Part shown: piece by piece, positions 1 to 64,000 of the stretch | Layout of the letters: each line of letters begins with the position of its first letter | Position numbering within the stretch: position 1 is the stretch's first letter | Source: a virus | IMG/VR virus record: IMGVR_UViG_3300044736_000016 | Location: 1 to 64,000 of that record | Strand: one strand, 5' to 3' | DNA: 64,000 bases | Notes under the pieces: model-generated | Seen by the model: the letters and a program-made list of their open reading frames with translations, nothing else | The model's database searches: none | Told to the model about the DNA's origin: nothing | Program-made: the position numbers and the translations under genes

Positions 1-102
1 CCGCTCGGGCGGGGCTTCTCGACCGCGACGGGCGCGGGGATGGGCGTGGGGCGCTGGACGGAACGCATGCGGGCCTCCTACGGGGCCACGATCAGGCTGT
101 GA
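1..102 (+). CDS. C-terminal end of unidentified protein (partial)
   Basis: Only the last 33 codons lie in the window; the frame is open from base 1 to TGA at 100-102. The tail is Gly/Arg-rich and shows no recognisable motif. The stop overlaps the GTG of the next frame in a GTGA junction, the style used by almost every gene pair here, which is the main reason to accept it. Confidence 0.5.
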   Translation, partial: PLGRGFSTATGAGMGVGRWTERMRASYGATIRL

Positions 103-428
103 GCGCCGTTGAGAATACGGAGGCTGCCAGCAGTGTCAACCGCCGCTTTCGGGTTTTCGTGCGGCTGTCGGCCCCGGACCGGACCCGCCTCGCGCTGAGA
201 TCGGCCCATCTCACCCGAAGCGGGGTTGGGAGCAGTCTTGGCTCGGGTGCAGGCGAGGTCTGTCAGCCGCCGCGGGTGAGGCGGTGTCTGCATAGGTCGT
301 TGTGGCTGCGGGGATTTCTCTCTGCCGGTTGCTGTGGTCACTTTCTCTGCGGTTCTCGTGTGCCTGTCGGGCGGCTGTCGTGGCCGCCTATGGTGCGCCG
401 CCTTCGGCTGAGCGTCAAGCCCTCATGA
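99..428 (+). CDS. Small basic hypothetical protein
   Basis: A 109-residue Arg/Ser/Cys-rich frame that fills the gap between the partial gene and the methyltransferase. Its GTG start overlaps the previous stop (GTGA) and its TGA overlaps the next ATG (ATGA). Coupling at both ends argues that it is translated, although the composition is low-complexity and no domain is visible. If it is not a gene, the stretch is simply untranslated. Confidence 0.45.
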   Translation: MSAVENTEAASSVNRRFRVFVRLSAPDRTRLALRSAHLTRSGVGSSLGSGAGEVCQPPRVRRCLHRSLWLRGFLSAGCCGHFLCGSRVPVGRLSWPPMVRRLRLSVKPS

Positions 429-1045
429 GCAAGCCGCGCATGGTGGACCTGTGCTGCGGCCCCGGCGGTGCTGGCATGGGATACCACCTTGCAGGCTTCG
501 AGATGGTCGGTGTGGATATCGAGCCGCAGCCGTCGTACCCCTTTGAGTTCCATCAAGGCGACGCGCTCACGTATCCGCTGGACGGGTTCGACGCTGTCCA
601 CGTCTCGCCGCCGTGCCAGCACTATGCCAACGTGACAGCGTGGGGCCACAGTCACATGCGTCCACGAGATGACTACCCGGACCTGATCGGTCCCATCCGC
701 GAACGACTGATGGAGACCGGGCTTCCGTACGTGATCGAGAACGTGCGAACCACCGCGCTACGGCAGCCAACCATGCTCTGCGGCTCTGCGTTCGGGCTGA
801 GGGTGATTCGGCACCGCTACTTCGAGACCGGGGGGGGGCTGGCCCTACCGGTCCTGACGCCGGTCTGTCGACACATAGGGATCATCCCCTTCGACCACGG
901 CGGGAAGTACTCGGAGAGCGAGTTCCGTACCGCCATGGGCTGTGACTGGATGGGAGCCCACGAGGCACGGCAGGCGATTCCGCCGGCTTTCACAGACTGG
1001 ATCGGCCGACACCTCATGGCTGCGCTAGGGAAGGCTGCCGCATGA
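425..1045 (+). CDS. C5-cytosine DNA methyltransferase
   Basis: Predicted SAM-dependent C5-cytosine methyltransferase of 206 residues. Motif I is MVDLCCGPGGAGMGYHLAGF near the N-terminus; the catalytic motif IV is SPPCQ at about residue 60; motif VI is ENV at about 107; an RHRYFE block fits motif VIII. It is shorter than typical Dcm enzymes (300 or more residues), so the target-recognition region is minimal, as in some phage enzymes. No companion restriction gene is next to it, suggesting self-protection or epigenetic marking of phage DNA. The gene contains a run of nine G at 830-838. ATG 425 is chosen because motif I follows directly and it overlaps the upstream stop. Confidence 0.88.
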   Translation: MSKPRMVDLCCGPGGAGMGYHLAGFEMVGVDIEPQPSYPFEFHQGDALTYPLDGFDAVHVSPPCQHYANVTAWGHSHMRPRDDYPDLIGPIRERLMETGLPYVIENVRTTALRQPTMLCGSAFGLRVIRHRYFETGGGLALPVLTPVCRHIGIIPFDHGGKYSESEFRTAMGCDWMGAHEARQAIPPAFTDWIGRHLMAALGKAAA

Positions 1046-1338
1046 CCGACAGGAAAAGCCCCACAGGAGGAACGCCGAACGTGCTCACCGCCGACCCGGT
1101 GGCGAAGCCGCTCACCGCCTACCCATGCCCCGAGTGTGACGGCCCCACCCGCGTACTCACCACTCGCATGAGGGAGCGGCACGGGAACCCGTACGCCTTC
1201 CGCCAGCGGGTGTGTGAGACGTGTGGCGAGAAGTTCAGCACACACGAACTGACGACCACCCGCGTCCATGCACTCCACGCCGCAGCCGAGGCGTTCGTCG
1301 TGCAGATGGCGCCGACCGACGAGACCACCGCGGCATGA
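1042..1338 (+). CDS. NrdR-like zinc-ribbon protein
   Basis: 98 residues with a zinc ribbon: CPEC at about 29-32, then CETCGEKFSTHE at about 58-69. Order and spacing match the N-terminal zinc ribbon of the NrdR repressor (CPxC, basic stretch, CxxCxxRFxTxE), but the ATP-cone that follows in NrdR is missing. It could bind nucleic acid as a small regulator. Overlaps the methyltransferase by ATGA. Confidence 0.6.
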   Translation: MTDRKSPTGGTPNVLTADPVAKPLTAYPCPECDGPTRVLTTRMRERHGNPYAFRQRVCETCGEKFSTHELTTTRVHALHAAAEAFVVQMAPTDETTAA

Positions 1339-1361
1339 CAACCGCACAGGAGGACCACATC

Positions 1362-2123
1362 ATGACCGACTTGGCGATCGTGGAAGATCGCGACACCGAG
1401 ACTACGACGCTCGGCGAGACCGAGGCCAGGGCGCTGACGGAGCGCATCCGGGTGCACTGGAACATCATCAAGGCGCCCCTGCAGGCGTTCGCCGCGCTGA
1501 TGGCCGAGGCAGAGGAGGGGCGGCCGTGGGAGGCGCTGGGCCACGGCACCGGGGAGACGGGCCGGCTGAAGTGGCTCCGCGAGGAGTTCAACATCGGCAG
1601 GGCGCAGTACTTCCGCATGCGCAAGGCAGCGACCGACGAGGCGCGGCTGAGCGAGGCCGCGGGGACGACGCTGCAGATCCGCGAGTCCCACGTCCGAGGG
1701 ATCCGCCCCGACCAGATCGGTGAGATCGCCGCGGCGGTGACCGAGAAGATCGGCGAGTCCAAGCTGACCCACGACGAGCGCATGGAGATCGTGCAGGCCG
1801 GGCTGGCCGAGGCGCGGGCGAGTTCTCCGGTCGGCAAGCCCCGCCGCTGCGCCGAGACGGTAGACGCCGTGGTGACGGAGATCGCCGACCCTCACGTCCC
1901 GGACGACGAGCCTGCCGTGCGGGCGGTGCCGAAGCGTGGTCGGGTGAGTGACGAGAGCGTGGCCCATCTCGGCGACGCCCTGGACCGCCTCGCTGGCGTC
2001 GGCATGCACCCCGAGGACATGGCGCGCGGGATGACCGTCAAGCAGCGGGATGCGGCGCTGGCCAACCTCAAGGATGCCGGCGACTGGCTCGACCAGTTCC
2101 GCGCCGCCCTGATCGGAGCGTGA
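1362..2123 (+). CDS. Hypothetical helical protein, possible DNA-binding
   Basis: 253 residues, charged and mostly helical. A segment KLTHDERMEIVQAGLAEARA and a C-terminal VKQRDAALANLKDAGDWLDQF suggest helix-rich DNA- or protein-binding surfaces, but no family is recognised. ATG 1362 is preferred over the overlapping ATG 1335 because AGGAGG sits 8 bases upstream. It is the last gene before the replication leader and may belong to the replication or partition module. Confidence 0.65.
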   Translation: MTDLAIVEDRDTETTTLGETEARALTERIRVHWNIIKAPLQAFAALMAEAEEGRPWEALGHGTGETGRLKWLREEFNIGRAQYFRMRKAATDEARLSEAAGTTLQIRESHVRGIRPDQIGEIAAAVTEKIGESKLTHDERMEIVQAGLAEARASSPVGKPRRCAETVDAVVTEIADPHVPDDEPAVRAVPKRGRVSDESVAHLGDALDRLAGVGMHPEDMARGMTVKQRDAALANLKDAGDWLDQFRAALIGA

Positions 2124-2144
2124 TCACCCCGTAGAAACGAGAAC

Positions 2145-2181
2145 GGGGCTCCGCGGCGAGAGCGACTTCGCCGGGAGCCCC
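2145..2181. terminator. Strong stem-loop between gene blocks
   Basis: GGGGCTCC pairs with GGAGCCCC, extended by CGGCGA/TCGCCG with one bulged G, giving about 14 base pairs. There is no U-tract, so it could be a weak terminator or a structure that protects or controls the leader of the replication operon, which starts just downstream. Confidence 0.5.
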
Positions 2182-2234
2182 TGTCCAGCCCCATCCCTGC
2201 CAAGGAGGAGCCAACCCCATGAAGGAGGTCAGTG

Positions 2235-2315
2235 GTGACGACGATACCACATACCACTCCCCGTAGCGCAAGCACGACTCTTGCCCAGCCGCATGACGGG
2301 TCGGTAGCGTCATGA
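2235..2315 (+). CDS. 26-codon leader gene coupled to the replication initiator
   Basis: Reads GTG ACG ACG ... to TGA at 2313-2315, encoding a Thr/Ser-rich 26-residue peptide. AAGGAGG at 2222-2228 lies 6 bases before the GTG, and the stop overlaps the initiator ATG (ATGA). A second, overlapping 15-codon frame (2219-2266) also has AAGGAGG upstream (2202-2208), so two ribosome sites compete here. I infer translational coupling that sets initiator level; whether the peptide acts is unknown. Confidence 0.45.
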   Translation: MTTIPHTTPRSASTTLAQPHDGSVAS

Positions 2316-3121
2316 GTGGCGACACGGTTCGCTCTGGTCGCTGGCCTCTAGCGATAGTGCCGGAGTGGCTGTTCGATGAGCCGTCGCTACCCGGCGAGGC
2401 GTTACGTCTCTACTGCGTGCTCGAGCGGCTAGCCCAGCGGGACGGCTACGCCCACCCACTCCGGGCGACGCTCGCCAAGCGGCTCGGGTGGTCTGTCGCC
2501 AAGGTCTCGAGGATGCTCACGGAGTTGGTGGCCGTCCATGCCTTGAAAGTCGAGCACCAACACGGCGACGACAACGCTCAGGTTGGCAGCCGGTACTACC
2601 TGGCAGGGCCAGAGCCATTCCCCGCCGAGGCGACCCCCCCCCTCTCAGATCTGCGACCCCCCCCCTCTCAGATCTGCGACCCCCCCCCTCTCAGATCTGC
2701 GACCCCCATAGGAGAAGGAACTACAAGTAAGAAGATAGACAAGGACTCTCCTAACGGAGAGTCCGGCGCGGTGCCGAAATCGGCTCCTCTGGTTGGCGAG
2801 ATCGTTCCAGCCCTGAACCCCGGAGCGGTCTACGTTGAGGCTTGTCGGCTGGCTGGGTACGATCCTCTCCCCTCGGACGTAGGCCGTATTGGAAAGGCCG
2901 CGAAGGAGGCGCGGGCGCAGGGCAAGTCCGACGACCTCGTCCGAGGGACATGCGAACGACTGGCGCAGCGCAACCTCGGTGCGCCGATGTTCGGCCGCGT
3001 CCTTGCCGAGTTGGAGCGCGGGAGCAACGGGCATGGCCCGCTATCCGGTCAGCGCCGGCCGACGCACCAGGACACCTTCGACATCCTCGACGCCTTCGTC
3101 GCAGAGGGGCGGGCCTCGTGA
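2312..3121 (+). CDS. Winged-helix replication initiator (lambda O-like organisation)
   Basis: 269 residues. Residues about 10-95 form a winged-helix domain of phage replication proteins (LRATLAKRLGWSVAKVSRML is the recognition-helix region). A Pro-rich linker encoded by DNA repeats (2634-2706) follows, then a helical C-terminal domain that probably contacts helicase or loader. Gene order initiator-loader-helicase-primase supports the call. The linker is unusual: three copies of one DNA unit are read in three different frames, so selection probably acts on the DNA, as in an origin inside the gene. Confidence 0.8.
   Translation: MSGDTVRSGRWPLAIVPEWLFDEPSLPGEALRLYCVLERLAQRDGYAHPLRATLAKRLGWSVAKVSRMLTELVAVHALKVEHQHGDDNAQVGSRYYLAGPEPFPAEATPPLSDLRPPPSQICDPPPLRSATPIGEGTTSKKIDKDSPNGESGAVPKSAPLVGEIVPALNPGAVYVEACRLAGYDPLPSDVGRIGKAAKEARAQGKSDDLVRGTCERLAQRNLGAPMFGRVLAELERGSNGHGPLSGQRRPTHQDTFDILDAFVAEGRAS
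2630..2763. other. Putative replication origin inside the initiator gene
   Basis: Three iterons (2643-2656, 2665-2678, 2688-2701) lie about two helical turns apart, followed by an A-rich stretch (2707-2741) that stands out from the GC-rich surroundings, and a perfect inverted repeat GGACTCTC/GAGAGTCC (2742-2749/2756-2763). Iterons, easily melted DNA and inverted repeat inside the initiator gene is the layout of lambdoid origins. Origin function is inferred. Confidence 0.6.
2634..2706. repeat. Iteron array with variable C-tracts
   Basis: The 14-mer TCTCAGATCTGCGA occurs exactly three times, separated by C-runs of 9, 8, 9 and 5 bases. Unit spacing is 22 then 23 bases. The 8-base palindrome CAGATCTG is at the centre of each copy. 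Confidence 0.95.
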
Positions 3122-3666
3122 CACGCGACGAGTTCCGAGGCGTCACGAGGCTGCTCATGGCCTCATGGCCAGCCGCATCTCCGCTCGCGCAGGACGCCTT
3201 GGCGGCGGCGTGGGACGTGCTGGGTGGACTGGAGGCGGACGTCGTCCTGACGGCGGTCCGCACCTTCGTCCGCGACGGCGAGCGCTTCCAGCCCACCGCT
3301 GGTCAGGTGTACCGGCGGGTAGTTGACATCGCCGACGACAGCCCACCGTGGGAGTGGGCGTGGATGGAACTCAGCCGGCTGGCTCGGACTCATGGTCAGT
3401 GCGCGCGCCCCTCGGAGATCCCGTGGTCGCATCCGCTGATCGCCGAGACAGCCACGACGATCGACTGGGCGCAGATGTTCGAGTCGGGTCGCGAGATGGC
3501 AGGACAGGGCTTCGTGCGTCGGATCTACGAGGCGTTGCGTGAGGATCGGCAGCGGCGTGTGAGGTACGCAGGGCTTGCGGTGCCGTCCCGGACTCTGCGG
3601 CTTACCGCCGCCGCGCAGCCTGCCAACGGTCCTGTCTTCACAGACCCTGCGGATTACGGGCTGTGA
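3118..3666 (+). CDS. Helicase loader, G39P-like
   Basis: 182 residues starting GTG in a GTGA overlap with the initiator. The N-terminal region (TRDEFRGVTRLLMASWP, then WDVLGGLEADVVLTAVRTFV and QPTAGQVYRRVVD) has the pattern of the SPP1 G39P-type loader domain, which brings the replicative helicase to the initiator at the origin. It lies directly before the helicase gene. Call rests on pattern and context rather than an alignment. Confidence 0.65.
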   Translation: MTRDEFRGVTRLLMASWPAASPLAQDALAAAWDVLGGLEADVVLTAVRTFVRDGERFQPTAGQVYRRVVDIADDSPPWEWAWMELSRLARTHGQCARPSEIPWSHPLIAETATTIDWAQMFESGREMAGQGFVRRIYEALREDRQRRVRYAGLAVPSRTLRLTAAAQPANGPVFTDPADYGL

Positions 3667-3678
3667 TGGAGGCCAAGG

Positions 3679-4704
3679 GTGCCTGATCCCGAGCAGCAGG
3701 AGCGCATGTTGTCCATCCTCCGCTTGGCGACGGGGATGGTGGAGGGCGCCAACGGCAATCTCGCCGAGGTGCGCCAGTCGATCATCGCCGGCCTCTCTGC
3801 GATGGAGAAACCTCAGTCGGCCGAAGGTGACGACCCGCGTCCGCTGTGGGAGATCATCAACGACCACCTCGCAACGATCGAGAGGCGGCAGAACGGGGAG
3901 CGGTGGGCGATCTCCTCCGGGTTGCCGTGGATCGACCGGATGACTGGTGGCTGGCACCGTGGAGAGTTCATCGTCGTCGGCGGTGCGAGCTCGGCCGGCA
4001 AGTCGGTGCTCGGCCTGCAGTTCGCCCGCACCGCCGCGATGCGGGGCTACCGTGTGCTGTACGTGCTGCTCGAGATGACCACCGAGCAGATGATCGACCG
4101 CGTGCTGTCCAGCGTCGCAGGGGTGAACTTCCGCCGGCTGGCGGATGGCAAGCTGGACAGCCGGGAGTGGAAATCCATCTTCGACGCAGCCATGCAGATC
4201 CACGAGCAGAAGGTGCACATCGTCATCGACGATCGCTGCCCCGCCACGCTGGCGGCTATTGAGGAGCGCGCCCGACGTGCTGCCACCAACGGGCTAGACA
4301 TGGTCGTCGTTGACTACGTCGGCGAGATTGCGGAGGAACCCGGTCGGCAGACTCGCGTCGAGCACGTGGGCAGAATCGCGACGGGGCTGCGAACTCTTGC
4401 GAAGCAACTGAAGATCCCGGTGATTGCGCTGGCGCAGTTGAATCGCGAGGCCGGTACCGGCAAGCCGTCGTTCCAGAGCCACCTCGGGGAGAGCAAGAGG
4501 CTGGGGGACACCGCCGACGTGGCGTTGCTGATCTGGCGGCCCAACCGGTTGGTCGATGGCACGCAGCCAGCGGAGGAGGTGATCGAGATCGGCGTGGACA
4601 AGCAGCGCAACGGTCCGGTGGGGTGGGCCGAGTTCACGCTGGTCGGCGCGCAGATGACCGTCAGAGAGCGGGCCAGTACCGCTCAGTGGACAGGGGTGGC
4701 ATAG
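3679..4704 (+). CDS. dnaB: DnaB-type replicative helicase
   Basis: 341 residues, a RecA-fold DnaB C-terminal domain. Walker A is GASSAGKS at about residues 103-110; Walker B is MVVVDYV at about 210-216; PVIALAQLNREAG at about 252-264 is the DnaB H3 motif. The N-terminal part is a short helical region rather than a full DnaB N-domain, as in many phage helicases. GTG 3679 has GGAGG (3668-3672) upstream. Expected to form the hexameric fork helicase with the loader and the Prim-Pol primase beside it. Confidence 0.9.
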   Translation: MPDPEQQERMLSILRLATGMVEGANGNLAEVRQSIIAGLSAMEKPQSAEGDDPRPLWEIINDHLATIERRQNGERWAISSGLPWIDRMTGGWHRGEFIVVGGASSAGKSVLGLQFARTAAMRGYRVLYVLLEMTTEQMIDRVLSSVAGVNFRRLADGKLDSREWKSIFDAAMQIHEQKVHIVIDDRCPATLAAIEERARRAATNGLDMVVVDYVGEIAEEPGRQTRVEHVGRIATGLRTLAKQLKIPVIALAQLNREAGTGKPSFQSHLGESKRLGDTADVALLIWRPNRLVDGTQPAEEVIEIGVDKQRNGPVGWAEFTLVGAQMTVRERASTAQWTGVA

Positions 4705-4707
4705 GCG

Positions 4708-5577
4708 ATGGACGAGTTCATGCAGGCCGCGATGGACTACGCGGCAGGCGGCTGGGCAGTCTTTCCACTACAGCCAATGGACAAGCGCCCGTATCCCGGC
4801 ACGCACGGATTCTGGGACGCCGTAGGGACGCCCGAGGGGGCGAGGCAGGCGTGGCTGCAGCGCCCCGGTAGCAACGTGGGTGTGGCGACGGGCGCATCGA
4901 AACTGCTCGTGCTTGACGTGGACGGCGACAAGGGCGCGGCCAGCTTGGACGTGCTGGTCTTCGCGAACGGAGCGTTGCCGACGACGCGGCGTCAGGTGAC
5001 CGGCAAGGGTTGGCAGTGGTTTTTCCTGCGGCCGGATGGGTCGCGGATCGGCAACTCGGCGGGCGGCCACGGGCTCATCGGCAAGCGGATGGGTGAAGGC
5101 TTGGACGTACGCGGTCAGGGAGGTTACGTCGTCGTCCCGCCGTCGATTCACCCGTCAGGGAGGCGGTATCGGTGGGAGGACACCTCGGACGTCGCCTCGG
5201 CCCCTGCGTGGCTGCTGGCGCTGCTCGAGCCGCCTCCTGCGCCACCCCGGCAGCACGTCGTGGCCAAGCTCTACGCGGGCGAGATGGGCGCCTATGCGCG
5301 GAGAGCGGTCGAGTCTGAACTGGCGGCTTTGAGCGCGGCGCCGGAGGGGCAGCGTAACGTAACGCTGAACTCTGCCGCCTTCGCGCTCGGACAACTCGTC
5401 GGTGGTGGTGAGGTGAGCGTCACGTACGTGGCCGGATCGCTCCGCATCGTCGGGCTTGGCATCGGTCTCTCGGAGGCAGAGACGGACGCCACCATTAGGA
5501 GCGGACTGTCGGCTGGCATGAGGCAGCCGAGGGTTACTCCTAACGGACGCAACGGTCACCCGATGGAGGCAGCGTGA
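4708..5577 (+). CDS. Prim-Pol primase (bifunctional primase/polymerase domain)
   Basis: 289 residues. The AEP-type Prim-Pol N-domain spans about 5-175: MDYAAGGWAVFPLQP opens the domain, LVLDVDGDKG (about 69-78) holds the catalytic DxD, and GLDVRGQGGYVVVPPSIHPS matches the conserved RGxGGYVVxPPS core. The C-terminal 100 residues are helical and may be the primase C-domain. It makes primers, possibly short extensions, for the adjacent helicase. The same domain is found in replication proteins of actinobacterial integrative and conjugative elements. Confidence 0.9.
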   Translation: MDEFMQAAMDYAAGGWAVFPLQPMDKRPYPGTHGFWDAVGTPEGARQAWLQRPGSNVGVATGASKLLVLDVDGDKGAASLDVLVFANGALPTTRRQVTGKGWQWFFLRPDGSRIGNSAGGHGLIGKRMGEGLDVRGQGGYVVVPPSIHPSGRRYRWEDTSDVASAPAWLLALLEPPPAPPRQHVVAKLYAGEMGAYARRAVESELAALSAAPEGQRNVTLNSAAFALGQLVGGGEVSVTYVAGSLRIVGLGIGLSEAETDATIRSGLSAGMRQPRVTPNGRNGHPMEAA

Positions 5578-5765
5578 TGGAGCCGTGCCAGTGTGGCGGC
5601 GAGATGTGGGAGCGGCCGGCGAGCAACGGCGGTGGATGGGCATGCGCGAACTGTCACCCGGACCCGCGCACCCTGATCGCTGAGTGGGTGGCATCCGGCC
5701 GTCCCCGCTACAACGCGTGGCTAGCTTCGGGTCGGCCCAGTATCGCTCTGCGGCGTGCAGCATGA
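5574..5765 (+). CDS. Small zinc-ribbon protein
   Basis: 63 residues with CQCGGEMWERP and CANCHPD, a CxC...CxxC zinc ribbon. ATGA overlap with Prim-Pol places it in the replication operon. Role unknown; possible nucleic-acid or protein adaptor. Confidence 0.65.
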   Translation: MMEPCQCGGEMWERPASNGGGWACANCHPDPRTLIAEWVASGRPRYNAWLASGRPSIALRRAA

Positions 5766-5983
5766 GGACCGCCGTGGATGACCGTGTAGCAACGTTGGGT
5801 CGCCAGTTGGAGACGATGCAGGCGCTCAACGTGGACCAGGGCAGACACATCGCCGAGTTGCTGCGGGAGCGTGCCGAGACCGCCGCGCTTGTGTCCAGCC
5901 TGTACGCTAAGATCGCGGAGCGGGACGCCGTGGTCATCGCAGTGCTGCAGCGCGAACTGGATACGTTGGAGGGTGCCGCGTGA
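5762..5983 (+). CDS. Small coiled-coil protein
   Basis: 73 residues; residues about 10-65 form a heptad-rich coiled coil (VATLGRQLETMQALNVDQGR and on). ATGA overlap upstream and GTGA downstream. No family recognised. Confidence 0.6.
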   Translation: MRTAVDDRVATLGRQLETMQALNVDQGRHIAELLRERAETAALVSSLYAKIAERDAVVIAVLQRELDTLEGAA

Positions 5984-6273
5984 GTGACTACGTCGCATAC
6001 GGTAGTTCAACCCTGCATCAGCGCATGATGAGGCCAGTCTCGACGCGGTGTCGTCGTAGATGCGGGAACCAGCACTCGGACCCGCAGTGGGAAGGGGTAC
6101 AAGTGACGCATGCGTGCGGGGCACGGATGACCCATTCTGGTACGGCGAACGGCGTGACTTTCATGGGCGGTTGCGAGTGGCACGTGCGTCAGTGGGTACG
6201 GGAGCAGGATCACCGGCTGAGGGTACGCCTGCTGACCCAAGGAGTGGAATCGATGTTCCCCGGGTTGGTGTGA
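5980..6273 (+). CDS. Hypothetical Cys/His-rich protein
   Basis: 97 residues with several Cys and His (CRRRCGNQH, HACGARMTH, GGCEWH) that could bind zinc. GTGA overlap with the previous gene. Unrecognised. Confidence 0.6.
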   Translation: MSDYVAYGSSTLHQRMMRPVSTRCRRRCGNQHSDPQWEGVQVTHACGARMTHSGTANGVTFMGGCEWHVRQWVREQDHRLRVRLLTQGVESMFPGLV

Positions 6274-6473
6274 GCAGCAACCCCGGCGGCTGCACGCCGC
6301 TCCGCATCCTCACTCAGCCGACGCAGTGGCCCACGCACGAGGGCGGACACCTCACCGTGGCCTGCGCCGCAGCGGCGCGGTACTCGTCAACCAACGGCCA
6401 CACAGGGGCCGGTATGGACCGCTCCTGCCCGGAGTGCCTGCGGTTGCTACTCGCACGGGAGGCATCGGTGTGA
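6270..6473 (+). CDS. Hypothetical small protein with CPEC motif
   Basis: 67 residues starting GTG in a GTGA overlap. Contains VACAAAARY, TNGHTGAG and a C-terminal SCPECLRLL, which may coordinate a metal. Unrecognised. Confidence 0.55.
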   Translation: MSSNPGGCTPLRILTQPTQWPTHEGGHLTVACAAAARYSSTNGHTGAGMDRSCPECLRLLLAREASV

Positions 6474-6688
6474 TCGATCAGGAAGATGCTACAAGGCGTA
6501 GCACATCGGTGGCGTTCAGCAGGGATCGCCTTCCGGATCTACAGCAGTACATCGACGGAGACCGCGGAGACTACGTCAGCAAGGGAGTGCGCGTGGTGCC
6601 CGTGGACCTGCTGCTCTGGCTCGAGACGGAGATCAGGTACCAGCGCGCCATGGCAAAGCGGTTCCGCGAGTTGGACGAGGCGTCGTGA
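6470..6688 (+). CDS. Hypothetical small protein
   Basis: 72 residues starting GTG in a GTGA overlap; last gene of the replication operon. LLLWLETEIRYQRAMAKRFREL is an amphipathic helix. Unrecognised. Confidence 0.6.
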   Translation: MIDQEDATRRSTSVAFSRDRLPDLQQYIDGDRGDYVSKGVRVVPVDLLLWLETEIRYQRAMAKRFRELDEAS

Positions 6689-6771
6689 TGCTGTTTCGTC
6701 AGCCCTGATCTGGGATTCCTGAACCTCGCCGCCTTCGCCGCTCCATAACCAGTAGGCAACACCGCCATCGC

Positions 6772-6805
6772 TTGACGACACCCCACCAGCCCGGTATGTT
6801 GTCAA
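6772..6805 (+). promoter_or_regulatory. Promoter 1 of the HTH regulator, with inverted repeat
   Basis: TTGACG (6772-6777), 17-base spacer, TATGTT (6795-6800). Arms TTGACGACA and TGTTGTCAA (one mismatch) overlap both boxes, so a dimeric repressor bound here would block polymerase. Confidence 0.6.
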
Positions 6806-6863
6806 CCCACCGTCTCCCCACCCGCTACACCTGACCTCTACGCCGTAGCATCTCCTGTCGTAC

Positions 6864-6893
6864 TTGACGCGCGCTCCGGGGAAGGCGTACCTT
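6864..6893 (+). promoter_or_regulatory. Promoter 2 of the HTH regulator
   Basis: TTGACG (6864-6869), 18-base spacer, TACCTT (6888-6893). A transcript starting near 6900 would carry a four-codon frame (ATG 6919 to TAG 6933) behind GGGGGAGG, two bases before the regulator ATG at 6936. Confidence 0.5.
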
Positions 6894-6935
6894 GCGGTCA
6901 GTAACGACGGGGGAGGCCATGGCGGGGGCCTAGAG

Positions 6936-7508
6936 ATGCAGGCAGGGGCACAGGTGTCCCAGGGTGACGGTGACTCAGGTCACAGCACGATGGATGATGA
7001 CGCCACGACCGAGGAACCGCTCCTCACGACGATCCCGCCCGGTTGGGTGGGAGTTCGCGGTGCTGCCGTACGGTTCGGCGTCAGTGCGGGCACTATCCGG
7101 CGCCACTACGGTGAGTACAAGTCGATACCGTTCCGCAGGCTAACCGATGGTCGTATCATTGTCAATGCTGCGGCGATCCCCGAGGGTCATTTCAAAAAGA
7201 CCCACCGCCACCGCAAGATGATGGAAGAGGTGCGGCAGGAGATCGTGCAGCGTGCGGATGCGGAGCCAACCGACGATGAACTCTCCGCTGTGCAGGTGAT
7301 CCGTCGTCACGTACGCTGGCTTGAGCAGACGATCGAGGAGTTGCAAAACCGCCACGCCGAGTACGAGCGCGAACGCAGGCGTATGGAGCAGGCGCACCGG
7401 GCCGAGTGCCAGCAGTTGCTGGCGATCATCTCTAGCCTGACCAACGCCACGCAGACACCCGCCTCCAGCCCCCGCCGTGCGCGTCGCAAGGCCACAGAGA
7501 CGGGCTAG
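6936..7508 (+). CDS. HTH regulator with long coiled coil
   Basis: 190 residues. Residues about 33-75 form a helix-turn-helix of MerR/excisionase type (AAVRFGVSAGTIRRHYGEY, then RRLTDGRIIVNAAAIP as the wing). Residues about 115-165 form a coiled coil ending in a basic tail, so it probably dimerises. Two promoters, one with an operator-like repeat, precede it, which fits an autoregulated switch protein. ATG 6936 is two bases after a four-codon upstream frame; MDDDATTEE at 6990 is an alternative start. Confidence 0.65.
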   Translation: MQAGAQVSQGDGDSGHSTMDDDATTEEPLLTTIPPGWVGVRGAAVRFGVSAGTIRRHYGEYKSIPFRRLTDGRIIVNAAAIPEGHFKKTHRHRKMMEEVRQEIVQRADAEPTDDELSAVQVIRRHVRWLEQTIEELQNRHAEYERERRRMEQAHRAECQQLLAIISSLTNATQTPASSPRRARRKATETG

Positions 7509-7921
7509 GGGGCAGGCTTCACCGTCACGCGGACCGAGACGCCGCCGCGGGAATCGCGGCCCTCTGTGGGCATCGGGTAGTCCAACCACCGCGGGGCGTC
7601 ATCAACGATCCAACCAGAATCACGGAGCCCATCGAGACAAGGTTTCAGCGCGGCGCAAACCTGATCGAAATCGCGCATGCGCGACCGTGGTCCGCGCAGT
7701 AGCACGAGTTCGAGGCGACGGCGCTCGTCGGCAGGCGGTAGCCCGAGGCGGTTCCGGTGGCTGCGCGCCACCAGAGCAACGCAGTTGCGGATGGCCTTGG
7801 TCTTCCGGGCGCGCACCTGCCAGCACAGCCTGCTGTTGGCGGTAGGCGGGTCCTCTGGCAGCCGCACGTCGAAGGTGACACCCTCGGGTGTGAGAGACGG
7901 CAGAGGAGCCCGCATCGCCAT
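7505..7921 (-). CDS. rusA: RusA-like Holliday-junction resolvase
   Basis: 138 residues. The family core is clear: beta strand RRRLELVLLRG, then MRDFDQVCAALKPCLDGL, then WIVDDAPRW, giving the acidic D...D...DD set of RusA/YbcO-type endonucleases, here with Gln where N/K are usual in the first motif. It would cut branched DNA before packaging. Its stop overlaps the stop of the regulator on the other strand (CTAG). A GTG at 7930 is an alternative start. Confidence 0.75.
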   Translation of the reverse strand: MAMRAPLPSLTPEGVTFDVRLPEDPPTANSRLCWQVRARKTKAIRNCVALVARSHRNRLGLPPADERRRLELVLLRGPRSRMRDFDQVCAALKPCLDGLRDSGWIVDDAPRWLDYPMPTEGRDSRGGVSVRVTVKPAP

Positions 7922-7940
7922 GGTGGTCACCCGTTCGCAG

Positions 7941-8261
7941 TCACGATTCGGCCTCCCACGCCCGCACCTTAGCTCCCTGCGCCTCAATCCACGGGCGCAG
8001 GTGGGTTCGCCAGCAAGTAGGGCATATATCGAACGCCTCGTGATTCTGACAGCCGCCTTCGGGGTACTGGTAGCCGAAAGCGAACTCAAGGGTTACGCGA
8101 GCACCCTCGTAGCAACTGGACTCTCCTTCCAGCGTGGGCCACGGACGGCCAAATCCGGCGTCCTCCGGGCGTGGCGCAGGGGTGCCACAGAGATCGCACC
8201 TCAACTCAACAACGATAGTGCTCTCGTGCTCGAACTTCTTGGTCTCAGTGCGTTGGCTCAT
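7941..8261 (-). CDS. Hypothetical zinc-binding protein
   Basis: 106 residues with ELRCDLCGTPAP at about 20-31 and FDICPTCWRTHL at about 78-89, a CxxC...CxxC pair expected to bind one zinc. ATG overlaps the preceding stop by ATGA. Unrecognised. Confidence 0.65.
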   Translation of the reverse strand: MSQRTETKKFEHESTIVVELRCDLCGTPAPRPEDAGFGRPWPTLEGESSCYEGARVTLEFAFGYQYPEGGCQNHEAFDICPTCWRTHLRPWIEAQGAKVRAWEAES

Positions 8262-8383
8262 GCTCCCTCCGTACCGGCGACGGCCGTACCGTCGTCTCTA
8301 TGATCGCGTTTGTCTCTCAGCGTGGAGATAGGCACGATCGTCCCGCCCACGGCCGCAGCGGGCAAGTGCGAGACGTCGGCCAT
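8258..8383 (-). CDS. 41-residue hypothetical protein
   Basis: Starts in a TGATG junction with the VirD4/TraG-like ATPase and ends in an ATGA junction with the next gene. The N-terminal half is hydrophobic (VSHLPAAAVGGTIVPIST), the rest charged. Coupling on both sides supports it. Confidence 0.5.
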   Translation of the reverse strand: MADVSHLPAAAVGGTIVPISTLRDKRDHRDDGTAVAGTEGA

Positions 8384-10152
8384 CAGGCGCCCTCCTGCTT
8401 GGCAACGTCTGCGGTTTCCGCGAACATGTCCGAGAACACCCCTGGTACGCCCGCATCTGTTTCGGTCGAACCCTGCTCGTGGATCTGGTCGAGCCCGTAC
8501 GGCACCGTGAGCTTTCCCCACATCTCGAACGGACGAGTGTCGCCATGGTAGACCGTCTTGGCAAGCGTGATCCGCTCGCTCATGCTGATAAGTACCTTGC
8601 CATCCGCGATGTTGGTGATCTCATGCTGCGGCCAACGCCATTCATCATGCGGCGTCACAGTGCGGGTGACCGTACGGGTGCGCCGCTGCTCCTTGTGCTG
8701 CGCATGGCGCTCGTGGCTGGCGTGGTCGTCGTCGACCGTCGGCTGCTGGCGCCACCACGGGGCACGGGTGCGGGCCACCGCCTTGGTCGTCCGGTGGATG
8801 GTGTGCTTGCCGCCGGTCCGCTCAAGGCTGGCGAGCAGCTTGGGATCCTTGCACCCGCGCAGCACAGCGGTGACCGCCATGCCCTCGCGGACCACCCTCT
8901 CGGTCTCCGCGTTCCACCGCAGGCTGAACTGTCCCATTGCCTGCACGGAGGCCATGAGCACGACCCCGCGTCCTCCCCCGTCGCCGATGATCCGCGTGAG
9001 AGACGGCAGGGGACTGAGCGTCGCCATCTCGTCCAGCGCAAGCAGGAACGGCCGCTCCAATGGCTGCCCACCCCGGCTGTCGGAGATGGTGTATGCCGCC
9101 TCCGTGATCTCCTCGATTAGCCCGGTGGTCAGCGGCGCCAGGTCGCAGTTCGGGTCCGAGGGGGCGACGACGAACAGCGCATGATCGCGGCCCAACTGCG
9201 GTCGGACGCTCGGGTCATGCTCGTCGTATCCGAGGAACTCGTACGGGTCGAAGCCGCACTCGCCAGCAAGGTTCGCATCCGCCAGGACCCGCGGGTTGTC
9301 GAACGCCGAGATGGCCGCGTCGAGGCAGGACCATACAGACCCCACCTCATCGCTCTCGCGCACCTTGGGGTCGCGCAGGGTCAGGCTGGCTAGGTTCTCG
9401 AGCGCCTGCCGGTCCGGGCAGAGATGTGGGTTCCCTTCCCACCGCGCGATCCTGGTCTTGAGGATGTCCGCTGGCTCGTCCACGTTGTGCTGCTTCACCC
9501 ATGAGCGGACGTGCCCCATGCCCTTGCCGTCCAGCGCAGCGGCGTACAGGAGCGGCGCAAGGTACTGCGTGGCCCGCGTCTGCCAGTGGCTCGGATCCTT
9601 GGCCCCTTTGCCGGCGTTGATGCCCATGGCTCGGGCGCGCTTGGTGGCAACGTAGAAGTCCTCGCAGCCTCGCAGCGGAGACCAGTGCAGGCGACGCACC
9701 CACGGCGGCACGTCGTCGGCTCCGAGGATCTGCATGGGGTCGAACACCCACACCTTGCCGCGGTAGGTGCGGACCGCCTTGCAGTGCTCAAGGATGTCCG
9801 GCTTGGTACTCGTGGCGACGACCGGTCCCAGCCACGCCTGCACGTTGGGGATGATCAGCGTGGCGGTCTTGCCTCGCTGCGAGATGGCGACGATCAGGAC
9901 GTGCTCACGCGGAGGAGCCTGCACGAACCGGCCCTTGTCCCAGCCTAGAATGGGGCGTCCGGGGATGATCCCGTGCCAGATCGGGTCAACGGGATCAAGG
10001 CAGTGTAGCCGGGGCGGACGGAGGCGCTGGCCATCGCGGAACACTGGGGAGGCGTGGTACTGAGCGAGGAGGCGCGGACCGTAGCGCATCTTGCCGTGCC
10101 AGCCAAGGCCACTCATCCCGGCGAGAGCGGCGACGATCTCGGGGAGGATCAC
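8383..10152 (-). CDS. VirD4/TraG-like coupling ATPase
   Basis: 589 residues related to type IV secretion coupling proteins, which pump DNA to a conjugation channel. HVLIVAISQRGKTATLIIPN (about 84-103) is the Walker A region, with the first Gly of the P-loop replaced by Ala; ATSTKPDILEHC follows as in TraG/VirD4; RPFLLALDEMATLSPLPSL is Walker B; ASVQAMGQF is the sensor region. Unlike VirD4 and TraG, no clear N-terminal membrane anchor is visible. No relaxase or VirB4 homologue is present in the window. It may move the phage genome during conjugal-type transfer, or work with the nearby membrane proteins as another translocase. It overlaps the gene upstream by ATGA. Confidence 0.8.
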   Translation of the reverse strand: MILPEIVAALAGMSGLGWHGKMRYGPRLLAQYHASPVFRDGQRLRPPRLHCLDPVDPIWHGIIPGRPILGWDKGRFVQAPPREHVLIVAISQRGKTATLIIPNVQAWLGPVVATSTKPDILEHCKAVRTYRGKVWVFDPMQILGADDVPPWVRRLHWSPLRGCEDFYVATKRARAMGINAGKGAKDPSHWQTRATQYLAPLLYAAALDGKGMGHVRSWVKQHNVDEPADILKTRIARWEGNPHLCPDRQALENLASLTLRDPKVRESDEVGSVWSCLDAAISAFDNPRVLADANLAGECGFDPYEFLGYDEHDPSVRPQLGRDHALFVVAPSDPNCDLAPLTTGLIEEITEAAYTISDSRGGQPLERPFLLALDEMATLSPLPSLTRIIGDGGGRGVVLMASVQAMGQFSLRWNAETERVVREGMAVTAVLRGCKDPKLLASLERTGGKHTIHRTTKAVARTRAPWWRQQPTVDDDHASHERHAQHKEQRRTRTVTRTVTPHDEWRWPQHEITNIADGKVLISMSERITLAKTVYHGDTRPFEMWGKLTVPYGLDQIHEQGSTETDAGVPGVFSDMFAETADVAKQEGA

Positions 10153-10922
10153 AGCGACCGCCCTCCGTAGGCGGGCTCGTTGACGGGCGTGTAGGCGGTC
10201 AGGTCGCGGGTCGTGGCGTCAGCTTGTGCGGCAGGCGTGGCTGTGCGTGACGCCTCGGCAGTGCTCAGGCTGTACACGTCGAGCGGCTTGGCTCCACCAC
10301 GCTCCAGCGTTTGCTTCAGGTTGGCAGGCACGCTCGGGCAGTAGGTATCGGTGCTGGCTTCCAGCTTCTCGCCGATAAGCCAGCCGTTCGCCGCAGCGTT
10401 GAGACCGAAGATGTCGCATGCATCCGGCATGTACTGCGGGTAGTCTGGTGGCGTGCCATCGGCCTTCGAGACCGCCTTCGACCACGCGATGCCTTCCCGC
10501 TCTGCGTCTTTGAAGTGCTCCGTCTTCCGGATGGCGTCCGCTGCGGGTGAGTGCGGATCGACCGTCCAGTTCGGTCCGCCGAAAAAGTGCAGTAGGCTGG
10601 GAGCGTCGCGGTGCAGGCCATCGGGCAGTGTGGCGGTGGCAGATGTCGACCTTTTTGCCTCGCTGCCGCCATAGTTCTGACGCAACTCTGCGATGCGTGC
10701 AGCCAGCCCGGCCTTGCAATGTGTCCTTGCCTCCTCGGGGCTCATCTCGCCGTGGTCGATCAGCGCTTTCTCATGTTGCTTCCACTGAGCCGTGACAATG
10801 GCCTTGGCATACACCCAGTCTGGGTCGGCCTCCTCAGTTGCGCTACCCGTGCTTCCGCCTCTAGGCGCGATGCTGGATCCGCCCGGGATAGGCTCTCCTG
10901 CGCCGATGTATGCGCTGGTCAT
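10149..10922 (-). CDS. Hypothetical protein of the coupling-ATPase operon
   Basis: 257 residues, unrecognised. Disordered N-terminus, helical DPDWVYAKAIVTAQWKQHEK, then a mixed region with GGPNWTVDPHSPAADAI. ATGA overlap with the ATPase gene suggests a partner or substrate adaptor for it. Confidence 0.65.
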   Translation of the reverse strand: MTSAYIGAGEPIPGGSSIAPRGGSTGSATEEADPDWVYAKAIVTAQWKQHEKALIDHGEMSPEEARTHCKAGLAARIAELRQNYGGSEAKRSTSATATLPDGLHRDAPSLLHFFGGPNWTVDPHSPAADAIRKTEHFKDAEREGIAWSKAVSKADGTPPDYPQYMPDACDIFGLNAAANGWLIGEKLEASTDTYCPSVPANLKQTLERGGAKPLDVYSLSTAEASRTATPAAQADATTRDLTAYTPVNEPAYGGRSL

Positions 10923-11152
10923 GTCACTCGCACCGTATAGATGCGCTGGCGGTCTTGGAATCCCCTCGCGATTTTGCGGTCCCGCTCCAACAGAACCAGT
11001 GCTCGGTACGTGCGCGCAGCAGGGATGCCGGTGGTGTAGGCGAGGATGTCGATGACGTAGATGTTGCCGCTGCGGATGGCTTGCAGTACGAGTTCGCAGT
11101 CACCCGTGGTCCGGCGTCGGCGGAACAGTCGGGAAAGAATCCCCATGTGCAT
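10919..11152 (-). CDS. Small winged-helix protein
   Basis: 77 residues. IYVIDILAYTTGIPAARTYRALVLLERDRKI reads as a winged helix (helix-turn-helix about 31-56, wing after it), as in PadR- or DprA-type domains. A basic N-terminus (RLFRRRR) could also bind DNA. Possible operon regulator. Confidence 0.6.
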   Translation of the reverse strand: MHMGILSRLFRRRRTTGDCELVLQAIRSGNIYVIDILAYTTGIPAARTYRALVLLERDRKIARGFQDRQRIYTVRVT

Positions 11153-11155
11153 CTC

Positions 11156-12127
11156 CTACAGTGACCGGCCGGGCTGGTGGGATGCGTCGACCTCGGCCTC
11201 GTCGCGAATTGGCTCGGCTGGCGCAGAGGGTCCGCCGATTGCCTCTCGCATGACCGAGGCCGGCACCCCGTTCGATTCCGCGCTGTTGGAACAGGTCGCG
11301 GTGGCCACCACCTTGCCCTGGTCAGGGTCTCCGGGGTTGGTTAGGACCATCGGCGAGCCTGACCAACCGGGCACGACGGGCTGATCGACCACGGTGGAGT
11401 GATAGGCATGGTCGGAGCCCTCAGGATGGACCATCTCCGTCCCCGTCACGTTCGCCGTGATGACGCCACGATCCGAGACGATCGCCACCTGATCGCCGGG
11501 TTGCGCATCGCGCGATGCCAGTTCGAGCGCGCCGTCTCCGTCGCTCTGCCGCCCGCTGACCACCGCAAAGTCGCTGTCCGGAGTAGACGCGATCGTCTGG
11601 TGCATCCAGTCGTCGCGGACGACGTGTCCCGCTGTCGCTCTGCCGGTGGTGCCGTCGGGCATGCGCAAGTCCCACGCCGTCCCTTCGCCCGGCATGCGTA
11701 CGCCGGCCGCGTAGATCCTGCCCGTGTGCGCCTCCGCGTTTCCGATCGGGGCGGTCGCTGCCACGCTGTCGTATCCGTGCCCAGCCGCGAAGGCGTCGTG
11801 CTCCGCTGCCTGCGGGGCCATACTCGCGGTGGTGGACTTCATGGTGGGCTGGCCCATGTCGCGCTCGAGCGAACGGGACGCGGACGCCGCAGACACATCG
11901 GCCTGAGCTGGTGCCGCACCTCGACGCGCTGCGGGTGCCGATGGTGGGTCGAGGTGATGGATAGGCACCCTGCCCTCGCGGAGCACGGAGACCGCTCGGA
12001 ACGCCCCGCTGTCGACGTGACGCTTCACCGTGCTGTCGAGGTGACGTGGGGCCACGCAGTGCCGGGACTGGCGACCGCTCTGGTCCTCCAGCACGACCAT
12101 GGCAGGTTGCTGCTGACGGCTGAACAT
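11156..12127 (-). CDS. Trypsin-fold serine protease
   Basis: 323 residues. The C-terminal half has a complete chymotrypsin-like triad: TAGHVV (His168), DSDFAVV (Asp186) and PGWSGSPM (Ser256, with Trp in place of the usual Asp before Ser). Residues 1-130 are Ser/Ala/Arg-rich and probably disordered. No signal peptide is evident. It lies 5 bases after the polyprotein gene, which ends in a second protease, so the pair may process the polyprotein or act at the envelope. Confidence 0.75.
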   Translation of the reverse strand: MFSRQQQPAMVVLEDQSGRQSRHCVAPRHLDSTVKRHVDSGAFRAVSVLREGRVPIHHLDPPSAPAARRGAAPAQADVSAASASRSLERDMGQPTMKSTTASMAPQAAEHDAFAAGHGYDSVAATAPIGNAEAHTGRIYAAGVRMPGEGTAWDLRMPDGTTGRATAGHVVRDDWMHQTIASTPDSDFAVVSGRQSDGDGALELASRDAQPGDQVAIVSDRGVITANVTGTEMVHPEGSDHAYHSTVVDQPVVPGWSGSPMVLTNPGDPDQGKVVATATCSNSAESNGVPASVMREAIGGPSAPAEPIRDEAEVDASHQPGRSL

Positions 12128-12132
12128 CGCTC

Positions 12133-15100
12133 CTATCCCATCCCGTGCGAGTTGCCGCCGATTTCGTGCGGCGGCGTGGTGTCTGTCTCTGCCGCGGAGT
12201 GATCCGGGGCGAGGTCTCTCGTCTCGGCCGTATCGCGCTCCGGCGTGCGGTCGGCCCTCGGCTCATCGTCACGCTTCGGCTCTGCGGGCTCCGGCGTGTG
12301 ATCTGCCTCCTGCTCATCGCGTCCCGGCTCGTTCTTGGCGGTGCGATCGGCCATCTCGGGCGCAGGCTCCGATTCTGGCGTGTCATCGGGCTCCGGGCGG
12401 GCTTCATTTGGCTGCTCGCGGTCCTGCTCCTCGGCAGCGTCAGGGCGCGACGGTCCATCAGTAGGCCGATCAGTAGCGCGCTCCTCCACGGCGTCATCCG
12501 CGGGATTGACGATCAGTTTGCGGTCTTGCGCCAAGTCTGCGAGTAGAGGCTGATCCGGGATTGCGTCTTCGGCAGTTGTCCGTGGATCCCCGACAGCGTG
12601 GAGAGCGTCATTGATGGGGACGGCGTTGGTGTCTGGAGCGTCCGGCGGATCGGTACCTGCGTCCACGACGCCTATAACTTGCCCGCGGTTATTCAGAAGC
12701 TGCCCGCCTGAATCCCCTGGATCAGATCGTGCGTCCACTTCGATGGTGTCAGCGACGTGGACAGGCTTCCCGGTGACATCATCTGGACTTGTGATTTCGT
12801 CCGCATGCGGGCTGGTCACGCGGCCGGTGTGGCTGTCGGTGCTGTGGCCGTAGTCGCCGACGATGCTCACAGGATCGCCAACCGCCACGTTTTTGGAGTC
12901 GCCGAGCACGGCCGGGTTCATTGGTGGTGCTCCCTCCACTTCCAACAGGTCAACATCGTGAGCCGTGTCGTCTCTAAGTACGAGTGTCTGATATTGATGG
13001 CTATCGACTTCCACGATCGTCGGCTGGTGCAGAGCAGCGGCATCCTCAACAACGTGGTGAGCGGTGAGTAACCGGTTGCCTGGCAGTACAATGCCTGTGC
13101 CCACGCCGTGGCCGGATGGATCGACGATGCGCGCGATGCCAGCATGGGTGGCGGTTGGCGCTGGTGAGATTGGTACTGGGGTATCGTGCAGAGTAGGTCC
13201 ACCGCTAGCCATCAGCGCTGCCGCGACAATGCCGACGCTGGGATGCGTCACCTGCCTATGCGCTGGCATTTCTTCTGCGCTGACGTGAGGTGTGTCGATC
13301 ATCTGCGGCACGGACCTTTCTGGTACTTCTACACTGATCGGCTTTGGCGACAAGCCAACCAGATCCGCGAGCCCATGTCGCTCCAGCACGTCGGGGTCAT
13401 GGGGTGGGCGCTCTGCTGGCTGCGCGTCGTCGACCGTGGGAGGTGGCGGTAGCTCGGCGTCTTCCGGTCGCCCAAGCCCACGTCTGCGCTCGGGTGGCAC
13501 GGCGTCCTCGGTCTCGTTCCCTGCGTCGATCGGAGCCCGTTCGGGCAGCCCACGCTCCCCCGCTCGAGTAAGCCCACGTCGGAGTTCGGGCGCTACGCCA
13601 TCCTGCTCTGCCGTGCGGCTCTGTCCGTACACAGGCTCAGGCAGATCGCCAGTGCCAGCCTGCCGCAGACCACGCTCGCGCTCTGGCGGTGTGGTGCGTG
13701 GACCCTGCCCGCCCAACCTCGTCCACGCCTCGTCCAAGTTGCGCTCGAAGGTCTCGCGGTCGACGGGCAGGCCACGCTCGCGTGCCTTGGCAGCCACTTG
13801 TGCCTGTGTGGCGTAGGCGTCGCTCCAACCCGGCGGTGTGGTCGTGCTGGCGGGCTCGGCATCACTTACCGCGCCGTCTCGCAGCCACGACGTGTCCGTC
13901 AGCGGGCTGGGGACGTTCTGCCGTGGGGCACTCGGGCTAGCCTGCTGCTCCCACATTGGCGCTGCGTCGCGGAGGCGTCCAGACTGCTCACGCTCGACCG
14001 GAGCGGCCTGCATCTCACGCAGTGCGGATGCGTCGGTGATCTGCTGGAGTAGGTCGGGCTCCTGCGACCCAGCGTGAAGCCGATGACGTTCTGCGGTCGG
14101 CAGGCCAGCGTGGCCGTTCCCTACCGCACCCGCCATGTCCACGATCTCTGCGGTGACGGGCCGGCCGTCCACACGCGTCACCACGGGCTGCGCTGCGTGC
14201 TCTGGTGTGGCTGTGATCCCACGGCGCTCGGCAGCGAATACGTCGTATCCATCCCGTCCCACAGCGTCGCGCACCGTTGATGTGGGCGGCGCATCGGTGA
14301 TGGCGGGACGTTCGGCGGACACGGTGCGGTCACGGTCCTGCGCATGTTCCTGCTCGGCTGCGGCCATCCGTGCCTCACGTTCCTGCCGCTCTGCCGGGGT
14401 ACGGAGTTCGTCGCGCGGATCCGGCACGACCTCACGGTGCGCTCGGTGCATGTCTGCCGCGGTGGTGCCGGGTGGAAGGCCGTTCAGGTCGTCAACCATC
14501 CACGCGTCGTTGATCGGGTCCGATCTACGCTGCTCGTCCATCCTCTGCGCGAACCGCTCTAGCCGATCGTTGCGTCCAACGTCCGGATCCACTACCGCTA
14601 TTTGCTCGGCGCTGTGGAGTTCTTTGCGCAGATCCATGTTGACACCGTTCCCCAGCGCAAGGTCGACATCGGAGTGGGACAGATGCGTGCCGAAGTCACT
14701 CTCGCGGTCGATGTCTGAGTAGTCACGTCGCCGTGCCGCTCCACTGTGCTGGATCACGGTCAGCCCTTCCGCCTCAGCCGCTTCACGGATGCGCTGTGCG
14801 GTCTCTGGAGTGGCGAACCCTTCCACCGCCGCGTTCTGGTGAAAGATGTCCCCGCCGTATCCGACGCTGTTGGCCATGCCCGGTTGAGAGCCGATGGTCG
14901 CGAACCCGGCGTGGTTCATGCGGACGAGCGGGTCTTTGATGAGCGCCGTCTCGGAGTCGGGATCGGGATGGCCGTTCGGATGTGCAAGATGACCGGGCAG
15001 GAATTGCTCTGCGGTGATCTTGCCGAGGTGGTTGATCGTCGTAGCGTCGCTCCAGTCGCGGATGACGCGCTGCTCGCGAGCGGGCCTTTCCGCAGCCAAC

Positions 15101-16629
15101 ACGTCCGGTACCGACTCCTTCACCAGCCCATGCTGCTTGGCGAGGACGGACGCGGCCGTGCCCTCTTCGTGGCCGTTGATCCTGTCGACTTGCCGTAGTT
15201 CCTCAAGCGAAGGCACTCCAATGACCTTGCCGTCCTTGTCGAGTGCGAGCGTGGAGGTGTTCGTCTCAACCCCACCGCGGAGGAATAGCGCGTTTTCTGC
15301 CACCCTGGCCGCGCGCTGAGCACGCGGAGAGGCGACGGACTGCGGCACGGCGGCTGCGTTGGCCACGGCCTCCTCGCGCTGTATGCCGTCGAGGGACCGT
15401 ATTCCTCGCTGGACCCGTTGCTCCTGGGCAGGCGTCAGGGGAACCACGCCAGCCGTGTCACGCTGCGGGGTCCGTGGCTTCCGTCCGCCGAGCACCGGCA
15501 CGCTGGAGCCGAGGGCGTCCGCGATGCTCGCCACGGACGGCATACGGCGTGGCTTGCTGGCGTGGCGCTGGCGGCCGTTGCTACCGCCGCCTCCACCGCC
15601 GTTTCGCGCTGCGCTGGCCGGTGGCTTGGCTGCGGCCCTGCTGCGTGCGTCCGGCGTGGCCGGTGGCTTCTCGCCGCATGCGCTGACCACCTTGCCGCCG
15701 ATTCCGGCGACGAACGACCCATGAGCGCCGACTTCGAGATCCCACAACTGCCGCTGCCGTACCGCCTTGCGCGCCTGCTGGTTGCCGAGCCACGAGTGGT
15801 GACCGCTGTGGCCGTGGCCTGCGTCCATGCGACGTGCCTGATACGTTGGACGGAACGGTGCGAACACGTGCTCGATATCGGTGCGCTCGCCGAGGGTCTC
15901 CGCAACGATGCCCATCATGGTCACCAGAAACGCAGAGGTGGTCGGAAGGGGTTTCCAGTCTGGGCCGTAGTAGCCCTTCAGCAGTGCACGGCGGTAACGT
16001 TCGTCCATCCCGAGACCCCATGGCGGGACCGTCTTGGTGTGAGGCTTGTCGCCGAAGTGCTCTGCCAGAAACCGTGCCTGCTCGCGGTCGCGCCCCTCGA
16101 AAGTGACGCCGCCGCCGCTCTTATCCTCGCGTCCCGTCCAACCTGAGAGATACTGGCGGATGTGCTGCGCCTCACGCTTATCCGAAGCCTTGATCGTGAT
16201 GCGATCGCCGTTGACTTCACCACTGCGTAGGTAGGAGCCGACGAGATGCCATTCCTCTGGCGTCTCCGGTGCACCAGCCGGGATCGGCAGCGGATCGATG
16301 TGAGTTGGTGTGGCCCACGCGTGGCGCCGCTTGTCGAACAGGCCCGCGCTCATCCATCCGGGTGTCCCGCCGTTCGATGTGGCCCGCACCAGCACGGGGT
16401 GGCCGTCCGACGCCTCAATCCCAGCATGCCCATGCCCAGACACCCGCACCGTCGAACCCTTGCGCCGATGGACGTTCGTGACAGGCTGCCAACTGCCGTT
16501 GCGATCGAGCACGCGGTGGCTCTGGCTGACGTCCTGCATGTGCATGATCCGCTCGTCTGTGATGACGGGCGTCTTGCCGGGAAACCCCTCGGGCGGACGG
16601 CGCGGCGGCTTGGAAATCTGCGTGGGCAT
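12133..16629 (-). CDS. Giant polyprotein: degenerate intein, DUF6919-like region, trypsin-like protease
   Basis: 1,498 residues. 1: residues about 15-320 resemble an intein: an N3-like HRVLDRNGSWQPVTNV, block B EASDGHPVLV, LAGLIDADG-like LVGSYLRSG and ALLKGYYGP, and block F LWDLEVGAHGSFVAG. The nucleophile Cys1 and the C-terminal His-Asn are lost (VVSAC at the end), and the endonuclease acidic residues are gone, so it should neither splice nor cut. 2: about 560-640 holds MNHAGFATIGSQPGMAN, resembling actinobacterial DUF6919. 3: long charged, repeat-rich linkers. 4: about 1165-1330 is an HtrA/trypsin-like protease: LLTAHHVV (His about 1189), DVDLLEVEG (Asp about 1226), DPGDSGGQLL (Ser about 1305). 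5: a Glu/Asp/Arg-rich tail. ATG 16629 is chosen because upstream codons are non-coding in character and a small membrane gene ends at 16635. Possible roles: virion protein injected with DNA, or conjugation surface protein. Confidence 0.75.
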   Translation of the reverse strand: MPTQISKPPRRPPEGFPGKTPVITDERIMHMQDVSQSHRVLDRNGSWQPVTNVHRRKGSTVRVSGHGHAGIEASDGHPVLVRATSNGGTPGWMSAGLFDKRRHAWATPTHIDPLPIPAGAPETPEEWHLVGSYLRSGEVNGDRITIKASDKREAQHIRQYLSGWTGREDKSGGGVTFEGRDREQARFLAEHFGDKPHTKTVPPWGLGMDERYRRALLKGYYGPDWKPLPTTSAFLVTMMGIVAETLGERTDIEHVFAPFRPTYQARRMDAGHGHSGHHSWLGNQQARKAVRQRQLWDLEVGAHGSFVAGIGGKVVSACGEKPPATPDARSRAAAKPPASAARNGGGGGGSNGRQRHASKPRRMPSVASIADALGSSVPVLGGRKPRTPQRDTAGVVPLTPAQEQRVQRGIRSLDGIQREEAVANAAAVPQSVASPRAQRAARVAENALFLRGGVETNTSTLALDKDGKVIGVPSLEELRQVDRINGHEEGTAASVLAKQHGLVKESVPDVLAAERPAREQRVIRDWSDATTINHLGKITAEQFLPGHLAHPNGHPDPDSETALIKDPLVRMNHAGFATIGSQPGMANSVGYGGDIFHQNAAVEGFATPETAQRIREAAEAEGLTVIQHSGAARRRDYSDIDRESDFGTHLSHSDVDLALGNGVNMDLRKELHSAEQIAVVDPDVGRNDRLERFAQRMDEQRRSDPINDAWMVDDLNGLPPGTTAADMHRAHREVVPDPRDELRTPAERQEREARMAAAEQEHAQDRDRTVSAERPAITDAPPTSTVRDAVGRDGYDVFAAERRGITATPEHAAQPVVTRVDGRPVTAEIVDMAGAVGNGHAGLPTAERHRLHAGSQEPDLLQQITDASALREMQAAPVEREQSGRLRDAAPMWEQQASPSAPRQNVPSPLTDTSWLRDGAVSDAEPASTTTPPGWSDAYATQAQVAAKARERGLPVDRETFERNLDEAWTRLGGQGPRTTPPERERGLRQAGTGDLPEPVYGQSRTAEQDGVAPELRRGLTRAGERGLPERAPIDAGNETEDAVPPERRRGLGRPEDAELPPPPTVDDAQPAERPPHDPDVLERHGLADLVGLSPKPISVEVPERSVPQMIDTPHVSAEEMPAHRQVTHPSVGIVAAALMASGGPTLHDTPVPISPAPTATHAGIARIVDPSGHGVGTGIVLPGNRLLTAHHVVEDAAALHQPTIVEVDSHQYQTLVLRDDTAHDVDLLEVEGAPPMNPAVLGDSKNVAVGDPVSIVGDYGHSTDSHTGRVTSPHADEITSPDDVTGKPVHVADTIEVDARSDPGDSGGQLLNNRGQVIGVVDAGTDPPDAPDTNAVPINDALHAVGDPRTTAEDAIPDQPLLADLAQDRKLIVNPADDAVEERATDRPTDGPSRPDAAEEQDREQPNEARPEPDDTPESEPAPEMADRTAKNEPGRDEQEADHTPEPAEPKRDDEPRADRTPERDTAETRDLAPDHSAAETDTTPPHEIGGNSHGMG

Positions 16630-16634
16630 TTTGG

Positions 16635-16814
16635 TTATCCCAGACGTGCGTGGCTGCCGGGCATGTAGGCGTAGATGCACATGACGCCGATGAGTGCGCC
16701 GATGATGCCGCCTACCACCCTGACCACGACTTTCTGTCTGAACCCCGTGATGGCGAGCCTGATGCCCATGAACACCGCGACTCCACCGACGAGACAGATG
16801 GCTATGCCCAGCAT
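16635..16814 (-). CDS. Small membrane protein, two TM segments
   Basis: 59 residues: MLGIAICLVGGVAVFMGIRL forms TM1 and VVGGIIGALIGVMCIYAYM forms TM2, with a short basic loop between. It sits 2 bases after a similar small membrane gene. Size and topology resemble VirB2/TrbC pilin-like or VirB3-like subunits, but sequence alone does not prove this. Confidence 0.65.
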   Translation of the reverse strand: MLGIAICLVGGVAVFMGIRLAITGFRQKVVVRVVGGIIGALIGVMCIYAYMPGSHARLG

Positions 16815-16816
16815 CC

Positions 16817-23993: not shown

Positions 23994-24433
23994 GCCGACT
24001 GCGCCGCGGGTCGGAGTTCGACGGTTGCGCCCTCGGCCCGCATGGCGTTGACGATGGCGGTCGCGTCTCCCGCGTAGATGTCCTCGCGCACCACGGCGGG
24101 GAGCGAGTTCGCCAACTGGGCGGCAGCGGCAAGGGTGAGGAGCGGGTTTGACCAGCGGATCTCCTTGATGACGTTGAGTTTCTTCGGCCCGACCTCGACC
24201 AGCACCACGTCGACACGCCGCTTGGCCGTTGGCTCCACGGTCACCGCAGGCTCGCCCTCCACGTACATGAGCGGATCGTTACAGTAGTTCTCTGCGTCGA
24301 TCGCAGCCATCGCCTCCGGGTCGGTTTTGCCTCCGTAGTCGGACGGGTTCGCTGTGTACGTCCAGCGGAAAGTGACGGTGGCGACGAGTTCGACCGCTCC
24401 GTCCTCTGGCGTGGAGTTGGGCTGCTCGGTCAT
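23990..24433 (-). CDS. Hypothetical protein
   Basis: 147 residues. Beta-rich start (VELVATVTFRWTY), Asp/Glu-rich middle, helical end (LLTLAAAAQLANSLPAVVRE). Begins in a TGATG junction, ends in an ATGA junction. Unrecognised. Confidence 0.65.
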   Translation of the reverse strand: MTEQPNSTPEDGAVELVATVTFRWTYTANPSDYGGKTDPEAMAAIDAENYCNDPLMYVEGEPAVTVEPTAKRRVDVVLVEVGPKKLNVIKEIRWSNPLLTLAAAAQLANSLPAVVREDIYAGDATAIVNAMRAEGATVELRPAAQSA

Positions 24434-24711
24434 CACTCGCTCTCCTCGGGCATGTAAAGACGGTCCACGTACTGGGGCGGGCTCTCTCCCAACGCGCCGC
24501 TCACTCGGGCCAGCCACACATGCTTGGTGCCGTACATTCGGAGCCGAGCACCATCGGAGTGGTCGTGCTCTGACGCCCACACGATCTCACGGCCCTGCTC
24601 CAGCAGTCGACGGTACGCCTGCACCTCATCGATCAACGCCGCGGCAGCCTCCGGGGAGATGCGGCCGTCCTCGTTGAGTGCAAGTTTGTCGATGTCGATG
24701 CGGGTCGTCAT
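24433..24711 (-). CDS. Hypothetical protein
   Basis: 92 residues. IDIDKLALNEDGRISPEAAA then a helix LIDEVQAYRRLLEQGREIVW, a pattern common in small phage proteins without known role. ATGA overlap. Confidence 0.6.
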   Translation of the reverse strand: MTTRIDIDKLALNEDGRISPEAAAALIDEVQAYRRLLEQGREIVWASEHDHSDGARLRMYGTKHVWLARVSGALGESPPQYVDRLYMPEESE

Positions 24712-24887
24712 GACCGCGCCCTCCACGCGATGTAGTCCTGTATCGCCATGCTCTCGGCCATGTCCGCGCTGACCTGCGCGACCATACAGGCGGGATGCCA
24801 CGGCCGCCCGTCGCCATCGTGGGCCGCCGCAGCGTCGTCAAGGCTCACGGAGCACTGCACACACCAGACGCGGATGCGGTCCGTCAT
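24708..24887 (-). CDS. Small zinc-finger-like protein
   Basis: 59 residues with VWCVQCSVSLDDAAAAH and WHPACMV, a CxxC...HxxxC arrangement close to ClpX- or LIM-type zinc binding. ATGA overlaps at both ends. Confidence 0.6.
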   Translation of the reverse strand: MTDRIRVWCVQCSVSLDDAAAAHDGDGRPWHPACMVAQVSADMAESMAIQDYIAWRARS

Positions 24888-25102
24888 GGCTCGAACACGC
24901 AGCGCAGGCTGAGCTCGCAGCCGTGACAGACGAGCCAGAACACCTCTGGATCTCGGCGTCGGCGCCCTAGATAGTGCCTGCGGCGGCACTCCTCGCAGGT
25001 GATCGTGATGAGTTTCAGCGCTCGGTCTACTGGGGCGTGCGGACTGGTGGGGCCGACGCCGAACACCCCCCAGCGCGAGTCGTAGTCGGTCTGAGCTTTC
25101 AC
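24884..25102 (-). CDS. Small zinc-ribbon protein
   Basis: 72 residues with ITCEECRRRHYLGRRRRD and WLVCHGCELSLRC. Basic loop between the CxxC pairs suggests nucleic-acid contact. GTG start in a GTGA overlap. Confidence 0.6.
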   Translation of the reverse strand: MKAQTDYDSRWGVFGVGPTSPHAPVDRALKLITITCEECRRRHYLGRRRRDPEVFWLVCHGCELSLRCVFEP

Positions 25103-25335
25103 GCTGCGGGTACCTCGCTGACGAGACGGTACCCACTGCGCAACCGGTCAAGGCGGATGCGTGTGATCCTGCCGCGTGGGTCAGCGATGTTCACGCACTC
25201 AGCGTATGGGCGATCCTGCGTGTCACAAGTGCGTCCGCCTCGTCTGATACCAACCACACGCAGTTTGCGTCCGACAGATCGGCGGTCCTTGTCGGCCCAC
25301 ACCTGATCTGTCCTGACCTCCAGTGCAGCCGTCAT
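25099..25335 (-). CDS. Hypothetical small beta-rich protein
   Basis: 78 residues with an SH3-like look: TDQVWADKDRRSVGRKLRVV, then RITRIRLDRLRSGYRLV. Similar small phage proteins are called 'DUF6354-like'; I cannot verify this. Coupled at both ends. Confidence 0.55.
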   Translation of the reverse strand: MTAALEVRTDQVWADKDRRSVGRKLRVVGIRRGGRTCDTQDRPYAECVNIADPRGRITRIRLDRLRSGYRLVSEVPAA

Positions 25336-25604
25336 CCCTGAGCCTCCGTGGCAGATCTGATGTGTCCGATGGCGGCGTCGAGATACTCGCCAAACCCGCC
25401 GGCATCCCGGAGAGTTCCGCTCTGTGCGTCGACGATACTGAACCGAGCGAAGTCGTAGAGCGTCACCCGTCCGTCCCCCACATCGGTTTCGAGCATGAGA
25501 GAGCCGAGGATTTCGCGGGCTTCCGCAAGCGCCGAGACGGTGTCTGCGTAGTGCCGGCGTGCTTCGGTGATCTTCACGATCGCCAGGTCTGCTGTGGCGC
25601 TCAT
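25332..25604 (-). CDS. Hypothetical protein
   Basis: 90 residues: an N-terminal helix (VKITEARRHYADTVSALAEA) and a beta-rich middle (DGRVTLYDFARFSIVDAQSG). ATGA overlaps. Unrecognised. Confidence 0.6.
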   Translation of the reverse strand: MSATADLAIVKITEARRHYADTVSALAEAREILGSLMLETDVGDGRVTLYDFARFSIVDAQSGTLRDAGGFGEYLDAAIGHIRSATEAQG

Positions 25605-25981
25605 GCCGTGTCCTCCGGTAGCAGACGGACGAGGGCGTCGAGTGCCTTGTCCCGCGGAGGAACCGCCTTCACGTACGCCTGACCGTTGTATGGACCATTG
25701 GTGCCATCCACACGACGCACAGCGCGGTGTGTCTCAGCGATCTCGCGGACGATTTCCAGGGGCGCGTCCCAATCGTTGCGGTACCGACCTCCGTCCGGGA
25801 TCCCCAGCGCCTTGGCGAAGTGGGCCTCGCGCTCGCGCTGGAACTCGCGCCGGAAGGCGATCGTCTCACGCTGCCTCTCGCACTCTCGGATCAGCGCATC
25901 GGCGAACTTTGGCTCCAGCGGCGCGGTATGGCCAGCGGAGAGGCGGTGCGCCTTGACCTCGGCGAGAATGTCGCGTGCCAT
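25601..25981 (-). CDS. Hypothetical helical protein
   Basis: 126 residues; a long charged helix (CERQRETIAFRREFQREREA) and an Arg/Asp-rich C-terminus. Starts one base after the upstream stop. Unrecognised. Confidence 0.6.
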   Translation of the reverse strand: MARDILAEVKAHRLSAGHTAPLEPKFADALIRECERQRETIAFRREFQREREAHFAKALGIPDGGRYRNDWDAPLEIVREIAETHRAVRRVDGTNGPYNGQAYVKAVPPRDKALDALVRLLPEDTA

Positions 25982-25982
25982 C

Positions 25983-26657
25983 TCAGTGCACCTCCACGCA
26001 ACCGGAACTCTGACGCAGCCTGCCGGCGACCTCCTCCAGCCACTCCAGCGTGACCTCCGCGACGTCAACCCCTACGGGGTAGTGCGACGGCAGGAGTTGG
26101 CTGCGCTGCTTATCTGTCAGCGATAGCACGTCCGCGATGGCTGCGATGCGTGCGGAGCGGGTCTGTTCCTCGCGTCGCTGTGCCTCACGCTCTGCGTTCT
26201 GTCGCTCCCGCTCTGCTCGCCGTGCGGCCTCGTGCTCGTCCAGAGGCGCCAGCGCGTCGCGGGGCTCGAGGATGGTCGGCTTCCACTCCCAGCGGAGAGG
26301 GTCCGGGATCTCCTCTTGTAGAAGCGGGTTCTTGTCACGCGCCCGCAGGTACCTCGCATAGTCACCGTTGGACCATGAGCGGAGTTCTGCGCGGATCCGC
26401 TCCGCTTCCTCCTCACCCACGTACTCCGGGTTCGGCATCATCAGCGGGACGCGCTCAGCGGCGGGCAGCCCGATCTCGATGCTGCGGTAGCCACCGAAGC
26501 GGTCCCTGTACGGCTTCTCGCCCTTCTCTGCAAGCCGCCACACATCCTCGTGTCCGCGCTGCTTAACAAGCGCCCACAACTCCTCCTTGACCACCATGAC
26601 GGGATCGCCATGCTTCACCGCGTAGAGCACGCCTGCCTTGACGTCTGCTCGCTTCAC
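25983..26657 (-). CDS. Hypothetical protein with charged helix
   Basis: 224 residues. A small beta domain at the start (GVLYAVKHGDPVMVVKEELW), then a very charged helix near 140-175 (EAARRAERERQNAEREAQRR) and a short helical end. ATGA overlap with the gene upstream. Unrecognised. Confidence 0.65.
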   Translation of the reverse strand: MKRADVKAGVLYAVKHGDPVMVVKEELWALVKQRGHEDVWRLAEKGEKPYRDRFGGYRSIEIGLPAAERVPLMMPNPEYVGEEEAERIRAELRSWSNGDYARYLRARDKNPLLQEEIPDPLRWEWKPTILEPRDALAPLDEHEAARRAERERQNAEREAQRREEQTRSARIAAIADVLSLTDKQRSQLLPSHYPVGVDVAEVTLEWLEEVAGRLRQSSGCVEVH

Positions 26658-27514
26658 TGGGGGCTGCCATCATTGCTGCTCTGGCTGAGGAAGTTCTCTT
26701 CGACCGTGCGCATGAACTCCATCTTGCCGAACTCCTGGCGGGCGATCTCGAGCGCGGTCGTACGGTCACCGTCCTCGACGGCCCAGTAGAAGCGGCGCTC
26801 TGGCGGTGCCGTTGGACCTCGCCACGGATCCTCTCCACGCTGTACCGCTGCGGCGAGCTCCTGCACCGCGGGAATCTCCATCAGCGAATCTTCGAGGTCG
26901 TGCATCGCGACGGCGAACTCGTTCCCGCTCAGCGCGAAGCCTGCCTGCACCTGCTCCCAACGTTCCTGGTCGGTGAGTGGTGTCGCTGGCGAGGCGGTGG
27001 GCCACGGCGAAACCAACGCCGCTCGCTCGGCCTCGGAATGTCCGGACTGATCCTCAGCTGCGCGGAAGCACTCGTCAACGAGAGCGTCGGGGTCTCGCGG
27101 CAACGGCGAAGTGTGGAGCGGACCGCCGATCTGGGCGACAATCTCCCAGCCTCGCGCCGTGAGCGTACCGATCAACTCGGCCTCGTGCGTCTCGGCGAAC
27201 TCGGGATGTGCCTCAACCCTCTTGCGGGGGAGGGGGCGTACGGTGCGGAGTCGGTATGGGTTGCAGTCGAGGGTCATCAGTCCGCGGCCACTCAGCGACC
27301 CGAGCGTGTCCCTTCCCACCTTCCGGCCGGACCCGTCGCGTCGGTCTGCGAGTTCACCGATCCGTCCGTCGACGTACTGCGCAGCCAGCCGTAGCGCGTT
27401 CTTGCCGAGTGCGCTCAGCCCCCTCGTCTGCCAACGGCGGTAGAACTGAGGCGAGCACCATCCGGGATCATCAGGGTCGGTGAGGACAATCGTATCGTTC
27501 GTCACGTCCATCAT
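26654..27514 (-). CDS. Hypothetical protein
   Basis: 286 residues. Helical region GLSALGKNALRLAAQYVDGR followed by GSGRKVGRDTLGSLSGRGLM, reminiscent of a winged-helix repeat, also seen around LIGTLTARGWEIVAQIGG. C-terminal helices are acidic. It could be a two-domain DNA-binding protein; not proven. A second ATG three bases downstream is equally possible. Confidence 0.65.
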   Translation of the reverse strand: MMDVTNDTIVLTDPDDPGWCSPQFYRRWQTRGLSALGKNALRLAAQYVDGRIGELADRRDGSGRKVGRDTLGSLSGRGLMTLDCNPYRLRTVRPLPRKRVEAHPEFAETHEAELIGTLTARGWEIVAQIGGPLHTSPLPRDPDALVDECFRAAEDQSGHSEAERAALVSPWPTASPATPLTDQERWEQVQAGFALSGNEFAVAMHDLEDSLMEIPAVQELAAAVQRGEDPWRGPTAPPERRFYWAVEDGDRTTALEIARQEFGKMEFMRTVEENFLSQSSNDGSPQ

Positions 27515-27515
27515 C

Positions 27516-27713
27516 TCAGTTCCCGCTCACGAATGCGATGGCGACGAGGATGACGATGCCCACGAACAGCCAACGTGGCATGCCGAGGATCATCGCGCTG
27601 GTCCTCCGGGTCGGCTTGCGCCGAGGCGCGTGGCTGGCGGTGTGCGTCTTGGGTAGCCCGCTCACGACGACGAGCGGACCTACCCTGCGGGCGCGGATCG
27701 TGGAGGTGGCCAT
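27516..27713 (-). CDS. Tail-anchored membrane protein
   Basis: 65 residues: basic N-terminal two-thirds and a C-terminal TM helix WLFVGIVILVAIAFVSGN that ends the protein. ATG lies one base after the upstream stop. Confidence 0.6.
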   Translation of the reverse strand: MATSTIRARRVGPLVVVSGLPKTHTASHAPRRKPTRRTSAMILGMPRWLFVGIVILVAIAFVSGN

Positions 27714-27714
27714 G

Positions 27715-28284
27715 TCAGCGCACCACCGTCTTGGACACGGCCTCGGCGCCCTTGGCGTACTCCTCAGCCTGCACTTCAGCCAGCCTGCGGAACGCATCAA
27801 CGATCGCAGGTGCCATCTCGCAGAACCGCAGCCGCTCCTCTCCGGTGGCCAGATGCAGGGCATAGGTGGAGTCGGATGACAAGGCGACACCGAGGATACC
27901 GATCCGATGTCCAGCGACGTACGGAGCGATGGTCTTGATGCCGCAACGTGGGTCACCGAGGACAGCCTTACCGATCACGAGTGCGTTGGCGCCGTGTGGG
28001 TGCGGGTAGCCGCCGTGGGCTCCGGCGTTCGGCGATGCCGAGATTGGCCACGTCACCCGCTCCACGCTGACCGGGACGATGACGATGATCGCTGCGTCGG
28101 GAGAGGGAACGTCCGCCGTCCAGCCATCGGCAGTCCGGTAGATGGTCACGCTGTCCCCGGAGCGGAACGGTCCGACGATCGCCTGCGCGATGCGCTCCGT
28201 CGCCGCGTCCAACTTGCGCCACTCGATCTGCCGTCCCTTCGCCCCAGCGGTCATGTCCACGATGGCCTGTGCAAGGTCGGTCAT
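27715..28284 (-). CDS. Hypothetical protein
   Basis: 189 residues, mixed alpha/beta: GDSVTIYRTADGWTADVPSP, AAIIVIVPVSVERVTW, HGANALVIGKAVLGDPRCG and a helical end. No family recognised; no coupling to the gene upstream (2-base gap). Confidence 0.65.
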   Translation of the reverse strand: MTDLAQAIVDMTAGAKGRQIEWRKLDAATERIAQAIVGPFRSGDSVTIYRTADGWTADVPSPDAAIIVIVPVSVERVTWPISASPNAGAHGGYPHPHGANALVIGKAVLGDPRCGIKTIAPYVAGHRIGILGVALSSDSTYALHLATGEERLRFCEMAPAIVDAFRRLAEVQAEEYAKGAEAVSKTVVR

Positions 28285-28286
28285 GA

Positions 28287-28586
28287 CTAGTTGTCCTTCG
28301 GCAGATCGTCGCTGGTGGCTGCGAACCGCGGGAAGTAGACCACGGTCCCGCGGCCCATGCTGTCCGAGCGGGCGTTGCGAAGCGCCTTGGCAACCATCTC
28401 GCCGTTCTCATCCGCCTCGCCGCAGATCGCCATGGCCTCGATCACATCGGCTGCGAAGTTCAGAACCTCGCAGTGGAGGTCCACGCCGACGCACTCCTTG
28501 CCGTACATACCGCGCCCGCTGTAGGCGTAGGGCTCGTGGCCTGCGCTTTGCAGGATGTCCACGAGTTGCCGTGTGCTCTCGTCCAT
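28287..28586 (-). CDS. Hypothetical protein
   Basis: 99 residues. ATG 28586 has an excellent AGGAGG site 9 bases upstream, unlike most genes in this array, so it may be made in larger amounts. Acidic, with SAGHEPYAYSGRGMYGKECV and FAADVIEAMAICGEADENGE. Unrecognised. Confidence 0.65.
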   Translation of the reverse strand: MDESTRQLVDILQSAGHEPYAYSGRGMYGKECVGVDLHCEVLNFAADVIEAMAICGEADENGEMVAKALRNARSDSMGRGTVVYFPRFAATSDDLPKDN

Positions 28587-28599
28587 GTCGATGCCTCCT

Positions 28600-28619
28600 C
28601 CCCGGACGTACTGCCGGGG
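28600..28619. other. Hairpin before a strong ribosome site
   Basis: CCCCGG/CCGGGG, 6 bp with an 8-base loop, lies between the stop at 28638 and the AGGAGG of the 28586 gene (minus strand). It could pause transcription or shape the ribosome site. Confidence 0.4.
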
Positions 28620-28637
28620 CCATGTCGGACCGGTGTG

Positions 28638-28841
28638 CTACCGGTTCCGTGTGATCGTATCCTCGCGGATGTTCCTGTAGGTCGGCGCGAAGGTCGGGTG
28701 TTCGTGGTGGATGCGGGCCACGTTGACCCGGACCTTGCTCACGTCCCGAGCGTCCCACTCGCACCCATCCTGACGGCACGTCGACCGGTAACCCATGGCC
28801 GGGATGGTCGCCGCGCCTTCGATGAGCCTTGCCGTTGCCAT
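28638..28841 (-). CDS. Zinc-finger-like protein, leaderless mRNA
   Basis: 67 residues: TCRQDGCEWDARD, then VARIHHEHP, a CxxxxC...HxxxH arrangement close to C2H2 fingers. ATG 28841 is 7 bases from TATCGT of an operator-controlled promoter, so it begins the long leftward transcript of small genes. Confidence 0.65.
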   Translation of the reverse strand: MATARLIEGAATIPAMGYRSTCRQDGCEWDARDVSKVRVNVARIHHEHPTFAPTYRNIREDTITRNR

Positions 28842-28848
28842 GCCGACC

Positions 28849-28877
28849 ACGATACCACGGCATTCCAATGCCGTCAA
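28849..28877 (-). promoter_or_regulatory. Operator-controlled leaderless promoter (best copy)
   Basis: Minus strand: TTGACG (28877-28872), 17-base spacer with GGCATTGGAATGCC and TGG, TATCGT (28854-28849), then GGTCGGC and ATG. Box quality and spacing are close to consensus. Confidence 0.75.
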
Positions 28878-29159
28878 CGGCCACGGCAATCCCGTCTCCG
28901 GAGCCTCCGCATCCTGCGCCCGATCCGGGTGTGGGGCCGCTCCGGTGGTCGCCGCAGGACGTTAGAGGAGTAGCGGAGCACGTAGAGGAGGCCGAGGACC
29001 AGCAGCCCGAGGACGGCGTGTTACCGATCGTCAGGCGGTCATCCCCTCAGCATGGCGAGGCAGGGTGTCGCGCCCATGTAACGGATGGCACAGGTGGTTG
29101 CGGTGTACCTAGTAGCTAGGTATACTCTAGTCATCAGCCAGCCCGCAGGAGACACCGAG
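28878..29159. other. Intergenic region between divergent transcripts
   Basis: No gene is convincing here. It separates the leftward promoter at 28849-28877 from the rightward promoter at 29098-29126 and includes the 5' leader of the gene at 29160 with GGAG about 9 bases before its ATG. Confidence 0.6.
29098..29126 (+). promoter_or_regulatory. Promoter with operator in the spacer
   Basis: TTGCGG (29098-29103), 17-base spacer, TATACT (29121-29126). The spacer ends in the near-palindrome CCTAGTAGCTAGG (29108-29120). Same layout as the GGCAT-type sites but with a different operator, so probably a different repressor. Confidence 0.65.
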
Positions 29160-29426
29160 ATGAGCACCACCACTCTCGACGCAGGACACAACTTCGTCGG
29201 CCTCGCTGGCCGCTACGTCTCCCCCGGCGAGCGGTGCCACGTCGTTGACGAGTTCGGCTACTGGCGCGAGGAGCCGACCGTCACCTTCGTCGGAACGTCG
29301 CAGGGCGGCTACTACATCCACTACCGCGAGGACAGCGGACAGGAGCGTGTGGTCACCTACCACGTCATCCGCTACGTGCTCCCCTGCGGATCGGCGACCG
29401 CCGAGTGCGAGTGCGCCGCTCGCTGA
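29160..29426 (+). CDS. Hypothetical protein, first gene of rightward operon
   Basis: 88 residues, beta-rich, with GRYVSPGERCHVVDEFGYW, TVTFVGTSQGGYYIHY and a terminal PCGSATAECECAAR that may bind metal. Own promoter and ribosome site. Unrecognised. Confidence 0.65.
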   Translation: MSTTTLDAGHNFVGLAGRYVSPGERCHVVDEFGYWREEPTVTFVGTSQGGYYIHYREDSGQERVVTYHVIRYVLPCGSATAECECAAR

Positions 29427-29503
29427 CCCACCCCACGCCCGTCGCGGGAAGCCTCCCGCCTGAACGAGAGCCGGACAGCTACTGGCCGAAACGGGAACAC
29501 GAA

Positions 29504-29839
29504 ATGAACCACACTGACGAGACGATCATGAGCACATGGGCACAGGTCGGCCCGGATGGTTGGGCGATCAGCCCACTGTGGGAGTTCGCACGACTGAGCG
29601 CGAAGAAAGTGCAGGTCGGCTGGAAGCTATGGCAACGGCAAGGCCACTACGAGGTCATCGGGCAGGAGTCACGTCCGCACATCCGAGACAAGGAGCAAAC
29701 GCGGGCTGCGCTCGGTACGCTCATGGCCCTTGCTGTAGACATCGCTGGCATCTCGGCTGACGGCTGGGTGCGCAACGGGCTCGGCGACTACGTGCCGCGC
29801 GAGGTCAACAAGGTACGCCCGATACGCAAGGCCGACTAG
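29504..29839 (+). CDS. Hypothetical protein, paralogue of the gene at 17672
   Basis: 111 residues. TWAQVGPDGWAISPL, VGWKLWQRQG and SADGWVRNGLGDYVPREVNK match the copy at 17672-18082 in order and spacing, with a shorter middle. MSTWAQ further in is an alternative start. Function unknown. Confidence 0.7.
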   Translation: MNHTDETIMSTWAQVGPDGWAISPLWEFARLSAKKVQVGWKLWQRQGHYEVIGQESRPHIRDKEQTRAALGTLMALAVDIAGISADGWVRNGLGDYVPREVNKVRPIRKAD

Positions 29840-29923
29840 ATCCGCAGAGGGACGGCGCTGGCGGCGCCGGTAATGCGCATCCCGAGTCCCAAGTCTCGGG
29901 GAAGCCACAAGGAGTAACGACCG

Positions 29924-30208
29924 ATGAGCAAGGCAACAGACAAGGCTCGAGCGGCGCTGGATGCTGACATGGACCGCTGGCGTGCTGATGCGAGGGAGCG
30001 GGCAGGGGTGCGGCTGGGGATCATTCGTAGCGCACTGTCCATGCTGCAGCAGGTTGCGCCAAGGCTGGTCAAGGACCGCCATCTTGATGGGGATGCTGGC
30101 GACATGGCCATGGCGACCATGCTGGAATCGTCCGGCGTCATGATCGACACGGACGAACTGCTGGAGATCATCGCGTTGGCCGCCAGGCAGTTCGAGTTGC
30201 CGAGATGA
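29924..30208 (+). CDS. Hypothetical helical protein
   Basis: 94 residues, fully helical (KATDKARAALDADMDRWRAD and on). AAGGAG about 8 bases before ATG. Overlaps the DUF262 gene by ATGA, so the two may work together. Confidence 0.65.
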   Translation: MSKATDKARAALDADMDRWRADARERAGVRLGIIRSALSMLQQVAPRLVKDRHLDGDAGDMAMATMLESSGVMIDTDELLEIIALAARQFELPR

Positions 30209-30756
30209 CCACCACGACCCGCGGGCTGCCGAAGGTCCACCCGCAGATGTACTCCTACCCAGTCGACCACTACCGGATGCTGGCGTCCCAGCCCGGCCGC
30301 CTCGACCTCAACCCTCCATACCAGCGTGGCTCGGTGTGGGGCACGGAGCGCAAGCGCAACCTCATCAAGTCGCTGCTCATGGGCCTGCCGATCGGCGCGG
30401 TGTTCCTCAACTCGCGGGACATCATGCAGCCGGATCGGGTGGTGGACGGCAAGCAGCGCATCGAGGCCATCCTCGACTTCCTTGGCGATCGGCTCGCGGT
30501 GCCCGCCGTATGGTTCTCCGAGGACGATCTGACTGAGGCGACAGCAGGGCAGTGGGGCAGCGGGAACCTTACCACGGACATGGTGTCGTACTCCGATCTG
30601 ACCCTTCCCGTGCAGCGTCGGTTCAACGATTCCACCGTCGCCACATACCAGACCAAGCTCCGCACCGAGGCCGAGGAGCGCGAACTGTTCCTGCTCATCA
30701 ACTACGGCGGGGTGGCGCAGGGCGATATGGACGCCGATGCGGGGGACGGGCGATGA
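30205..30756 (+). CDS. DUF262 (ParB/GmrSD-fold) protein
   Basis: 183 residues. LDLNPPYQRGSVWGTERKRN, IKSLLMGLPIGAVFLN and VVDGKQRIEAILDFL are the DUF262 signature (P.YQR..VW...LI.S...G.PI, DGQQR). The family has a ParB-like NTPase/nuclease fold and includes the GmrS-like part of type IV restriction enzymes. Here it stands alone without the DUF1524 HNH half, so cleavage is uncertain; roles in anti-defence, defence or partition are possible. Confidence 0.8.
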   Translation: MTTTTRGLPKVHPQMYSYPVDHYRMLASQPGRLDLNPPYQRGSVWGTERKRNLIKSLLMGLPIGAVFLNSRDIMQPDRVVDGKQRIEAILDFLGDRLAVPAVWFSEDDLTEATAGQWGSGNLTTDMVSYSDLTLPVQRRFNDSTVATYQTKLRTEAEERELFLLINYGGVAQGDMDADAGDGR

Positions 30757-31016
30757 GCACCGACTTCGACGTTGACGCCGAAATGGACCGCTCACGTGAT
30801 GAGAGCAGATGCCTGGACCCGCGCCTTGACGAAGCGTTGGAGCGTATCGGCACACTGGAGAGGCTTGTCAGACGCATGGCGCGTTCTCTAGCGGGCGACG
30901 ATGGTGCGGACATCGAGGAGGACGTCCGCATGTCGACAGCCTGCTCGTGCGATCTCGCTGAGTGGGGCAGCCACATCCACGACTGCCGGTTCGCCCCAGA
31001 GGATCGACGCCGATGA
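30753..31016 (+). CDS. Hypothetical protein with coiled coil and Cys/His tail
   Basis: 87 residues; LDEALERIGTLERLVRRMAR is a coiled coil, followed by STACSCDLAEWGSHIHDCRF, a Cys/His cluster. ATGA overlap with DUF262. Confidence 0.6.
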   Translation: MSTDFDVDAEMDRSRDESRCLDPRLDEALERIGTLERLVRRMARSLAGDDGADIEEDVRMSTACSCDLAEWGSHIHDCRFAPEDRRR

Positions 31017-31285
31017 CCATCCGCCGCGAGTTCCCGCTCGGCATGAAGGAGATCGCAGCCCTCCTCGGCGTGAAGCAGTCCGCAGTCTGGCAGTGGGAGA
31101 AGAACCGCAAACTACCTCCCGAGGACGGCTGGATTAGCGGACGTAAGGGCTGGTGGCGGGCGACCATCTTGGCGTGGGACGCAGCAGGGAGGCCACGAAG
31201 GTCGGCGCCGCTCGCGGAGGCAGGCGTGACTGAGGTTTGCCCAGAGTGCAGCAGTTATCACGATGGTGGACCGTGCGAGTGGTAA
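31013..31285 (+). CDS. HTH DNA-binding protein
   Basis: 90 residues. MKEIAALLGVKQSAVWQWEK (about 11-30) is a clear helix-turn-helix of the excisionase/AlpA or DNA-invertase type; RKGWWRATILAWDAAGR forms the following wing/helix. A C-terminal CPECSSYHDGGPC could bind zinc. Possible excisionase or regulator of the operon. Confidence 0.7.
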   Translation: MTIRREFPLGMKEIAALLGVKQSAVWQWEKNRKLPPEDGWISGRKGWWRATILAWDAAGRPRRSAPLAEAGVTEVCPECSSYHDGGPCEW

Positions 31286-31289
31286 GGGA

Positions 31290-31317
31290 TTGACGGACGT
31301 GGGCTTATCACTACAAT
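31290..31317 (+). promoter_or_regulatory. Orphan promoter of candidate small RNA
   Basis: TTGACG (31290-31295), 16-base spacer, TACAAT (31312-31317). No rightward gene follows; only the structured stretch 31321-31394 does. Confidence 0.6.
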
Positions 31318-31323
31318 AGAAGC

Positions 31324-31394
31324 CACACGGCTATCACGCTCACCGCTGGGAAGTGCAGCGGACCAGAGGCCACTCCTAGCGCTGGAGTGGCCTC
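31324..31394 (+). ncRNA. Candidate small RNA with terminator
   Basis: Downstream of a good orphan promoter, about 70 bases hold CCGCTG/CAGCGG (31343-31361) and a 10-bp terminator-like stem (31366-31394), plus a weak AGCC/GGCT stem at the 5' edge (31321-31332). No ORF. Candidate antisense or protein-binding RNA; the same hairpin could instead only terminate converging transcripts. Confidence 0.45.
31366..31394. terminator. Bidirectional terminator hairpin
   Basis: GAGGCCACTC and GAGTGGCCTC form a perfect 10-bp stem with a 9-base loop, placed between converging genes (stops at 31285 and 31399). No long U-tract on either side. Confidence 0.65.
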
Positions 31395-31398
31395 TCTG

Positions 31399-33519
31399 CT
31401 ATCCAGCCCTCCGCTGACCCTTCCAGTGCCTGATCAGGCGGCCCATCTCGGACTCGCTCACGTAGGCACCCTGCATCCGGCGCGTCTCGCCGTCGTCGTT
31501 CAGCCTGCAGAGCATGTCCCCACGGCCCGCCAGTTTCTCCGCTCCCATCTCATCGAGAATGACCCGCGAGTTCACCCCGCTCGAGACCCGGAAGGCGATG
31601 CGGCTGGGGAAGTTCGCCGTGATGTCTGCTGGGATGAGTTCCGCCGAGGGTCGCTGGGTTGCCGCGACAAGGTGGATCCCGGCCGCCCTGGCAAGCTGAG
31701 CCAGCCGCTGCAGGGCCTCCTCCACGTCATCCTTCGCCCGGAGCACAAGGTCGGCAAGCTCGTCGATCACCACCACGATGCGGGGCAGGGGCTCGGCCCT
31801 AGTGTTGTGCTGGGCGATGTTCTTTGACCCACTGCCGGCGAGGATTCGGTACCGCTTGTCCATCTCGTCGACCACCTCGCGGAGCGCCTCAACCGCCTCG
31901 TCAGCGTCGTTGACGATGGGCCGTAGCAGATGGGGGATGCCAGCGTACCCCTCCAACTCGACCACCTTGGGGTCGATGAGCACGATCCGTAGTTGATCCG
32001 GGGTGGACTGCAACAGGAGCGAGGCGAGCAGGACGTTGATGTACACGGACTTGCCGGAGTTCGTCGCCCCGCCGATCAGCAGATGCGGGGTGGTCGTCAG
32101 GTCGCCGACCGCGGACTGCCCGGAGAGGTCTGCGCCGAGGGCGATGGCCAGCCCGGTGCGGGCCACGATGCGGAAGGCCGGGGCCTGCACGAGGGACCGC
32201 AGGGTGACCAGCTGGGCGGACTTGTTCGGCACCTCGATGCCCACGGCGGCCTTGCCGGGGATCGGCGCCTGGATCCGGATGGTGGCCGCAAGGGCGAGGG
32301 ACAGGTCGGTCTGCCGCGTGGTGATGCGCCTGACCGACACGCCGGGGGCAGGCTGTAGGACGTACTGCGTGACCCGCGGGCTGGGGTTGACCTCGATCAC
32401 CCGACCCATGACGCCGAAGGATTCCAGCGTGGATTCGATCAGCGAGCGGGTGTTGGCGATCTCCGCTTCCTGCCGAACGCGGTCAGTCTTGCCCTCGTCT
32501 AGAAGGTCGATGGGCGGCAGGAGCCACTCTGAGTGCCCCGTCTCCAAATCTGGCAAGACCATGAGCGCGGTCTGTCCGGAGTCGCCAGCTGGATACTGCC
32601 CGTCATCCGTGGCGGGTTTTGGAGACTCCGATGGGCGCGGAGGGTTCGCCATGGCCTCTCGCATCGGGCCGGCCAGCCACGGCACGCCCTGCCAGTTGCG
32701 TCCAGCCTGAGCGGGAGCGTGCGTCTCGTCCTCCGCAGGCTCCTCCGTGTCGCCGCTCTCCTCGCCACGGATCCATCCCCACAGTCGCTCAGACCGTAGC
32801 CCACGCCGCATCCCGTCGCGCATCGCACCGGCCACCACCGGCACATCAAGGTCCACGGCTAGCACCAGGCCGAGGCACGTCAGGCCGACGAACAGCACCA
32901 CCGACCACCACGGCCCGACCCAGCCAGCTGCCGAATCCGCCAGCGAACCTCCGACCGACCCTGCCCCGCCCCGCGTCCACGGCACCAACGCGGTCAGCCC
33001 GAGCAGCCCCGGGATAGCGATGCCCACCCCCGCAGCCGAGGCGTGACCGTGCCCCAGCAGCAACCGAACTCCGACCAGCAGCAGACCGGCCACGAGCAGA
33101 GCATCCCCGACCACCCCCAGCCAGTCCGTGAGCATCGAGCCCTGCGGGATGAGCAGGAGCGGGATGGAGAGCAGCGCCGCGATGAGCGCCCCGACGCCGT
33201 GCAGGTTGCGCCGCTGGTCGTGGGTGACCTTGGGCGCCTTGGCGGTACGCCTTGCCGGTCGTCTGGTCCGGGTCGCCATCACGCCTCCTGCGGGAAGGTC
33301 GGGGAACTTGCGGCCGTGCTCTTTCTCATGGCACGGACGGCAGAGCACCATGAGGTTCGCACGCCTGCAGTCGTTCGGTCTGCGGTTCTTGTGGTGAGCC
33401 TGTAGCGCCCGATCCGTCTTGCACCGCTTGCATCTCTGGCCTCGGCGGAACTCGCGGCTGAGGTCGGGCCAGCACTCCGGGTAGTCGGTGCCGGGGTAGA
33501 CGCGGAACGTGGTAGCCAC
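31399..33519 (-). CDS. ftsK: HNH domain fused to FtsK/SpoIIIE DNA translocase
   Basis: 706 residues. Residues about 30-68 are an HNH/zinc domain (CKRCKTDRALQAHHKNRR, MVLCRPCHEKEH). Residues about 100-215 hold four TM helices. Residues about 350-700 are an FtsK motor: Walker A GGATNSGKSVY (about 480-490), Walker B VVVIDELADL (about 585), then LAATQRPS and FPSRIAFRV. No gamma DNA-binding domain is visible. ATG 33279, behind AGGAGG, starts an FtsK product without the HNH. Related one-protein pumps (TraB) drive conjugation of Streptomyces elements, so this is a strong candidate for DNA transfer or segregation. Confidence 0.88.
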   Translation of the reverse strand: MATTFRVYPGTDYPECWPDLSREFRRGQRCKRCKTDRALQAHHKNRRPNDCRRANLMVLCRPCHEKEHGRKFPDLPAGGVMATRTRRPARRTAKAPKVTHDQRRNLHGVGALIAALLSIPLLLIPQGSMLTDWLGVVGDALLVAGLLLVGVRLLLGHGHASAAGVGIAIPGLLGLTALVPWTRGGAGSVGGSLADSAAGWVGPWWSVVLFVGLTCLGLVLAVDLDVPVVAGAMRDGMRRGLRSERLWGWIRGEESGDTEEPAEDETHAPAQAGRNWQGVPWLAGPMREAMANPPRPSESPKPATDDGQYPAGDSGQTALMVLPDLETGHSEWLLPPIDLLDEGKTDRVRQEAEIANTRSLIESTLESFGVMGRVIEVNPSPRVTQYVLQPAPGVSVRRITTRQTDLSLALAATIRIQAPIPGKAAVGIEVPNKSAQLVTLRSLVQAPAFRIVARTGLAIALGADLSGQSAVGDLTTTPHLLIGGATNSGKSVYINVLLASLLLQSTPDQLRIVLIDPKVVELEGYAGIPHLLRPIVNDADEAVEALREVVDEMDKRYRILAGSGSKNIAQHNTRAEPLPRIVVVIDELADLVLRAKDDVEEALQRLAQLARAAGIHLVAATQRPSAELIPADITANFPSRIAFRVSSGVNSRVILDEMGAEKLAGRGDMLCRLNDDGETRRMQGAYVSESEMGRLIRHWKGQRRAG

Positions 33520-33520
33520 A

Positions 33521-33766
33521 TCACGACGCCTTGGTGTTCCTGAGCACGCGCAGCGCCTGCTTGAGCGGTTCCGCTAATGGGTGCATATCAGAGAAGGTGG
33601 TGGTGGTGGCGACTGCCTCGGCTAGGTCCAGCAGTGCCCGCCGCAGGTCGTCCACCTCGCTCTGCTTAGTGAGGTGGACGCGACACCACTGGCAGACCGG
33701 CTTCTCATGGACAAGCCGCGCTGGCTGCCTGCCGCAGAATACGCACGGACTGCCCGTGGCCATCAC
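33521..33766 (-). CDS. Small zinc-finger protein
   Basis: 81 residues with SPCVFCGRQPARLVHEKPVC and CQWCRVH: a treble-clef-like CxxC...CxxC pair resembling the HNH knuckles of the next gene, then a helical C-terminus. TGATG-type junction with the HNH-FtsK gene. Confidence 0.6.
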   Translation of the reverse strand: MMATGSPCVFCGRQPARLVHEKPVCQWCRVHLTKQSEVDDLRRALLDLAEAVATTTTFSDMHPLAEPLKQALRVLRNTKAS

Positions 33767-34062
33767 TCGCCCTCGGCAGCCTTGCGGGCTACGTCGTACG
33801 CCGCCAGCGCGTCTCGCAGCACAGGGTCATGGTCGGCGTGGGCGCGAGCCGCGGTGACGACGGGTTGCAGGATGCTCACCAGAGGGCGCAAGCGGTCAGC
33901 AACCGCCATCCCCGTCGCCTCAGCCGAGGTCACCATGATCGCGGTGAACTCCTCTGCCGTCGCGATACTGGCCTGTGGATCGACCGAGTAGACCCAAGCG
34001 GTCACCATGCCGCGGATCTTCGCGATCTCTGCGTCTGGGATCTTGATCTGGTCCACGGTCAC
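33763..34062 (-). CDS. Hypothetical helical protein
   Basis: 99 residues, helical, Ala-rich (TAARAHADHDPVLRDALAAY). ATGA overlaps both sides. Unrecognised. Confidence 0.55.
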   Translation of the reverse strand: MTVDQIKIPDAEIAKIRGMVTAWVYSVDPQASIATAEEFTAIMVTSAEATGMAVADRLRPLVSILQPVVTAARAHADHDPVLRDALAAYDVARKAAEGE

Positions 34063-34460
34063 CTATCCTCAGGTGCCAGCGCGGATCCGGTCGGCCGCTC
34101 GTACTCGTCGGCCAGCAGCGTGGTCAGAGCGTCGATGGCAGGGACTAGACCACTCGGCGGCGGGAGGTATCCGAGTGCCAGCCGCTTCTCACGTTCCTTC
34201 CGTGCCGCTCGCATCTCGGGATTGGACCACACGCGATTCACGGCCTCAGCGGCGTCGAGAAGGCCATCACGCTGACGCCGCAACTCGCCCACAGTCCGCG
34301 CCGCTGCGTCCGCCTCTGCCTCCATCGCCGTGAGCCTAGCCTCCAACTCCGCGACCAGTTCCATCAGCCGTGCGTTTTCTGCCATCCCCGCCACGGTCCG
34401 ATCATGGACGATGTTGGACTGCTCGGCCATGTCGGCGGCGATCTCGTTGAGGTCACGCAT
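34059..34460 (-). CDS. Coiled-coil protein
   Basis: 133 residues. A coiled coil spans about 25-80 (LMELVAELEARLTAMEAEAD). ATG 34460 gives an 8-base overlap with the previous gene, as at the next two junctions. Confidence 0.6.
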   Translation of the reverse strand: MRDLNEIAADMAEQSNIVHDRTVAGMAENARLMELVAELEARLTAMEAEADAAARTVGELRRQRDGLLDAAEAVNRVWSNPEMRAARKEREKRLALGYLPPPSGLVPAIDALTTLLADEYERPTGSALAPEDR

Positions 34461-34788
34461 CGCCCATTTCCGCAAGGGTAGTGTCGACGTCGTCCACGAG
34501 TTTGGTGATCGACTTCGCCCAGTCGTCGGTCGGCGGGGCCACTTCGGTGTACCCACTGAGCACCAGCGCGGCCTCGCGTAATAGCGCTCGCCATCCCGCC
34601 TCCCGCTGCAGGATGTACCGAGCCAGTACCCGGTCGTACTCCTTCGTGTGCTCCTGGAGGGCTGCGTAGTCGTCAGGGTGACGGACCGCGTCGTCCCCTA
34701 CGCCAGCCTGCCGCCTCGCCTCGTCCTGATAGATGGCGTGAATCTTGGCGCTCAGCCTCTCCACGGCCTCGGGGTCGAAGTCAGCCAT
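34453..34788 (-). CDS. Hypothetical helical protein
   Basis: 111 residues, helical and acidic (PEAVERLSAKIHAIYQDEAR; WAKSITKLVDDVDTTLAEMG). Eight-base overlaps at both ends. Unrecognised. Confidence 0.55.
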   Translation of the reverse strand: MADFDPEAVERLSAKIHAIYQDEARRQAGVGDDAVRHPDDYAALQEHTKEYDRVLARYILQREAGWRALLREAALVLSGYTEVAPPTDDWAKSITKLVDDVDTTLAEMGDA

Positions 34789-35077
34789 CGCCGAATGCCT
34801 CCGCTGTCTTCTCTGTGGTGGTTGGTGGCGGCGTCCAGCCTTGGGCGACCAACTCGTGCACCAGATCGTCGTGGATGTCGTGTTTTCCAATAGCCCGGAT
34901 GCGTCCGTTGGCCTCTCCGGTGTAACTGGTGATCGCCACCCAGCGACGGGAAAAGGGCTGAAGGCGGATGAGGATGGGGTGCTGGCGATGACAGCCTGCC
35001 TCGTTGCAGCAGCGGTTCCGAGGCTGCGGCGCTCTCATCGGGTGAGCCTCGTGGAGCCGTTCGGTCTCCTCAGCCAT
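34781..35077 (-). CDS. Hypothetical Cys/His-containing protein
   Basis: 98 residues with NRCCNEAGCHRQHP, a compact Cys/His cluster, followed by a small beta domain (RRWVAITSYTGEANGRIRAI). Unrecognised. Confidence 0.55.
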   Translation of the reverse strand: MAEETERLHEAHPMRAPQPRNRCCNEAGCHRQHPILIRLQPFSRRWVAITSYTGEANGRIRAIGKHDIHDDLVHELVAQGWTPPPTTTEKTAEAFGDG

Positions 35078-35456
35078 GGTCTAACGCCTCCACGAGCCGA
35101 TCTAGTGCAGCCTTGCAATCGCGCAGGTTCTGGCCCTGTTTCATGGTGATGTAGCAGAGCCCGAAGTCCTCGGCGCGTCCACTCCACAGCCGTGCTACCT
35201 CTCGCGCCGCGGTGATGGCTGCTACCTCCTGCTGTGCCTTGGGCCTCCAGTCCTCGCGAAGCTGGGCTATCACCGCACGGAGACGCGTGATCTCGGCCTC
35301 CAACTCCGCGATCTGGGCCAGCCTCTCTCGTTCGATCGCCATGCACCATTGGTCGGAGTGCTCACGTACACCATGGCAAGTGTCATCGCCAGTACCGGTT
35401 GGCAGTAGTGGGCGGCATCCGTCGCAGTGAATGCTCCTAGTCGGCTCGTCGGTCAT
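35070..35456 (-). CDS. Coiled-coil protein with zinc-binding N-terminus
   Basis: 128 residues: IHCDGCRPLL, DDTCHGVREHSDQWC, then a coiled coil (LAQIAELEAEITRLRAVIAQ). ATG 35456 has GAGGAGGAGG just upstream, so it is the first gene of the operon that leads into the HNH-FtsK gene. Confidence 0.65.
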   Translation of the reverse strand: MTDEPTRSIHCDGCRPLLPTGTGDDTCHGVREHSDQWCMAIERERLAQIAELEAEITRLRAVIAQLREDWRPKAQQEVAAITAAREVARLWSGRAEDFGLCYITMKQGQNLRDCKAALDRLVEALDHG

Positions 35457-35498
35457 CGGTCCTCCTCCTCTGGTCGGCAACGAAGATGTGACGTGGTG

Positions 35499-35527
35499 TT
35501 GCATGTAAGGCAGGTTACGCGTATACT
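35499..35527 (+). promoter_or_regulatory. Leaderless promoter with operator
   Basis: TTGCAT (35499-35504), 17-base spacer, TATACT (35522-35527), then 6 bases to ATG 35534. GTAAGGCAGGTTAC (35505-35518) is a small inverted repeat inside the spacer. Confidence 0.65.
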
Positions 35528-35533
35528 ACTGGC

Positions 35534-35731
35534 ATGGACACCACGCCACGGAGCACCGAGATGATCCTCTTCGAGTACACCTGCGCCGACTGCACTCGCG
35601 GCGGTAGGGGCTGGGTCACGGTGGATGCCCTTGTCGATCACTTCCAGAACGATCATGCGGATCTCTGGACCCCCGAGACCATCGCAGCCGAGGTCGCCGA
35701 GCAGACCGCCATGAAGGAGGCCGTCGCATGA
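35534..35731 (+). CDS. C2H2-type zinc-finger protein, leaderless mRNA
   Basis: 65 residues: EYTCADCTRGGRGWVTVDAL then VDHFQNDHADLW, a CxxC...HxxxxH finger. Acidic helical tail. Paralogous in layout to the next gene. ATGA overlap downstream. Confidence 0.65.
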   Translation: MDTTPRSTEMILFEYTCADCTRGGRGWVTVDALVDHFQNDHADLWTPETIAAEVAEQTAMKEAVA

Positions 35732-36015
35732 GCGTCAACCGCCCCGATCCGCCCGCCAACCCCAACCCGCACTATCTGTGCGTCTACTGCGAGAGTCTGT
35801 TCGATATCCCCGTCGACCTCTGGGTGCACAGCCTTGCTGAGCATGCAGCAGAGTGGACCGACCTTGCCGAACTCGCCGAGGAGATCGCTGACCAAGGGCG
35901 AGAGTACACATGGGCCGAGGAGATAGATCGTCGCGGTGCCATCCTGCACGCAATCCGCCTGCACTACGGTCACATCCCCGACGCGAGCGTCGTGCTCGCC
36001 GATTGGCCTCGCTGA
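35728..36015 (+). CDS. C2H2-type zinc-finger protein
   Basis: 95 residues: YLCVYCESLFDIPVDLWVHS then LAEHAAEW, the same CxxC...HxxxxH finger as its neighbour, followed by an acidic helix (LAELAEEIADQGREYTWAEE). The pair may have arisen by duplication. Confidence 0.65.
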   Translation: MSVNRPDPPANPNPHYLCVYCESLFDIPVDLWVHSLAEHAAEWTDLAELAEEIADQGREYTWAEEIDRRGAILHAIRLHYGHIPDASVVLADWPR

Positions 36016-36219
36016 ATGCCCCGCCCGCGCACCCGCCAAACCGTCATCGCGCTCTACGGCCCCGGCCTCAAACTGTGCCCTGTGTGCGGGCTCTACTTCG
36101 CCCCACCGCCTGCCGAGCCCGGTCATCGTCGCCGTTGGGCTGACCGTACGTACTGCTCCGCTGGCTGCCGGACGTCCGCTGCCCGGACTCGCAAGAACGC
36201 TGAGGCTGAGGCTGGCTGA
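36016..36219 (+). CDS. Treble-clef-like zinc protein
   Basis: 67 residues: LCPVCGLYFAPPPAEPGHRR then TYCSAGCRTSAARTRKN. The CxxC...CSxxCR pattern also occurs in the genes at 58697 and 61469. Starts directly after the previous stop. Confidence 0.6.
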   Translation: MPRPRTRQTVIALYGPGLKLCPVCGLYFAPPPAEPGHRRRWADRTYCSAGCRTSAARTRKNAEAEAG

Positions 36220-36246
36220 CCGCGTCACTCCGTCTCCTCCTCGGCG

Positions 36247-36267
36247 CAGTATCCAGTCTGGAGACTG
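36247..36267. repeat. Palindrome at convergent gene ends (CAGTATCC family)
   Basis: CAGTATCCAG and CTGGAGACTG face each other around one T, with a single mismatch, between the plus stop at 36219 and the minus stop at 36272. Possible two-way terminator. Confidence 0.6.
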
Positions 36268-36271
36268 ACGC

Positions 36272-36805
36272 TCACGACGCCTCATCCACGTCGCGATCAG
36301 CCTCGCAGTCTCCGACAGGTGCTGGCGGCACAACCGAAGGCGACGGCAGGGTTGCCTGTCTGATGATCGCCATCACCGTCTCGGTGGCCTCCGCGTACTT
36401 GGAGCCGCGGCTGCGGTTCACCCCGTACACCTGCTCCACGATGAACGGCACGGTGGCTCCGCTGTGGACTAGTTCGATGACCTGCCGATTGACGCTCTCC
36501 GCGATCTCAGGGGCGATCACGGTATTGGTGTCGTGCAGCATCCGAACCTCCGGCCTGCGTAGTGGCTCATTCATGGCCGATGGAGTGATGTCCGTGCCCC
36601 AGTCGAACCCGAAGCTAGCCATCGGCGGAGCCGCCAGATACGCGATGAGTCTGCGCATCGTATCCGGCTCGTCGCGAACGAAGCCAAGGGCACAGTTGCA
36701 GGCATTGCAGATCAGTCCACGTATCTTCCCAGTTTCGTGGTCGTGGTCTACGACCAGTTTCCGGTACTGGGTGCATCCGATGCAGGTGCCGAAGACATTG
36801 CTCAT
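36272..36805 (-). CDS. Recombination endonuclease VII with extra C-terminal module
   Basis: 177 residues. TCIGCTQYRKLVVDHDHETG followed by GLICNACNCALGFVRDEP is the zinc-binding, catalytic core of the T4 endonuclease VII family, which resolves branched DNA before packaging. A second domain (about 105-155: SGATVPFIVEQVYGVNRSRG, then AEATETVMAIIRQA) matches the C-terminus of the ATPase encoded by the next gene upstream, with which it overlaps by ATGA. Confidence 0.85.
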   Translation of the reverse strand: MSNVFGTCIGCTQYRKLVVDHDHETGKIRGLICNACNCALGFVRDEPDTMRRLIAYLAAPPMASFGFDWGTDITPSAMNEPLRRPEVRMLHDTNTVIAPEIAESVNRQVIELVHSGATVPFIVEQVYGVNRSRGSKYAEATETVMAIIRQATLPSPSVVPPAPVGDCEADRDVDEAS

Positions 36806-38469
36806 AGGTCATCCTCTCTCGGTTCGTCTTCCATCGGCAGAATGGTCAGCGCAGGCACCGCCTCAGCGCTCGGCGGACGAGGGATCGCACTACGGATCAC
36901 CTCGCTCACCTCGGCGCACGCCGTCACGTATGGTCGCCCGCCCCCCGGCTTGATCCCGTAGATGTCGAGCACGATCTCGGGGACGAGAGACCCTCCGAGG
37001 AACAGTTCCATCACCCGACCCTCCAACACGCGCGCGCGCGAGGGCTCCTCTGTTCCGTATTCGGATGGGGTCGGTCCGGAACAGATCGCGAGCGGCTGGG
37101 AACGGCTCGGGAACAGGGCGGGAACAGTCTGCGGAACAGGCCCGACCGTCAGCCGTGGGCCGTTCGAGGCCAGCATCCGACCCGCCAGAGCGATGGCCTC
37201 GTCGTCCACGCGAGGCACCCAGAGCCGATGCGTTTCGCCCGTCGTCGGTATCACGTAGCACTCGCCTTGGGCCAGCCGCAGGGTGTCGTTCGGCACGCCG
37301 GGAACGAGCATCCGCGCCTCGTCTGGACGCATGCGGTGGATGAAGGCGGCGGCGAGTTGGTTGCGGAACGGGCCGGATTCCCGCTTGCTCCACGTCTGCG
37401 AGATGAACAGCCCGTTGACCATCACCTTGCGTCCCTCGCGGGTGATCGTTCCGGCGTGCTCCGCGATCTCTCCGGTGGTGTCCTCGCCGATGACGCGCCT
37501 CCACTCGTCCACGATTGTGAGCTCGGGCTGACCGTCTTCGATGCCGAGCTTGATGCGCCGCTCGATCTCCTCCACGGTCTCGCGCATGGCGAGCAGGATG
37601 TCCTCGTGGTCGAGGGCGATCGGTCGGATGAACGCGGCCTCGAGCGGGCGAAGGCGACCCGTCAGGCTTTTGGCGCTGATCCGTCCGTGGCCGTCGCAGA
37701 GGCGCAGGCCGGTGCCGATCAGGGCGGCTTGGATGCACAGCCATTCCGCGTCGCGAGACTTGCCAGAGCCCTGATGCCCACCCATCCCGGCCGAGTAGAG
37801 ACCAGCGAACATGTCGCCATCCTCGGTCGGCTCGGAGCGGACTAGGGAACTCGTCGCGGGATCCCAGCCGAGGGCGAGGAGTTGGCCGGGGCCGACCTCG
37901 CGGCGCCGGATGAGTTCGGTCAGCGTCGGCACCTTGACGTCGGCGGGGTTGGTGATGACCACCTCGGGCTCAGCGACGGGGCTGGCGATTCGGCGAGAAT
38001 CGTGGACCGCGTAGTGCTGTAGGCCAGCAGGCAGGGCTGGATTCGTCGCTAGCAGGTTGCGGGTCTGCATGGCGCCAGAGTTGATGGCGATTCGCAGTTC
38101 TGGCGTCAGCCCCTGATACGCCACCGCCCCGGTGAGCCTGTCCGGCATGTCACGCTTGCGCCAGAAGTGCCACCCGAGCGCAGCCGGAGATCCGACCGCT
38201 CCCACGAACACCGCAAACAGCACGCCGTCCTCTACCAACCGCAGCCACGTCGTCGGCCGGTCGAAGTGCCACTCGCTGTCTAGCTTGGCGTTTACGGCGT
38301 CGATCTTGGCCTGCCGTTGCTCTTGGCTGAGCCGAAGGTCGGTCTCGATGCGAACCTGCTCTTGTGTCGGGCCGGGGGTGGTGATCGCAGACCAGCAGAA
38401 GCCAATGCCGCATGCGCAGAACCCGGCAGCTGCGAGAGAACCGGCCCAGCGGACGTGCGAGTGGCTCAC
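36802..38469 (-). CDS. FtsK/HerA-like membrane ATPase
   Basis: 555 residues. Two TM helices (about 7-30 and 78-100) precede a P-loop motor: GMGGHQGSGKSRDAEW (about 225-240) is Walker A, LTIVDEWRR (about 320) Walker B, GLFISQTWSKRE the sensor region. The last 90 residues hold the module shared with the endonuclease gene (LVPEIVLDIYGIKPGGGRPY). GTG 38469 is chosen because it overlaps the previous stop (GTGA) and directly precedes TM1. Such proteins are typical of actinobacterial plasmids and integrative elements; DNA transfer is the likely role. Confidence 0.8.
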   Translation of the reverse strand: MSHSHVRWAGSLAAAGFCACGIGFCWSAITTPGPTQEQVRIETDLRLSQEQRQAKIDAVNAKLDSEWHFDRPTTWLRLVEDGVLFAVFVGAVGSPAALGWHFWRKRDMPDRLTGAVAYQGLTPELRIAINSGAMQTRNLLATNPALPAGLQHYAVHDSRRIASPVAEPEVVITNPADVKVPTLTELIRRREVGPGQLLALGWDPATSSLVRSEPTEDGDMFAGLYSAGMGGHQGSGKSRDAEWLCIQAALIGTGLRLCDGHGRISAKSLTGRLRPLEAAFIRPIALDHEDILLAMRETVEEIERRIKLGIEDGQPELTIVDEWRRVIGEDTTGEIAEHAGTITREGRKVMVNGLFISQTWSKRESGPFRNQLAAAFIHRMRPDEARMLVPGVPNDTLRLAQGECYVIPTTGETHRLWVPRVDDEAIALAGRMLASNGPRLTVGPVPQTVPALFPSRSQPLAICSGPTPSEYGTEEPSRARVLEGRVMELFLGGSLVPEIVLDIYGIKPGGGRPYVTACAEVSEVIRSAIPRPPSAEAVPALTILPMEDEPREDDL

Positions 38470-38762
38470 GAAGCAGCCTCGTCCCGACCGCCTCGGAGAG
38501 CGTGCATCCGGGACGCCGGGAGGCTCAGCGACGTCTCCTGCCGGGGGATGCGGTAGACGTCTGGACGGTGGACGATCACGCCGCGGACTGGCTGAGGCGC
38601 AGGGCTGGAGGCCGCGGACTGGATACGGACGAGCGCCCGCACGAACCAGAGCAGGAACAGCGGCACGGCGACGACGGCCACGAGCGTCTGGTACAGCGGC
38701 ACGTGCATGCCCAGATCGAAGGCCACAGCAGCGACGACGAGCAGGGCGGCAGCGGGGATCAT
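38466..38762 (-). CDS. Two-TM membrane protein
   Basis: 98 residues: IPAAALLVVAAVAFDLGMHV and QTLVAVVAVPLFLLWFVRAL are TM helices; the cytoplasmic tail is basic and Pro-rich. Small membrane genes next to an FtsK-like ATPase recall the Spd spread proteins of Streptomyces plasmids; this is analogy, not homology shown. Confidence 0.65.
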   Translation of the reverse strand: MIPAAALLVVAAVAFDLGMHVPLYQTLVAVVAVPLFLLWFVRALVRIQSAASSPAPQPVRGVIVHRPDVYRIPRQETSLSLPASRMHALRGGRDEAAS

Positions 38763-38992
38763 TCGTCTCCCTCCTCGGCGTTCGCTGCATCTGCACGGAT
38801 CTCCTCCAGCACCTCGTCCGGGTGGCGCATACCCACCCGGACGCAGGCGCGGATCACCCGCGAGAGCGAGTAGAGCTTTGAGGGCACTGCAACGACGGTC
38901 TGGTACAAGGCGTGGGCTCGGTCCCCCATCTCGCGGAGCCAGTCCCGCTCAGCGTGGGTAAAGTAGCCATGCAGCCCGATGTGCTTGCGCAC
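38759..38992 (-). CDS. Hypothetical helical protein
   Basis: 77 residues from GTG 38992 (GAGG 8 bases upstream). HAERDWLREMGDRAHALYQT and VIRACVRVGMRHPDEVLEEI are helices; acidic end. ATGA overlap with the membrane protein gene. Confidence 0.55.
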   Translation of the reverse strand: MRKHIGLHGYFTHAERDWLREMGDRAHALYQTVVAVPSKLYSLSRVIRACVRVGMRHPDEVLEEIRADAANAEEGDE

Positions 38993-39006
38993 CCGCTGTG
39001 CCTCGC

Positions 39007-39237
39007 TCAGTAGCTCGCGGTGAGGCGGTAGCGGGCCGGGGTGCCGTTGCCGTCGCCCGGGACGTGGTCGATGCGGACGAGCGTTGCCGCACCTCCCTTG
39101 CTGGTGCGGGCGCGCAGCCGTCCGATCCGCTCGTGCAGGTCGACCAGCGGCATCTCCCCGCCGATGGTGATGGCGACGTCTCGGTGCTCCTCCTCCGTGA
39201 ACTCTGCGTCGAGGGTGGCCTTGGGGGTCTTCGCCAT
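39007..39237 (-). CDS. Hypothetical protein
   Basis: 76 residues, probably beta-rich (DVAITIGGEMPLVDLHERIG; AATLVRIDHVPGDGNGTPAR). First gene of the leftward ATPase operon; TATAGT about 45 bases upstream of the ATG may be its -10 box. Unrecognised. Confidence 0.65.
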   Translation of the reverse strand: MAKTPKATLDAEFTEEEHRDVAITIGGEMPLVDLHERIGRLRARTSKGGAATLVRIDHVPGDGNGTPARYRLTASY

Positions 39238-39318
39238 GGTTGGGTCTCCGTGGTGGTGGTTGATGCTGCGGACTATACAGGGTCATGAGGCCGTGAGGCT
39301 ACGGGGTCGGACCATCAT

Positions 39319-39332
39319 GGCATTCCGATGCC
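39319..39332. promoter_or_regulatory. Isolated GGCAT operator
   Basis: GGCATTCCGATGCC matches the operator family of 18238, 21084 and 28859, about 80 bases upstream of the gene at 39237, but no TATCGT follows it in either direction. Confidence 0.5.
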
Positions 39333-39440
39333 TCGGGCGCGCCTGTACGGGCGTGGTGCGGGCTACGTGCGTGCGTGCGAGGATCGCGGGTCAGATGCGA
39401 GGAGCAGAGCAACACCAGAGACCACGGGTTTGCTCACGAC

Positions 39441-39471
39441 TTGCACATCACCACTGCGCATGGTGTATCTT
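39441..39471 (+). promoter_or_regulatory. Leaderless promoter with operator
   Basis: TTGCAC (39441-39446) and TATCTT (39466-39471) flank CACCACTGCGCATGGTG (39449-39465), an imperfect palindrome. GTG 39479 starts 7 bases after the -10 box. The 19-base spacer is longer than usual. Confidence 0.5.
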
Positions 39472-39478
39472 TCGCAGC

Positions 39479-39769
39479 GTGACGGCTTGCACGGATTGGG
39501 AAGGTTGCCCGCCACAGAGAGGCGGTGGATCAGCGACCCACCCACTCCGCACCTCTCCACACTCATCCGCAGATGAGGAGCAAGCCGCCGGGAGACCGCG
39601 AACGACAGGCGCATCCCGCACCACCATGCTGACTGACGATGTTATGGCACTTGCAGCGGAACTCTTTGACGATCTGCGCTCCCAACAACTTCCATGGACT
39701 TGCCCAGCGTGTCAGGCAGTGATGCTGGCGAAGTGCTCCGAGGGTATCGAGGCGCGAGCGCAGCCGTGA
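39479..39769 (+). CDS. Hypothetical protein, leaderless mRNA
   Basis: 96 residues from GTG 39479: a Cys-containing start (ACTDWEGCPPQ), a Ser/Arg-rich disordered middle, then LAAELFDDLRSQQLPWTCPA and a CPAC motif. If the leaderless start is wrong, ATG 39626 gives 47 residues. Overlaps the ParB-like gene by GTGA. Confidence 0.5.
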   Translation: MTACTDWEGCPPQRGGGSATHPLRTSPHSSADEEQAAGRPRTTGASRTTMLTDDVMALAAELFDDLRSQQLPWTCPACQAVMLAKCSEGIEARAQP

Positions 39770-40551
39770 GCACAGAGCCGAAGCCGTTGTGGCAGATAAT
39801 GCCCGAGATGAGCGAGGCAGAGTTCCAGCGGTTCGTGAACCGGATCGCTGCGCATGGATACCTGTCCAGCCAAGAGGTGCTTGTCGACCGCGATGGCCAG
39901 ATCATCGACGGCCACCACCGGGCTCGGGCCTGTGCGGCACTGGGTATCGAGTATCCGCGCCGCGTTCTTGACCAGGAGATGACCGACGACGAGAAGTGGG
40001 AGATCGTCTGGCTCATCAACGTCTCACGCCGTCACCTGACCCTCGATCAGCAGCGTGACCTCGTCCGCCAGTGGTTGAAGCGGCACCCTGAGACCTCCAA
40101 CCGCAGCGTGGCAGCCGACGTAGGTGTGGATGACAAGACTGTCGGCAAGATCAGGGGCGAACTGGAGGCGTCTGCGGAAATTCCGCAGACGGTGCGTCCC
40201 CACCAGCGTCAGGACCAGAGGCGCAACGGTGTGCCTACCGACGATCCGGAGCCTGACACCGTCGAGGCTGACGAGCGCGAGTTGATGACCGACGTAGCCG
40301 ATCACCGCAACGGAGTGTGGTTCGAGGTCACCATCGGGTATCCGGCTCCGAGCCAAGTCGCACGCCAGCGTGGCGACCTCCCCTACTCGCGTGAATCCGA
40401 GCGCCGTGAGTGGCACTCCACGCGGCTGTACCTGACCGCTCCAGCCCCACAGTCCCTGATGGATGGCGCCTCGGTGGTGAAAGAACTCGCCGAATCCCTC
40501 TGGCGTCAGATGCAGGCCGACCCCTTGCTCACGATGCTGATCCATGCCTGA
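39766..40551 (+). CDS. ParB-like DNA-binding protein
   Basis: 261 residues. The ParB/Srx N-domain is seen in YLSSQEVLVDRDGQIIDGHH and RARACAALGIEYP, where IIDGHHRA is the family's GxxR-type core. A helix-turn-helix follows (TSNRSVAADVGVDDKTVGKI, about 130-155). The C-terminal third is a separate beta-rich domain. It may centre plasmid partition or regulate the head operon it begins; no ParA is visible in the window. Confidence 0.8.
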   Translation: MSTEPKPLWQIMPEMSEAEFQRFVNRIAAHGYLSSQEVLVDRDGQIIDGHHRARACAALGIEYPRRVLDQEMTDDEKWEIVWLINVSRRHLTLDQQRDLVRQWLKRHPETSNRSVAADVGVDDKTVGKIRGELEASAEIPQTVRPHQRQDQRRNGVPTDDPEPDTVEADERELMTDVADHRNGVWFEVTIGYPAPSQVARQRGDLPYSRESERREWHSTRLYLTAPAPQSLMDGASVVKELAESLWRQMQADPLLTMLIHA

Positions 40552-40744
40552 GACGCGCCCGACCTTCGCCGATGAGGTGGACGCCATGCTGATGGCAGAG
40601 CGTGAGCCACCCGCCTACAACATGGCCGCCTCCTGCGTGACGTGCGGCGTGGAGATGCAGCCCGAGTCGGTGATCGCTGAGGTTGGCGCGGTGAACTGGC
40701 AGTGCCCGACGTGCCATGTGGTGGTGAAGGTGCGCGTCCGGTGA
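40544..40744 (+). CDS. Zinc-ribbon protein
   Basis: 66 residues: ASCVTCGVEMQPE and NWQCPTCHVVVKV, a CxxC...CxxC ribbon. Eight-base overlap with ParB-like gene, GTGA downstream. Confidence 0.6.
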   Translation: MPETRPTFADEVDAMLMAEREPPAYNMAASCVTCGVEMQPESVIAEVGAVNWQCPTCHVVVKVRVR

Positions 40745-40950
40745 GCGACCCAGTCATCACCGTTGGTCTTCGCGGACATTCGTGGATGCCTCAGTGGAAG
40801 TGTCCTCATTGCGATTACACCGTGAAAATCGCCGCATGCAGAGATATCATCGCTGGTCTGAGAGGAGCCATTGCGCTTCACAATGCAGTGGAGCACGGTG
40901 GCCCCGGTAAGGTGTGGAGCAGCCCCGAAGTGTGGCCCAAGACTTCATGA
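40741..40950 (+). CDS. C2H2-type zinc-finger protein
   Basis: 69 residues: WKCPHCDYTVKI then AIALHNAVEHGG, a CxxC...HxxxxH finger like those at 35534 and 35728. GTG start in a GTGA overlap. Confidence 0.6.
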   Translation: MSDPVITVGLRGHSWMPQWKCPHCDYTVKIAACRDIIAGLRGAIALHNAVEHGGPGKVWSSPEVWPKTS

Positions 40951-41204
40951 CGATCGCGGAAATGTCAACCGAGCGCCGACGAGCCCGCACCTGGACACAC
41001 AGCGGCTGGACCGTCGCGACGCATGGCGGCATACCGGTGGCCTTCGCCCGGTATCCGTGGCTGCGCGACCCGTTCCACTACCGCGACGGTGGCCCCGCAG
41101 AACCCGGTGATCTCACAGAGCACGAACTCTCCGAGCACACATGCGGACTACGCGGCCCTGATGGTCGGCTGCTCTGCTCGCTGATCATTGCAAGGACAGG
41201 ATGA
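40947..41204 (+). CDS. Hypothetical protein
   Basis: 85 residues; GWTVATHGGIPVAFARYPWL then THELSEHTCGLRGPDGRLLC-type tail with one Cys pair. ATGA overlaps at both ends. Unrecognised. Confidence 0.6.
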   Translation: MTIAEMSTERRRARTWTHSGWTVATHGGIPVAFARYPWLRDPFHYRDGGPAEPGDLTEHELSEHTCGLRGPDGRLLCSLIIARTG

Positions 41205-41509
41205 CCGTGACCGATACGCCCGCAGCGCAGAACGCCTACCCCCAGCTCGTTGCCCGCTACCGCGACGCTCGTCGTCAGTACCGTCAGCCCGGTGTGTCCA
41301 ACTCTGCGGCTGCACTGGGCATGGACGAGCAGGAATACTGCCGCAGGTTCGTCGCGGAGTTGGGGCCGATCGTCACGCAGACCAGCACGGTAAGCATGGC
41401 GAACATCGCGTGGCTCGAGGGTGCGGCATACGACGAGGCAGGGCTGCAAGATGCACGTGCGTCGGCGCTGAGCGAGACGGTCGGACGCGCTGGTCAAGTC
41501 AAGCCGTGA
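41201..41509 (+). CDS. Hypothetical protein, paralogue of the gene at 47460
   Basis: 102 residues. VARYRDARRQYRQPGVSNSA, then GMDEQEYCRRFVAELG, match YAKARRAYREPRIS and GLSEREYCERYVAQMG in the gene at 47460. Helix-turn-helix-like, so possibly DNA-binding. Both copies lie in the head operon. Confidence 0.65.
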   Translation: MTVTDTPAAQNAYPQLVARYRDARRQYRQPGVSNSAAALGMDEQEYCRRFVAELGPIVTQTSTVSMANIAWLEGAAYDEAGLQDARASALSETVGRAGQVKP

Positions 41510-41607
41510 AACGCGACCGTGATGAGCAGGAGGACCGACGCGACCAGCCCACACCCATCGTCCTGCCTCTGCCCTTGCCCCAACCTGCGGAGCCTGTGCC
41601 GGTATGA
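41506..41607 (+). CDS. 33-residue hypothetical protein
   Basis: GTGA overlap upstream and ATGA downstream. Charged N-half (KRDRDEQEDRRDQ) and a Pro-rich tail (LPLPLPQPAEPVPV). Coupling at both ends is the main evidence. Confidence 0.45.
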   Translation: MKRDRDEQEDRRDQPTPIVLPLPLPQPAEPVPV

Positions 41608-42215
41608 GCCCGCCGATCATCGGATACCGCGCATGGCGGGTCGTTGGTGACTACCGGCTGCAGAGCGTCTTCACGCTCGCTCGATGGCCGGTGAGGGATC
41701 GGCTGGAGGCAGAGTGCCGCCTACCGAATACGGCGATCAGCCTAGCACCCACTACTAGCCACACCGCGCCTTCCCTCGAATGCTCCTGCGGCATCTACGC
41801 GCGGACGACGCTCGCCGGTATCTTCGATGAACTCTGGCGTGGTGGTATGGCGGGAGAACACTCGGTCATCGTCGGAACCGTGGCCATGTTCGGCAGCACG
41901 TACCATGGCAAGGCGCATCCACACACCATCAGGGCACAGTACGCTCAGCCGATCTGCCTGCTTGCGCCCGACGCGTGGTATCCGTTCCGCACTCCGGTAG
42001 AGACACTGAGCGAACCGCCGACCGACATCGACATGACGGGGTGGCGCAGTACTCTAGACCGTGTCTCGGAGCAGTATGGCCTGCCCATCGTGGCGCGCTC
42101 TGGCATCGAGAAGTACGCTGCGGAGTTCGGCGAGCCGCTGAGATCGGCCGGGGATGAGCGGGTCACACGTGCAGCGGAGGAGCCACGCTGGCGCTCGTGG
42201 TGGCCGTGGGGATGA
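41604..42215 (+). CDS. Conserved phage-type protein of unknown function
   Basis: 203 residues. The pattern GYRAWRV at the start and SLECSCGIYA in the middle, followed by VGTVAMFG, is one I associate with a family widespread in actinobacterial phages; no function is known to me. ATGA overlaps both sides. Confidence 0.65.
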   Translation: MSPPIIGYRAWRVVGDYRLQSVFTLARWPVRDRLEAECRLPNTAISLAPTTSHTAPSLECSCGIYARTTLAGIFDELWRGGMAGEHSVIVGTVAMFGSTYHGKAHPHTIRAQYAQPICLLAPDAWYPFRTPVETLSEPPTDIDMTGWRSTLDRVSEQYGLPIVARSGIEKYAAEFGEPLRSAGDERVTRAAEEPRWRSWWPWG

Positions 42216-42331
42216 GGGTTCCGAACACCTACCCGCCGAGCATCCTGCGCTCGTGGTGGCTCTGGGTGTGGCGGCCGTGGACACGACCGATGACGTGGGA
42301 ACGTACCGTCAGGAGCATAGAGCCACGCTGA
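42212..42331 (+). CDS. 39-residue Trp/Arg-rich protein
   Basis: ATGA overlap upstream, TGATG junction downstream. Contains ILRSWWLWVWRPWTRPMTW: amphipathic, membrane-active look. Role unknown. Confidence 0.5.
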   Translation: MRVPNTYPPSILRSWWLWVWRPWTRPMTWERTVRSIEPR

Positions 42332-42825
42332 TGCCTGGCCGGTCCTGCACGTTGTGCCAACACCCATCCCGCGGAGAGATCGACAAGGCATTGGTACGCG
42401 GCGAGACGCTCAGGGGGATCGCGGCACAATTCGGCACAAGTACCGGCACACTGCAACGTCACAAGGTTGACCACCTTCCCGTGATCCTCGCCGAGGAGGC
42501 GCGACAGGCAGCCGAAGTAGCAGATACGGAGATCGTGGACTATGCCGCCGATGTGCTTCGCGACCTCATCGACACTCGCGCCGACGCTAGGCAAGGTGCC
42601 AAGAACGCTCTGTCGGAGGGACGCTTCGCAGGCGCCGGAGCACTCCTCGCTGTCCGTCTCAAGGCCAACGAACTCCTCGCCGAGCTTGAGGGGAGACTGA
42701 ACCGCACCCCGCAGGTCAACGTGCTGGTGCAAATCCGTGATGCCTTGGCCGATCTTCCACCCGAGATGCGCGCCGTGATCGCTGACAGGCTGGACCGTAT
42801 CGAGGCCCACGGGCCGGCAGCGTGA
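42331..42825 (+). CDS. terS: Probable terminase small subunit
   Basis: 164 residues. N-terminal zinc/HTH unit: RSCTLCQHPSRGEIDKAL, then GIAAQFGTSTGTLQRHKVDH as recognition helix; a helical oligomerisation region follows. Placement 6 bases before the terminase ATPase gene, plus DNA-binding N-domain and helical C-domain, fits a small subunit that recognises the packaging site. No direct family match can be checked. Confidence 0.65.
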   Translation: MPGRSCTLCQHPSRGEIDKALVRGETLRGIAAQFGTSTGTLQRHKVDHLPVILAEEARQAAEVADTEIVDYAADVLRDLIDTRADARQGAKNALSEGRFAGAGALLAVRLKANELLAELEGRLNRTPQVNVLVQIRDALADLPPEMRAVIADRLDRIEAHGPAA

Positions 42826-42831
42826 TGCACA

Positions 42832-43659
42832 GTGGCTGCACTGTTCTCACACGCCCGCAGACTGGCTGCCGCGCTCGACCCTGTCATCCGGATGCGACAG
42901 GCTGGTATCACCGCTGACCAGTGGCAGGAGATTCTTCTACGTAGCACTGCGCAGCGGATCATCATCCTCGCATCCCGCCAAGGGGGGAAGTCGACCGTCG
43001 TTGCTACGGACGCCTTGCATGTCGCTGAGCAGGACCCGCCCGGCGACGTCATCATTGGCGCGGTCAAGCAAGATCAGTCAGCGGAAATGCTTCGGAAGTC
43101 CAAGACGATCTACGGCATCACGGGCAGCATCTTCGAGGACGAACTGGACGGCGATCTCAAGGGGAACTCGATTCTCCGGGTGGAGATGCCGAACGGGTCG
43201 CGAATCCTAGCGGTGCCAGGGAAGGCTGGCACTGTGCGATCGTTCACGGCCAAACTGCTGATCATCGACGAGGCGGCCTACGTCCCTGACGACTTCTACA
43301 AGGCCGTCTTCCCCATGCTCGCCGTATCCCACGGCCGCATCATTCTGCTCTCCACCGCGCATGCCAAGTTCGGAGCGTTCTATGACATCTGGACCGAGGC
43401 GCCTGAGTGGGACTTTCGGCTGCCAGCTGAGGCGCAGGAGGAGGCGTGGCTCAAGATCAAGGTGCCGTGGTGGGAGTGTCCGCGTATACGGCCGGCTTTC
43501 ATCGAGGCTGAGCGAGCGAGGTTCGGCAACGCTTACGTGCAGAGGGAGTACGAGTTGGAGTTCGCCGACGCCATCACCGCTGCCTTCCGCACCGAGGACA
43601 TCGACGCCATGGCGCGCGACGACGTGGAGCCGTGGGCGTGCGCAGGGTGGGCGCGGTGA
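42832..43659 (+). CDS. terL: Terminase large subunit, ATPase half
   Basis: 275 residues, covering only the packaging ATPase. ASRQGGKST (about 47-55) is the Walker A variant of large terminases; KLLIIDEAAYV Walker B; LLSTAHAKFGAFYDIW the coupling motif; DFRLPAEAQEEAW and FEDELD lie around it. The reading frame ends after VEPWACAGWAR, just where the linker to the nuclease normally begins. The nuclease half is a separate gene at 44246. Start GTG 42832. Confidence 0.85.
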   Translation: MAALFSHARRLAAALDPVIRMRQAGITADQWQEILLRSTAQRIIILASRQGGKSTVVATDALHVAEQDPPGDVIIGAVKQDQSAEMLRKSKTIYGITGSIFEDELDGDLKGNSILRVEMPNGSRILAVPGKAGTVRSFTAKLLIIDEAAYVPDDFYKAVFPMLAVSHGRIILLSTAHAKFGAFYDIWTEAPEWDFRLPAEAQEEAWLKIKVPWWECPRIRPAFIEAERARFGNAYVQREYELEFADAITAAFRTEDIDAMARDDVEPWACAGWAR

Positions 43660-43961
43660 GGACCATCATCGAACTGTGGACTGACGAACGTCGGGTATCT
43701 GGTGGCAGCCCTCAGACGATCCCGGCTCCTGGTCATGGCTGCTGGAGTGAGGGCGATGCCGTTTGGCGGCCACACACCGGAACCGATGACCCTCGCCGCA
43801 TCTGGTGGGATCATGTTCCAGAGGGTCACTGCCCGCTGTGCAAGGAACGGCTCTGCATCGCGGGAAAGCCTTCGGACTATCGTCTGTTCGAGAGCGATGG
43901 CTGGATGCACTGCTGGACCTGCCGATGGTCGGTGAGAATGCGAACGGTGGACACGCCTTGA
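43656..43961 (+). CDS. Zinc-binding protein inside the split terminase
   Basis: 101 residues from GTG 43656 (GTGA overlap with the ATPase). HCPLCKERLCIAGKPSDYRL and WMHCWTCRW form a zinc ribbon. It does not resemble an intron-encoded nuclease. Confidence 0.6.
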   Translation: MRTIIELWTDERRVSGGSPQTIPAPGHGCWSEGDAVWRPHTGTDDPRRIWWDHVPEGHCPLCKERLCIAGKPSDYRLFESDGWMHCWTCRWSVRMRTVDTP

Positions 43962-43966
43962 CGTTG

Positions 43967-43995
43967 TTGTGGCATCCCACGCTCGCTCCTACCCT
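43967..43995 (+). promoter_or_regulatory. Possible leaderless promoter
   Basis: TTGTGG (43967-43972), 17 bases, TACCCT (43990-43995), then 6 bases to ATG 44002. GTGGCATCCCAC (43969-43980) is a small inverted repeat. Box match is moderate. Confidence 0.4.
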
Positions 43996-44001
43996 GCCCG
44001 T

Positions 44002-44217
44002 ATGCTCGACATCGATGCAGCCAACGGTCTCTGGTACTGCGCTGTTCGCGATGGTCTCGTGGAGACGTACGCCGAGGACGCGTCCACATGGGCGCTGACC
44101 GACCGCGGACTGGAGGTTGCCTACCGGCGAGCGTTCACGCAAGGCGCGGATCCAGAGTGCCTGTCAGCGAGCCAACTCATTTCCCTCGCGGTGTACGGCA
44201 TCACGGACATGGGGTGA
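44002..44217 (+). CDS. Hypothetical protein inside the split terminase
   Basis: 71 residues, winged-helix-like (TWALTDRGLEVAYRRAFTQG). Starts at ATG 44002; GTG 43969 is an alternative. A ten-codon frame (44214-44246) links its stop (GTGA) to the nuclease ATG (TGATG). Confidence 0.55.
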   Translation: MLDIDAANGLWYCAVRDGLVETYAEDASTWALTDRGLEVAYRRAFTQGADPECLSASQLISLAVYGITDMG

Positions 44218-44245
44218 GGGCGTCGCCAGCTGGAGACCGGTCCTG

Positions 44246-45094
44246 ATGCGGCTTCGGTTGGGCGTTGATCTTGGAAAACTGAACGACTATAGCGCCGTGA
44301 CCGTGTGCGAGGTGACCGACGCACCCGCAGCGCTGGGGCATGTTACCGCAGCGGACGTGGACGCGATGAGCATCGGTATCGACCCTCTCAGCCCGCTCGG
44401 TATCCTTGGCGTGAGGCATGCGCAGCCCGCGTACGTCGATCCGCTCGACCACCTGCCGGGACCGCGTGTGCCGTCGCTCGAACCGCTCTACACCGCACGC
44501 CACATCGAACGCGCCCCGCTCAATACCCCCTATACCGACGTGGCGATCGGCGTGAGGGTCATCGTCCAGTGGCTCCGGCAGCAGTTTCCTCGCATCGTGC
44601 CGGAACTCTACGTCGATGCCACCGGGGTCGGTATCCCGGTGGTGGACATCCTGCGACGCGAACTGTCAGGCATCCTGCATCGCCTGGTGCCGGTCACGAT
44701 CGTCAGCGGCGATGGGTATCACGACGTGGTCACGGCGGACGGGGCGGACCGCAAGGGCAGGGTGGTGCCGCGGAGTGCGCGTGGGCTGAAGGTCGGCAAG
44801 GGCTTCCTCGTGTCGCGGTTGCAGGCGTTGTTGCAGACGCAGCGCCTTGTCGGTCCGAGGACGATGGTCGCCGAGTTGCAGGACGAGTTGCGGGTGTTCG
44901 AGACGCGGGCGAAGGAGGGGCGGGACCAGTACGGCGCGAAGGTCGGTGCGCACGACGACCTTGTCATTTCGGCAGCGCTCGCCGTGCTGGACAGACCTCG
45001 GCAGGACGCTCGGCGCGTGGTGGAGACGCTGGAGACGATCAGCGGTCCTAGTATCGTCGGCGGCGGGCCGGCGGGGGCATGGGACATCCGGTGA
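44246..45094 (+). CDS. terL: Terminase large subunit, nuclease half
   Basis: 282 residues, RNase H-fold nuclease of large terminases. LRLGVDLGKLNDYSAVTV (first Asp about 8), ELYVDATGVGIPVVD (second Asp) and VGAHDDLVISAALAVLD (third acidic cluster) are the metal-binding triad. Together with the ATPase gene at 42832 this makes a complete large terminase in two polypeptides, 586 bases apart. It cuts concatemeric DNA at packaging. Confidence 0.85.
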   Translation: MRLRLGVDLGKLNDYSAVTVCEVTDAPAALGHVTAADVDAMSIGIDPLSPLGILGVRHAQPAYVDPLDHLPGPRVPSLEPLYTARHIERAPLNTPYTDVAIGVRVIVQWLRQQFPRIVPELYVDATGVGIPVVDILRRELSGILHRLVPVTIVSGDGYHDVVTADGADRKGRVVPRSARGLKVGKGFLVSRLQALLQTQRLVGPRTMVAELQDELRVFETRAKEGRDQYGAKVGAHDDLVISAALAVLDRPRQDARRVVETLETISGPSIVGGGPAGAWDIR

Positions 45095-45348
45095 CCGTAC
45101 TAGTAGACCACGCCAAGGACGCTGGGCTGATCGCTTGCGCGGGTGACAGGTGGATCGGTGGTCACGGGATCACATGCCGCCGTCTCGCCGGCCCGGGGCG
45201 TTGGATCTACTGCAAGTACTGCTACAAGAGCGTCACGCCGTGGACGCTGGAGGAGACCGTACCAGAGACGGGAGTGTGGCGGATGGTCTGCTGCGCAGAG
45301 TGCGGCGCGGGCTTAACGCGGCCTGAGCGCTTCACCGCGCCAGCGTAG
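45091..45348 (+). CDS. Zinc-ribbon protein
   Basis: 85 residues from GTG 45091 (GTGA overlap): GITCRRL, IYCKYCYKSVTPW and MVCCAECGAGL supply Cys pairs for one or two zinc sites. Unrecognised. Confidence 0.6.
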   Translation: MTVLVDHAKDAGLIACAGDRWIGGHGITCRRLAGPGRWIYCKYCYKSVTPWTLEETVPETGVWRMVCCAECGAGLTRPERFTAPA

Positions 45349-45372
45349 GGGCAACCCGTCCCGCGTCCCACG

Positions 45373-45564
45373 ATGCGTCCCACGATGGTACAGGGACAGC
45401 CGACACCGAAGGCCACGCTGAGATCGCGGGTTCGTCGTACCCTGCATCTGCGTGTCCCATCCTTGCGGCCGGTGAACGCCGACACCAAGGCGACCGACAC
45501 CGCTGCGGCCAAGTACCTCCCACCAGCGCAGACCACCGACCACTACCTGAGCCAGTACCTGTAG
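45373..45564 (+). CDS. Small basic protein before the portal gene
   Basis: 63 residues, Arg/Thr-rich (KATLRSRVRRTLHLRVPSLR), ending directly before the portal GTG. Acceptable mainly by position and lack of gaps in this operon. Confidence 0.5.
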   Translation: MRPTMVQGQPTPKATLRSRVRRTLHLRVPSLRPVNADTKATDTAAAKYLPPAQTTDHYLSQYL

Positions 45565-47460
45565 GTGGCGATCCTCGGTCCTGACGGTCGGGCGTTCCCA
45601 CAGACCACACGCGCAGAGTTCGCGGCTGCTCAGTCCGTACTATCGCGGCTACCTGCCGAACTGCGTCGTGCCGTGAACCTTGACGAGATCGGTGTCAGCG
45701 CTACCCAGATCATCGGGGGACTGATCTACGAGGAACGGGCGCCCGAACTCGCCGGGTCCAAGGGCATGGAGGTGTGGCGGGAGATGGGGCATGACGCCAC
45801 CTTGGCGATGTGCCTCCACGCCACCATCAACCCGCTGCGCAGCGCCGACTGGTTCATGGAGCCCGCGAGCGAAGACCCTGTCCACGTCGAGCAAGCTGAC
45901 CTCGCACACTGGTGCCTGTGGGAGTTCGGCACCATGTCATACGACGACCTGTTGCGCCAGCAGATGCGTGCCATGAAGCAGTACGGGATTGGATGCTCAG
46001 AGCTCTGCTATCGACCGATTCCCTCCGGTGAGTTCGCAGGCAAGTGGGGATGGGAGAAGTTGGCGTGGCGTTCACCGCTGTCCCTCTACCGCTTCAACGT
46101 CGAGTCGGTGCAGACGGAATACGGTGGCACGCGTCGCGAACTCGTCGAGGTGGTGCAGCGTGATCCTGCCAGCGGTGGGCTGTTCTACCTTCCCAAGGAC
46201 AAGGTACTGCTGTTCATCAACGACCTCGAAGGTGAAAACTTCCTCGGCAATTCAAGCTTTCGCCAGTGCTACGAGGCATGGCGGTACAAGCGTGCCATCG
46301 CGCGCCTGGAGGCCATCGCCCTAGAACGCTGCGGGATGGGACGCATGAAGGCCACGCTTCCGCAGGACTACTCCGACGAGGAGCGCAAGATGGCGCGGCA
46401 GATCGTTGAGAACGACCGCATCCACGAGAACGCCGGCATCGTCACCACCGAGGCGGTGCCGGTCGAGGTCATCCACAACTCAATCGAGGGGGCGGCATTC
46501 CGGGCGGCGTGGGAGGCGTACGACGCGGCGCTGTGCTTCCCGTTCCTCACGCAGTACCTGCTGCTCGGGCAGCGGGGCAACAGCGGGGCGTACTCGCTCA
46601 GCCAAGATCACTCGCAGATTCAGCTCACGCAGCTCAACGGTGATGCGAACCAGTTCGAGCAGGTGCTGAATCTCAGTCCGGGCATCCCGCTGCTCATCGC
46701 CATCAACTACGCGAACGCCGACCCGAGCAAGATGCCGAAGTTGCAGCACGGAGACATCGGCCGCAAGGACATGGAGCTGATGGGCAAGACCCTTCTCGCG
46801 CTGTCGCAGGGTGGGTGGGTCATGCCGACAGCGCAGGACGAGGACACGCTGCGCAAGTTCGTCGACCTCCCGGAGCGCGATCCGCTGCTCGGCCCCGAGG
46901 CGTTGGTGCCGCTCATCCAGCAGGTGCTGCCGCCGACGTGGTGGGGCACGCCGCACCAGGCTGGACAGGCGGTCAACCCTGCGGCCAAGGCTCTGGTCGG
47001 CTCTGGGACGCCCGTGTCGAGTGTTCAGCAGGCGACCGATGCGAAGGGGCAGTTTTCCGAGCGTGAGTGGGCCGTCATGGCTGAGCGATCGGTGAGGGCA
47101 CGGATGCCGTGGCGCCGCCCTGCGGTCAAGGGTGGACGCGTCACCGCCGAGGACGCTGTGAGGGTGCGGATGGGGGAGTATCTGTTGGACTACTTCGAGC
47201 AGGCCGACCGACCACGTATGCAGAAGCCCGACTCGCCATCGGTGCGCATTGCCAAGCGGCGCAGGCCGTACCAAGTAGCGCGTATGGCACAGGATGCGGC
47301 CAAAGTGGTGGAGATCAACGCACGAGCCAAGGCGGGCGGCGGGAGTGCGAACGGCAAGCGCAAGGTGGTCGTGAGCCCAGCGGACATCGTAGCGAGGCAG
47401 GGGCGTAGGTCGGTGCAGGACGTGCTTGCGGGCCTCGGCGCGAACGGGAGCGGGAAGTGA
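45565..47460 (+). CDS. Portal protein (DUF935, Mu gp29-like)
   Basis: 631 residues. Family features of DUF935 portals are clear: ATQIIGGLIYEERAPELAGS near the start, the LHATINPLRSADWFMEPAS block, WRSPLSLYRF, GLFYLPKDKVLLF, and the helical stem with GQRGNSGAYSLSQDHSQIQL. Ends in a Lys/Arg-rich tail. It forms the dodecameric gate through which DNA enters and leaves the head. GTG start follows the previous stop directly. Confidence 0.9.
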   Translation: MAILGPDGRAFPQTTRAEFAAAQSVLSRLPAELRRAVNLDEIGVSATQIIGGLIYEERAPELAGSKGMEVWREMGHDATLAMCLHATINPLRSADWFMEPASEDPVHVEQADLAHWCLWEFGTMSYDDLLRQQMRAMKQYGIGCSELCYRPIPSGEFAGKWGWEKLAWRSPLSLYRFNVESVQTEYGGTRRELVEVVQRDPASGGLFYLPKDKVLLFINDLEGENFLGNSSFRQCYEAWRYKRAIARLEAIALERCGMGRMKATLPQDYSDEERKMARQIVENDRIHENAGIVTTEAVPVEVIHNSIEGAAFRAAWEAYDAALCFPFLTQYLLLGQRGNSGAYSLSQDHSQIQLTQLNGDANQFEQVLNLSPGIPLLIAINYANADPSKMPKLQHGDIGRKDMELMGKTLLALSQGGWVMPTAQDEDTLRKFVDLPERDPLLGPEALVPLIQQVLPPTWWGTPHQAGQAVNPAAKALVGSGTPVSSVQQATDAKGQFSEREWAVMAERSVRARMPWRRPAVKGGRVTAEDAVRVRMGEYLLDYFEQADRPRMQKPDSPSVRIAKRRRPYQVARMAQDAAKVVEINARAKAGGGSANGKRKVVVSPADIVARQGRRSVQDVLAGLGANGSGK

Positions 47461-47759
47461 TGGATGTGTCGATGTCGTGTAGCGGAGTGGGTGCCATGCA
47501 AGTGGCGGATATCCACGCCGAGATGGTCGTTCGCTATGCGAAGGCGCGACGTGCTTACCGCGAGCCGCGAATCTCCGAGGCATGCGCCACGGTGGGCTTG
47601 TCAGAGCGCGAGTACTGCGAGCGGTACGTGGCACAGATGGGTGCTATCTACATGACGTGCAGCACCACCAACCCTGCGGTCGTACGCGACGCCTTCATCG
47701 ATGCTGGGCTGGTGCTCGCGCAGGAGGGACAGTGGGTAGATGAAGTGCGAGGAACGTGA
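47460..47759 (+). CDS. Hypothetical protein, paralogue of the gene at 41201
   Basis: 99 residues. VVRYAKARRAYREPRISEAC and GLSEREYCERYVAQMGAIYM align with the gene at 41201 over about 60 residues. Starts in a TGATG junction with the portal; GTG 47457 is an alternative. Confidence 0.65.
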   Translation: MDVSMSCSGVGAMQVADIHAEMVVRYAKARRAYREPRISEACATVGLSEREYCERYVAQMGAIYMTCSTTNPAVVRDAFIDAGLVLAQEGQWVDEVRGT

Positions 47760-47959
47760 GCGTAATGCGGTGGGCTTGGGTCTGCCGGCTAGTCGGCCAC
47801 GGCTGGCGTGCTGATGCACATGTGCGAGTACCCGGTGACCTCCACGCCGATGCGAGTGGGTTACGCATAGCGAGTTACCGATGCGTACGTTGCTGGAAGC
47901 GCTGGCCTGTCCCGTACTATGGCGATTACCGACCGCCGAGCCGGTATGCACATGGCTGA
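47756..47959 (+). CDS. Small zinc protein (DUF1660-like pattern)
   Basis: 67 residues. VCRLVGHGWR near the start and YRCVRCWKRWP near the end give the C...GH.W...CxRC pattern of small phage zinc proteins. GTGA overlap upstream. Confidence 0.6.
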   Translation: MSVMRWAWVCRLVGHGWRADAHVRVPGDLHADASGLRIASYRCVRCWKRWPVPYYGDYRPPSRYAHG

Positions 47960-48182
47960 GTATCCCGCGTTTCGCAGGTTCATGTTGCGTCGGCATGAGG
48001 ATGTCACTGGGCTGAGCGGTACCGGGGACGTCGCATGGGGATGTGTTTTCCCGGACGGCAAGGCTGTGGTGCGCTGGCGGTCTGAGCACGGCTCTACGGT
48101 CGTGTGGGATCGCGAAGAGAGTATCGAGGCTATCCACGGTCATGTCGGGAAGACCGAGACCGTATGGCTGGATGAGGAGTAG
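47952..48182 (+). CDS. Hypothetical protein
   Basis: 76 residues from ATG 47952 (8-base overlap); ATG 47919 is possible but would overlap by 41 bases. Beta-rich (DVAWGCVFPDGKAVVRWRSE). Unrecognised. Confidence 0.6.
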   Translation: MAEYPAFRRFMLRRHEDVTGLSGTGDVAWGCVFPDGKAVVRWRSEHGSTVVWDREESIEAIHGHVGKTETVWLDEE

Positions 48183-48185
48183 GGG

Positions 48186-48329
48186 ATGCGCAAGCACAGT
48201 CCGTTCAACTGCACGCGGATCGGGGCGCACGCCGAGTGTACCAAGCAAGCGAAGACGCAGAAGGCGACAAGGATCACACGCTTGCGAATCGAGAGCGCAT
48301 CCCGTCGTCGGAACCGAAGGCGGCGCTAG
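48186..48329 (+). CDS. 47-residue highly basic protein
   Basis: Starts ATG after GAGGAG; C-terminal half is almost only Arg/Lys (RLRIESASRRRNRRRR). Possible DNA-condensing or nucleic-acid-binding peptide. Ends in a TAGTG junction with the DUF1003 gene. Confidence 0.5.
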   Translation: MRKHSPFNCTRIGAHAECTKQAKTQKATRITRLRIESASRRRNRRRR

Positions 48330-48682
48330 TGTCCGGCGACCATCTTGCAGACCGTCTTGTTGCGCTGATCGGCTCGTGGCCGTTCCTGCTCGCACAGGCT
48401 GTGGTGCTCATCCTATGGGTAGCTGTCAACGCGAGCGGGTATGCCCACAGTTGGGACAATCCGCCGTTCGTGCTGCTGAACCTGTGTCTCAGTGTGGAGG
48501 CCGCCTTCGCTGCTCCGCTCATCCTCGTCGCTGAGAGACGGTCTACGCAGGCGTTGCAACTCAAGCTGGACGAGATCATCAGGGCCATCCCGAGCGCGCG
48601 GGATGAGATCATCGCTGCGGAGAAGTTACCAGCCAAGGAGATCGACCGGTTGCGTGAGGAGGCTTGCGACGTCGATGGCTGA
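48329..48682 (+). CDS. DUF1003 membrane protein
   Basis: 117 residues. ADRLVALIGSWPFLLAQAVV, LILWVAVNASG, WDNPPFVLLNLCLSVEAAFA and APLILVAERRS are the DUF1003 signature: two TM helices and a C-terminal coiled region. Family role is not established; in a phage it could act at the host membrane. Confidence 0.8.
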   Translation: MSGDHLADRLVALIGSWPFLLAQAVVLILWVAVNASGYAHSWDNPPFVLLNLCLSVEAAFAAPLILVAERRSTQALQLKLDEIIRAIPSARDEIIAAEKLPAKEIDRLREEACDVDG

Positions 48683-48875
48683 CGTGATCTGTCCACGCTG
48701 CGGTTGGCCTACGGCAGAAGAATGGATGTGGCACGATGTCTGTATCGCTTGCGCTAGCGATACTGGAGTAATCGGACCGGATCTCCGTGAGCACGGCAAC
48801 GTTGAGATCGCCAAGGCGCTCAAGGTTGGTGACTTGGACCGCGTAGCCCGAATCCGTCGATCGCAGGCATGCTGA
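48675..48875 (+). CDS. Zinc-ribbon protein
   Basis: 66 residues: VICPRCGWPTAEEWMWHDVC and IACASD, a CxxC...CxxC ribbon, then a helix (VEIAKALKVGDLDRVARIRR). Eight-base overlap with DUF1003. Confidence 0.6.
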   Translation: MADVICPRCGWPTAEEWMWHDVCIACASDTGVIGPDLREHGNVEIAKALKVGDLDRVARIRRSQAC

Positions 48876-50113
48876 TGGACCGTCTCGAACTCGCACACCC
48901 CAGCGACACCCGGCAGGCCGCGCTCGACGCTCTGCCCGTCCATGGCTCGCTGCGCAAGACGGCGGCGGCGCTGGCTGGGCCTGACGGCAAGGGTCCGAGT
49001 AAAAGCAGCGTGCACCGATGGAAGCAACGTGCATCGGCAACCACAGACACTCCTGCACCGCCTGACACGTCCGACCTACCCGAACCTGACACCACGCAGA
49101 GTGCCGCGGACGATCCCGTCGTGCAGGCTGAGGCCGAGTACATCGACCCGGCTGGCGCCGCACCGGAGCCCGGCCCAACCTTCGCTGACCGTCTGACCGA
49201 CCCGACCTTCCTCCGCGCCTTACACCGTTACCTCGATCTCTGCGCCACAGGTACACGCCCGGACATCGCATGGGAAGGCGCGAAGGTGATCGACCCGTTC
49301 TTCTCGCTCTCCGACAGCGAGGATGCGGACCTACGGGCAGCAGTAGAGCGGTTCACAGGAGCGGAGACAGAGCGTGCCATCTTCGCGCTGTCCGAGCCGC
49401 TGTTCGTCAGCCAGACCGCCAGCGCGTTTCACTTCGACCCTGCGTCCACCAACGACCTCCTTGACGCACTGACCGCGGTGCGCACGGACGGGTATATGGC
49501 AGGCATCAACGCTGGCCTCACCGCGCATGGTCGTGATCCGCTCACGGATGTCACGGATGCTCGAACGCTGAGGTCGATCCAACTTGACGCGGCGGACGTC
49601 GTAAACAGCGTCACGAAGCAGTGGAACTCCGATGCCAGCGCCGCTGCGTGGAAGCAGTGGTCGGCGATCAAGGATGACCCGTCGCTCACCACCGAAGCAG
49701 ACCGGAAGGCAGCGCTAGAGGCTGGCATGTCGGACTGGCGAGACGGGCGGTCGCAGTGGAAGGCTGACCAGTGGACGGGAGACAACGCGGCGGCAGGGTT
49801 GTTCGACGGGGCGAAGGACTTTCAAGACCAGAACCAGACAGGTACGGTCGGGTGGATCGAGCCACGCGAAGGTGTCTGCTCTGCATGCCAAGACGCGATC
49901 GACCTTGGCGACGAACAGAGCCCTGTGGATGCCGACACACTCTACGCACTCGACTGGCCACTCCATCAGTCGTGCGAGCACGGACCCGTCACGGTGCAGA
50001 TCGATGTCCCACCTGATCAGGCGCTGTGGGGCGAAAACCTCGGCCCGACCGATGGCGGTGGAGACGCAGCACCAGCCGACGCATCGTCCAGTGGCGACGA
50101 GGCGGCGGCATGA
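48869..50113 (+). CDS. Probable minor head protein (SPP1 gp7/Mu F-like)
   Basis: 414 residues. N-terminal HTH-like segment (LDALPVHGSLRKTAAALAGP, KSSVHRWKQRA), a long helical body, then GWIEPREGVCSACQDAIDLG and HQSCEHGP: the Cys/His signature seen in the C-domain of SPP1 gp7-type head-morphogenesis proteins. Position after the portal supports the call. ATG 48875 (TGATG junction) is an alternative start. Confidence 0.6.
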   Translation: MLMDRLELAHPSDTRQAALDALPVHGSLRKTAAALAGPDGKGPSKSSVHRWKQRASATTDTPAPPDTSDLPEPDTTQSAADDPVVQAEAEYIDPAGAAPEPGPTFADRLTDPTFLRALHRYLDLCATGTRPDIAWEGAKVIDPFFSLSDSEDADLRAAVERFTGAETERAIFALSEPLFVSQTASAFHFDPASTNDLLDALTAVRTDGYMAGINAGLTAHGRDPLTDVTDARTLRSIQLDAADVVNSVTKQWNSDASAAAWKQWSAIKDDPSLTTEADRKAALEAGMSDWRDGRSQWKADQWTGDNAAAGLFDGAKDFQDQNQTGTVGWIEPREGVCSACQDAIDLGDEQSPVDADTLYALDWPLHQSCEHGPVTVQIDVPPDQALWGENLGPTDGGGDAAPADASSSGDEAAA

Positions 50114-50120
50114 GCGCGAC

Positions 50121-51209
50121 GTGAGGGTTCGCTACTACCCCGCCTCCCGCTATGACGGCTGCGCCATGTACCGTCTCGTCTTCCCTGCGACCGTCCTTGC
50201 AGCGCAGGGGCTGGACGTGGCCGAGGGGCGGCGCGAGGACATACAGGCCGTGTGGCGCCGCACTCAGGATGGGCCGCGGGTGGCGTGGGCCGAACCGCTC
50301 GACTGCGACGTGGCTGTCTTCCAGCGGGTGTGCAGGCGTGACATCGTGGACTGCATCCCGTCTTGGCAGCGGCAGGGCACGGCGGTGGTGATGGACGTGG
50401 ACGATCTGCTCTCGGCGGTCGACCCCGGCAACCCGGCGTTTGCGGCCTACCACCCGTCCAACCCAGCAGAGAACTGGCACCACCTTGAGCGGGCGTGCAG
50501 GATGGCGGACATGGTCACGGTGAGCACGCCAGCTTTGGCTGAGCGGTACGGGAGGCATGGGCGGGTCAGGGTGCTGCGAAACTGCGTGCCAGAGTGGTAT
50601 CTTCGTGTGGCGGGGGCATGTCCGATGGACGGAGGGTCGCAACCTCAAGTCGTCGCGACCGCTGCTCCCGTACTTGGCTGGGCTGGACGGGTCGATGTCC
50701 ACGCTGCCGACCTTGCCGTGGTTGGGACGGCCGTCGCTCAGGCACTACGGCAGACCAGCGCAACCTTCCGCGCTGTGGGGGATGAGGCCACCCTGACGGC
50801 GCTCGGGGTGCAGGGCGAGGTGGTGCCCTTCATGCCGTTCGAGGAGTACCCTGCGGAGGTGGCACGGTTGGACGTCGGGATCGCACCGCTGGCGTATACG
50901 GCGTTCAACCGCGGGAAGTCTGCCCTCAAGCCGCTCGAGATGGCCGCGCTGGGGGTGTCGTTCGTCGCCTCACCGCTGCCCGAGTACGCACGCCTGGCCG
51001 AGCTCGGTGCTGGCGACCTAGCATCCAGACCACGGCAGTGGCTCGCTGCTCTGCGCCGCCTGTTGACTGACGATGAGTACCGCGCTGAGCGTGTCGGTAG
51101 GGGGCGTGAGGTGGCCGCAGGGCTGACGTATGATGCGCACGCGGGTGGTTGGGCGGCAGTGTGGGGCGAGGCGCTGAGGGTGCGTCGGGGGGCGGCGTTG
51201 TGCCGGTGA
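50121..51209 (+). CDS. Glycosyltransferase, GT4-like
   Basis: 362 residues, two Rossmann-like halves. RVRYYPASRYDGCAMYRLVF, AVVMDVDDLLSAVDPGNPAF, MADMVTVSTPALAERYGRHG, RVRVLRNCVPEWYL, then a C-domain with VLGWAGRVDVHAADL, DVGIAPLAYTAFNRGKSALK and PLEMAALGVSFVASPLPEY, the conserved donor-binding helix of GT-B enzymes. Likely transfers sugar from a nucleotide donor. Start GTG 50121. Confidence 0.85.
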   Translation: MRVRYYPASRYDGCAMYRLVFPATVLAAQGLDVAEGRREDIQAVWRRTQDGPRVAWAEPLDCDVAVFQRVCRRDIVDCIPSWQRQGTAVVMDVDDLLSAVDPGNPAFAAYHPSNPAENWHHLERACRMADMVTVSTPALAERYGRHGRVRVLRNCVPEWYLRVAGACPMDGGSQPQVVATAAPVLGWAGRVDVHAADLAVVGTAVAQALRQTSATFRAVGDEATLTALGVQGEVVPFMPFEEYPAEVARLDVGIAPLAYTAFNRGKSALKPLEMAALGVSFVASPLPEYARLAELGAGDLASRPRQWLAALRRLLTDDEYRAERVGRGREVAAGLTYDAHAGGWAAVWGEALRVRRGAALCR

Positions 51210-51925
51210 CAAGGCTTGCGCACTACTATCACGCCTATCTCGCTCAAGGCTGGCGCTCCATCGTCACTGAGCATCTCGACGCCCTCACCCGCAGCGGCCT
51301 CGCCGAGCGCCTCGGCATCCTCCATCTCGGTCTCGTTGGAACCCCATCAGCGCGAGCAGCGTGTGCCCGGCTCTGTCAGGAGCGGATGCCCGTTGAGGTG
51401 ACTGCCGAAGAAGACGAGGGATGGGAGCAGACGACCCTCACCGCCCTGCACCGTGCCGCAACGCAGTGGGACGCCGTCCTCTACGCCCACACCAAGGGCG
51501 TGTCCAACCCGAGGGACGAGTGGGCTGCGACGTGGCGGCGGTCGATGACGTTGGCACTCGTTGCTGGCTGGCAGGAGTGCGTGCGTTGCCTCTACACATG
51601 TGAGGCGGTGGGGTGTCACTGGCTGACACCGGGCTGGTACGACATCGTCCTCCCTCGCTACCGAGGACGCATCGAGGTTCACGCCCCATTCTTTGGTGGC
51701 AACTTCTGGTGGGCACAGGCGTCGCTCATCCAGCGTCTCAACCCTCCCCTGAGCAACACTCGCCATGATGCTGAGATGTGGATTGGATCTGCCCTGCCCA
51801 TGCCGGTCCACGACTGCACGCCCGGGTGGCCGAACTGGTCGACGTGGCGCCTCCCTGGTGGAGTTGGTAACGAACCGGTGAGGGTTCACCTCGGCAGCGA
51901 ACCTAGCCCCGTCCCGCCGCCATGA
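51206..51925 (+). CDS. Glycosyltransferase-like protein
   Basis: 239 residues. RLAHYYHAYLAQGWRSIVTE, GWEQTTLTALHRAA and AVLYAHTKGVSNPRDEWAAT; the HTKG motif occurs in rhamnan-synthesis and capsule proteins. PFFGGNFWWAQASL and an acidic end follow. Coupled to both glycosyltransferase neighbours (GTGA, ATGA). Probably the second sugar enzyme of the set. Confidence 0.6.
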   Translation: MTRLAHYYHAYLAQGWRSIVTEHLDALTRSGLAERLGILHLGLVGTPSARAACARLCQERMPVEVTAEEDEGWEQTTLTALHRAATQWDAVLYAHTKGVSNPRDEWAATWRRSMTLALVAGWQECVRCLYTCEAVGCHWLTPGWYDIVLPRYRGRIEVHAPFFGGNFWWAQASLIQRLNPPLSNTRHDAEMWIGSALPMPVHDCTPGWPNWSTWRLPGGVGNEPVRVHLGSEPSPVPPP

Positions 51926-52611
51926 TCGTCTGCGCGACCACCCTTACGCATTTCGCCATGGGTCACCCAGATATCTGGGGAGCGTGGCTGTACAACGCCG
52001 AGGCGATGCAGGCCAGTCACCCTGACGTGCGGTTCTTCTGCGCCATCGAAACGGACGCTCGCGGGCTGGCGCCGTTCGCCCCGCTGATGTCGCGCCTAGA
52101 TGATGTCGGTGGGGAGTGGTGGACGTACCACCTTGACGACGGACGCAGCAAGGTGACCACGGAGAACCGCGGTCGCCATCTGGTATGCGGCCAGAACCTC
52201 GCCACCGACTACGCAACGTCCATCGGAGCGACGCACGTCGTGTTCCTCGCTGCAGACTGTGAGCCGCCACCTGACACCATCCCCAAGCTGCTGGAGGTGA
52301 ACTGGCCCATCGTCGGTGGTCACGTGCCGGGGTACTGCCTCGACGGCCCCGACGTGGTCGGCTATGACTTCCCGGTGAAGCGCCACATGGCGACCGCGGC
52401 GTTTGTCATGCTGCAACGGTCTATCTTCCGCTCGATCCGCTGGCGCTGGGATATCGACCTTGGCCTCACGGATGACCCATGCCTCTACTGGGATGCCAAA
52501 CGACTGTACGGAGTGGACACCTACGTCCGTCATGATGTCGTGGGGCGACACTACCCCGAGGCGCTATGTGGCATCGAGGAGCGCGGGTACGACCTGAGCG
52601 TGGCGCAGTGA
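51922..52611 (+). CDS. Glycosyltransferase, GT-A type
   Basis: 229 residues. IGATHVVFLAADCEPPPDTI holds a DxE/DxD-like metal site of GT-A enzymes; PIVGGHVPGYC, AFVMLQRSIFRSIRW and LTDDPCLYWDAKRLYG are the acceptor side. Common in phage-borne sugar clusters. ATGA overlap upstream, GTGA downstream. Confidence 0.75.
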   Translation: MIVCATTLTHFAMGHPDIWGAWLYNAEAMQASHPDVRFFCAIETDARGLAPFAPLMSRLDDVGGEWWTYHLDDGRSKVTTENRGRHLVCGQNLATDYATSIGATHVVFLAADCEPPPDTIPKLLEVNWPIVGGHVPGYCLDGPDVVGYDFPVKRHMATAAFVMLQRSIFRSIRWRWDIDLGLTDDPCLYWDAKRLYGVDTYVRHDVVGRHYPEALCGIEERGYDLSVAQ

Positions 52612-52706
52612 GACGCATCGACGCGCTGTTTCGAGCGTGGTTCTGGACACTGACCGTCATCACCGCTGCTGGCGTCGCGCTGGTGGTCTGTGCACTGCTC
52701 CAGTAA
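52608..52706 (+). CDS. 32-residue membrane peptide
   Basis: GTG start in a GTGA overlap. Basic start (RRIDALFR) then one TM helix (TVITAAGVALVVCALL). No family. Confidence 0.5.
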   Translation: MRRIDALFRAWFWTLTVITAAGVALVVCALLQ

Positions 52707-52725
52707 TACTGTTCACTGCTGCGTT

Positions 52726-53238
52726 GTGAGACTCAACGTTGGGTGCGGGGAGTGGCGAGCCGAGGGCTGGCTGAACATCGACGTGGTGCAGAACGAGCAT
52801 GTAGCCTCCGACCTCGTGGCGTCGGTCACCGATCTGCCGACGCACGTCACGTGTCTCACCGCGGTGTATTGCGGCCATGTCCTCGAACACATCCCGCATG
52901 ACGCCGTCGTCCCTGCCCTGCGTGTGCTGAGGGAGCGGATGGTGCCGGGGGCGCCCATCATGTGCGTCGGGCCGGACGTACACCGCGCTGAGGCCATGTT
53001 CCGCGCTGGAGAGATCGATGAGCCGACGTGCCGATCCTGCCATGCGGAGACCCGACCGCCGCGGTGGGCTGGCGACGCCCATCACTGGGACTGCCACGAA
53101 GCCGAACTCGTCACGCTGCTCACGGAGGCGGGGTTTGTCGATGTGCATGCCGTGGACGTGGGCAGTCGCTACCTGCTGACCGAGTGGCCGCTGGTATCCG
53201 GCGTCGGCTGGCAGTGTGCCGTGGAGGGGCGACGGTGA
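52726..53238 (+). CDS. SAM-dependent methyltransferase
   Basis: 170 residues. LNVGCGEWRAEGWLNIDVVQ is the SAM-binding motif; AVYCGHVLEHIPHDAVVPAL is the class I (Methyltransf_11) core; a CRSCHAETR insertion with several Cys/His is unusual. It probably methylates a sugar or lipid made by the surrounding glycosyltransferases. Start GTG 52726. Confidence 0.8.
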   Translation: MRLNVGCGEWRAEGWLNIDVVQNEHVASDLVASVTDLPTHVTCLTAVYCGHVLEHIPHDAVVPALRVLRERMVPGAPIMCVGPDVHRAEAMFRAGEIDEPTCRSCHAETRPPRWAGDAHHWDCHEAELVTLLTEAGFVDVHAVDVGSRYLLTEWPLVSGVGWQCAVEGRR

Positions 53239-53300
53239 GACGTCGCGCGGCTGACCGCAACTCAGACTACCACCCCTACCAGCTCTGGTGCTGTCGGTGA
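53235..53300 (+). CDS. Possible 21-residue peptide
   Basis: GTGA overlaps at both ends link the methyltransferase to the next membrane peptide. Sequence is Arg-rich then DYHPYQLWCCR. Likely only a coupling device. Confidence 0.3.
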   Translation: MRRRAADRNSDYHPYQLWCCR

Positions 53301-53416
53301 GCAACGGCTTCCTGCCCATCGGAGGAGACATGCCGCCGCGGCTGTTCTGGGCGGTCCTTGCCGTCATCGCCGTCGGCGTGGGGACCATGATCGTCTTGGC
53401 GATGCTTCACCTGTGA
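53297..53416 (+). CDS. 39-residue membrane peptide
   Basis: LFWAVLAVIAVGVGTMIVLA is one TM helix. GTG 53297 overlaps upstream; ATG 53330 behind GGAGGA is an alternative start. Ends GTGA with the epimerase. Confidence 0.5.
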   Translation: MSNGFLPIGGDMPPRLFWAVLAVIAVGVGTMIVLAMLHL

Positions 53417-54294
53417 GGGCGCTGGTCACCGGGTCGGAGGGGTTCGTGGGTTCTCACTTCGTCATGCGCCTCCGAGCAGACGGGTGGGAGGTTTACGAGA
53501 TCGACGTCGCCTCCCGGACTAGGCCGATCGACGTTCGCGTCCTCAACCAGTGGCAGGAGGGCGGCACGCATTTCGAACTCGCGATCCACTGCGCCGCCGT
53601 GGTCGGTGGTCGCGCGACGATCGACGGCAGCCCGCTGGACGTGGCTGTCAACTTCGAACTCGACGCTGCATTCGCGCGCTGGTGCCTGCGGGTCCGTCCC
53701 GAACACGTCGTGTACTTCTCCAGCAGCGCCGCGTATCCGGTCTGGATGCAGGGCGACATCCGCCACGGACCTCTGCGGGAGGACGACATCAGCCTCGACC
53801 ACCTACAGCAGCCCGATGCCATCTACGGCCTAGCGAAGCTGGTCGGCGAGACGCTGATGCGCCACCTCGAGCGAGCGGGAGTGCGGACGCATGTGTTCCG
53901 GCCGTTCAGCGGCTGGGGCGCAGACCAGAGCATCGCGTATCCGATGCCAAGCCTCCTCGACCGCGCTCGACGCCGCGAGGATCCGTTCGTGGTCTGGGGG
54001 GACGGGCAGCAGGTGCGCGACTGGGTGCATGTGGATGACGTAGTCGGGGCAGTGATGGCTGCGGTCGACCAGGACGTCCGAGGCCCGCTCAACATCGGGT
54101 CAGGCGTACCGGTCAGCTTCGACGAACTCGCCGCCATGGTCTGCGCCGCCGCCGGCTACAGCCCGACCATCCAGCACCTCACCGATGCCCCCACAGGCGT
54201 CCGCTACCGGGTGTGTGATCCGACGCGGATGCTGGAGGTCTACCAGCCGAGGACAACGCTGGAGGAGGGCATCAGGCGGGCGCTGGCGGGGTAG
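53413..54294 (+). CDS. NAD-dependent epimerase/dehydratase
   Basis: 293 residues, extended SDR fold. TGSEGFVGSH is the nucleotide-binding motif, VYFSSSAAYP and YGLAKLVGE hold the catalytic Ser and YxxxK, GDGQQVRDWVHVDDVV is the conserved downstream block. Closest in pattern to GDP-fucose synthase/UDP-glucose epimerase types. It would supply the nucleotide sugar for the glycosyltransferases encoded beside it. Confidence 0.9.
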   Translation: MRALVTGSEGFVGSHFVMRLRADGWEVYEIDVASRTRPIDVRVLNQWQEGGTHFELAIHCAAVVGGRATIDGSPLDVAVNFELDAAFARWCLRVRPEHVVYFSSSAAYPVWMQGDIRHGPLREDDISLDHLQQPDAIYGLAKLVGETLMRHLERAGVRTHVFRPFSGWGADQSIAYPMPSLLDRARRREDPFVVWGDGQQVRDWVHVDDVVGAVMAAVDQDVRGPLNIGSGVPVSFDELAAMVCAAAGYSPTIQHLTDAPTGVRYRVCDPTRMLEVYQPRTTLEEGIRRALAG

Positions 54295-54303
54295 AATCGG
54301 GCT

Positions 54304-54696
54304 GTGAGGCTACTCATCGCCGGTTCGCGGTATTGGGACGACCCCGTGCCCATCCGGCAGGCGTTGGAGCGTGCGCGGCCCACGGTCCTCATCCACGGGG
54401 CTGCGAGGGGAGCCGACAGCATCGCAGCACGGCTGGCGTACGCTATGGGCATCGAGGTGCTGGCCTTCCCCGCGGACTGGGACCGCCACGGCCGTGGCGC
54501 AGGGCCACTTCGCAACCAGCGCATGCTCGATGATGGACGACCAGAGTGGGCGATCCTGTTCGCTGACTACATCGCCACCTCATACGGTACGCGGGACATG
54601 CTCAGGCGGGCAGAGCGGTGCCCGGACGTGAAGCGGATCCACACATGCTCGCATGTCATCGGCTGGCGAACGGTGCGGGAGGCGGTAGCGGCGTGA
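54304..54696 (+). CDS. SLOG-domain protein (YspA/DUF2493)
   Basis: 130 residues. RLLIAGSRYWDDP, VLIHGAARGADSIAARLA and GAGPLRNQRMLDDGRPEWAI form the DUF2493 signature (GSR, GxxxGAD, GPxRNxxM), a Rossmann fold of the SLOG superfamily that binds nucleotides or ADP-ribose-like ligands. In phages its role is unknown; counter-defence by binding a signal nucleotide is possible. Confidence 0.88.
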   Translation: MRLLIAGSRYWDDPVPIRQALERARPTVLIHGAARGADSIAARLAYAMGIEVLAFPADWDRHGRGAGPLRNQRMLDDGRPEWAILFADYIATSYGTRDMLRRAERCPDVKRIHTCSHVIGWRTVREAVAA

Positions 54697-55037
54697 ATCA
54701 GTACGCGCGTCTGGTCGGGTTGAGTGTTGGCGGCCATCAATGGGAGGTAACGTACGGCGCCAACACTGTGATGCTAGTGGTCGATGGTGTGACCGAGGCA
54801 GCCATGCTGGATCCCGAATCGCTGGACCGTGACGCTGGCTTGACCGCTCTGCGTGTCGAAAACGCCGAACTTCGTGCTGCGCTGGACACGCTCGTTCCTA
54901 ATCGCTGCGAGTGGGATAGCTACCCTTCAGGGCAGGCCCGAGTCTGCGCCCTCTCGTCCACAAAGGAGGTCACTTGCTGGGATGGCGAGGCCGAGTACCG
55001 ACTGTGCGACGGACATGCGGAGGTCGCCGGCAAGTAA
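54693..55037 (+). CDS. Hypothetical protein
   Basis: 114 residues from GTG 54693 (GTGA overlap): beta-rich start (HQWEVTYGANTVMLVVDGVT), a short coiled coil, then Cys residues in RCEWDSYPSG, ARVCALSS, VTCWDGE and YRLCDGH. Probably metal-binding. Unrecognised. Confidence 0.6.
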   Translation: MNQYARLVGLSVGGHQWEVTYGANTVMLVVDGVTEAAMLDPESLDRDAGLTALRVENAELRAALDTLVPNRCEWDSYPSGQARVCALSSTKEVTCWDGEAEYRLCDGHAEVAGK

Positions 55038-55108
55038 AGGCAGACGCTTGGTCACAGCACCCGAACGGTATCGAACTCATACCGCGACCTGAGCCATCGG
55101 CAGCCGAC

Positions 55109-55327
55109 ATGGACGGCGACTACCTCATGACGTGGCGCAACGAGCACATGCATGCTCGGATCTATGAGGCGAGAGTGGCTGGCCGTGTGGGGCAGGTAGT
55201 CATCCGCGATGTTGAGATCACGACCGCGCAATATCCAAACGACGTCTATCTCGAACGCACAAACAGGCTGGTCGCGTCGCTAGCCGCCGCAGCGCGAGTC
55301 GCCAGTCTGGATACTGGCAGCGGCTAG
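55109..55327 (+). CDS. Hypothetical protein
   Basis: 72 residues from ATG 55109; no ribosome site is obvious and the frame is open 5' to it (TTG 54974 would overlap the previous gene). Beta-alpha-rich (GRVGQVVIRDVEITTAQYPN). Its stop overlaps the anti-sigma gene's stop on the other strand. Confidence 0.5.
   Translation: MDGDYLMTWRNEHMHARIYEARVAGRVGQVVIRDVEITTAQYPNDVYLERTNRLVASLAAAARVASLDTGSG
55301..55318. repeat. Palindrome at convergent gene ends (CAGTATCC family)
   Basis: GCCAGT-CTGGAT-ACTGGC, inside the last codons of the plus gene and facing the minus gene that ends at 55324. Same family as 18895, 36247 and 61112. Confidence 0.6.
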
Positions 55328-55551
55328 CGTTGCTGCTCCTCTCTGATGGCACGCATGACCCTGTCGACCAAGTCCGGTGGCGGCGGTGGTGCCGCGATGC
55401 CGGCAAGGAGGCGATCCACCTCTGCTAGCGTGTCCGCGAACTCTACGCAGGCGGCGCAGGTAGCGAGGTGAGCGCGGACGGCAGTGTGATCAGCCCAGCC
55501 CTCCGCTAGGGCCTGTTGGCACTCGTCGTGGGACAGGGTTCCGACCGTCAT
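55324..55551 (-). CDS. Zinc-binding anti-sigma factor
   Basis: 75 residues. HDECQQALAEGWADHTAVRA, then AHLATCAACVEFADTLAEVD: the HxxxCxxC signature with an upstream Cys is the ZAS domain of anti-sigma factors such as RsrA. A Pro-rich linker and DLVDRVMRAIREEQ follow. No partner sigma gene was seen in the window, so it may bind a host sigma factor and redirect transcription. First of a series but transcribed last in its array. Confidence 0.75.
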   Translation of the reverse strand: MTVGTLSHDECQQALAEGWADHTAVRAHLATCAACVEFADTLAEVDRLLAGIAAPPPPPDLVDRVMRAIREEQQR

Positions 55552-55636
55552 GGCTAGTTACTCCGGGGGCGTGGGTCCGTCACCCATATAGACGCATCGG
55601 CGAGGCGAAATGACGGGATGTGCGGCTCAGAGGTGA

Positions 55637-55981
55637 CTATGCGTCGGTTGACGAGGGCGTGGCCTGATCTGTGAGTAGTGCGCGGCCCTTCTCGTTGATC
55701 TCGAAGTCACCGCGACACCCGCAAGCGCAGCCTTCGCTAAGCAGACCATGTGCGATTACTCGCTTAGCCTTGGCCAGGATGACCTTCTCGGGGAACGTTG
55801 GAAGCGCGGTGGCAAGGTCGCTCACGAGGCACCAGTGGCCACCCCTCACGAATGCCCCGCCGAGCATGGTGTGGCGATCATTGGTCAGTGTGCAGGTTCC
55901 ATCGTTGCAGGCCGCGACCACTGCCAAGAAAGCTGCGTCGGTGATGTCCGAGGCCTTCGGCACGGTCCGGGGTTCACTCAT
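55637..55981 (-). CDS. Hypothetical protein, possible winged helix
   Basis: 114 residues. DITDAAFLAVVAACNDGTCT and VILAKAKRVIAHGLLSEGCA, GRGAL-type end; helices spaced like a winged helix with a CACGCRGDFE insertion that may bind metal. Unrecognised. Confidence 0.6.
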   Translation of the reverse strand: MSEPRTVPKASDITDAAFLAVVAACNDGTCTLTNDRHTMLGGAFVRGGHWCLVSDLATALPTFPEKVILAKAKRVIAHGLLSEGCACGCRGDFEINEKGRALLTDQATPSSTDA

Positions 55982-56150
55982 GCTGGCATTCTACGGGCAT
56001 CTCCGGCATCTGCGCGGTCCGGTACTGCTCCACGGCCGTGTCTCCACCGTCCCAGCATGCGAAGCACCACATCTGCGGCGGTGTCGTCCAGACGATAGTG
56101 GCTGCGGCGGACCGCTGTATGGGCGCCCCACAGGCTGCGCACTGGCTCAT
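55974..56150 (-). CDS. Small zinc-ribbon protein
   Basis: 58 residues: CAACGAPIQRS and WCFACWDGGD, a CxxC...CxxC ribbon; ends CQHE. ATG 56150 overlaps the previous stop by ATGA; its own stop overlaps the next ATG by 8 bases. Confidence 0.6.
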   Translation of the reverse strand: MSQCAACGAPIQRSAAATIVWTTPPQMWCFACWDGGDTAVEQYRTAQMPEMPVECQHE

Positions 56151-56383
56151 CTCTTTGCGGACCTAGCGTAGGCTCGGCGGTCGATCCAGAACAGCACCAG
56201 CGGCTCACACCCGACACACGTAGCCACTGCGGCGAACACTGCGAAGGTAGAGCGGATCGCGCCTGTGGTCAGGATTGCCGATACTGCGTAGATCACCGTC
56301 AAGGCGAATCCCGCCGCGATCAGGCGTTGAGCCTGTGCTCGCCACTTCCACTCAGCCCACGTAAGCTTGGTGCCCTCAGACAC
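56147..56383 (-). CDS. Two-TM membrane protein
   Basis: 78 residues: LIAAGFALTVIYAVSAILTT and TFAVFAAVATCVGCEPLVLF are TM helices; basic ends. Unrecognised. Confidence 0.6.
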   Translation of the reverse strand: MSEGTKLTWAEWKWRAQAQRLIAAGFALTVIYAVSAILTTGAIRSTFAVFAAVATCVGCEPLVLFWIDRRAYARSAKR

Positions 56384-56392
56384 GCTCAGTGC

Positions 56393-56689
56393 TCACGGCA
56401 GCCACCCGGTCAGCCAGAGCCACTGACGGCGACGGCGGGATGGACGCGGACGTAGCAGCATGATGAGCCCCATCGCCTCCCACGTCCTGCCCATCTCTGC
56501 GACCACCTCGGAGGCGTGGCCGGTCTGCTCCACGGGGATACGCAAACTCGCCCTGTCCGCATCCAGCATGAGTAGCGACGGGAACCCGCGCGTAGCCTCT
56601 GCGACGGCCCGCATGCGCTCGACTGCATCGCCAGACGTGATGACCCATGCGTCCGGATGTGGCAGGCGGAATCGGTCGTCCGTGGTCAT
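56393..56689 (-). CDS. Hypothetical protein
   Basis: 98 residues with PDAWVITSGDAVERMRAVAE, PSLLMLDADRASLRIPVEQT and a basic C-terminus (RPRPSRRRRQW). ATGA overlap with the previous gene. Unrecognised. Confidence 0.6.
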   Translation of the reverse strand: MTTDDRFRLPHPDAWVITSGDAVERMRAVAEATRGFPSLLMLDADRASLRIPVEQTGHASEVVAEMGRTWEAMGLIMLLRPRPSRRRRQWLWLTGWLP

Positions 56690-57015
56690 CTTTGGGACTC
56701 CGTCTTGGTGCGCTTACGGCGCGGCTTGCGGGGTGGTGGCAGATAATCTAACGCGACGTCCAGCGCCACCTTCGCTGCGATGAGGTCATCCCGCGCGAGT
56801 GCTGTCCGTGCGTCGATGGCGGCTCGTGCAGTATCAACCAGCCAATCGCATGCTTCCTTGTCCACCTCATACTCGGAGGAACCGGCCACGAACTCCTCTG
56901 CCACTGCCAGCCGCTCCTCTGCCGTGGTGGCAGAGTCAAAGGTACGCGGGGTGTATTCGACGTCAAGCGCTCCGGCCTCGTCACCCATATCCGAACTCGG
57001 TGCGGGATCGATCAT
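56686..57015 (-). CDS. Hypothetical helical protein
   Basis: 109 residues: acidic, helical (TTAEERLAVAEEFVAGSSEY; DTARAAIDARTALARDDLIA) with a basic tail (PPRKPRRKRTKTE). ATGA overlaps. Confidence 0.6.
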   Translation of the reverse strand: MIDPAPSSDMGDEAGALDVEYTPRTFDSATTAEERLAVAEEFVAGSSEYEVDKEACDWLVDTARAAIDARTALARDDLIAAKVALDVALDYLPPPRKPRRKRTKTESQR

Positions 57016-57221
57016 CTGTATCCCCCTATCCTCAGCCAGCGGGCGAGGGTGAGTAGCCACGGACAGCGGCGGGCGGGGTTCGCGCACAAGACGAGTTCCT
57101 CGAAGGGCTCGTCTGGCCCGAGTTCGCGTCGCCGGGATGGGTCCCACGGTTTGCCGTCGTCTGTGCGCACCTCGCCAAGCATGTTGCCTTCAAGGTCATA
57201 CAAGTACTCGGGCTCATCCAT
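57012..57221 (-). CDS. Hypothetical protein
   Basis: 69 residues; YLYDLEGNMLGEVRTDDGKP is a beta hairpin, FEELVLCANPARRCPWLLTL follows. Eight-base overlap with the gene upstream. Unrecognised. Confidence 0.6.
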   Translation of the reverse strand: MDEPEYLYDLEGNMLGEVRTDDGKPWDPSRRRELGPDEPFEELVLCANPARRCPWLLTLARWLRIGGYR

Positions 57222-57489
57222 GGCAGTGCGACCTCAGCGGAGAGGTATCGCCACAGATCAGCCACGTTGCTGCGCCAGCGTAGATGATGAATCCACCGAT
57301 CACCTGCAAGAGCGGTGAGGAGGAGACCGTCCAGACAACGAGCGTCGACAGGATCGGTGCCAGCACTACCAACAGGAAGCGGAGCCTCTCGGTGTGGTGT
57401 TCTTGCGAGTCGATGAGTAGATCCACGGCTGCGATCCTCTCCTCGATGGTGAAGTCGCGTATTGGTTCGGGATGCTCTGTCTCGCTCAC
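57214..57489 (-). CDS. Two-TM membrane protein
   Basis: 91 residues from GTG 57489 (GTGA overlap): acidic helix (TIEERIAAVDLLIDSQ), then RLRFLLVVLAPILSTLVVWT and LLQVIGGFIIYAGAATWLIC. Confidence 0.6.
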   Translation of the reverse strand: MSETEHPEPIRDFTIEERIAAVDLLIDSQEHHTERLRFLLVVLAPILSTLVVWTVSSSPLLQVIGGFIIYAGAATWLICGDTSPLRSHCHG

Positions 57490-57887
57490 GGCGTGAACCT
57501 CCGTACGCTCTCGCTGGCAGCCTTGCGTCGAGCGTGTGCCCATGCTATCGGAGTACCGTCAGGCAGGTGGCAGGGACGTCCCATCTCGGACCCACAGTGC
57601 GGGCAGGCTACGTCTCTCGGCGGCCCGCGGTAGAGCGGGTTGCGGCACACGTCGTCGGTGGTACTGACCAGCCAGCCGCATCCCTGCCGCCCACAACGCA
57701 CGTAGCAGCCGCAGGAGCCCATACCCTGTGCGCCGCAGGGCTCAGGACGTGCCGGCAGCAGGATGGTCAGCGATCCTGTCGTCGTGGTATCTTGGTCTGG
57801 GCTGCGGTGAGGGTGATGCCCCGGGCGGGACTGACGAGTTGCGCGAAGGGTGGGCGTTCCGATCCGCAGCCCATCAGTCGTGCTCAC
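57486..57887 (-). CDS. Zinc protein with two ribbons
   Basis: 133 residues from GTG 57887, which overlaps the previous stop (GTGA); ATG 57722 would give only the 78-residue zinc part. The latter has GSCGCYVRCGRQGCGW and VACPHCGSEMGRPCHLPDGT, a mercury-like CPxCG..PCH.P motif used in many actinobacterial zinc proteins. Confidence 0.6.
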   Translation of the reverse strand: MSTTDGLRIGTPTLRATRQSRPGHHPHRSPDQDTTTTGSLTILLPARPEPCGAQGMGSCGCYVRCGRQGCGWLVSTTDDVCRNPLYRGPPRDVACPHCGSEMGRPCHLPDGTPIAWAHARRKAASESVRRFTP

Positions 57888-58090
57888 TCTGGGCCGAGCT
57901 CCGTCAGCGCATCCCACATCTCCCGGCCGGCTGAGCACCATGCCTTGGGCTCCACGTTCCCGCTGTAGAGTAGTGTGGCTTCGGCGGCGGCACACTTCGG
58001 ACACTCAGCGCAGTGTGCCGAGATAGCCTCATAGACGAGTTCGCGAACCATGGTGGTAGGGACGATCTCGCCCTTATTTATCTTGCTCAT
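57884..58090 (-). CDS. Hypothetical protein with CAECPKC
   Basis: 68 residues: LVYEAISAHCAECPKCAAAE, a helix with a Cys cluster, and AWCSAGREMWDALTEL. Possible zinc or anti-sigma-like fold (HxxxCxxC is present: HCAECPKC). ATGA overlap. Confidence 0.6.
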   Translation of the reverse strand: MSKINKGEIVPTTMVRELVYEAISAHCAECPKCAAAEATLLYSGNVEPKAWCSAGREMWDALTELGPE

Positions 58091-58317
58091 GGCAGCAACG
58101 CCTTGGCTTCTCTTAGGAGACGCTGTGCCTGAGAGATGATGCGACGTACCTCGGCACGTTCCTTCCTGCCGTGGGTCGACATAGCGCAGGCGTCGATGAG
58201 GAGATCCTTCGCCTCCCACACCTTGTCGTATGCCATGCGCTCTACGGTGACAATCGGCGCGACGGCCACGTCGCAGGGCCTGTATTCGCCCATGTCGGGG
58301 TCTCCGTGTCCTCTCAT
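58087..58317 (-). CDS. Hypothetical helical protein
   Basis: 76 residues; VTVERMAYDKVWEAKDLLID and RAEVRRIISQAQRLLREAKA are helices. ATGA overlaps. Unrecognised. Confidence 0.55.
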   Translation of the reverse strand: MRGHGDPDMGEYRPCDVAVAPIVTVERMAYDKVWEAKDLLIDACAMSTHGRKERAEVRRIISQAQRLLREAKALLP

Positions 58318-58700
58318 ATCGCATCTCCGTGTGTCGGTGCTGGGTGGTTCTCATGCCGAGGATCGCTGGGAGGGAGTACGCACCATCCGGGCATGCAGTC
58401 GGCGTGAGGGCGCTCTGCTCCGAATGCGCACAGCGGTGCGGGCGCGGCGTACCTGATCTCGGCAAGCCGAACGTTGGCGCGATCCATGGTGGCAAGGCGG
58501 GCAGGCGTCTCGTCCTCGCGGTAGCAGTTCACGTCCCAGCGGCTAGCCCAGAACTTTCCGCCAAAGCCTAGCGAGCCGCAGAAGCGGAACTCATCGCCAG
58601 ACGCCCCCGTGTCGAACCACTGCGCGAAGTAGTCACGACTCGCTTCTCGGGCCGCGCACTCCTCAACGAGAACATCATAGATGCGGTTGGCGGCGCTCAT
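58314..58700 (-). CDS. Hypothetical protein
   Basis: 128 residues. EFRFCGSLGFGGKFWASRWD and VNCYREDE form a compact beta region; C-terminal half has CAFGAERPHADCMPGWC. I believe similar proteins occur in other phages, without a function. ATGA overlaps. Confidence 0.6.
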   Translation of the reverse strand: MSAANRIYDVLVEECAAREASRDYFAQWFDTGASGDEFRFCGSLGFGGKFWASRWDVNCYREDETPARLATMDRANVRLAEIRYAAPAPLCAFGAERPHADCMPGWCVLPPSDPRHENHPAPTHGDAI

Positions 58701-58909
58701 GCTGGGTCTCCTTGGTGGTTGCGCCGATGTGCTGCCTTCCGGCACGTCGCCGAGCAGAAACGCTTTGTGCTCCGCTCCCCTGCCATCGGCTGACGGCACT
58801 GCTCGCAGACTTGGACGAGGTTGAGCGCGTCGAGGTCGATCGCCAACTCCGCGACGAGGTGGGAGCCGTCTATCCGCAGGCTGGTGACCTTCACGGAAAG
58901 CTCGGTCAC
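58697..58909 (-). CDS. Treble-clef-like zinc protein
   Basis: 70 residues from GTG 58909 (GTGA overlap). C-terminal VCEQCRQPMAGE and RFCSATCRKAAHRRNH, the CxxC...CSxxCR module shared with 36016 and 61469. Confidence 0.6.
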   Translation of the reverse strand: MTELSVKVTSLRIDGSHLVAELAIDLDALNLVQVCEQCRQPMAGERSTKRFCSATCRKAAHRRNHQGDPA

Positions 58910-59226
58910 GACTGCGGATGCGAGCAGGGACGGATTGCGCCGACACTCCATCCCTGACCATCTTCACACTCGATGACAAGCCAGCAGCACCGACAACTCC
59001 GACAGATGTAGCCAGCAGCACTGAGCAACGAGAAGCGGGATGACCCCGAGACTTCGCCGACCCAAGCCTGTCCGGGTGTGTGGCCAGCGCGTCGCATCCT
59101 GCCCATGAGTGCTGCACGGGCTGCATCAATGGACGAGGCGTGGGTCACGGTCTCAGGCTGAGCCGCGTAGGGTCGGCTGCCCTCAGTCCGCAGGGAGGTG
59201 ATCCGCGCTCCGGTGAGGTCAGTCAT
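58906..59226 (-). CDS. Hypothetical zinc protein, paralogue of the gene at 59462
   Basis: 106 residues. QPETVTHASSIDAARAALMG, RMRRAGHTPGQAW and YICRSCRCCWLVIECEDGQG align with the gene at 59462 over its whole length. Helix plus CxxC ribbon. ATGA overlap. Confidence 0.65.
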   Translation of the reverse strand: MTDLTGARITSLRTEGSRPYAAQPETVTHASSIDAARAALMGRMRRAGHTPGQAWVGEVSGSSRFSLLSAAGYICRSCRCCWLVIECEDGQGWSVGAIRPCSHPQS

Positions 59227-59465
59227 TCGGTTCCTCCGTTGTCATCTGCGCCGCACTGAAAGCAACGACGCCCGCGAGATGCTGACGGTGAAAGCCGCAC
59301 GATGCGGGCACTGCTGCGCCAACCGGATGCCTCCCACTCTGCCCAAAGTTCATAAAGCTTCTGCTGGCACGGGCCGCAGTGGATGATGCCAACAGGCTTG
59401 GAGCGGCCTGACGTGTACTCCCATTGCTGGTACCAACGGGATGGGTCTGCTGTGAGGTCGGTCAT
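59223..59465 (-). CDS. Zinc-ribbon protein
   Basis: 80 residues: IIHCGPCQQKLYELWAEWEA and GRRCFQCGADDN, a CxxC...CxxC pair around a helix. Sits between the two paralogues. ATGA overlaps both sides. Confidence 0.6.
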   Translation of the reverse strand: MTDLTADPSRWYQQWEYTSGRSKPVGIIHCGPCQQKLYELWAEWEASGWRSSARIVRLSPSASRGRRCFQCGADDNGGTE

Positions 59466-59740
59466 CGCGCGTCGCCTGTGCAAATCGTGATGGCATCGAC
59501 GAGCCATCCATGGCCCATATCGCCGTACTCGATAACCATCGAACTACTACGGCAGCGTGCGCAAACATACCTTGCACCTCGCCATGGAAGAGAGGTGGGT
59601 GACACGCCCGCCCATTCTAGTTGCGGTACGTGGCCAGCGCGGCGCATCCGCCGCATGATGGTCGCGCGTGCAGCATCCATCGACGAAGCTAGGGTTATCG
59701 TCTCGGGCTGAACTGCTGGGGACTGCGCCGACTGTTCCAT
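59462..59740 (-). CDS. Hypothetical zinc protein, paralogue of the gene at 58906; leaderless mRNA
   Basis: 92 residues: QPETITLASSMDAARATIMR, RMRRAGHVPQLEW, YVCARCRSSSMVIEYGDMGH. ATG 59740 is 6 bases after TATGCT, so it starts the leftward transcript with its initiator codon. Confidence 0.65.
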   Translation of the reverse strand: MEQSAQSPAVQPETITLASSMDAARATIMRRMRRAGHVPQLEWAGVSPTSLPWRGARYVCARCRSSSMVIEYGDMGHGWLVDAITICTGDAR

Positions 59741-59746
59741 GCCAAG

Positions 59747-59778
59747 AGCATACCACGCTATTCGCCGTAGCGTGGCAA
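59747..59778 (-). promoter_or_regulatory. Leaderless promoter with palindromic operator
   Basis: Minus strand: CCACGCTA and TAGCGTGG (59753-59775) form a perfect 8-bp inverted repeat directly before TATGCT (59752-59747), then CTTGGC and ATG 59740. TTGCCA (59778-59773) is upstream at a 20-base spacing, so the -35 is weak. Confidence 0.6.
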
Positions 59779-60123
59779 CCCATCACGGCAATCTGCGTCA
59801 GGCGTCGCCAGACTGGATACTGCCCAGGGCGTAGGCGACGGGCTCTGGCTGGGCGGCGCTGAGGGACGTGGCTGCCGCTGTGCGTGGGGTTGGGCGGGGT
59901 GCTGGCCTCCGGGGCGGTACGGGGCGCTCGTAGCACGCTGGCGTGACCGTCCGCCGTTCGGTGCGGGTCGGCTGCTCGAGGATGGCGAACCTGTCCCGCC
60001 TCCGTGTCCTGCCGGCGACTCCGAGCAGGGCGGGGTGCAGGCTCGGGCCAGCTGCGTCGCCGTGGTGGGGATCAGGACGGCAGCGACGGTAGCGAGAGCC
60101 ACCAAGCCGCGACGTGCGTGCAT
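59758..60123 (-). CDS. Secreted Pro-rich protein
   Basis: 121 residues with a signal peptide: MHARRGLVALATVAAVLIPT then TATQLARA, cleavage likely after ARA. The mature part is Ser/Pro/Gln-rich and disordered, with an early CTPPCSESP. GGAGG lies 8 bases before ATG 60123. Its last codons overlap the promoter of the next operon. Possible surface or exclusion protein. Confidence 0.6.
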   Translation of the reverse strand: MHARRGLVALATVAAVLIPTTATQLARACTPPCSESPAGHGGGTGSPSSSSRPAPNGGRSRQRATSAPYRPGGQHPAQPHAQRQPRPSAPPSQSPSPTPWAVSSLATPDADCRDGLPRYGE

Positions 60124-60875
60124 GTCGGTCGCCTCCGTGCGTGGGTGTGACGCACGTATGACGATCCACGGCGCGCGAATCCTGCCCGCGAACTCACGCG
60201 GCGCGGCGAAATTGGCACACGTAGGCTTTACGGTGTCCCCTCTACCTCGCGCGTGGTCTTGCTTCGGTTCTCTGGGGTTGGCCCGTGGTCCACAGCCCGT
60301 GCCGTGGTTGTTGCTACGCCCGTCCCCCACCCTGCCATCACCGGATCCAGCAGCGGAGTATCTGTCGCCCCCCCTATATCCCCCACACGGAAGATACAGA
60401 GAGGACGACATGCAGCATCACCGTCACCGTTGCGTGATCACTGCTACCGGGTTCCCTTGACCTTGCGGCCACCGCCTCATTTCACTCAGCGGCTTACCCG
60501 GATCGACGCGCCGCCTGCAACGGCCGTCGGCATGGGCTCGTTCAAGCCAACGTGTTTATGTGGCCCGCGCCTTCCTTACCCTGCATCCCGCATCCCCCGA
60601 GTAGCCGGTGGGCGGACCCTGGCCGGGAACTAGATGGGGCGGCGCTGCTGGGTGTGCGCGTCGTCGTGGCCGTAGCCACGGACCGAGGCTGGGCCTACCG
60701 GGTACCCATGGGGTCTCCGACGCGGTACGATGAGCCCGCGAGGCAGCGGCTTGGACGGTCTCATCTCCGTCCCCTCAGTGCTAGCTGAGGCGCTGGGAGT
60801 ATTGTTACTCACGCAGGCCGCGCCTCGCAACCACCCGCCCCACGATGCCGTGGTATCTGAATGCCGCTGACCGTT
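60124..60875. other. Gene-poor stretch
   Basis: No convincing gene. It holds a 16-codon frame (ATG 60410 to TGA 60460) behind GAGAGGA, a pyrimidine-rich run before it (60367-60385), and a GGCAT/ATGCC-like site near 60848-60867 that contains GTGGTATC but is not followed by a start codon at leaderless distance. Several antisense frames (60630-60830) have poor codon use. Confidence 0.4.
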
Positions 60876-61073
60876 CTACTCCGCGCTAGGTAGCAGAACC
60901 GCAGCCGTCTTGGCCAGCACCGCGGCCCGTCCACGGCTCATCGCAGGCCGAGCACGGCGGATGTGGCGCAGTACCGCTCCCGCATCCCCGACGAACACGC
61001 GGCAGCCCTCCAGCGTCACCACGTACCCACGTGCCCTTATCCCCGCCAGCGTCCTAGCCTGACTGCGGCTCAT
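60876..61073 (-). CDS. Small hypothetical protein
   Basis: 65 residues: ARTLAGIRARGYVVTLEGCR, VFVGDAGAVLRHIRRARPAM, AVLAKTAAVLLP. A YVV...GDAG pattern suggests a small alpha/beta fold. Weak ribosome site and no coupling, so confidence is modest. Confidence 0.5.
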   Translation of the reverse strand: MSRSQARTLAGIRARGYVVTLEGCRVFVGDAGAVLRHIRRARPAMSRGRAAVLAKTAAVLLPSAE

Positions 61074-61111
61074 CGCAGCCGTGGGCGGCCCGCTTCTCTC
61101 CTTGGTCCCCA

Positions 61112-61126
61112 GTATCCAAGGGATAC
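61112..61126. repeat. Palindrome (CAGTATCC family)
   Basis: GTATCCAAGGGATAC with outer arms CCAG/CTGG, just after the minus-strand stop at 61140. Fourth member of the family. Confidence 0.6.
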
Positions 61127-61139
61127 GGCTGGAGCCAAC

Positions 61140-61472
61140 CTACGGGGCTGCGGCGTCCACGGCTGCGACGGCCTTCGCCAGCAGCTCACGAGTGTGCGTC
61201 CCGGCAGGCGTGCCGTAGGTGAGATCGGCGCGGGCGGCGAGCAGGACCGCCTCTAGGAGTGCCATCCGTTCTGCATCTGGCCATGGTCGGACGTACTCAG
61301 CGAGTCGGTCGTCGTCTAGCCATGCCCACTCAGCAACGAGGTTGATGTCGATCTCATGGTCGTGCATCCACGGCTCATCGATGCCCTTCTCCTCGGGCAG
61401 ACTATGGTCGATCGCCTTGCCGCTGTACGCCGCGCGCACCGCCACCGCATCCCCATCCTTGTACTCGCTCAT
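61140..61472 (-). CDS. Hypothetical acidic protein
   Basis: 110 residues: DEPWMHDHEIDINLVAEWAW, LAEYVRPWPDAERMALLEAV and a helical C-terminus. ATGA overlap with the gene upstream. Unrecognised. Confidence 0.6.
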   Translation of the reverse strand: MSEYKDGDAVAVRAAYSGKAIDHSLPEEKGIDEPWMHDHEIDINLVAEWAWLDDDRLAEYVRPWPDAERMALLEAVLLAARADLTYGTPAGTHTRELLAKAVAAVDAAAP

Positions 61473-61669
61473 GGCTGGGGATGGTAGCGCGGATCGATCT
61501 CAGCCTTGCGTCGCCGTAGGTCCATGATTCCGCATGCCTTGGAGCAGAACAGAGCGTCAGAGCGCTTCGGCAGGAACCACACTCCGCAGCGAGGGTTGTG
61601 GCACTGCGTGAGGCCGTCTGGTAGGGCTCGGACGGTGACGCGAGGCCCAGTCTTGCGTGCCGCGGTCAC
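61469..61669 (-). CDS. Treble-clef-like zinc protein
   Basis: 66 residues: TQCHNPRCGVWFLPKRSDAL then FCSKACGIMDLRRRKAE, like the genes at 36016 and 58697. CGI-type CSxxC with basic end. ATGA overlaps. Confidence 0.6.
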   Translation of the reverse strand: MTAARKTGPRVTVRALPDGLTQCHNPRCGVWFLPKRSDALFCSKACGIMDLRRRKAEIDPRYHPQP

Positions 61670-62589
61670 CGGGTGGGCGCAGTGTGCAGGCGGTAGTCGT
61701 GCTCTACACGGCCGATCTGTGCGTCGCCACGGGCATGCTGCGGTACCCAGAACTTGCCCTCGTGCCGCCCGAACAGGAGGCCACGCCCGTACTTGGGACC
61801 GTAGTGGTGGAAGGAGCCTCGGACGCTGGTGAGTGGTACGCCCCCGCCTTGGCCACCTACACCTCCGCGAGTTGATCGGCCAACGGGGAACACGTTGAGC
61901 GTCTTCACGGTCACACCCATAGCGGCCAGTCGTCGCCGCTCAGGGCGAGGACGCTGGGGCTCTACAAGTTCTACATTGCGGCACGCGAGGAAGTTGAACG
62001 TTCCGAGCAGAACGAGAAGCGCCTCGTCCCATGCGTAGTCGTGGTCGTGGATGATGTCGATAGAGCGGATGTCCGCTGGGCTGCCGTCCTCATAAATATC
62101 GATCTGCCATGAGTGCAGCGGTCCTACAGTCGTGGCCAAGCCGCCCTGGCCCCTACCCCCGACCCACATGAAGGCTAAGACGCGCCAAAACACATCGTCT
62201 TCCCTGACGACGTGGACCGGCTGGTTGTGGGGGATCGGCTTTCCAATATCATCCCAGGAATTCCCCAGCAGTTCGTCACGTTGAGTAGAGACGAGGTGGA
62301 GGACGAATACCGTGCCATATTCGTTGACAAAGCACACGGCTGCCTCGCGCCAGGGTTGAGCGATGCACGGGTGGTCCTCGTAGACAGCCACTGGGCGAGC
62401 AGATGTTTTGAGCGATTCGTAGATCGCCGTAGCGTCGACCACGACTGGATCTTCAACTAGCTCAAGCGCTCGCTCCGTCACTTTGGCTCCTGCGGCCTGC
62501 TGCGGCGTGCTCGCTGTGGCCGGGCAGGGGTTGCCTGCGCGGTGCCTGCGGAGATCGCTTATGACCTTAGCGATGGGCTCTGCGGTCAT
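61666..62589 (-). CDS. Hypothetical protein, first gene of its operon
   Basis: 307 residues. N-half: EPIAKVISDLRRHRAG and an acidic alpha/beta region (VVVDATAIYESLKTSARPVA, GTVFVLHLVSTQRDELLGNS). C-half: Gly/Arg-rich VKTLNVFPVGRSTRGGVGGQ and PKYGRGLLFGRHEGKFWVPQ. Unrecognised. ATG 62589 overlaps a five-codon frame that begins 6 bases after a TATCAT box; ATG 62652 is upstream of that promoter. Confidence 0.55.
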   Translation of the reverse strand: MTAEPIAKVISDLRRHRAGNPCPATASTPQQAAGAKVTERALELVEDPVVVDATAIYESLKTSARPVAVYEDHPCIAQPWREAAVCFVNEYGTVFVLHLVSTQRDELLGNSWDDIGKPIPHNQPVHVVREDDVFWRVLAFMWVGGRGQGGLATTVGPLHSWQIDIYEDGSPADIRSIDIIHDHDYAWDEALLVLLGTFNFLACRNVELVEPQRPRPERRRLAAMGVTVKTLNVFPVGRSTRGGVGGQGGGVPLTSVRGSFHHYGPKYGRGLLFGRHEGKFWVPQHARGDAQIGRVEHDYRLHTAPTR

Positions 62590-62595
62590 CGGACA

Positions 62596-62639
62596 GTACT
62601 CATGCGAGCATGATACCGAAACCGAGTTGAGATCGGCAA
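62596..62639 (-). promoter_or_regulatory. Promoter with inverted repeat at the start point
   Basis: Minus strand: TTGCCG (62639-62634), 18-base spacer, TATCAT (62615-62610), then 6 bases to ATG 62603 of a five-codon frame that overlaps the next ATG (62589). GTATCATGC/GCATGAGTAC (62616-62596) is a near-perfect inverted repeat over the -10 box and start point. Confidence 0.55.
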
Positions 62640-62723
62640 CATGGCTCGGCATGGTAGCGCCAGCCTCGGCCTGACGCAGCGGGTAGGCGCGGGCAAACCC
62701 ACAGGCACGGCGATCCTGCGCCC

Positions 62724-64000
62724 GTGGCGACCGATACCAAGACCACCGAGTCCGACGCCCAAGCTGTCGAACATTCGCATCCCAAGGCGGGCGGCGGGAA
62801 GTACACACACTCCCACGCCATCACGGGCACGAAGGCCCACGGGCACGCCGTAGACGCGAAGGACAACGGCTCCACGACCGAACTCCTGCCCACGGTCGCT
62901 GCGATGAGCGAGACCTCGCCCGGGGTGATGGCACTGCGGTTCCCCCAGCAGGCAAGGCTCTCTGAGGGGGCGCCGATCGACTACCTGTGCACTGGGGAGT
63001 GGACGTTCCCCGAGTTGAACCGCGGCAATCCGATCTGTGTGACCCGCGACGATCTCACCGATGTCAAGCGGCTGTGGGACGAGAACGCCTACGGGCAGAA
63101 CCTGCCGATCATCGATGAGAACCACGATCCGAACCGCGCAGTGGGGTGGATCAAGCGCCTCGACTGGCATCCCTCTGACCCCGACAGGCTGGTGGCGGTC
63201 CCTGACTGGAACGAGGGATGCGACAAACTCGTCGCTTCTGGCGCGTACGGGTACACATCACCGCTTCTGCTCCTGAACTGGCGCGACCCAGTGTCCGGCA
63301 CGGTGTATCCCGTCGTCCCCGGCGGCCTCGGCCTGGATCCCAACGACCCCGAGGGCGATACGTCCGGGCTGGCCTTGGCGAACCACCCGAAAATCAAGAA
63401 GCTCAGTGCCAAGTTTGCGGCATCCGAGAGCGGTGATACGCAGGCTGCGCTGATTGCGTTCGGCGAGGCAGGCACGGTGTTCAGCGGCGTTGCGGCAGAC
63501 ACTGCCCGCGCACTGCTGGCTGAGGGTGACGGCGCACCGATCGACTTCGCTGCGGCCGACACCTCTGCGGACATGACCGATCTGCCGCCGTGCAGTTGGG
63601 CGCCGCCCTATGCGGAGTACAACCGCTGTCCGGGCTATACGCGGGTGCTCGCAGATGGTGACGGCGATGCTCCAGGCGATCTGCCCGGATGCTGCCGTCT
63701 GGCGGCGCAGTGCAATGGCTACTCCCCGGTCCCAAACGGGACTGTTCCACCGTATCAGCGCTCCTACTACAGCGAGGGACACAGCATGGCCGACAACCCG
63801 GCCCAGCCGGCCGGAGTGCCGGCCGCCAATCCGTCTCCGGTACCCAACGCGCCGCAGACCGCCCCGCCCGCGGCCCCGCAGCCACCGCCAGCACCACCGC
63901 CCCCTGCTCCCACCCCTGCCGCGCAGCACTCCGCGGACATGGGAGAGATGCAGCGCATGCTCGCTGCGGAGACCCACCAGCGCGAGACGATGCAGACCGA
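62724..64000 (+). CDS. Mu I-like prohead protease/scaffold (partial)
   Basis: 425 residues in the window, open at the right edge. After a His-rich start, NLPIIDENHDPNRAVGWIKR, RLVAVPDWNEGCDKLVASGA and YGYTSPLLLL follow the Mu I-type protease pattern (DxxH, AxGWI, GYxSP). A Cys-rich insert (CSWAPPYAEYNRCPGY, GCCRLAAQCNG) and a Pro/Ala-rich linker come next, then a helical region starting MGEMQRMLAAE that is probably the scaffold part. Start GTG 62724 is the only start after the in-frame stop at 62655-62657; no ribosome site is seen. It is about 12.6 kb beyond the minor head gene, unusually far. Confidence 0.75.
   Translation, partial: MATDTKTTESDAQAVEHSHPKAGGGKYTHSHAITGTKAHGHAVDAKDNGSTTELLPTVAAMSETSPGVMALRFPQQARLSEGAPIDYLCTGEWTFPELNRGNPICVTRDDLTDVKRLWDENAYGQNLPIIDENHDPNRAVGWIKRLDWHPSDPDRLVAVPDWNEGCDKLVASGAYGYTSPLLLLNWRDPVSGTVYPVVPGGLGLDPNDPEGDTSGLALANHPKIKKLSAKFAASESGDTQAALIAFGEAGTVFSGVAADTARALLAEGDGAPIDFAAADTSADMTDLPPCSWAPPYAEYNRCPGYTRVLADGDGDAPGDLPGCCRLAAQCNGYSPVPNGTVPPYQRSYYSEGHSMADNPAQPAGVPAANPSPVPNAPQTAPPAAPQPPPAPPPPAPTPAAQHSADMGEMQRMLAAETHQRETMQT

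What the first reader, a model, noticed from the sequence alone, without database searches (positions are those of the whole stretch)
42832..45094. Large terminase split into two genes with two genes between
The packaging ATPase ends cleanly at 43659 and the RNase H-fold nuclease starts at 44246, with a zinc protein and a winged-helix-like protein in the gap. Both halves keep all catalytic motifs, so this is gene fission, not decay. Cutting and pumping could be regulated separately.
Basis: partly seen in the sequence, partly recalled or inferred. Interest (0 to 1): 0.72.

Follow-up and report, generated by a model that had tools for sequence, protein, structure and literature searches.

The report
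Two-gene phage DNA-packaging motor
In this phage the enzyme that pumps DNA into the virus head is made as two separate proteins, an ATP-driven pump and a DNA cutter, and comparison with dozens of other viral sequences shows that this is an old, widespread arrangement rather than an accident here, so it can test whether pump and cutter really need to be joined.

Summary
An ATPase-only large-terminase gene (42832-43659) and a nuclease-only gene (44246-45094) are both intact, with all catalytic residues. Between them lie a 101-aa CxxC protein and a 71-aa protein. The four closest viral contigs all have it, and a profile search gave 47 non-redundant two-gene loci (42 well resolved) from at least eight bacterial phyla. 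In the nuclease tree all two-gene members fall on one side of one branch (SH-aLRT 98.6). In most loci the halves abut or overlap; genes between them are a lineage-specific extra step. The 71-aa gene is in all five contigs and strongly conserved; the CxxC gene is an insertion found only here. The nuclease belongs to phrog_27743, labelled 'unknown function'; profile, Pfam and fold searches identify it as the TerL nuclease domain. Two-gene TerL is already reported in Arthrobacter cluster AY phages, but those genes belong to other families, so that split is independent. Whether the halves act as separable subunits is untested; a split T4 gp17 loses translocation (PMC3012670), which makes this lineage informative.

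The parts
42154..42825 (+). probable small terminase (TerS): HTH protein directly upstream of the ATPase gene
   Evidence: position; weak phrog_57 TerS match (E=0.16); the gene at the same place in L004/L005 is a different HTH protein
42832..43659 (+). large terminase, ATPase half (275 aa, GTG start)
   Evidence: phrog_7579 1e-44, Terminase_6N 3e-13; PDB profile hit 4zni 4e-22; invariant R49 Q50 G52 K53, D146 E147 A148, T175
43656..43961 (+). 101-aa protein with two CxxC pairs (probable zinc ribbon); about 305-bp insertion found only in this contig; GTG overlaps the ATPase stop
   Evidence: absent from the four relatives; no relative found in viral contigs; no family match
44002..44217 (+). 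71-aa conserved protein of unknown function lying between the halves in all five contigs of the lineage
   Evidence: 97-100% aa identity, dN/dS 0.016-0.16; found only in these contigs
44246..45094 (+). large terminase, nuclease half (282 aa, RNase H fold)
   Evidence: phrog_27743 8e-19; A5 profile to 5tge/5m1q/5m1f about 1e-14; model to G20c TerL nuclease Z 18.1; catalytic Asp invariant
45565..47460 (+). portal protein (Mu/P23-45-like), the docking ring of the motor
   Evidence: Portal_Mu 6e-32, P23-45 portal 2e-10; phrog_113 8e-52

Best explanation
This is a tailed phage whose large terminase (TerL) is made as two polypeptides from two genes. It belongs to an old lineage in which the ATPase half (phrog_7579) and the nuclease half (phrog_27743) were separated at the interdomain linker. 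Shown: the two genes are separate, intact, conserved in relatives, and lie between a TerS-like gene and the portal gene. Inferred: the ATPase protein forms the portal-docked ring that pumps DNA; the nuclease protein joins it without a covalent link, through the surfaces that hold the two domains together in one-chain TerL, and cuts the concatemer at initiation and termination. In most members the gene overlap suggests translational coupling. In this lineage a conserved 71-aa gene, and in this contig also a CxxC gene, have been inserted at the junction, so the halves are very unlikely to be joined by frameshifting or readthrough. The junction is also where recombination has exchanged the upstream TerS-ATPase part independently of the nuclease.
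For: Families and catalytic residues. Same split in all four close relatives. Standalone ATPase-nuclease pairs in Streptomyces and Salinibacter plasmid-like elements and in viral contigs and prokaryotic genomes, including Brevibacterium antiquum CNRZ 918, a named strain. Nuclease tree separates split from one-chain forms with one change; ATPase monophyly not rejected (p-AU 0.90). Only one ATPase and one nuclease of this kind in the 109,768-bp record, which also encodes a major head protein and tail proteins. Purifying selection on both halves. Reading frames between abutting halves vary (19/11/3 over the three phases), against one programmed frameshift. Window and L002 are 100% identical at nucleotide level from about 42104 to the end of the ATPase, then 77-92% identical.
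Against: No protein or RNA data. No physical interaction shown. In T4, splitting gp17 at the linker keeps ATPase and nuclease activity but abolishes DNA translocation (PMC3012670), so separate halves might be expected not to work unless they bind each other strongly. Most loci are metagenomic. The 100%-to-80% identity switch could be a chimeric assembly rather than recombination.
Confidence: 0.85

Rival explanations
1. The halves are joined after transcription or translation (group I/II intron, trans-splicing, split intein, frameshift or readthrough), so a normal one-chain TerL is made.
For: Trans-spliced terminases exist in mirusviruses and are proposed for alloherpesviruses (PMC12768974); an intein-like insert is seen in one terminase here, L064. 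In three abutting loci (L114, L105, L106) the halves are in the same frame.
Against: No Rfam match in 42000-46000. The DNA between the halves holds a conserved gene with dN/dS 0.016-0.16. No room for split-intein halves at the ends. The frame relation differs among relatives and even inside this lineage (W and L004 phase 1; L002, L003 and L005 phase 2). Each nuclease ORF has its own start codon.
Confidence: 0.05
2. The second gene is not a packaging nuclease but a RuvC-like resolvase or another RNase H-fold nuclease; the ATPase works alone, like the phi29 motor.
For: RuvC folds also match the model (Z about 10). phi29 packages with an inactive vestigial nuclease domain (PMC9410871).
Against: TerL nucleases score Z 13-18, clearly above RuvC. 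25 of 34 family members match Pfam Terminase_6C. The profile finds only terminases in the PDB. The gene directly follows the ATPase gene across the lineage.
Confidence: 0.06
3. The split is a recent event or assembly error private to this phage, and the gap genes are debris.
For: The CxxC gene is indeed private to this contig.
Against: The same split is found in four close contigs and in many distant loci; the conserved 71-aa gene is under strong purifying selection.
Confidence: 0.02

Closest known systems
Arthrobacter cluster AY phages (BillyTP, PP978841; BlueShadow), TerL encoded by two consecutive genes (PMC11920828, PMC12820723)
   Same: ATPase and nuclease domains of TerL in separate, consecutive genes between TerS and portal
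   Different: Other families (phrog_19179 and phrog_21277, not phrog_7579 and phrog_27743); no significant similarity to this lineage's profiles; nothing inserted between. An independent split.
Thermus phage Riverbug TerL (417 aa) and Meiothermus phage MMP17 TerL (415 aa)
   Same: Closest cultured relatives of the ATPase half (38% identity); their C-terminal domain is homologous to the standalone nuclease (A5 profile, E 7e-27)
   Different: One polypeptide
Salinibacter pSR14/pSR31 and Streptomyces virginiae plasmid elements
   Same: Same two-gene families, ATPase gene followed by nuclease gene
   Different: Halves abut in pSR14 and S. virginiae; pSR31 has a second nuclease paralogue between; small elements
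Trans-spliced terminases of mirusviruses and alloherpesviruses (PMC12768974)
   Same: ATPase and nuclease parts encoded apart
   Different: The RNAs are joined by trans-splicing in eukaryotic hosts; here two complete ORFs with their own starts
N4/G7C-type split RNA polymerase (PMC5418858)
   Same: A phage enzyme divided into two genes, in G7C with unrelated genes between
   Different: Another enzyme

Membership tests
Tailed-phage large terminase (TerL) | ASCE P-loop packaging ATPase with Walker A, Walker B and motif III | tested here: met
Tailed-phage large terminase (TerL) | RNase H-fold nuclease with the catalytic Asp triad | tested here: met
Tailed-phage large terminase (TerL) | both domains in one polypeptide | tested here: not met
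   two ORFs with two genes between; this is a split TerL, not a canonical one-chain TerL
Tailed-phage large terminase (TerL) | lies in the packaging/head module next to TerS and portal | tested here: met
   portal downstream; the TerS call rests on position and a weak match
Tailed-phage large terminase (TerL) | ATP-driven DNA translocation and concatemer cutting | not testable with these tools
   needs biochemistry
Two-gene TerL lineage phrog_7579 + phrog_27743 | ATPase-only and nuclease-only genes of these two families, in that order | tested here: met
   nuclease tree places the window inside the split side
Two-gene TerL lineage phrog_7579 + phrog_27743 | usual but not defining (34 of 42 resolved loci): halves directly abutting or overlapping | tested here: not met
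   281-586 bp with one or two genes between in this sublineage
Cluster AY split TerL | same protein families as BillyTP genes 2 and 3 | tested here: not met
phi29-type packaging ATPase | vestigial inactive nuclease, no TerS | tested here: not met
   intact catalytic Asp in the nuclease
Trans-spliced terminase (mirusvirus/alloherpesvirus) | mRNAs of the two parts joined | not testable with these tools
   no RNA data; separate start codons argue against it

The most novel reading that the evidence does not exclude
In this lineage the packaging motor is truly heteromeric: the ATPase ring translocates DNA by itself and the nuclease is a detachable, exchangeable subunit recruited only to start and end packaging, with the conserved 71-aa protein as adapter or regulator between the two. 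That would show that the TerL nuclease domain is not a required moving part of the DNA pump.
Probability: 0.25. Interest if true: 0.78.

Novelty: new variant of a known kind. Interest (0 to 1): 0.55.

Why it matters
TerL is described as a two-domain protein whose C-terminal nuclease domain is universal in tailed phages (PMC7824862), and cutting T4 gp17 at the linker abolishes translocation (PMC3012670). A natural lineage with the halves as separate proteins, some with whole genes between them, gives a ready system to test whether the nuclease domain takes part in DNA movement or only cuts. It also gives a function to phrog_27743, now labelled unknown. Phage annotation that expects one TerL gene calls the ATPase half 'terminase' and leaves the nuclease 'hypothetical', as in the plasmid records.

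Tried and rejected
A structure model of the nuclease from only five near-identical sequences was useless (pLDDT 33) and was replaced by one with 34 sequences (pLDDT 74.6). Foldseek alone gave no match under E=0.001 (the best was a herpesvirus terminase nuclease); the VIA re-alignment resolved it. A genome-contig scan with the ATPase alignment found nothing; the nuclease alignment worked. tblastn of nucleases against cultured phages found no split relative, only one-chain TerL at best. L036 (apparent fusion) is a frameshifted locus, L064 holds an intein-like insert and L084 is a frameshifted ordinary TerL; all were left out. Relatives of the CxxC protein: none. Relatives of the 71-aa protein: only in the same four contigs. 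Early paper searches for a split terminase found nothing; the AY precedent came. Two profile comparisons with A5 failed in the tool; hmmsearch in Python replaced them.

Full report
What is there. The window is part of a 109,768-bp virus record. Around 42-47.5 kb it holds a packaging module on the + strand: an HTH protein in the TerS position (42154-42825), an ATPase-only large-terminase gene (42832-43659), a CxxC gene (43656-43961), a 71-aa gene (44002-44217), a nuclease-only gene (44246-45094) and a portal gene (45565-47460). Further on the record has a major head protein (64812-65804) and tail proteins, so this is a tailed phage. Only one ATPase and one nuclease of these families are found in the whole record.

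Identity of the halves. The ATPase protein matches phrog_7579 (239-column terminase family, E=1e-44) and Pfam Terminase_6N. A profile of 33 members finds the P74-26 TerL ATPase (4zni, 4e-22) and T4 gp17. The Walker A residues R49, Q50, G52 and K53, Walker B D146-E147-A148 and T175 are invariant. The nuclease protein has no Pfam match by itself, but all 34 aligned members match phrog_27743 ('unknown function') and 25 match Terminase_6C. Their profile finds the P74-26 and G20c TerL nucleases at 9e-15 to 1e-14. An AlphaFold model (mean pLDDT 74.6, core above 90) matches the G20c TerL nuclease at Z 18.1, rmsd 2.0 A over 154 residues; RuvC resolvases score about 10. D8, D14, D124 and D238 are invariant in the family; by motif position D8, D124 and D238 correspond to the G20c residues D294, D347 and D429 (residues named in PMC5389553; the mapping is my inference). 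Alignment with one-chain Riverbug TerL puts the break in the linker: the ATPase protein aligns to the end of the ATPase domain (residue 235 of 417) and the nuclease profile starts at residue 248.

Not an error, not an intron. Four other viral contigs encode close relatives of both halves, and all four have the same stop, the same separate nuclease ATG and the same 71-aa gene between. The 71-aa gene evolves under strong purifying selection (dN/dS 0.016-0.16; ATPase 0.04-0.25; nuclease 0.04-0.21). The CxxC gene is an insertion of about 305 bp present only in the window, placed exactly at the ATPase stop, without relatives in viral contigs. Rfam shows no intron.

How widespread. tblastn of the nuclease against plasmids found standalone nuclease genes directly behind short 'terminase family' genes in Streptomyces virginiae 16-kb plasmids and Salinibacter ruber pSR14 and pSR31; their proteins match phrog_7579 and phrog_27743. 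A profile scan then gave 80 loci from viral contigs and 22 from prokaryotic genomes. After removing duplicates, 47 loci are two-gene and 25 one-gene. After leaving out frameshifted, truncated and intein-bearing loci, 42 two-gene loci remain. In 34 of these the halves abut or overlap, often by 4 bp (33 by the motif distance, plus S. virginiae by its annotated start). Genes or longer gaps lie between them in four lineages: this one (5 contigs), pSR31 (a second nuclease paralogue), L030 (a gap of about 180 bp) and L060 (2.7 kb with several small ORFs). Source genomes include Acidobacteriota, Actinomycetota, Chloroflexota, Thermomicrobiota, Gemmatimonadota, Myxococcota, Pseudomonadota and Rhodothermota, and Methanothrix bins; most are MAGs, so bin assignments may be wrong, but Brevibacterium antiquum CNRZ 918 is a named strain. 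The collection was gathered with the nuclease profile, so the split:fused ratio says nothing about overall frequency.

History. In the nuclease tree the 47 standalone members and 24 one-chain members are separated by a single branch (SH-aLRT 98.6). The ATPase tree places a few one-chain sequences among the split ones with weak support, but holding the split rows together is not rejected (p-AU 0.90, long-branched rows left out). One old origin of the standalone nuclease is the simplest reading; separate re-fusions or domain swaps are not excluded. Inside the window's sublineage the parts have different histories: window and L002 are 100% identical at nucleotide level through TerS and ATPase (about 42104-43659), then 77-92%; L004 and L005 have unrelated TerS genes and diverged ATPase N-parts but about 90% identical nuclease genes (proteins). 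The junction therefore behaves as an exchange point (chimeric assembly is the alternative).

Mechanism. Shown: two intact genes, conserved catalytic residues, purifying selection, packaging context. Inferred: two polypeptides assemble into one motor. The case that the halves are not fused by frameshift or readthrough is strongest exactly here, because whole genes lie between; in addition the frame relation between halves varies among abutting loci (19, 11 and 3 in the three phases). Whether the nuclease stays bound during translocation is unknown. In T4, a split gp17 keeps both activities but loses translocation (PMC3012670), and the isolated P22 nuclease has reduced or no activity (PMC7617512), so either these halves bind each other well or translocation in this lineage does not need the nuclease. 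Experiments can decide.

Compared with what is known. Two-gene TerL is reported for Arthrobacter cluster AY phages (PMC11920828, PMC12820723). I read the BillyTP record: genes 2 and 3 are annotated as ATPase and nuclease domains, but they belong to phrog_19179 and phrog_21277 and show no significant similarity to the profiles of this lineage. They are an independent split. Trans-spliced terminases of mirusviruses (PMC12768974) are a different solution. I found no paper on the phrog_7579/phrog_27743 lineage, but only open-access PMC papers could be searched. Verdict: real, ordinary in being a terminase, unusual in being two proteins with genes between; a new variant of a known kind.

Noticed in passing
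window 8383-10152 (-) and 31399-33519 (-): The phage record also encodes a TraG/VirD4-type conjugation coupling ATPase (T4SS-DNA_transf 2e-13) and an FtsK/SpoIIIE translocase (6e-51), plasmid-like features for a tailed phage.
   Followed up: partly
window 12133-16929 (-): 1598-aa protein with a trypsin-like peptidase domain and DUF6919.
   Followed up: no
window 45079-45348 and 40544-40744: Further small CxxC proteins sit between the nuclease and the portal and upstream of TerS; the slot after the nuclease holds different genes in L002 and L005.
   Followed up: no
L020 5178-5780 and 5798-6436: Salinibacter pSR31 carries two tandem nuclease paralogues behind one terminase ATPase, both with the Asp residues intact.
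   Followed up: partly
L019, L021, L114: Two-gene terminases lie in small elements (16-kb S. virginiae plasmid, 15-kb pSR14, a compact Brevibacterium antiquum locus with a TerS-like gene carrying a CxxC-HTH stretch like the window's); these could be phage satellites.
   Followed up: no
L106 genome (G002): Four phrog_27743 nuclease matches in one Thermoleophilia MAG, suggesting several such prophages.
   Followed up: no
L060 3-4008: A more distant two-gene terminase has about 2.7 kb with several small ORFs between the halves.
   Followed up: partly
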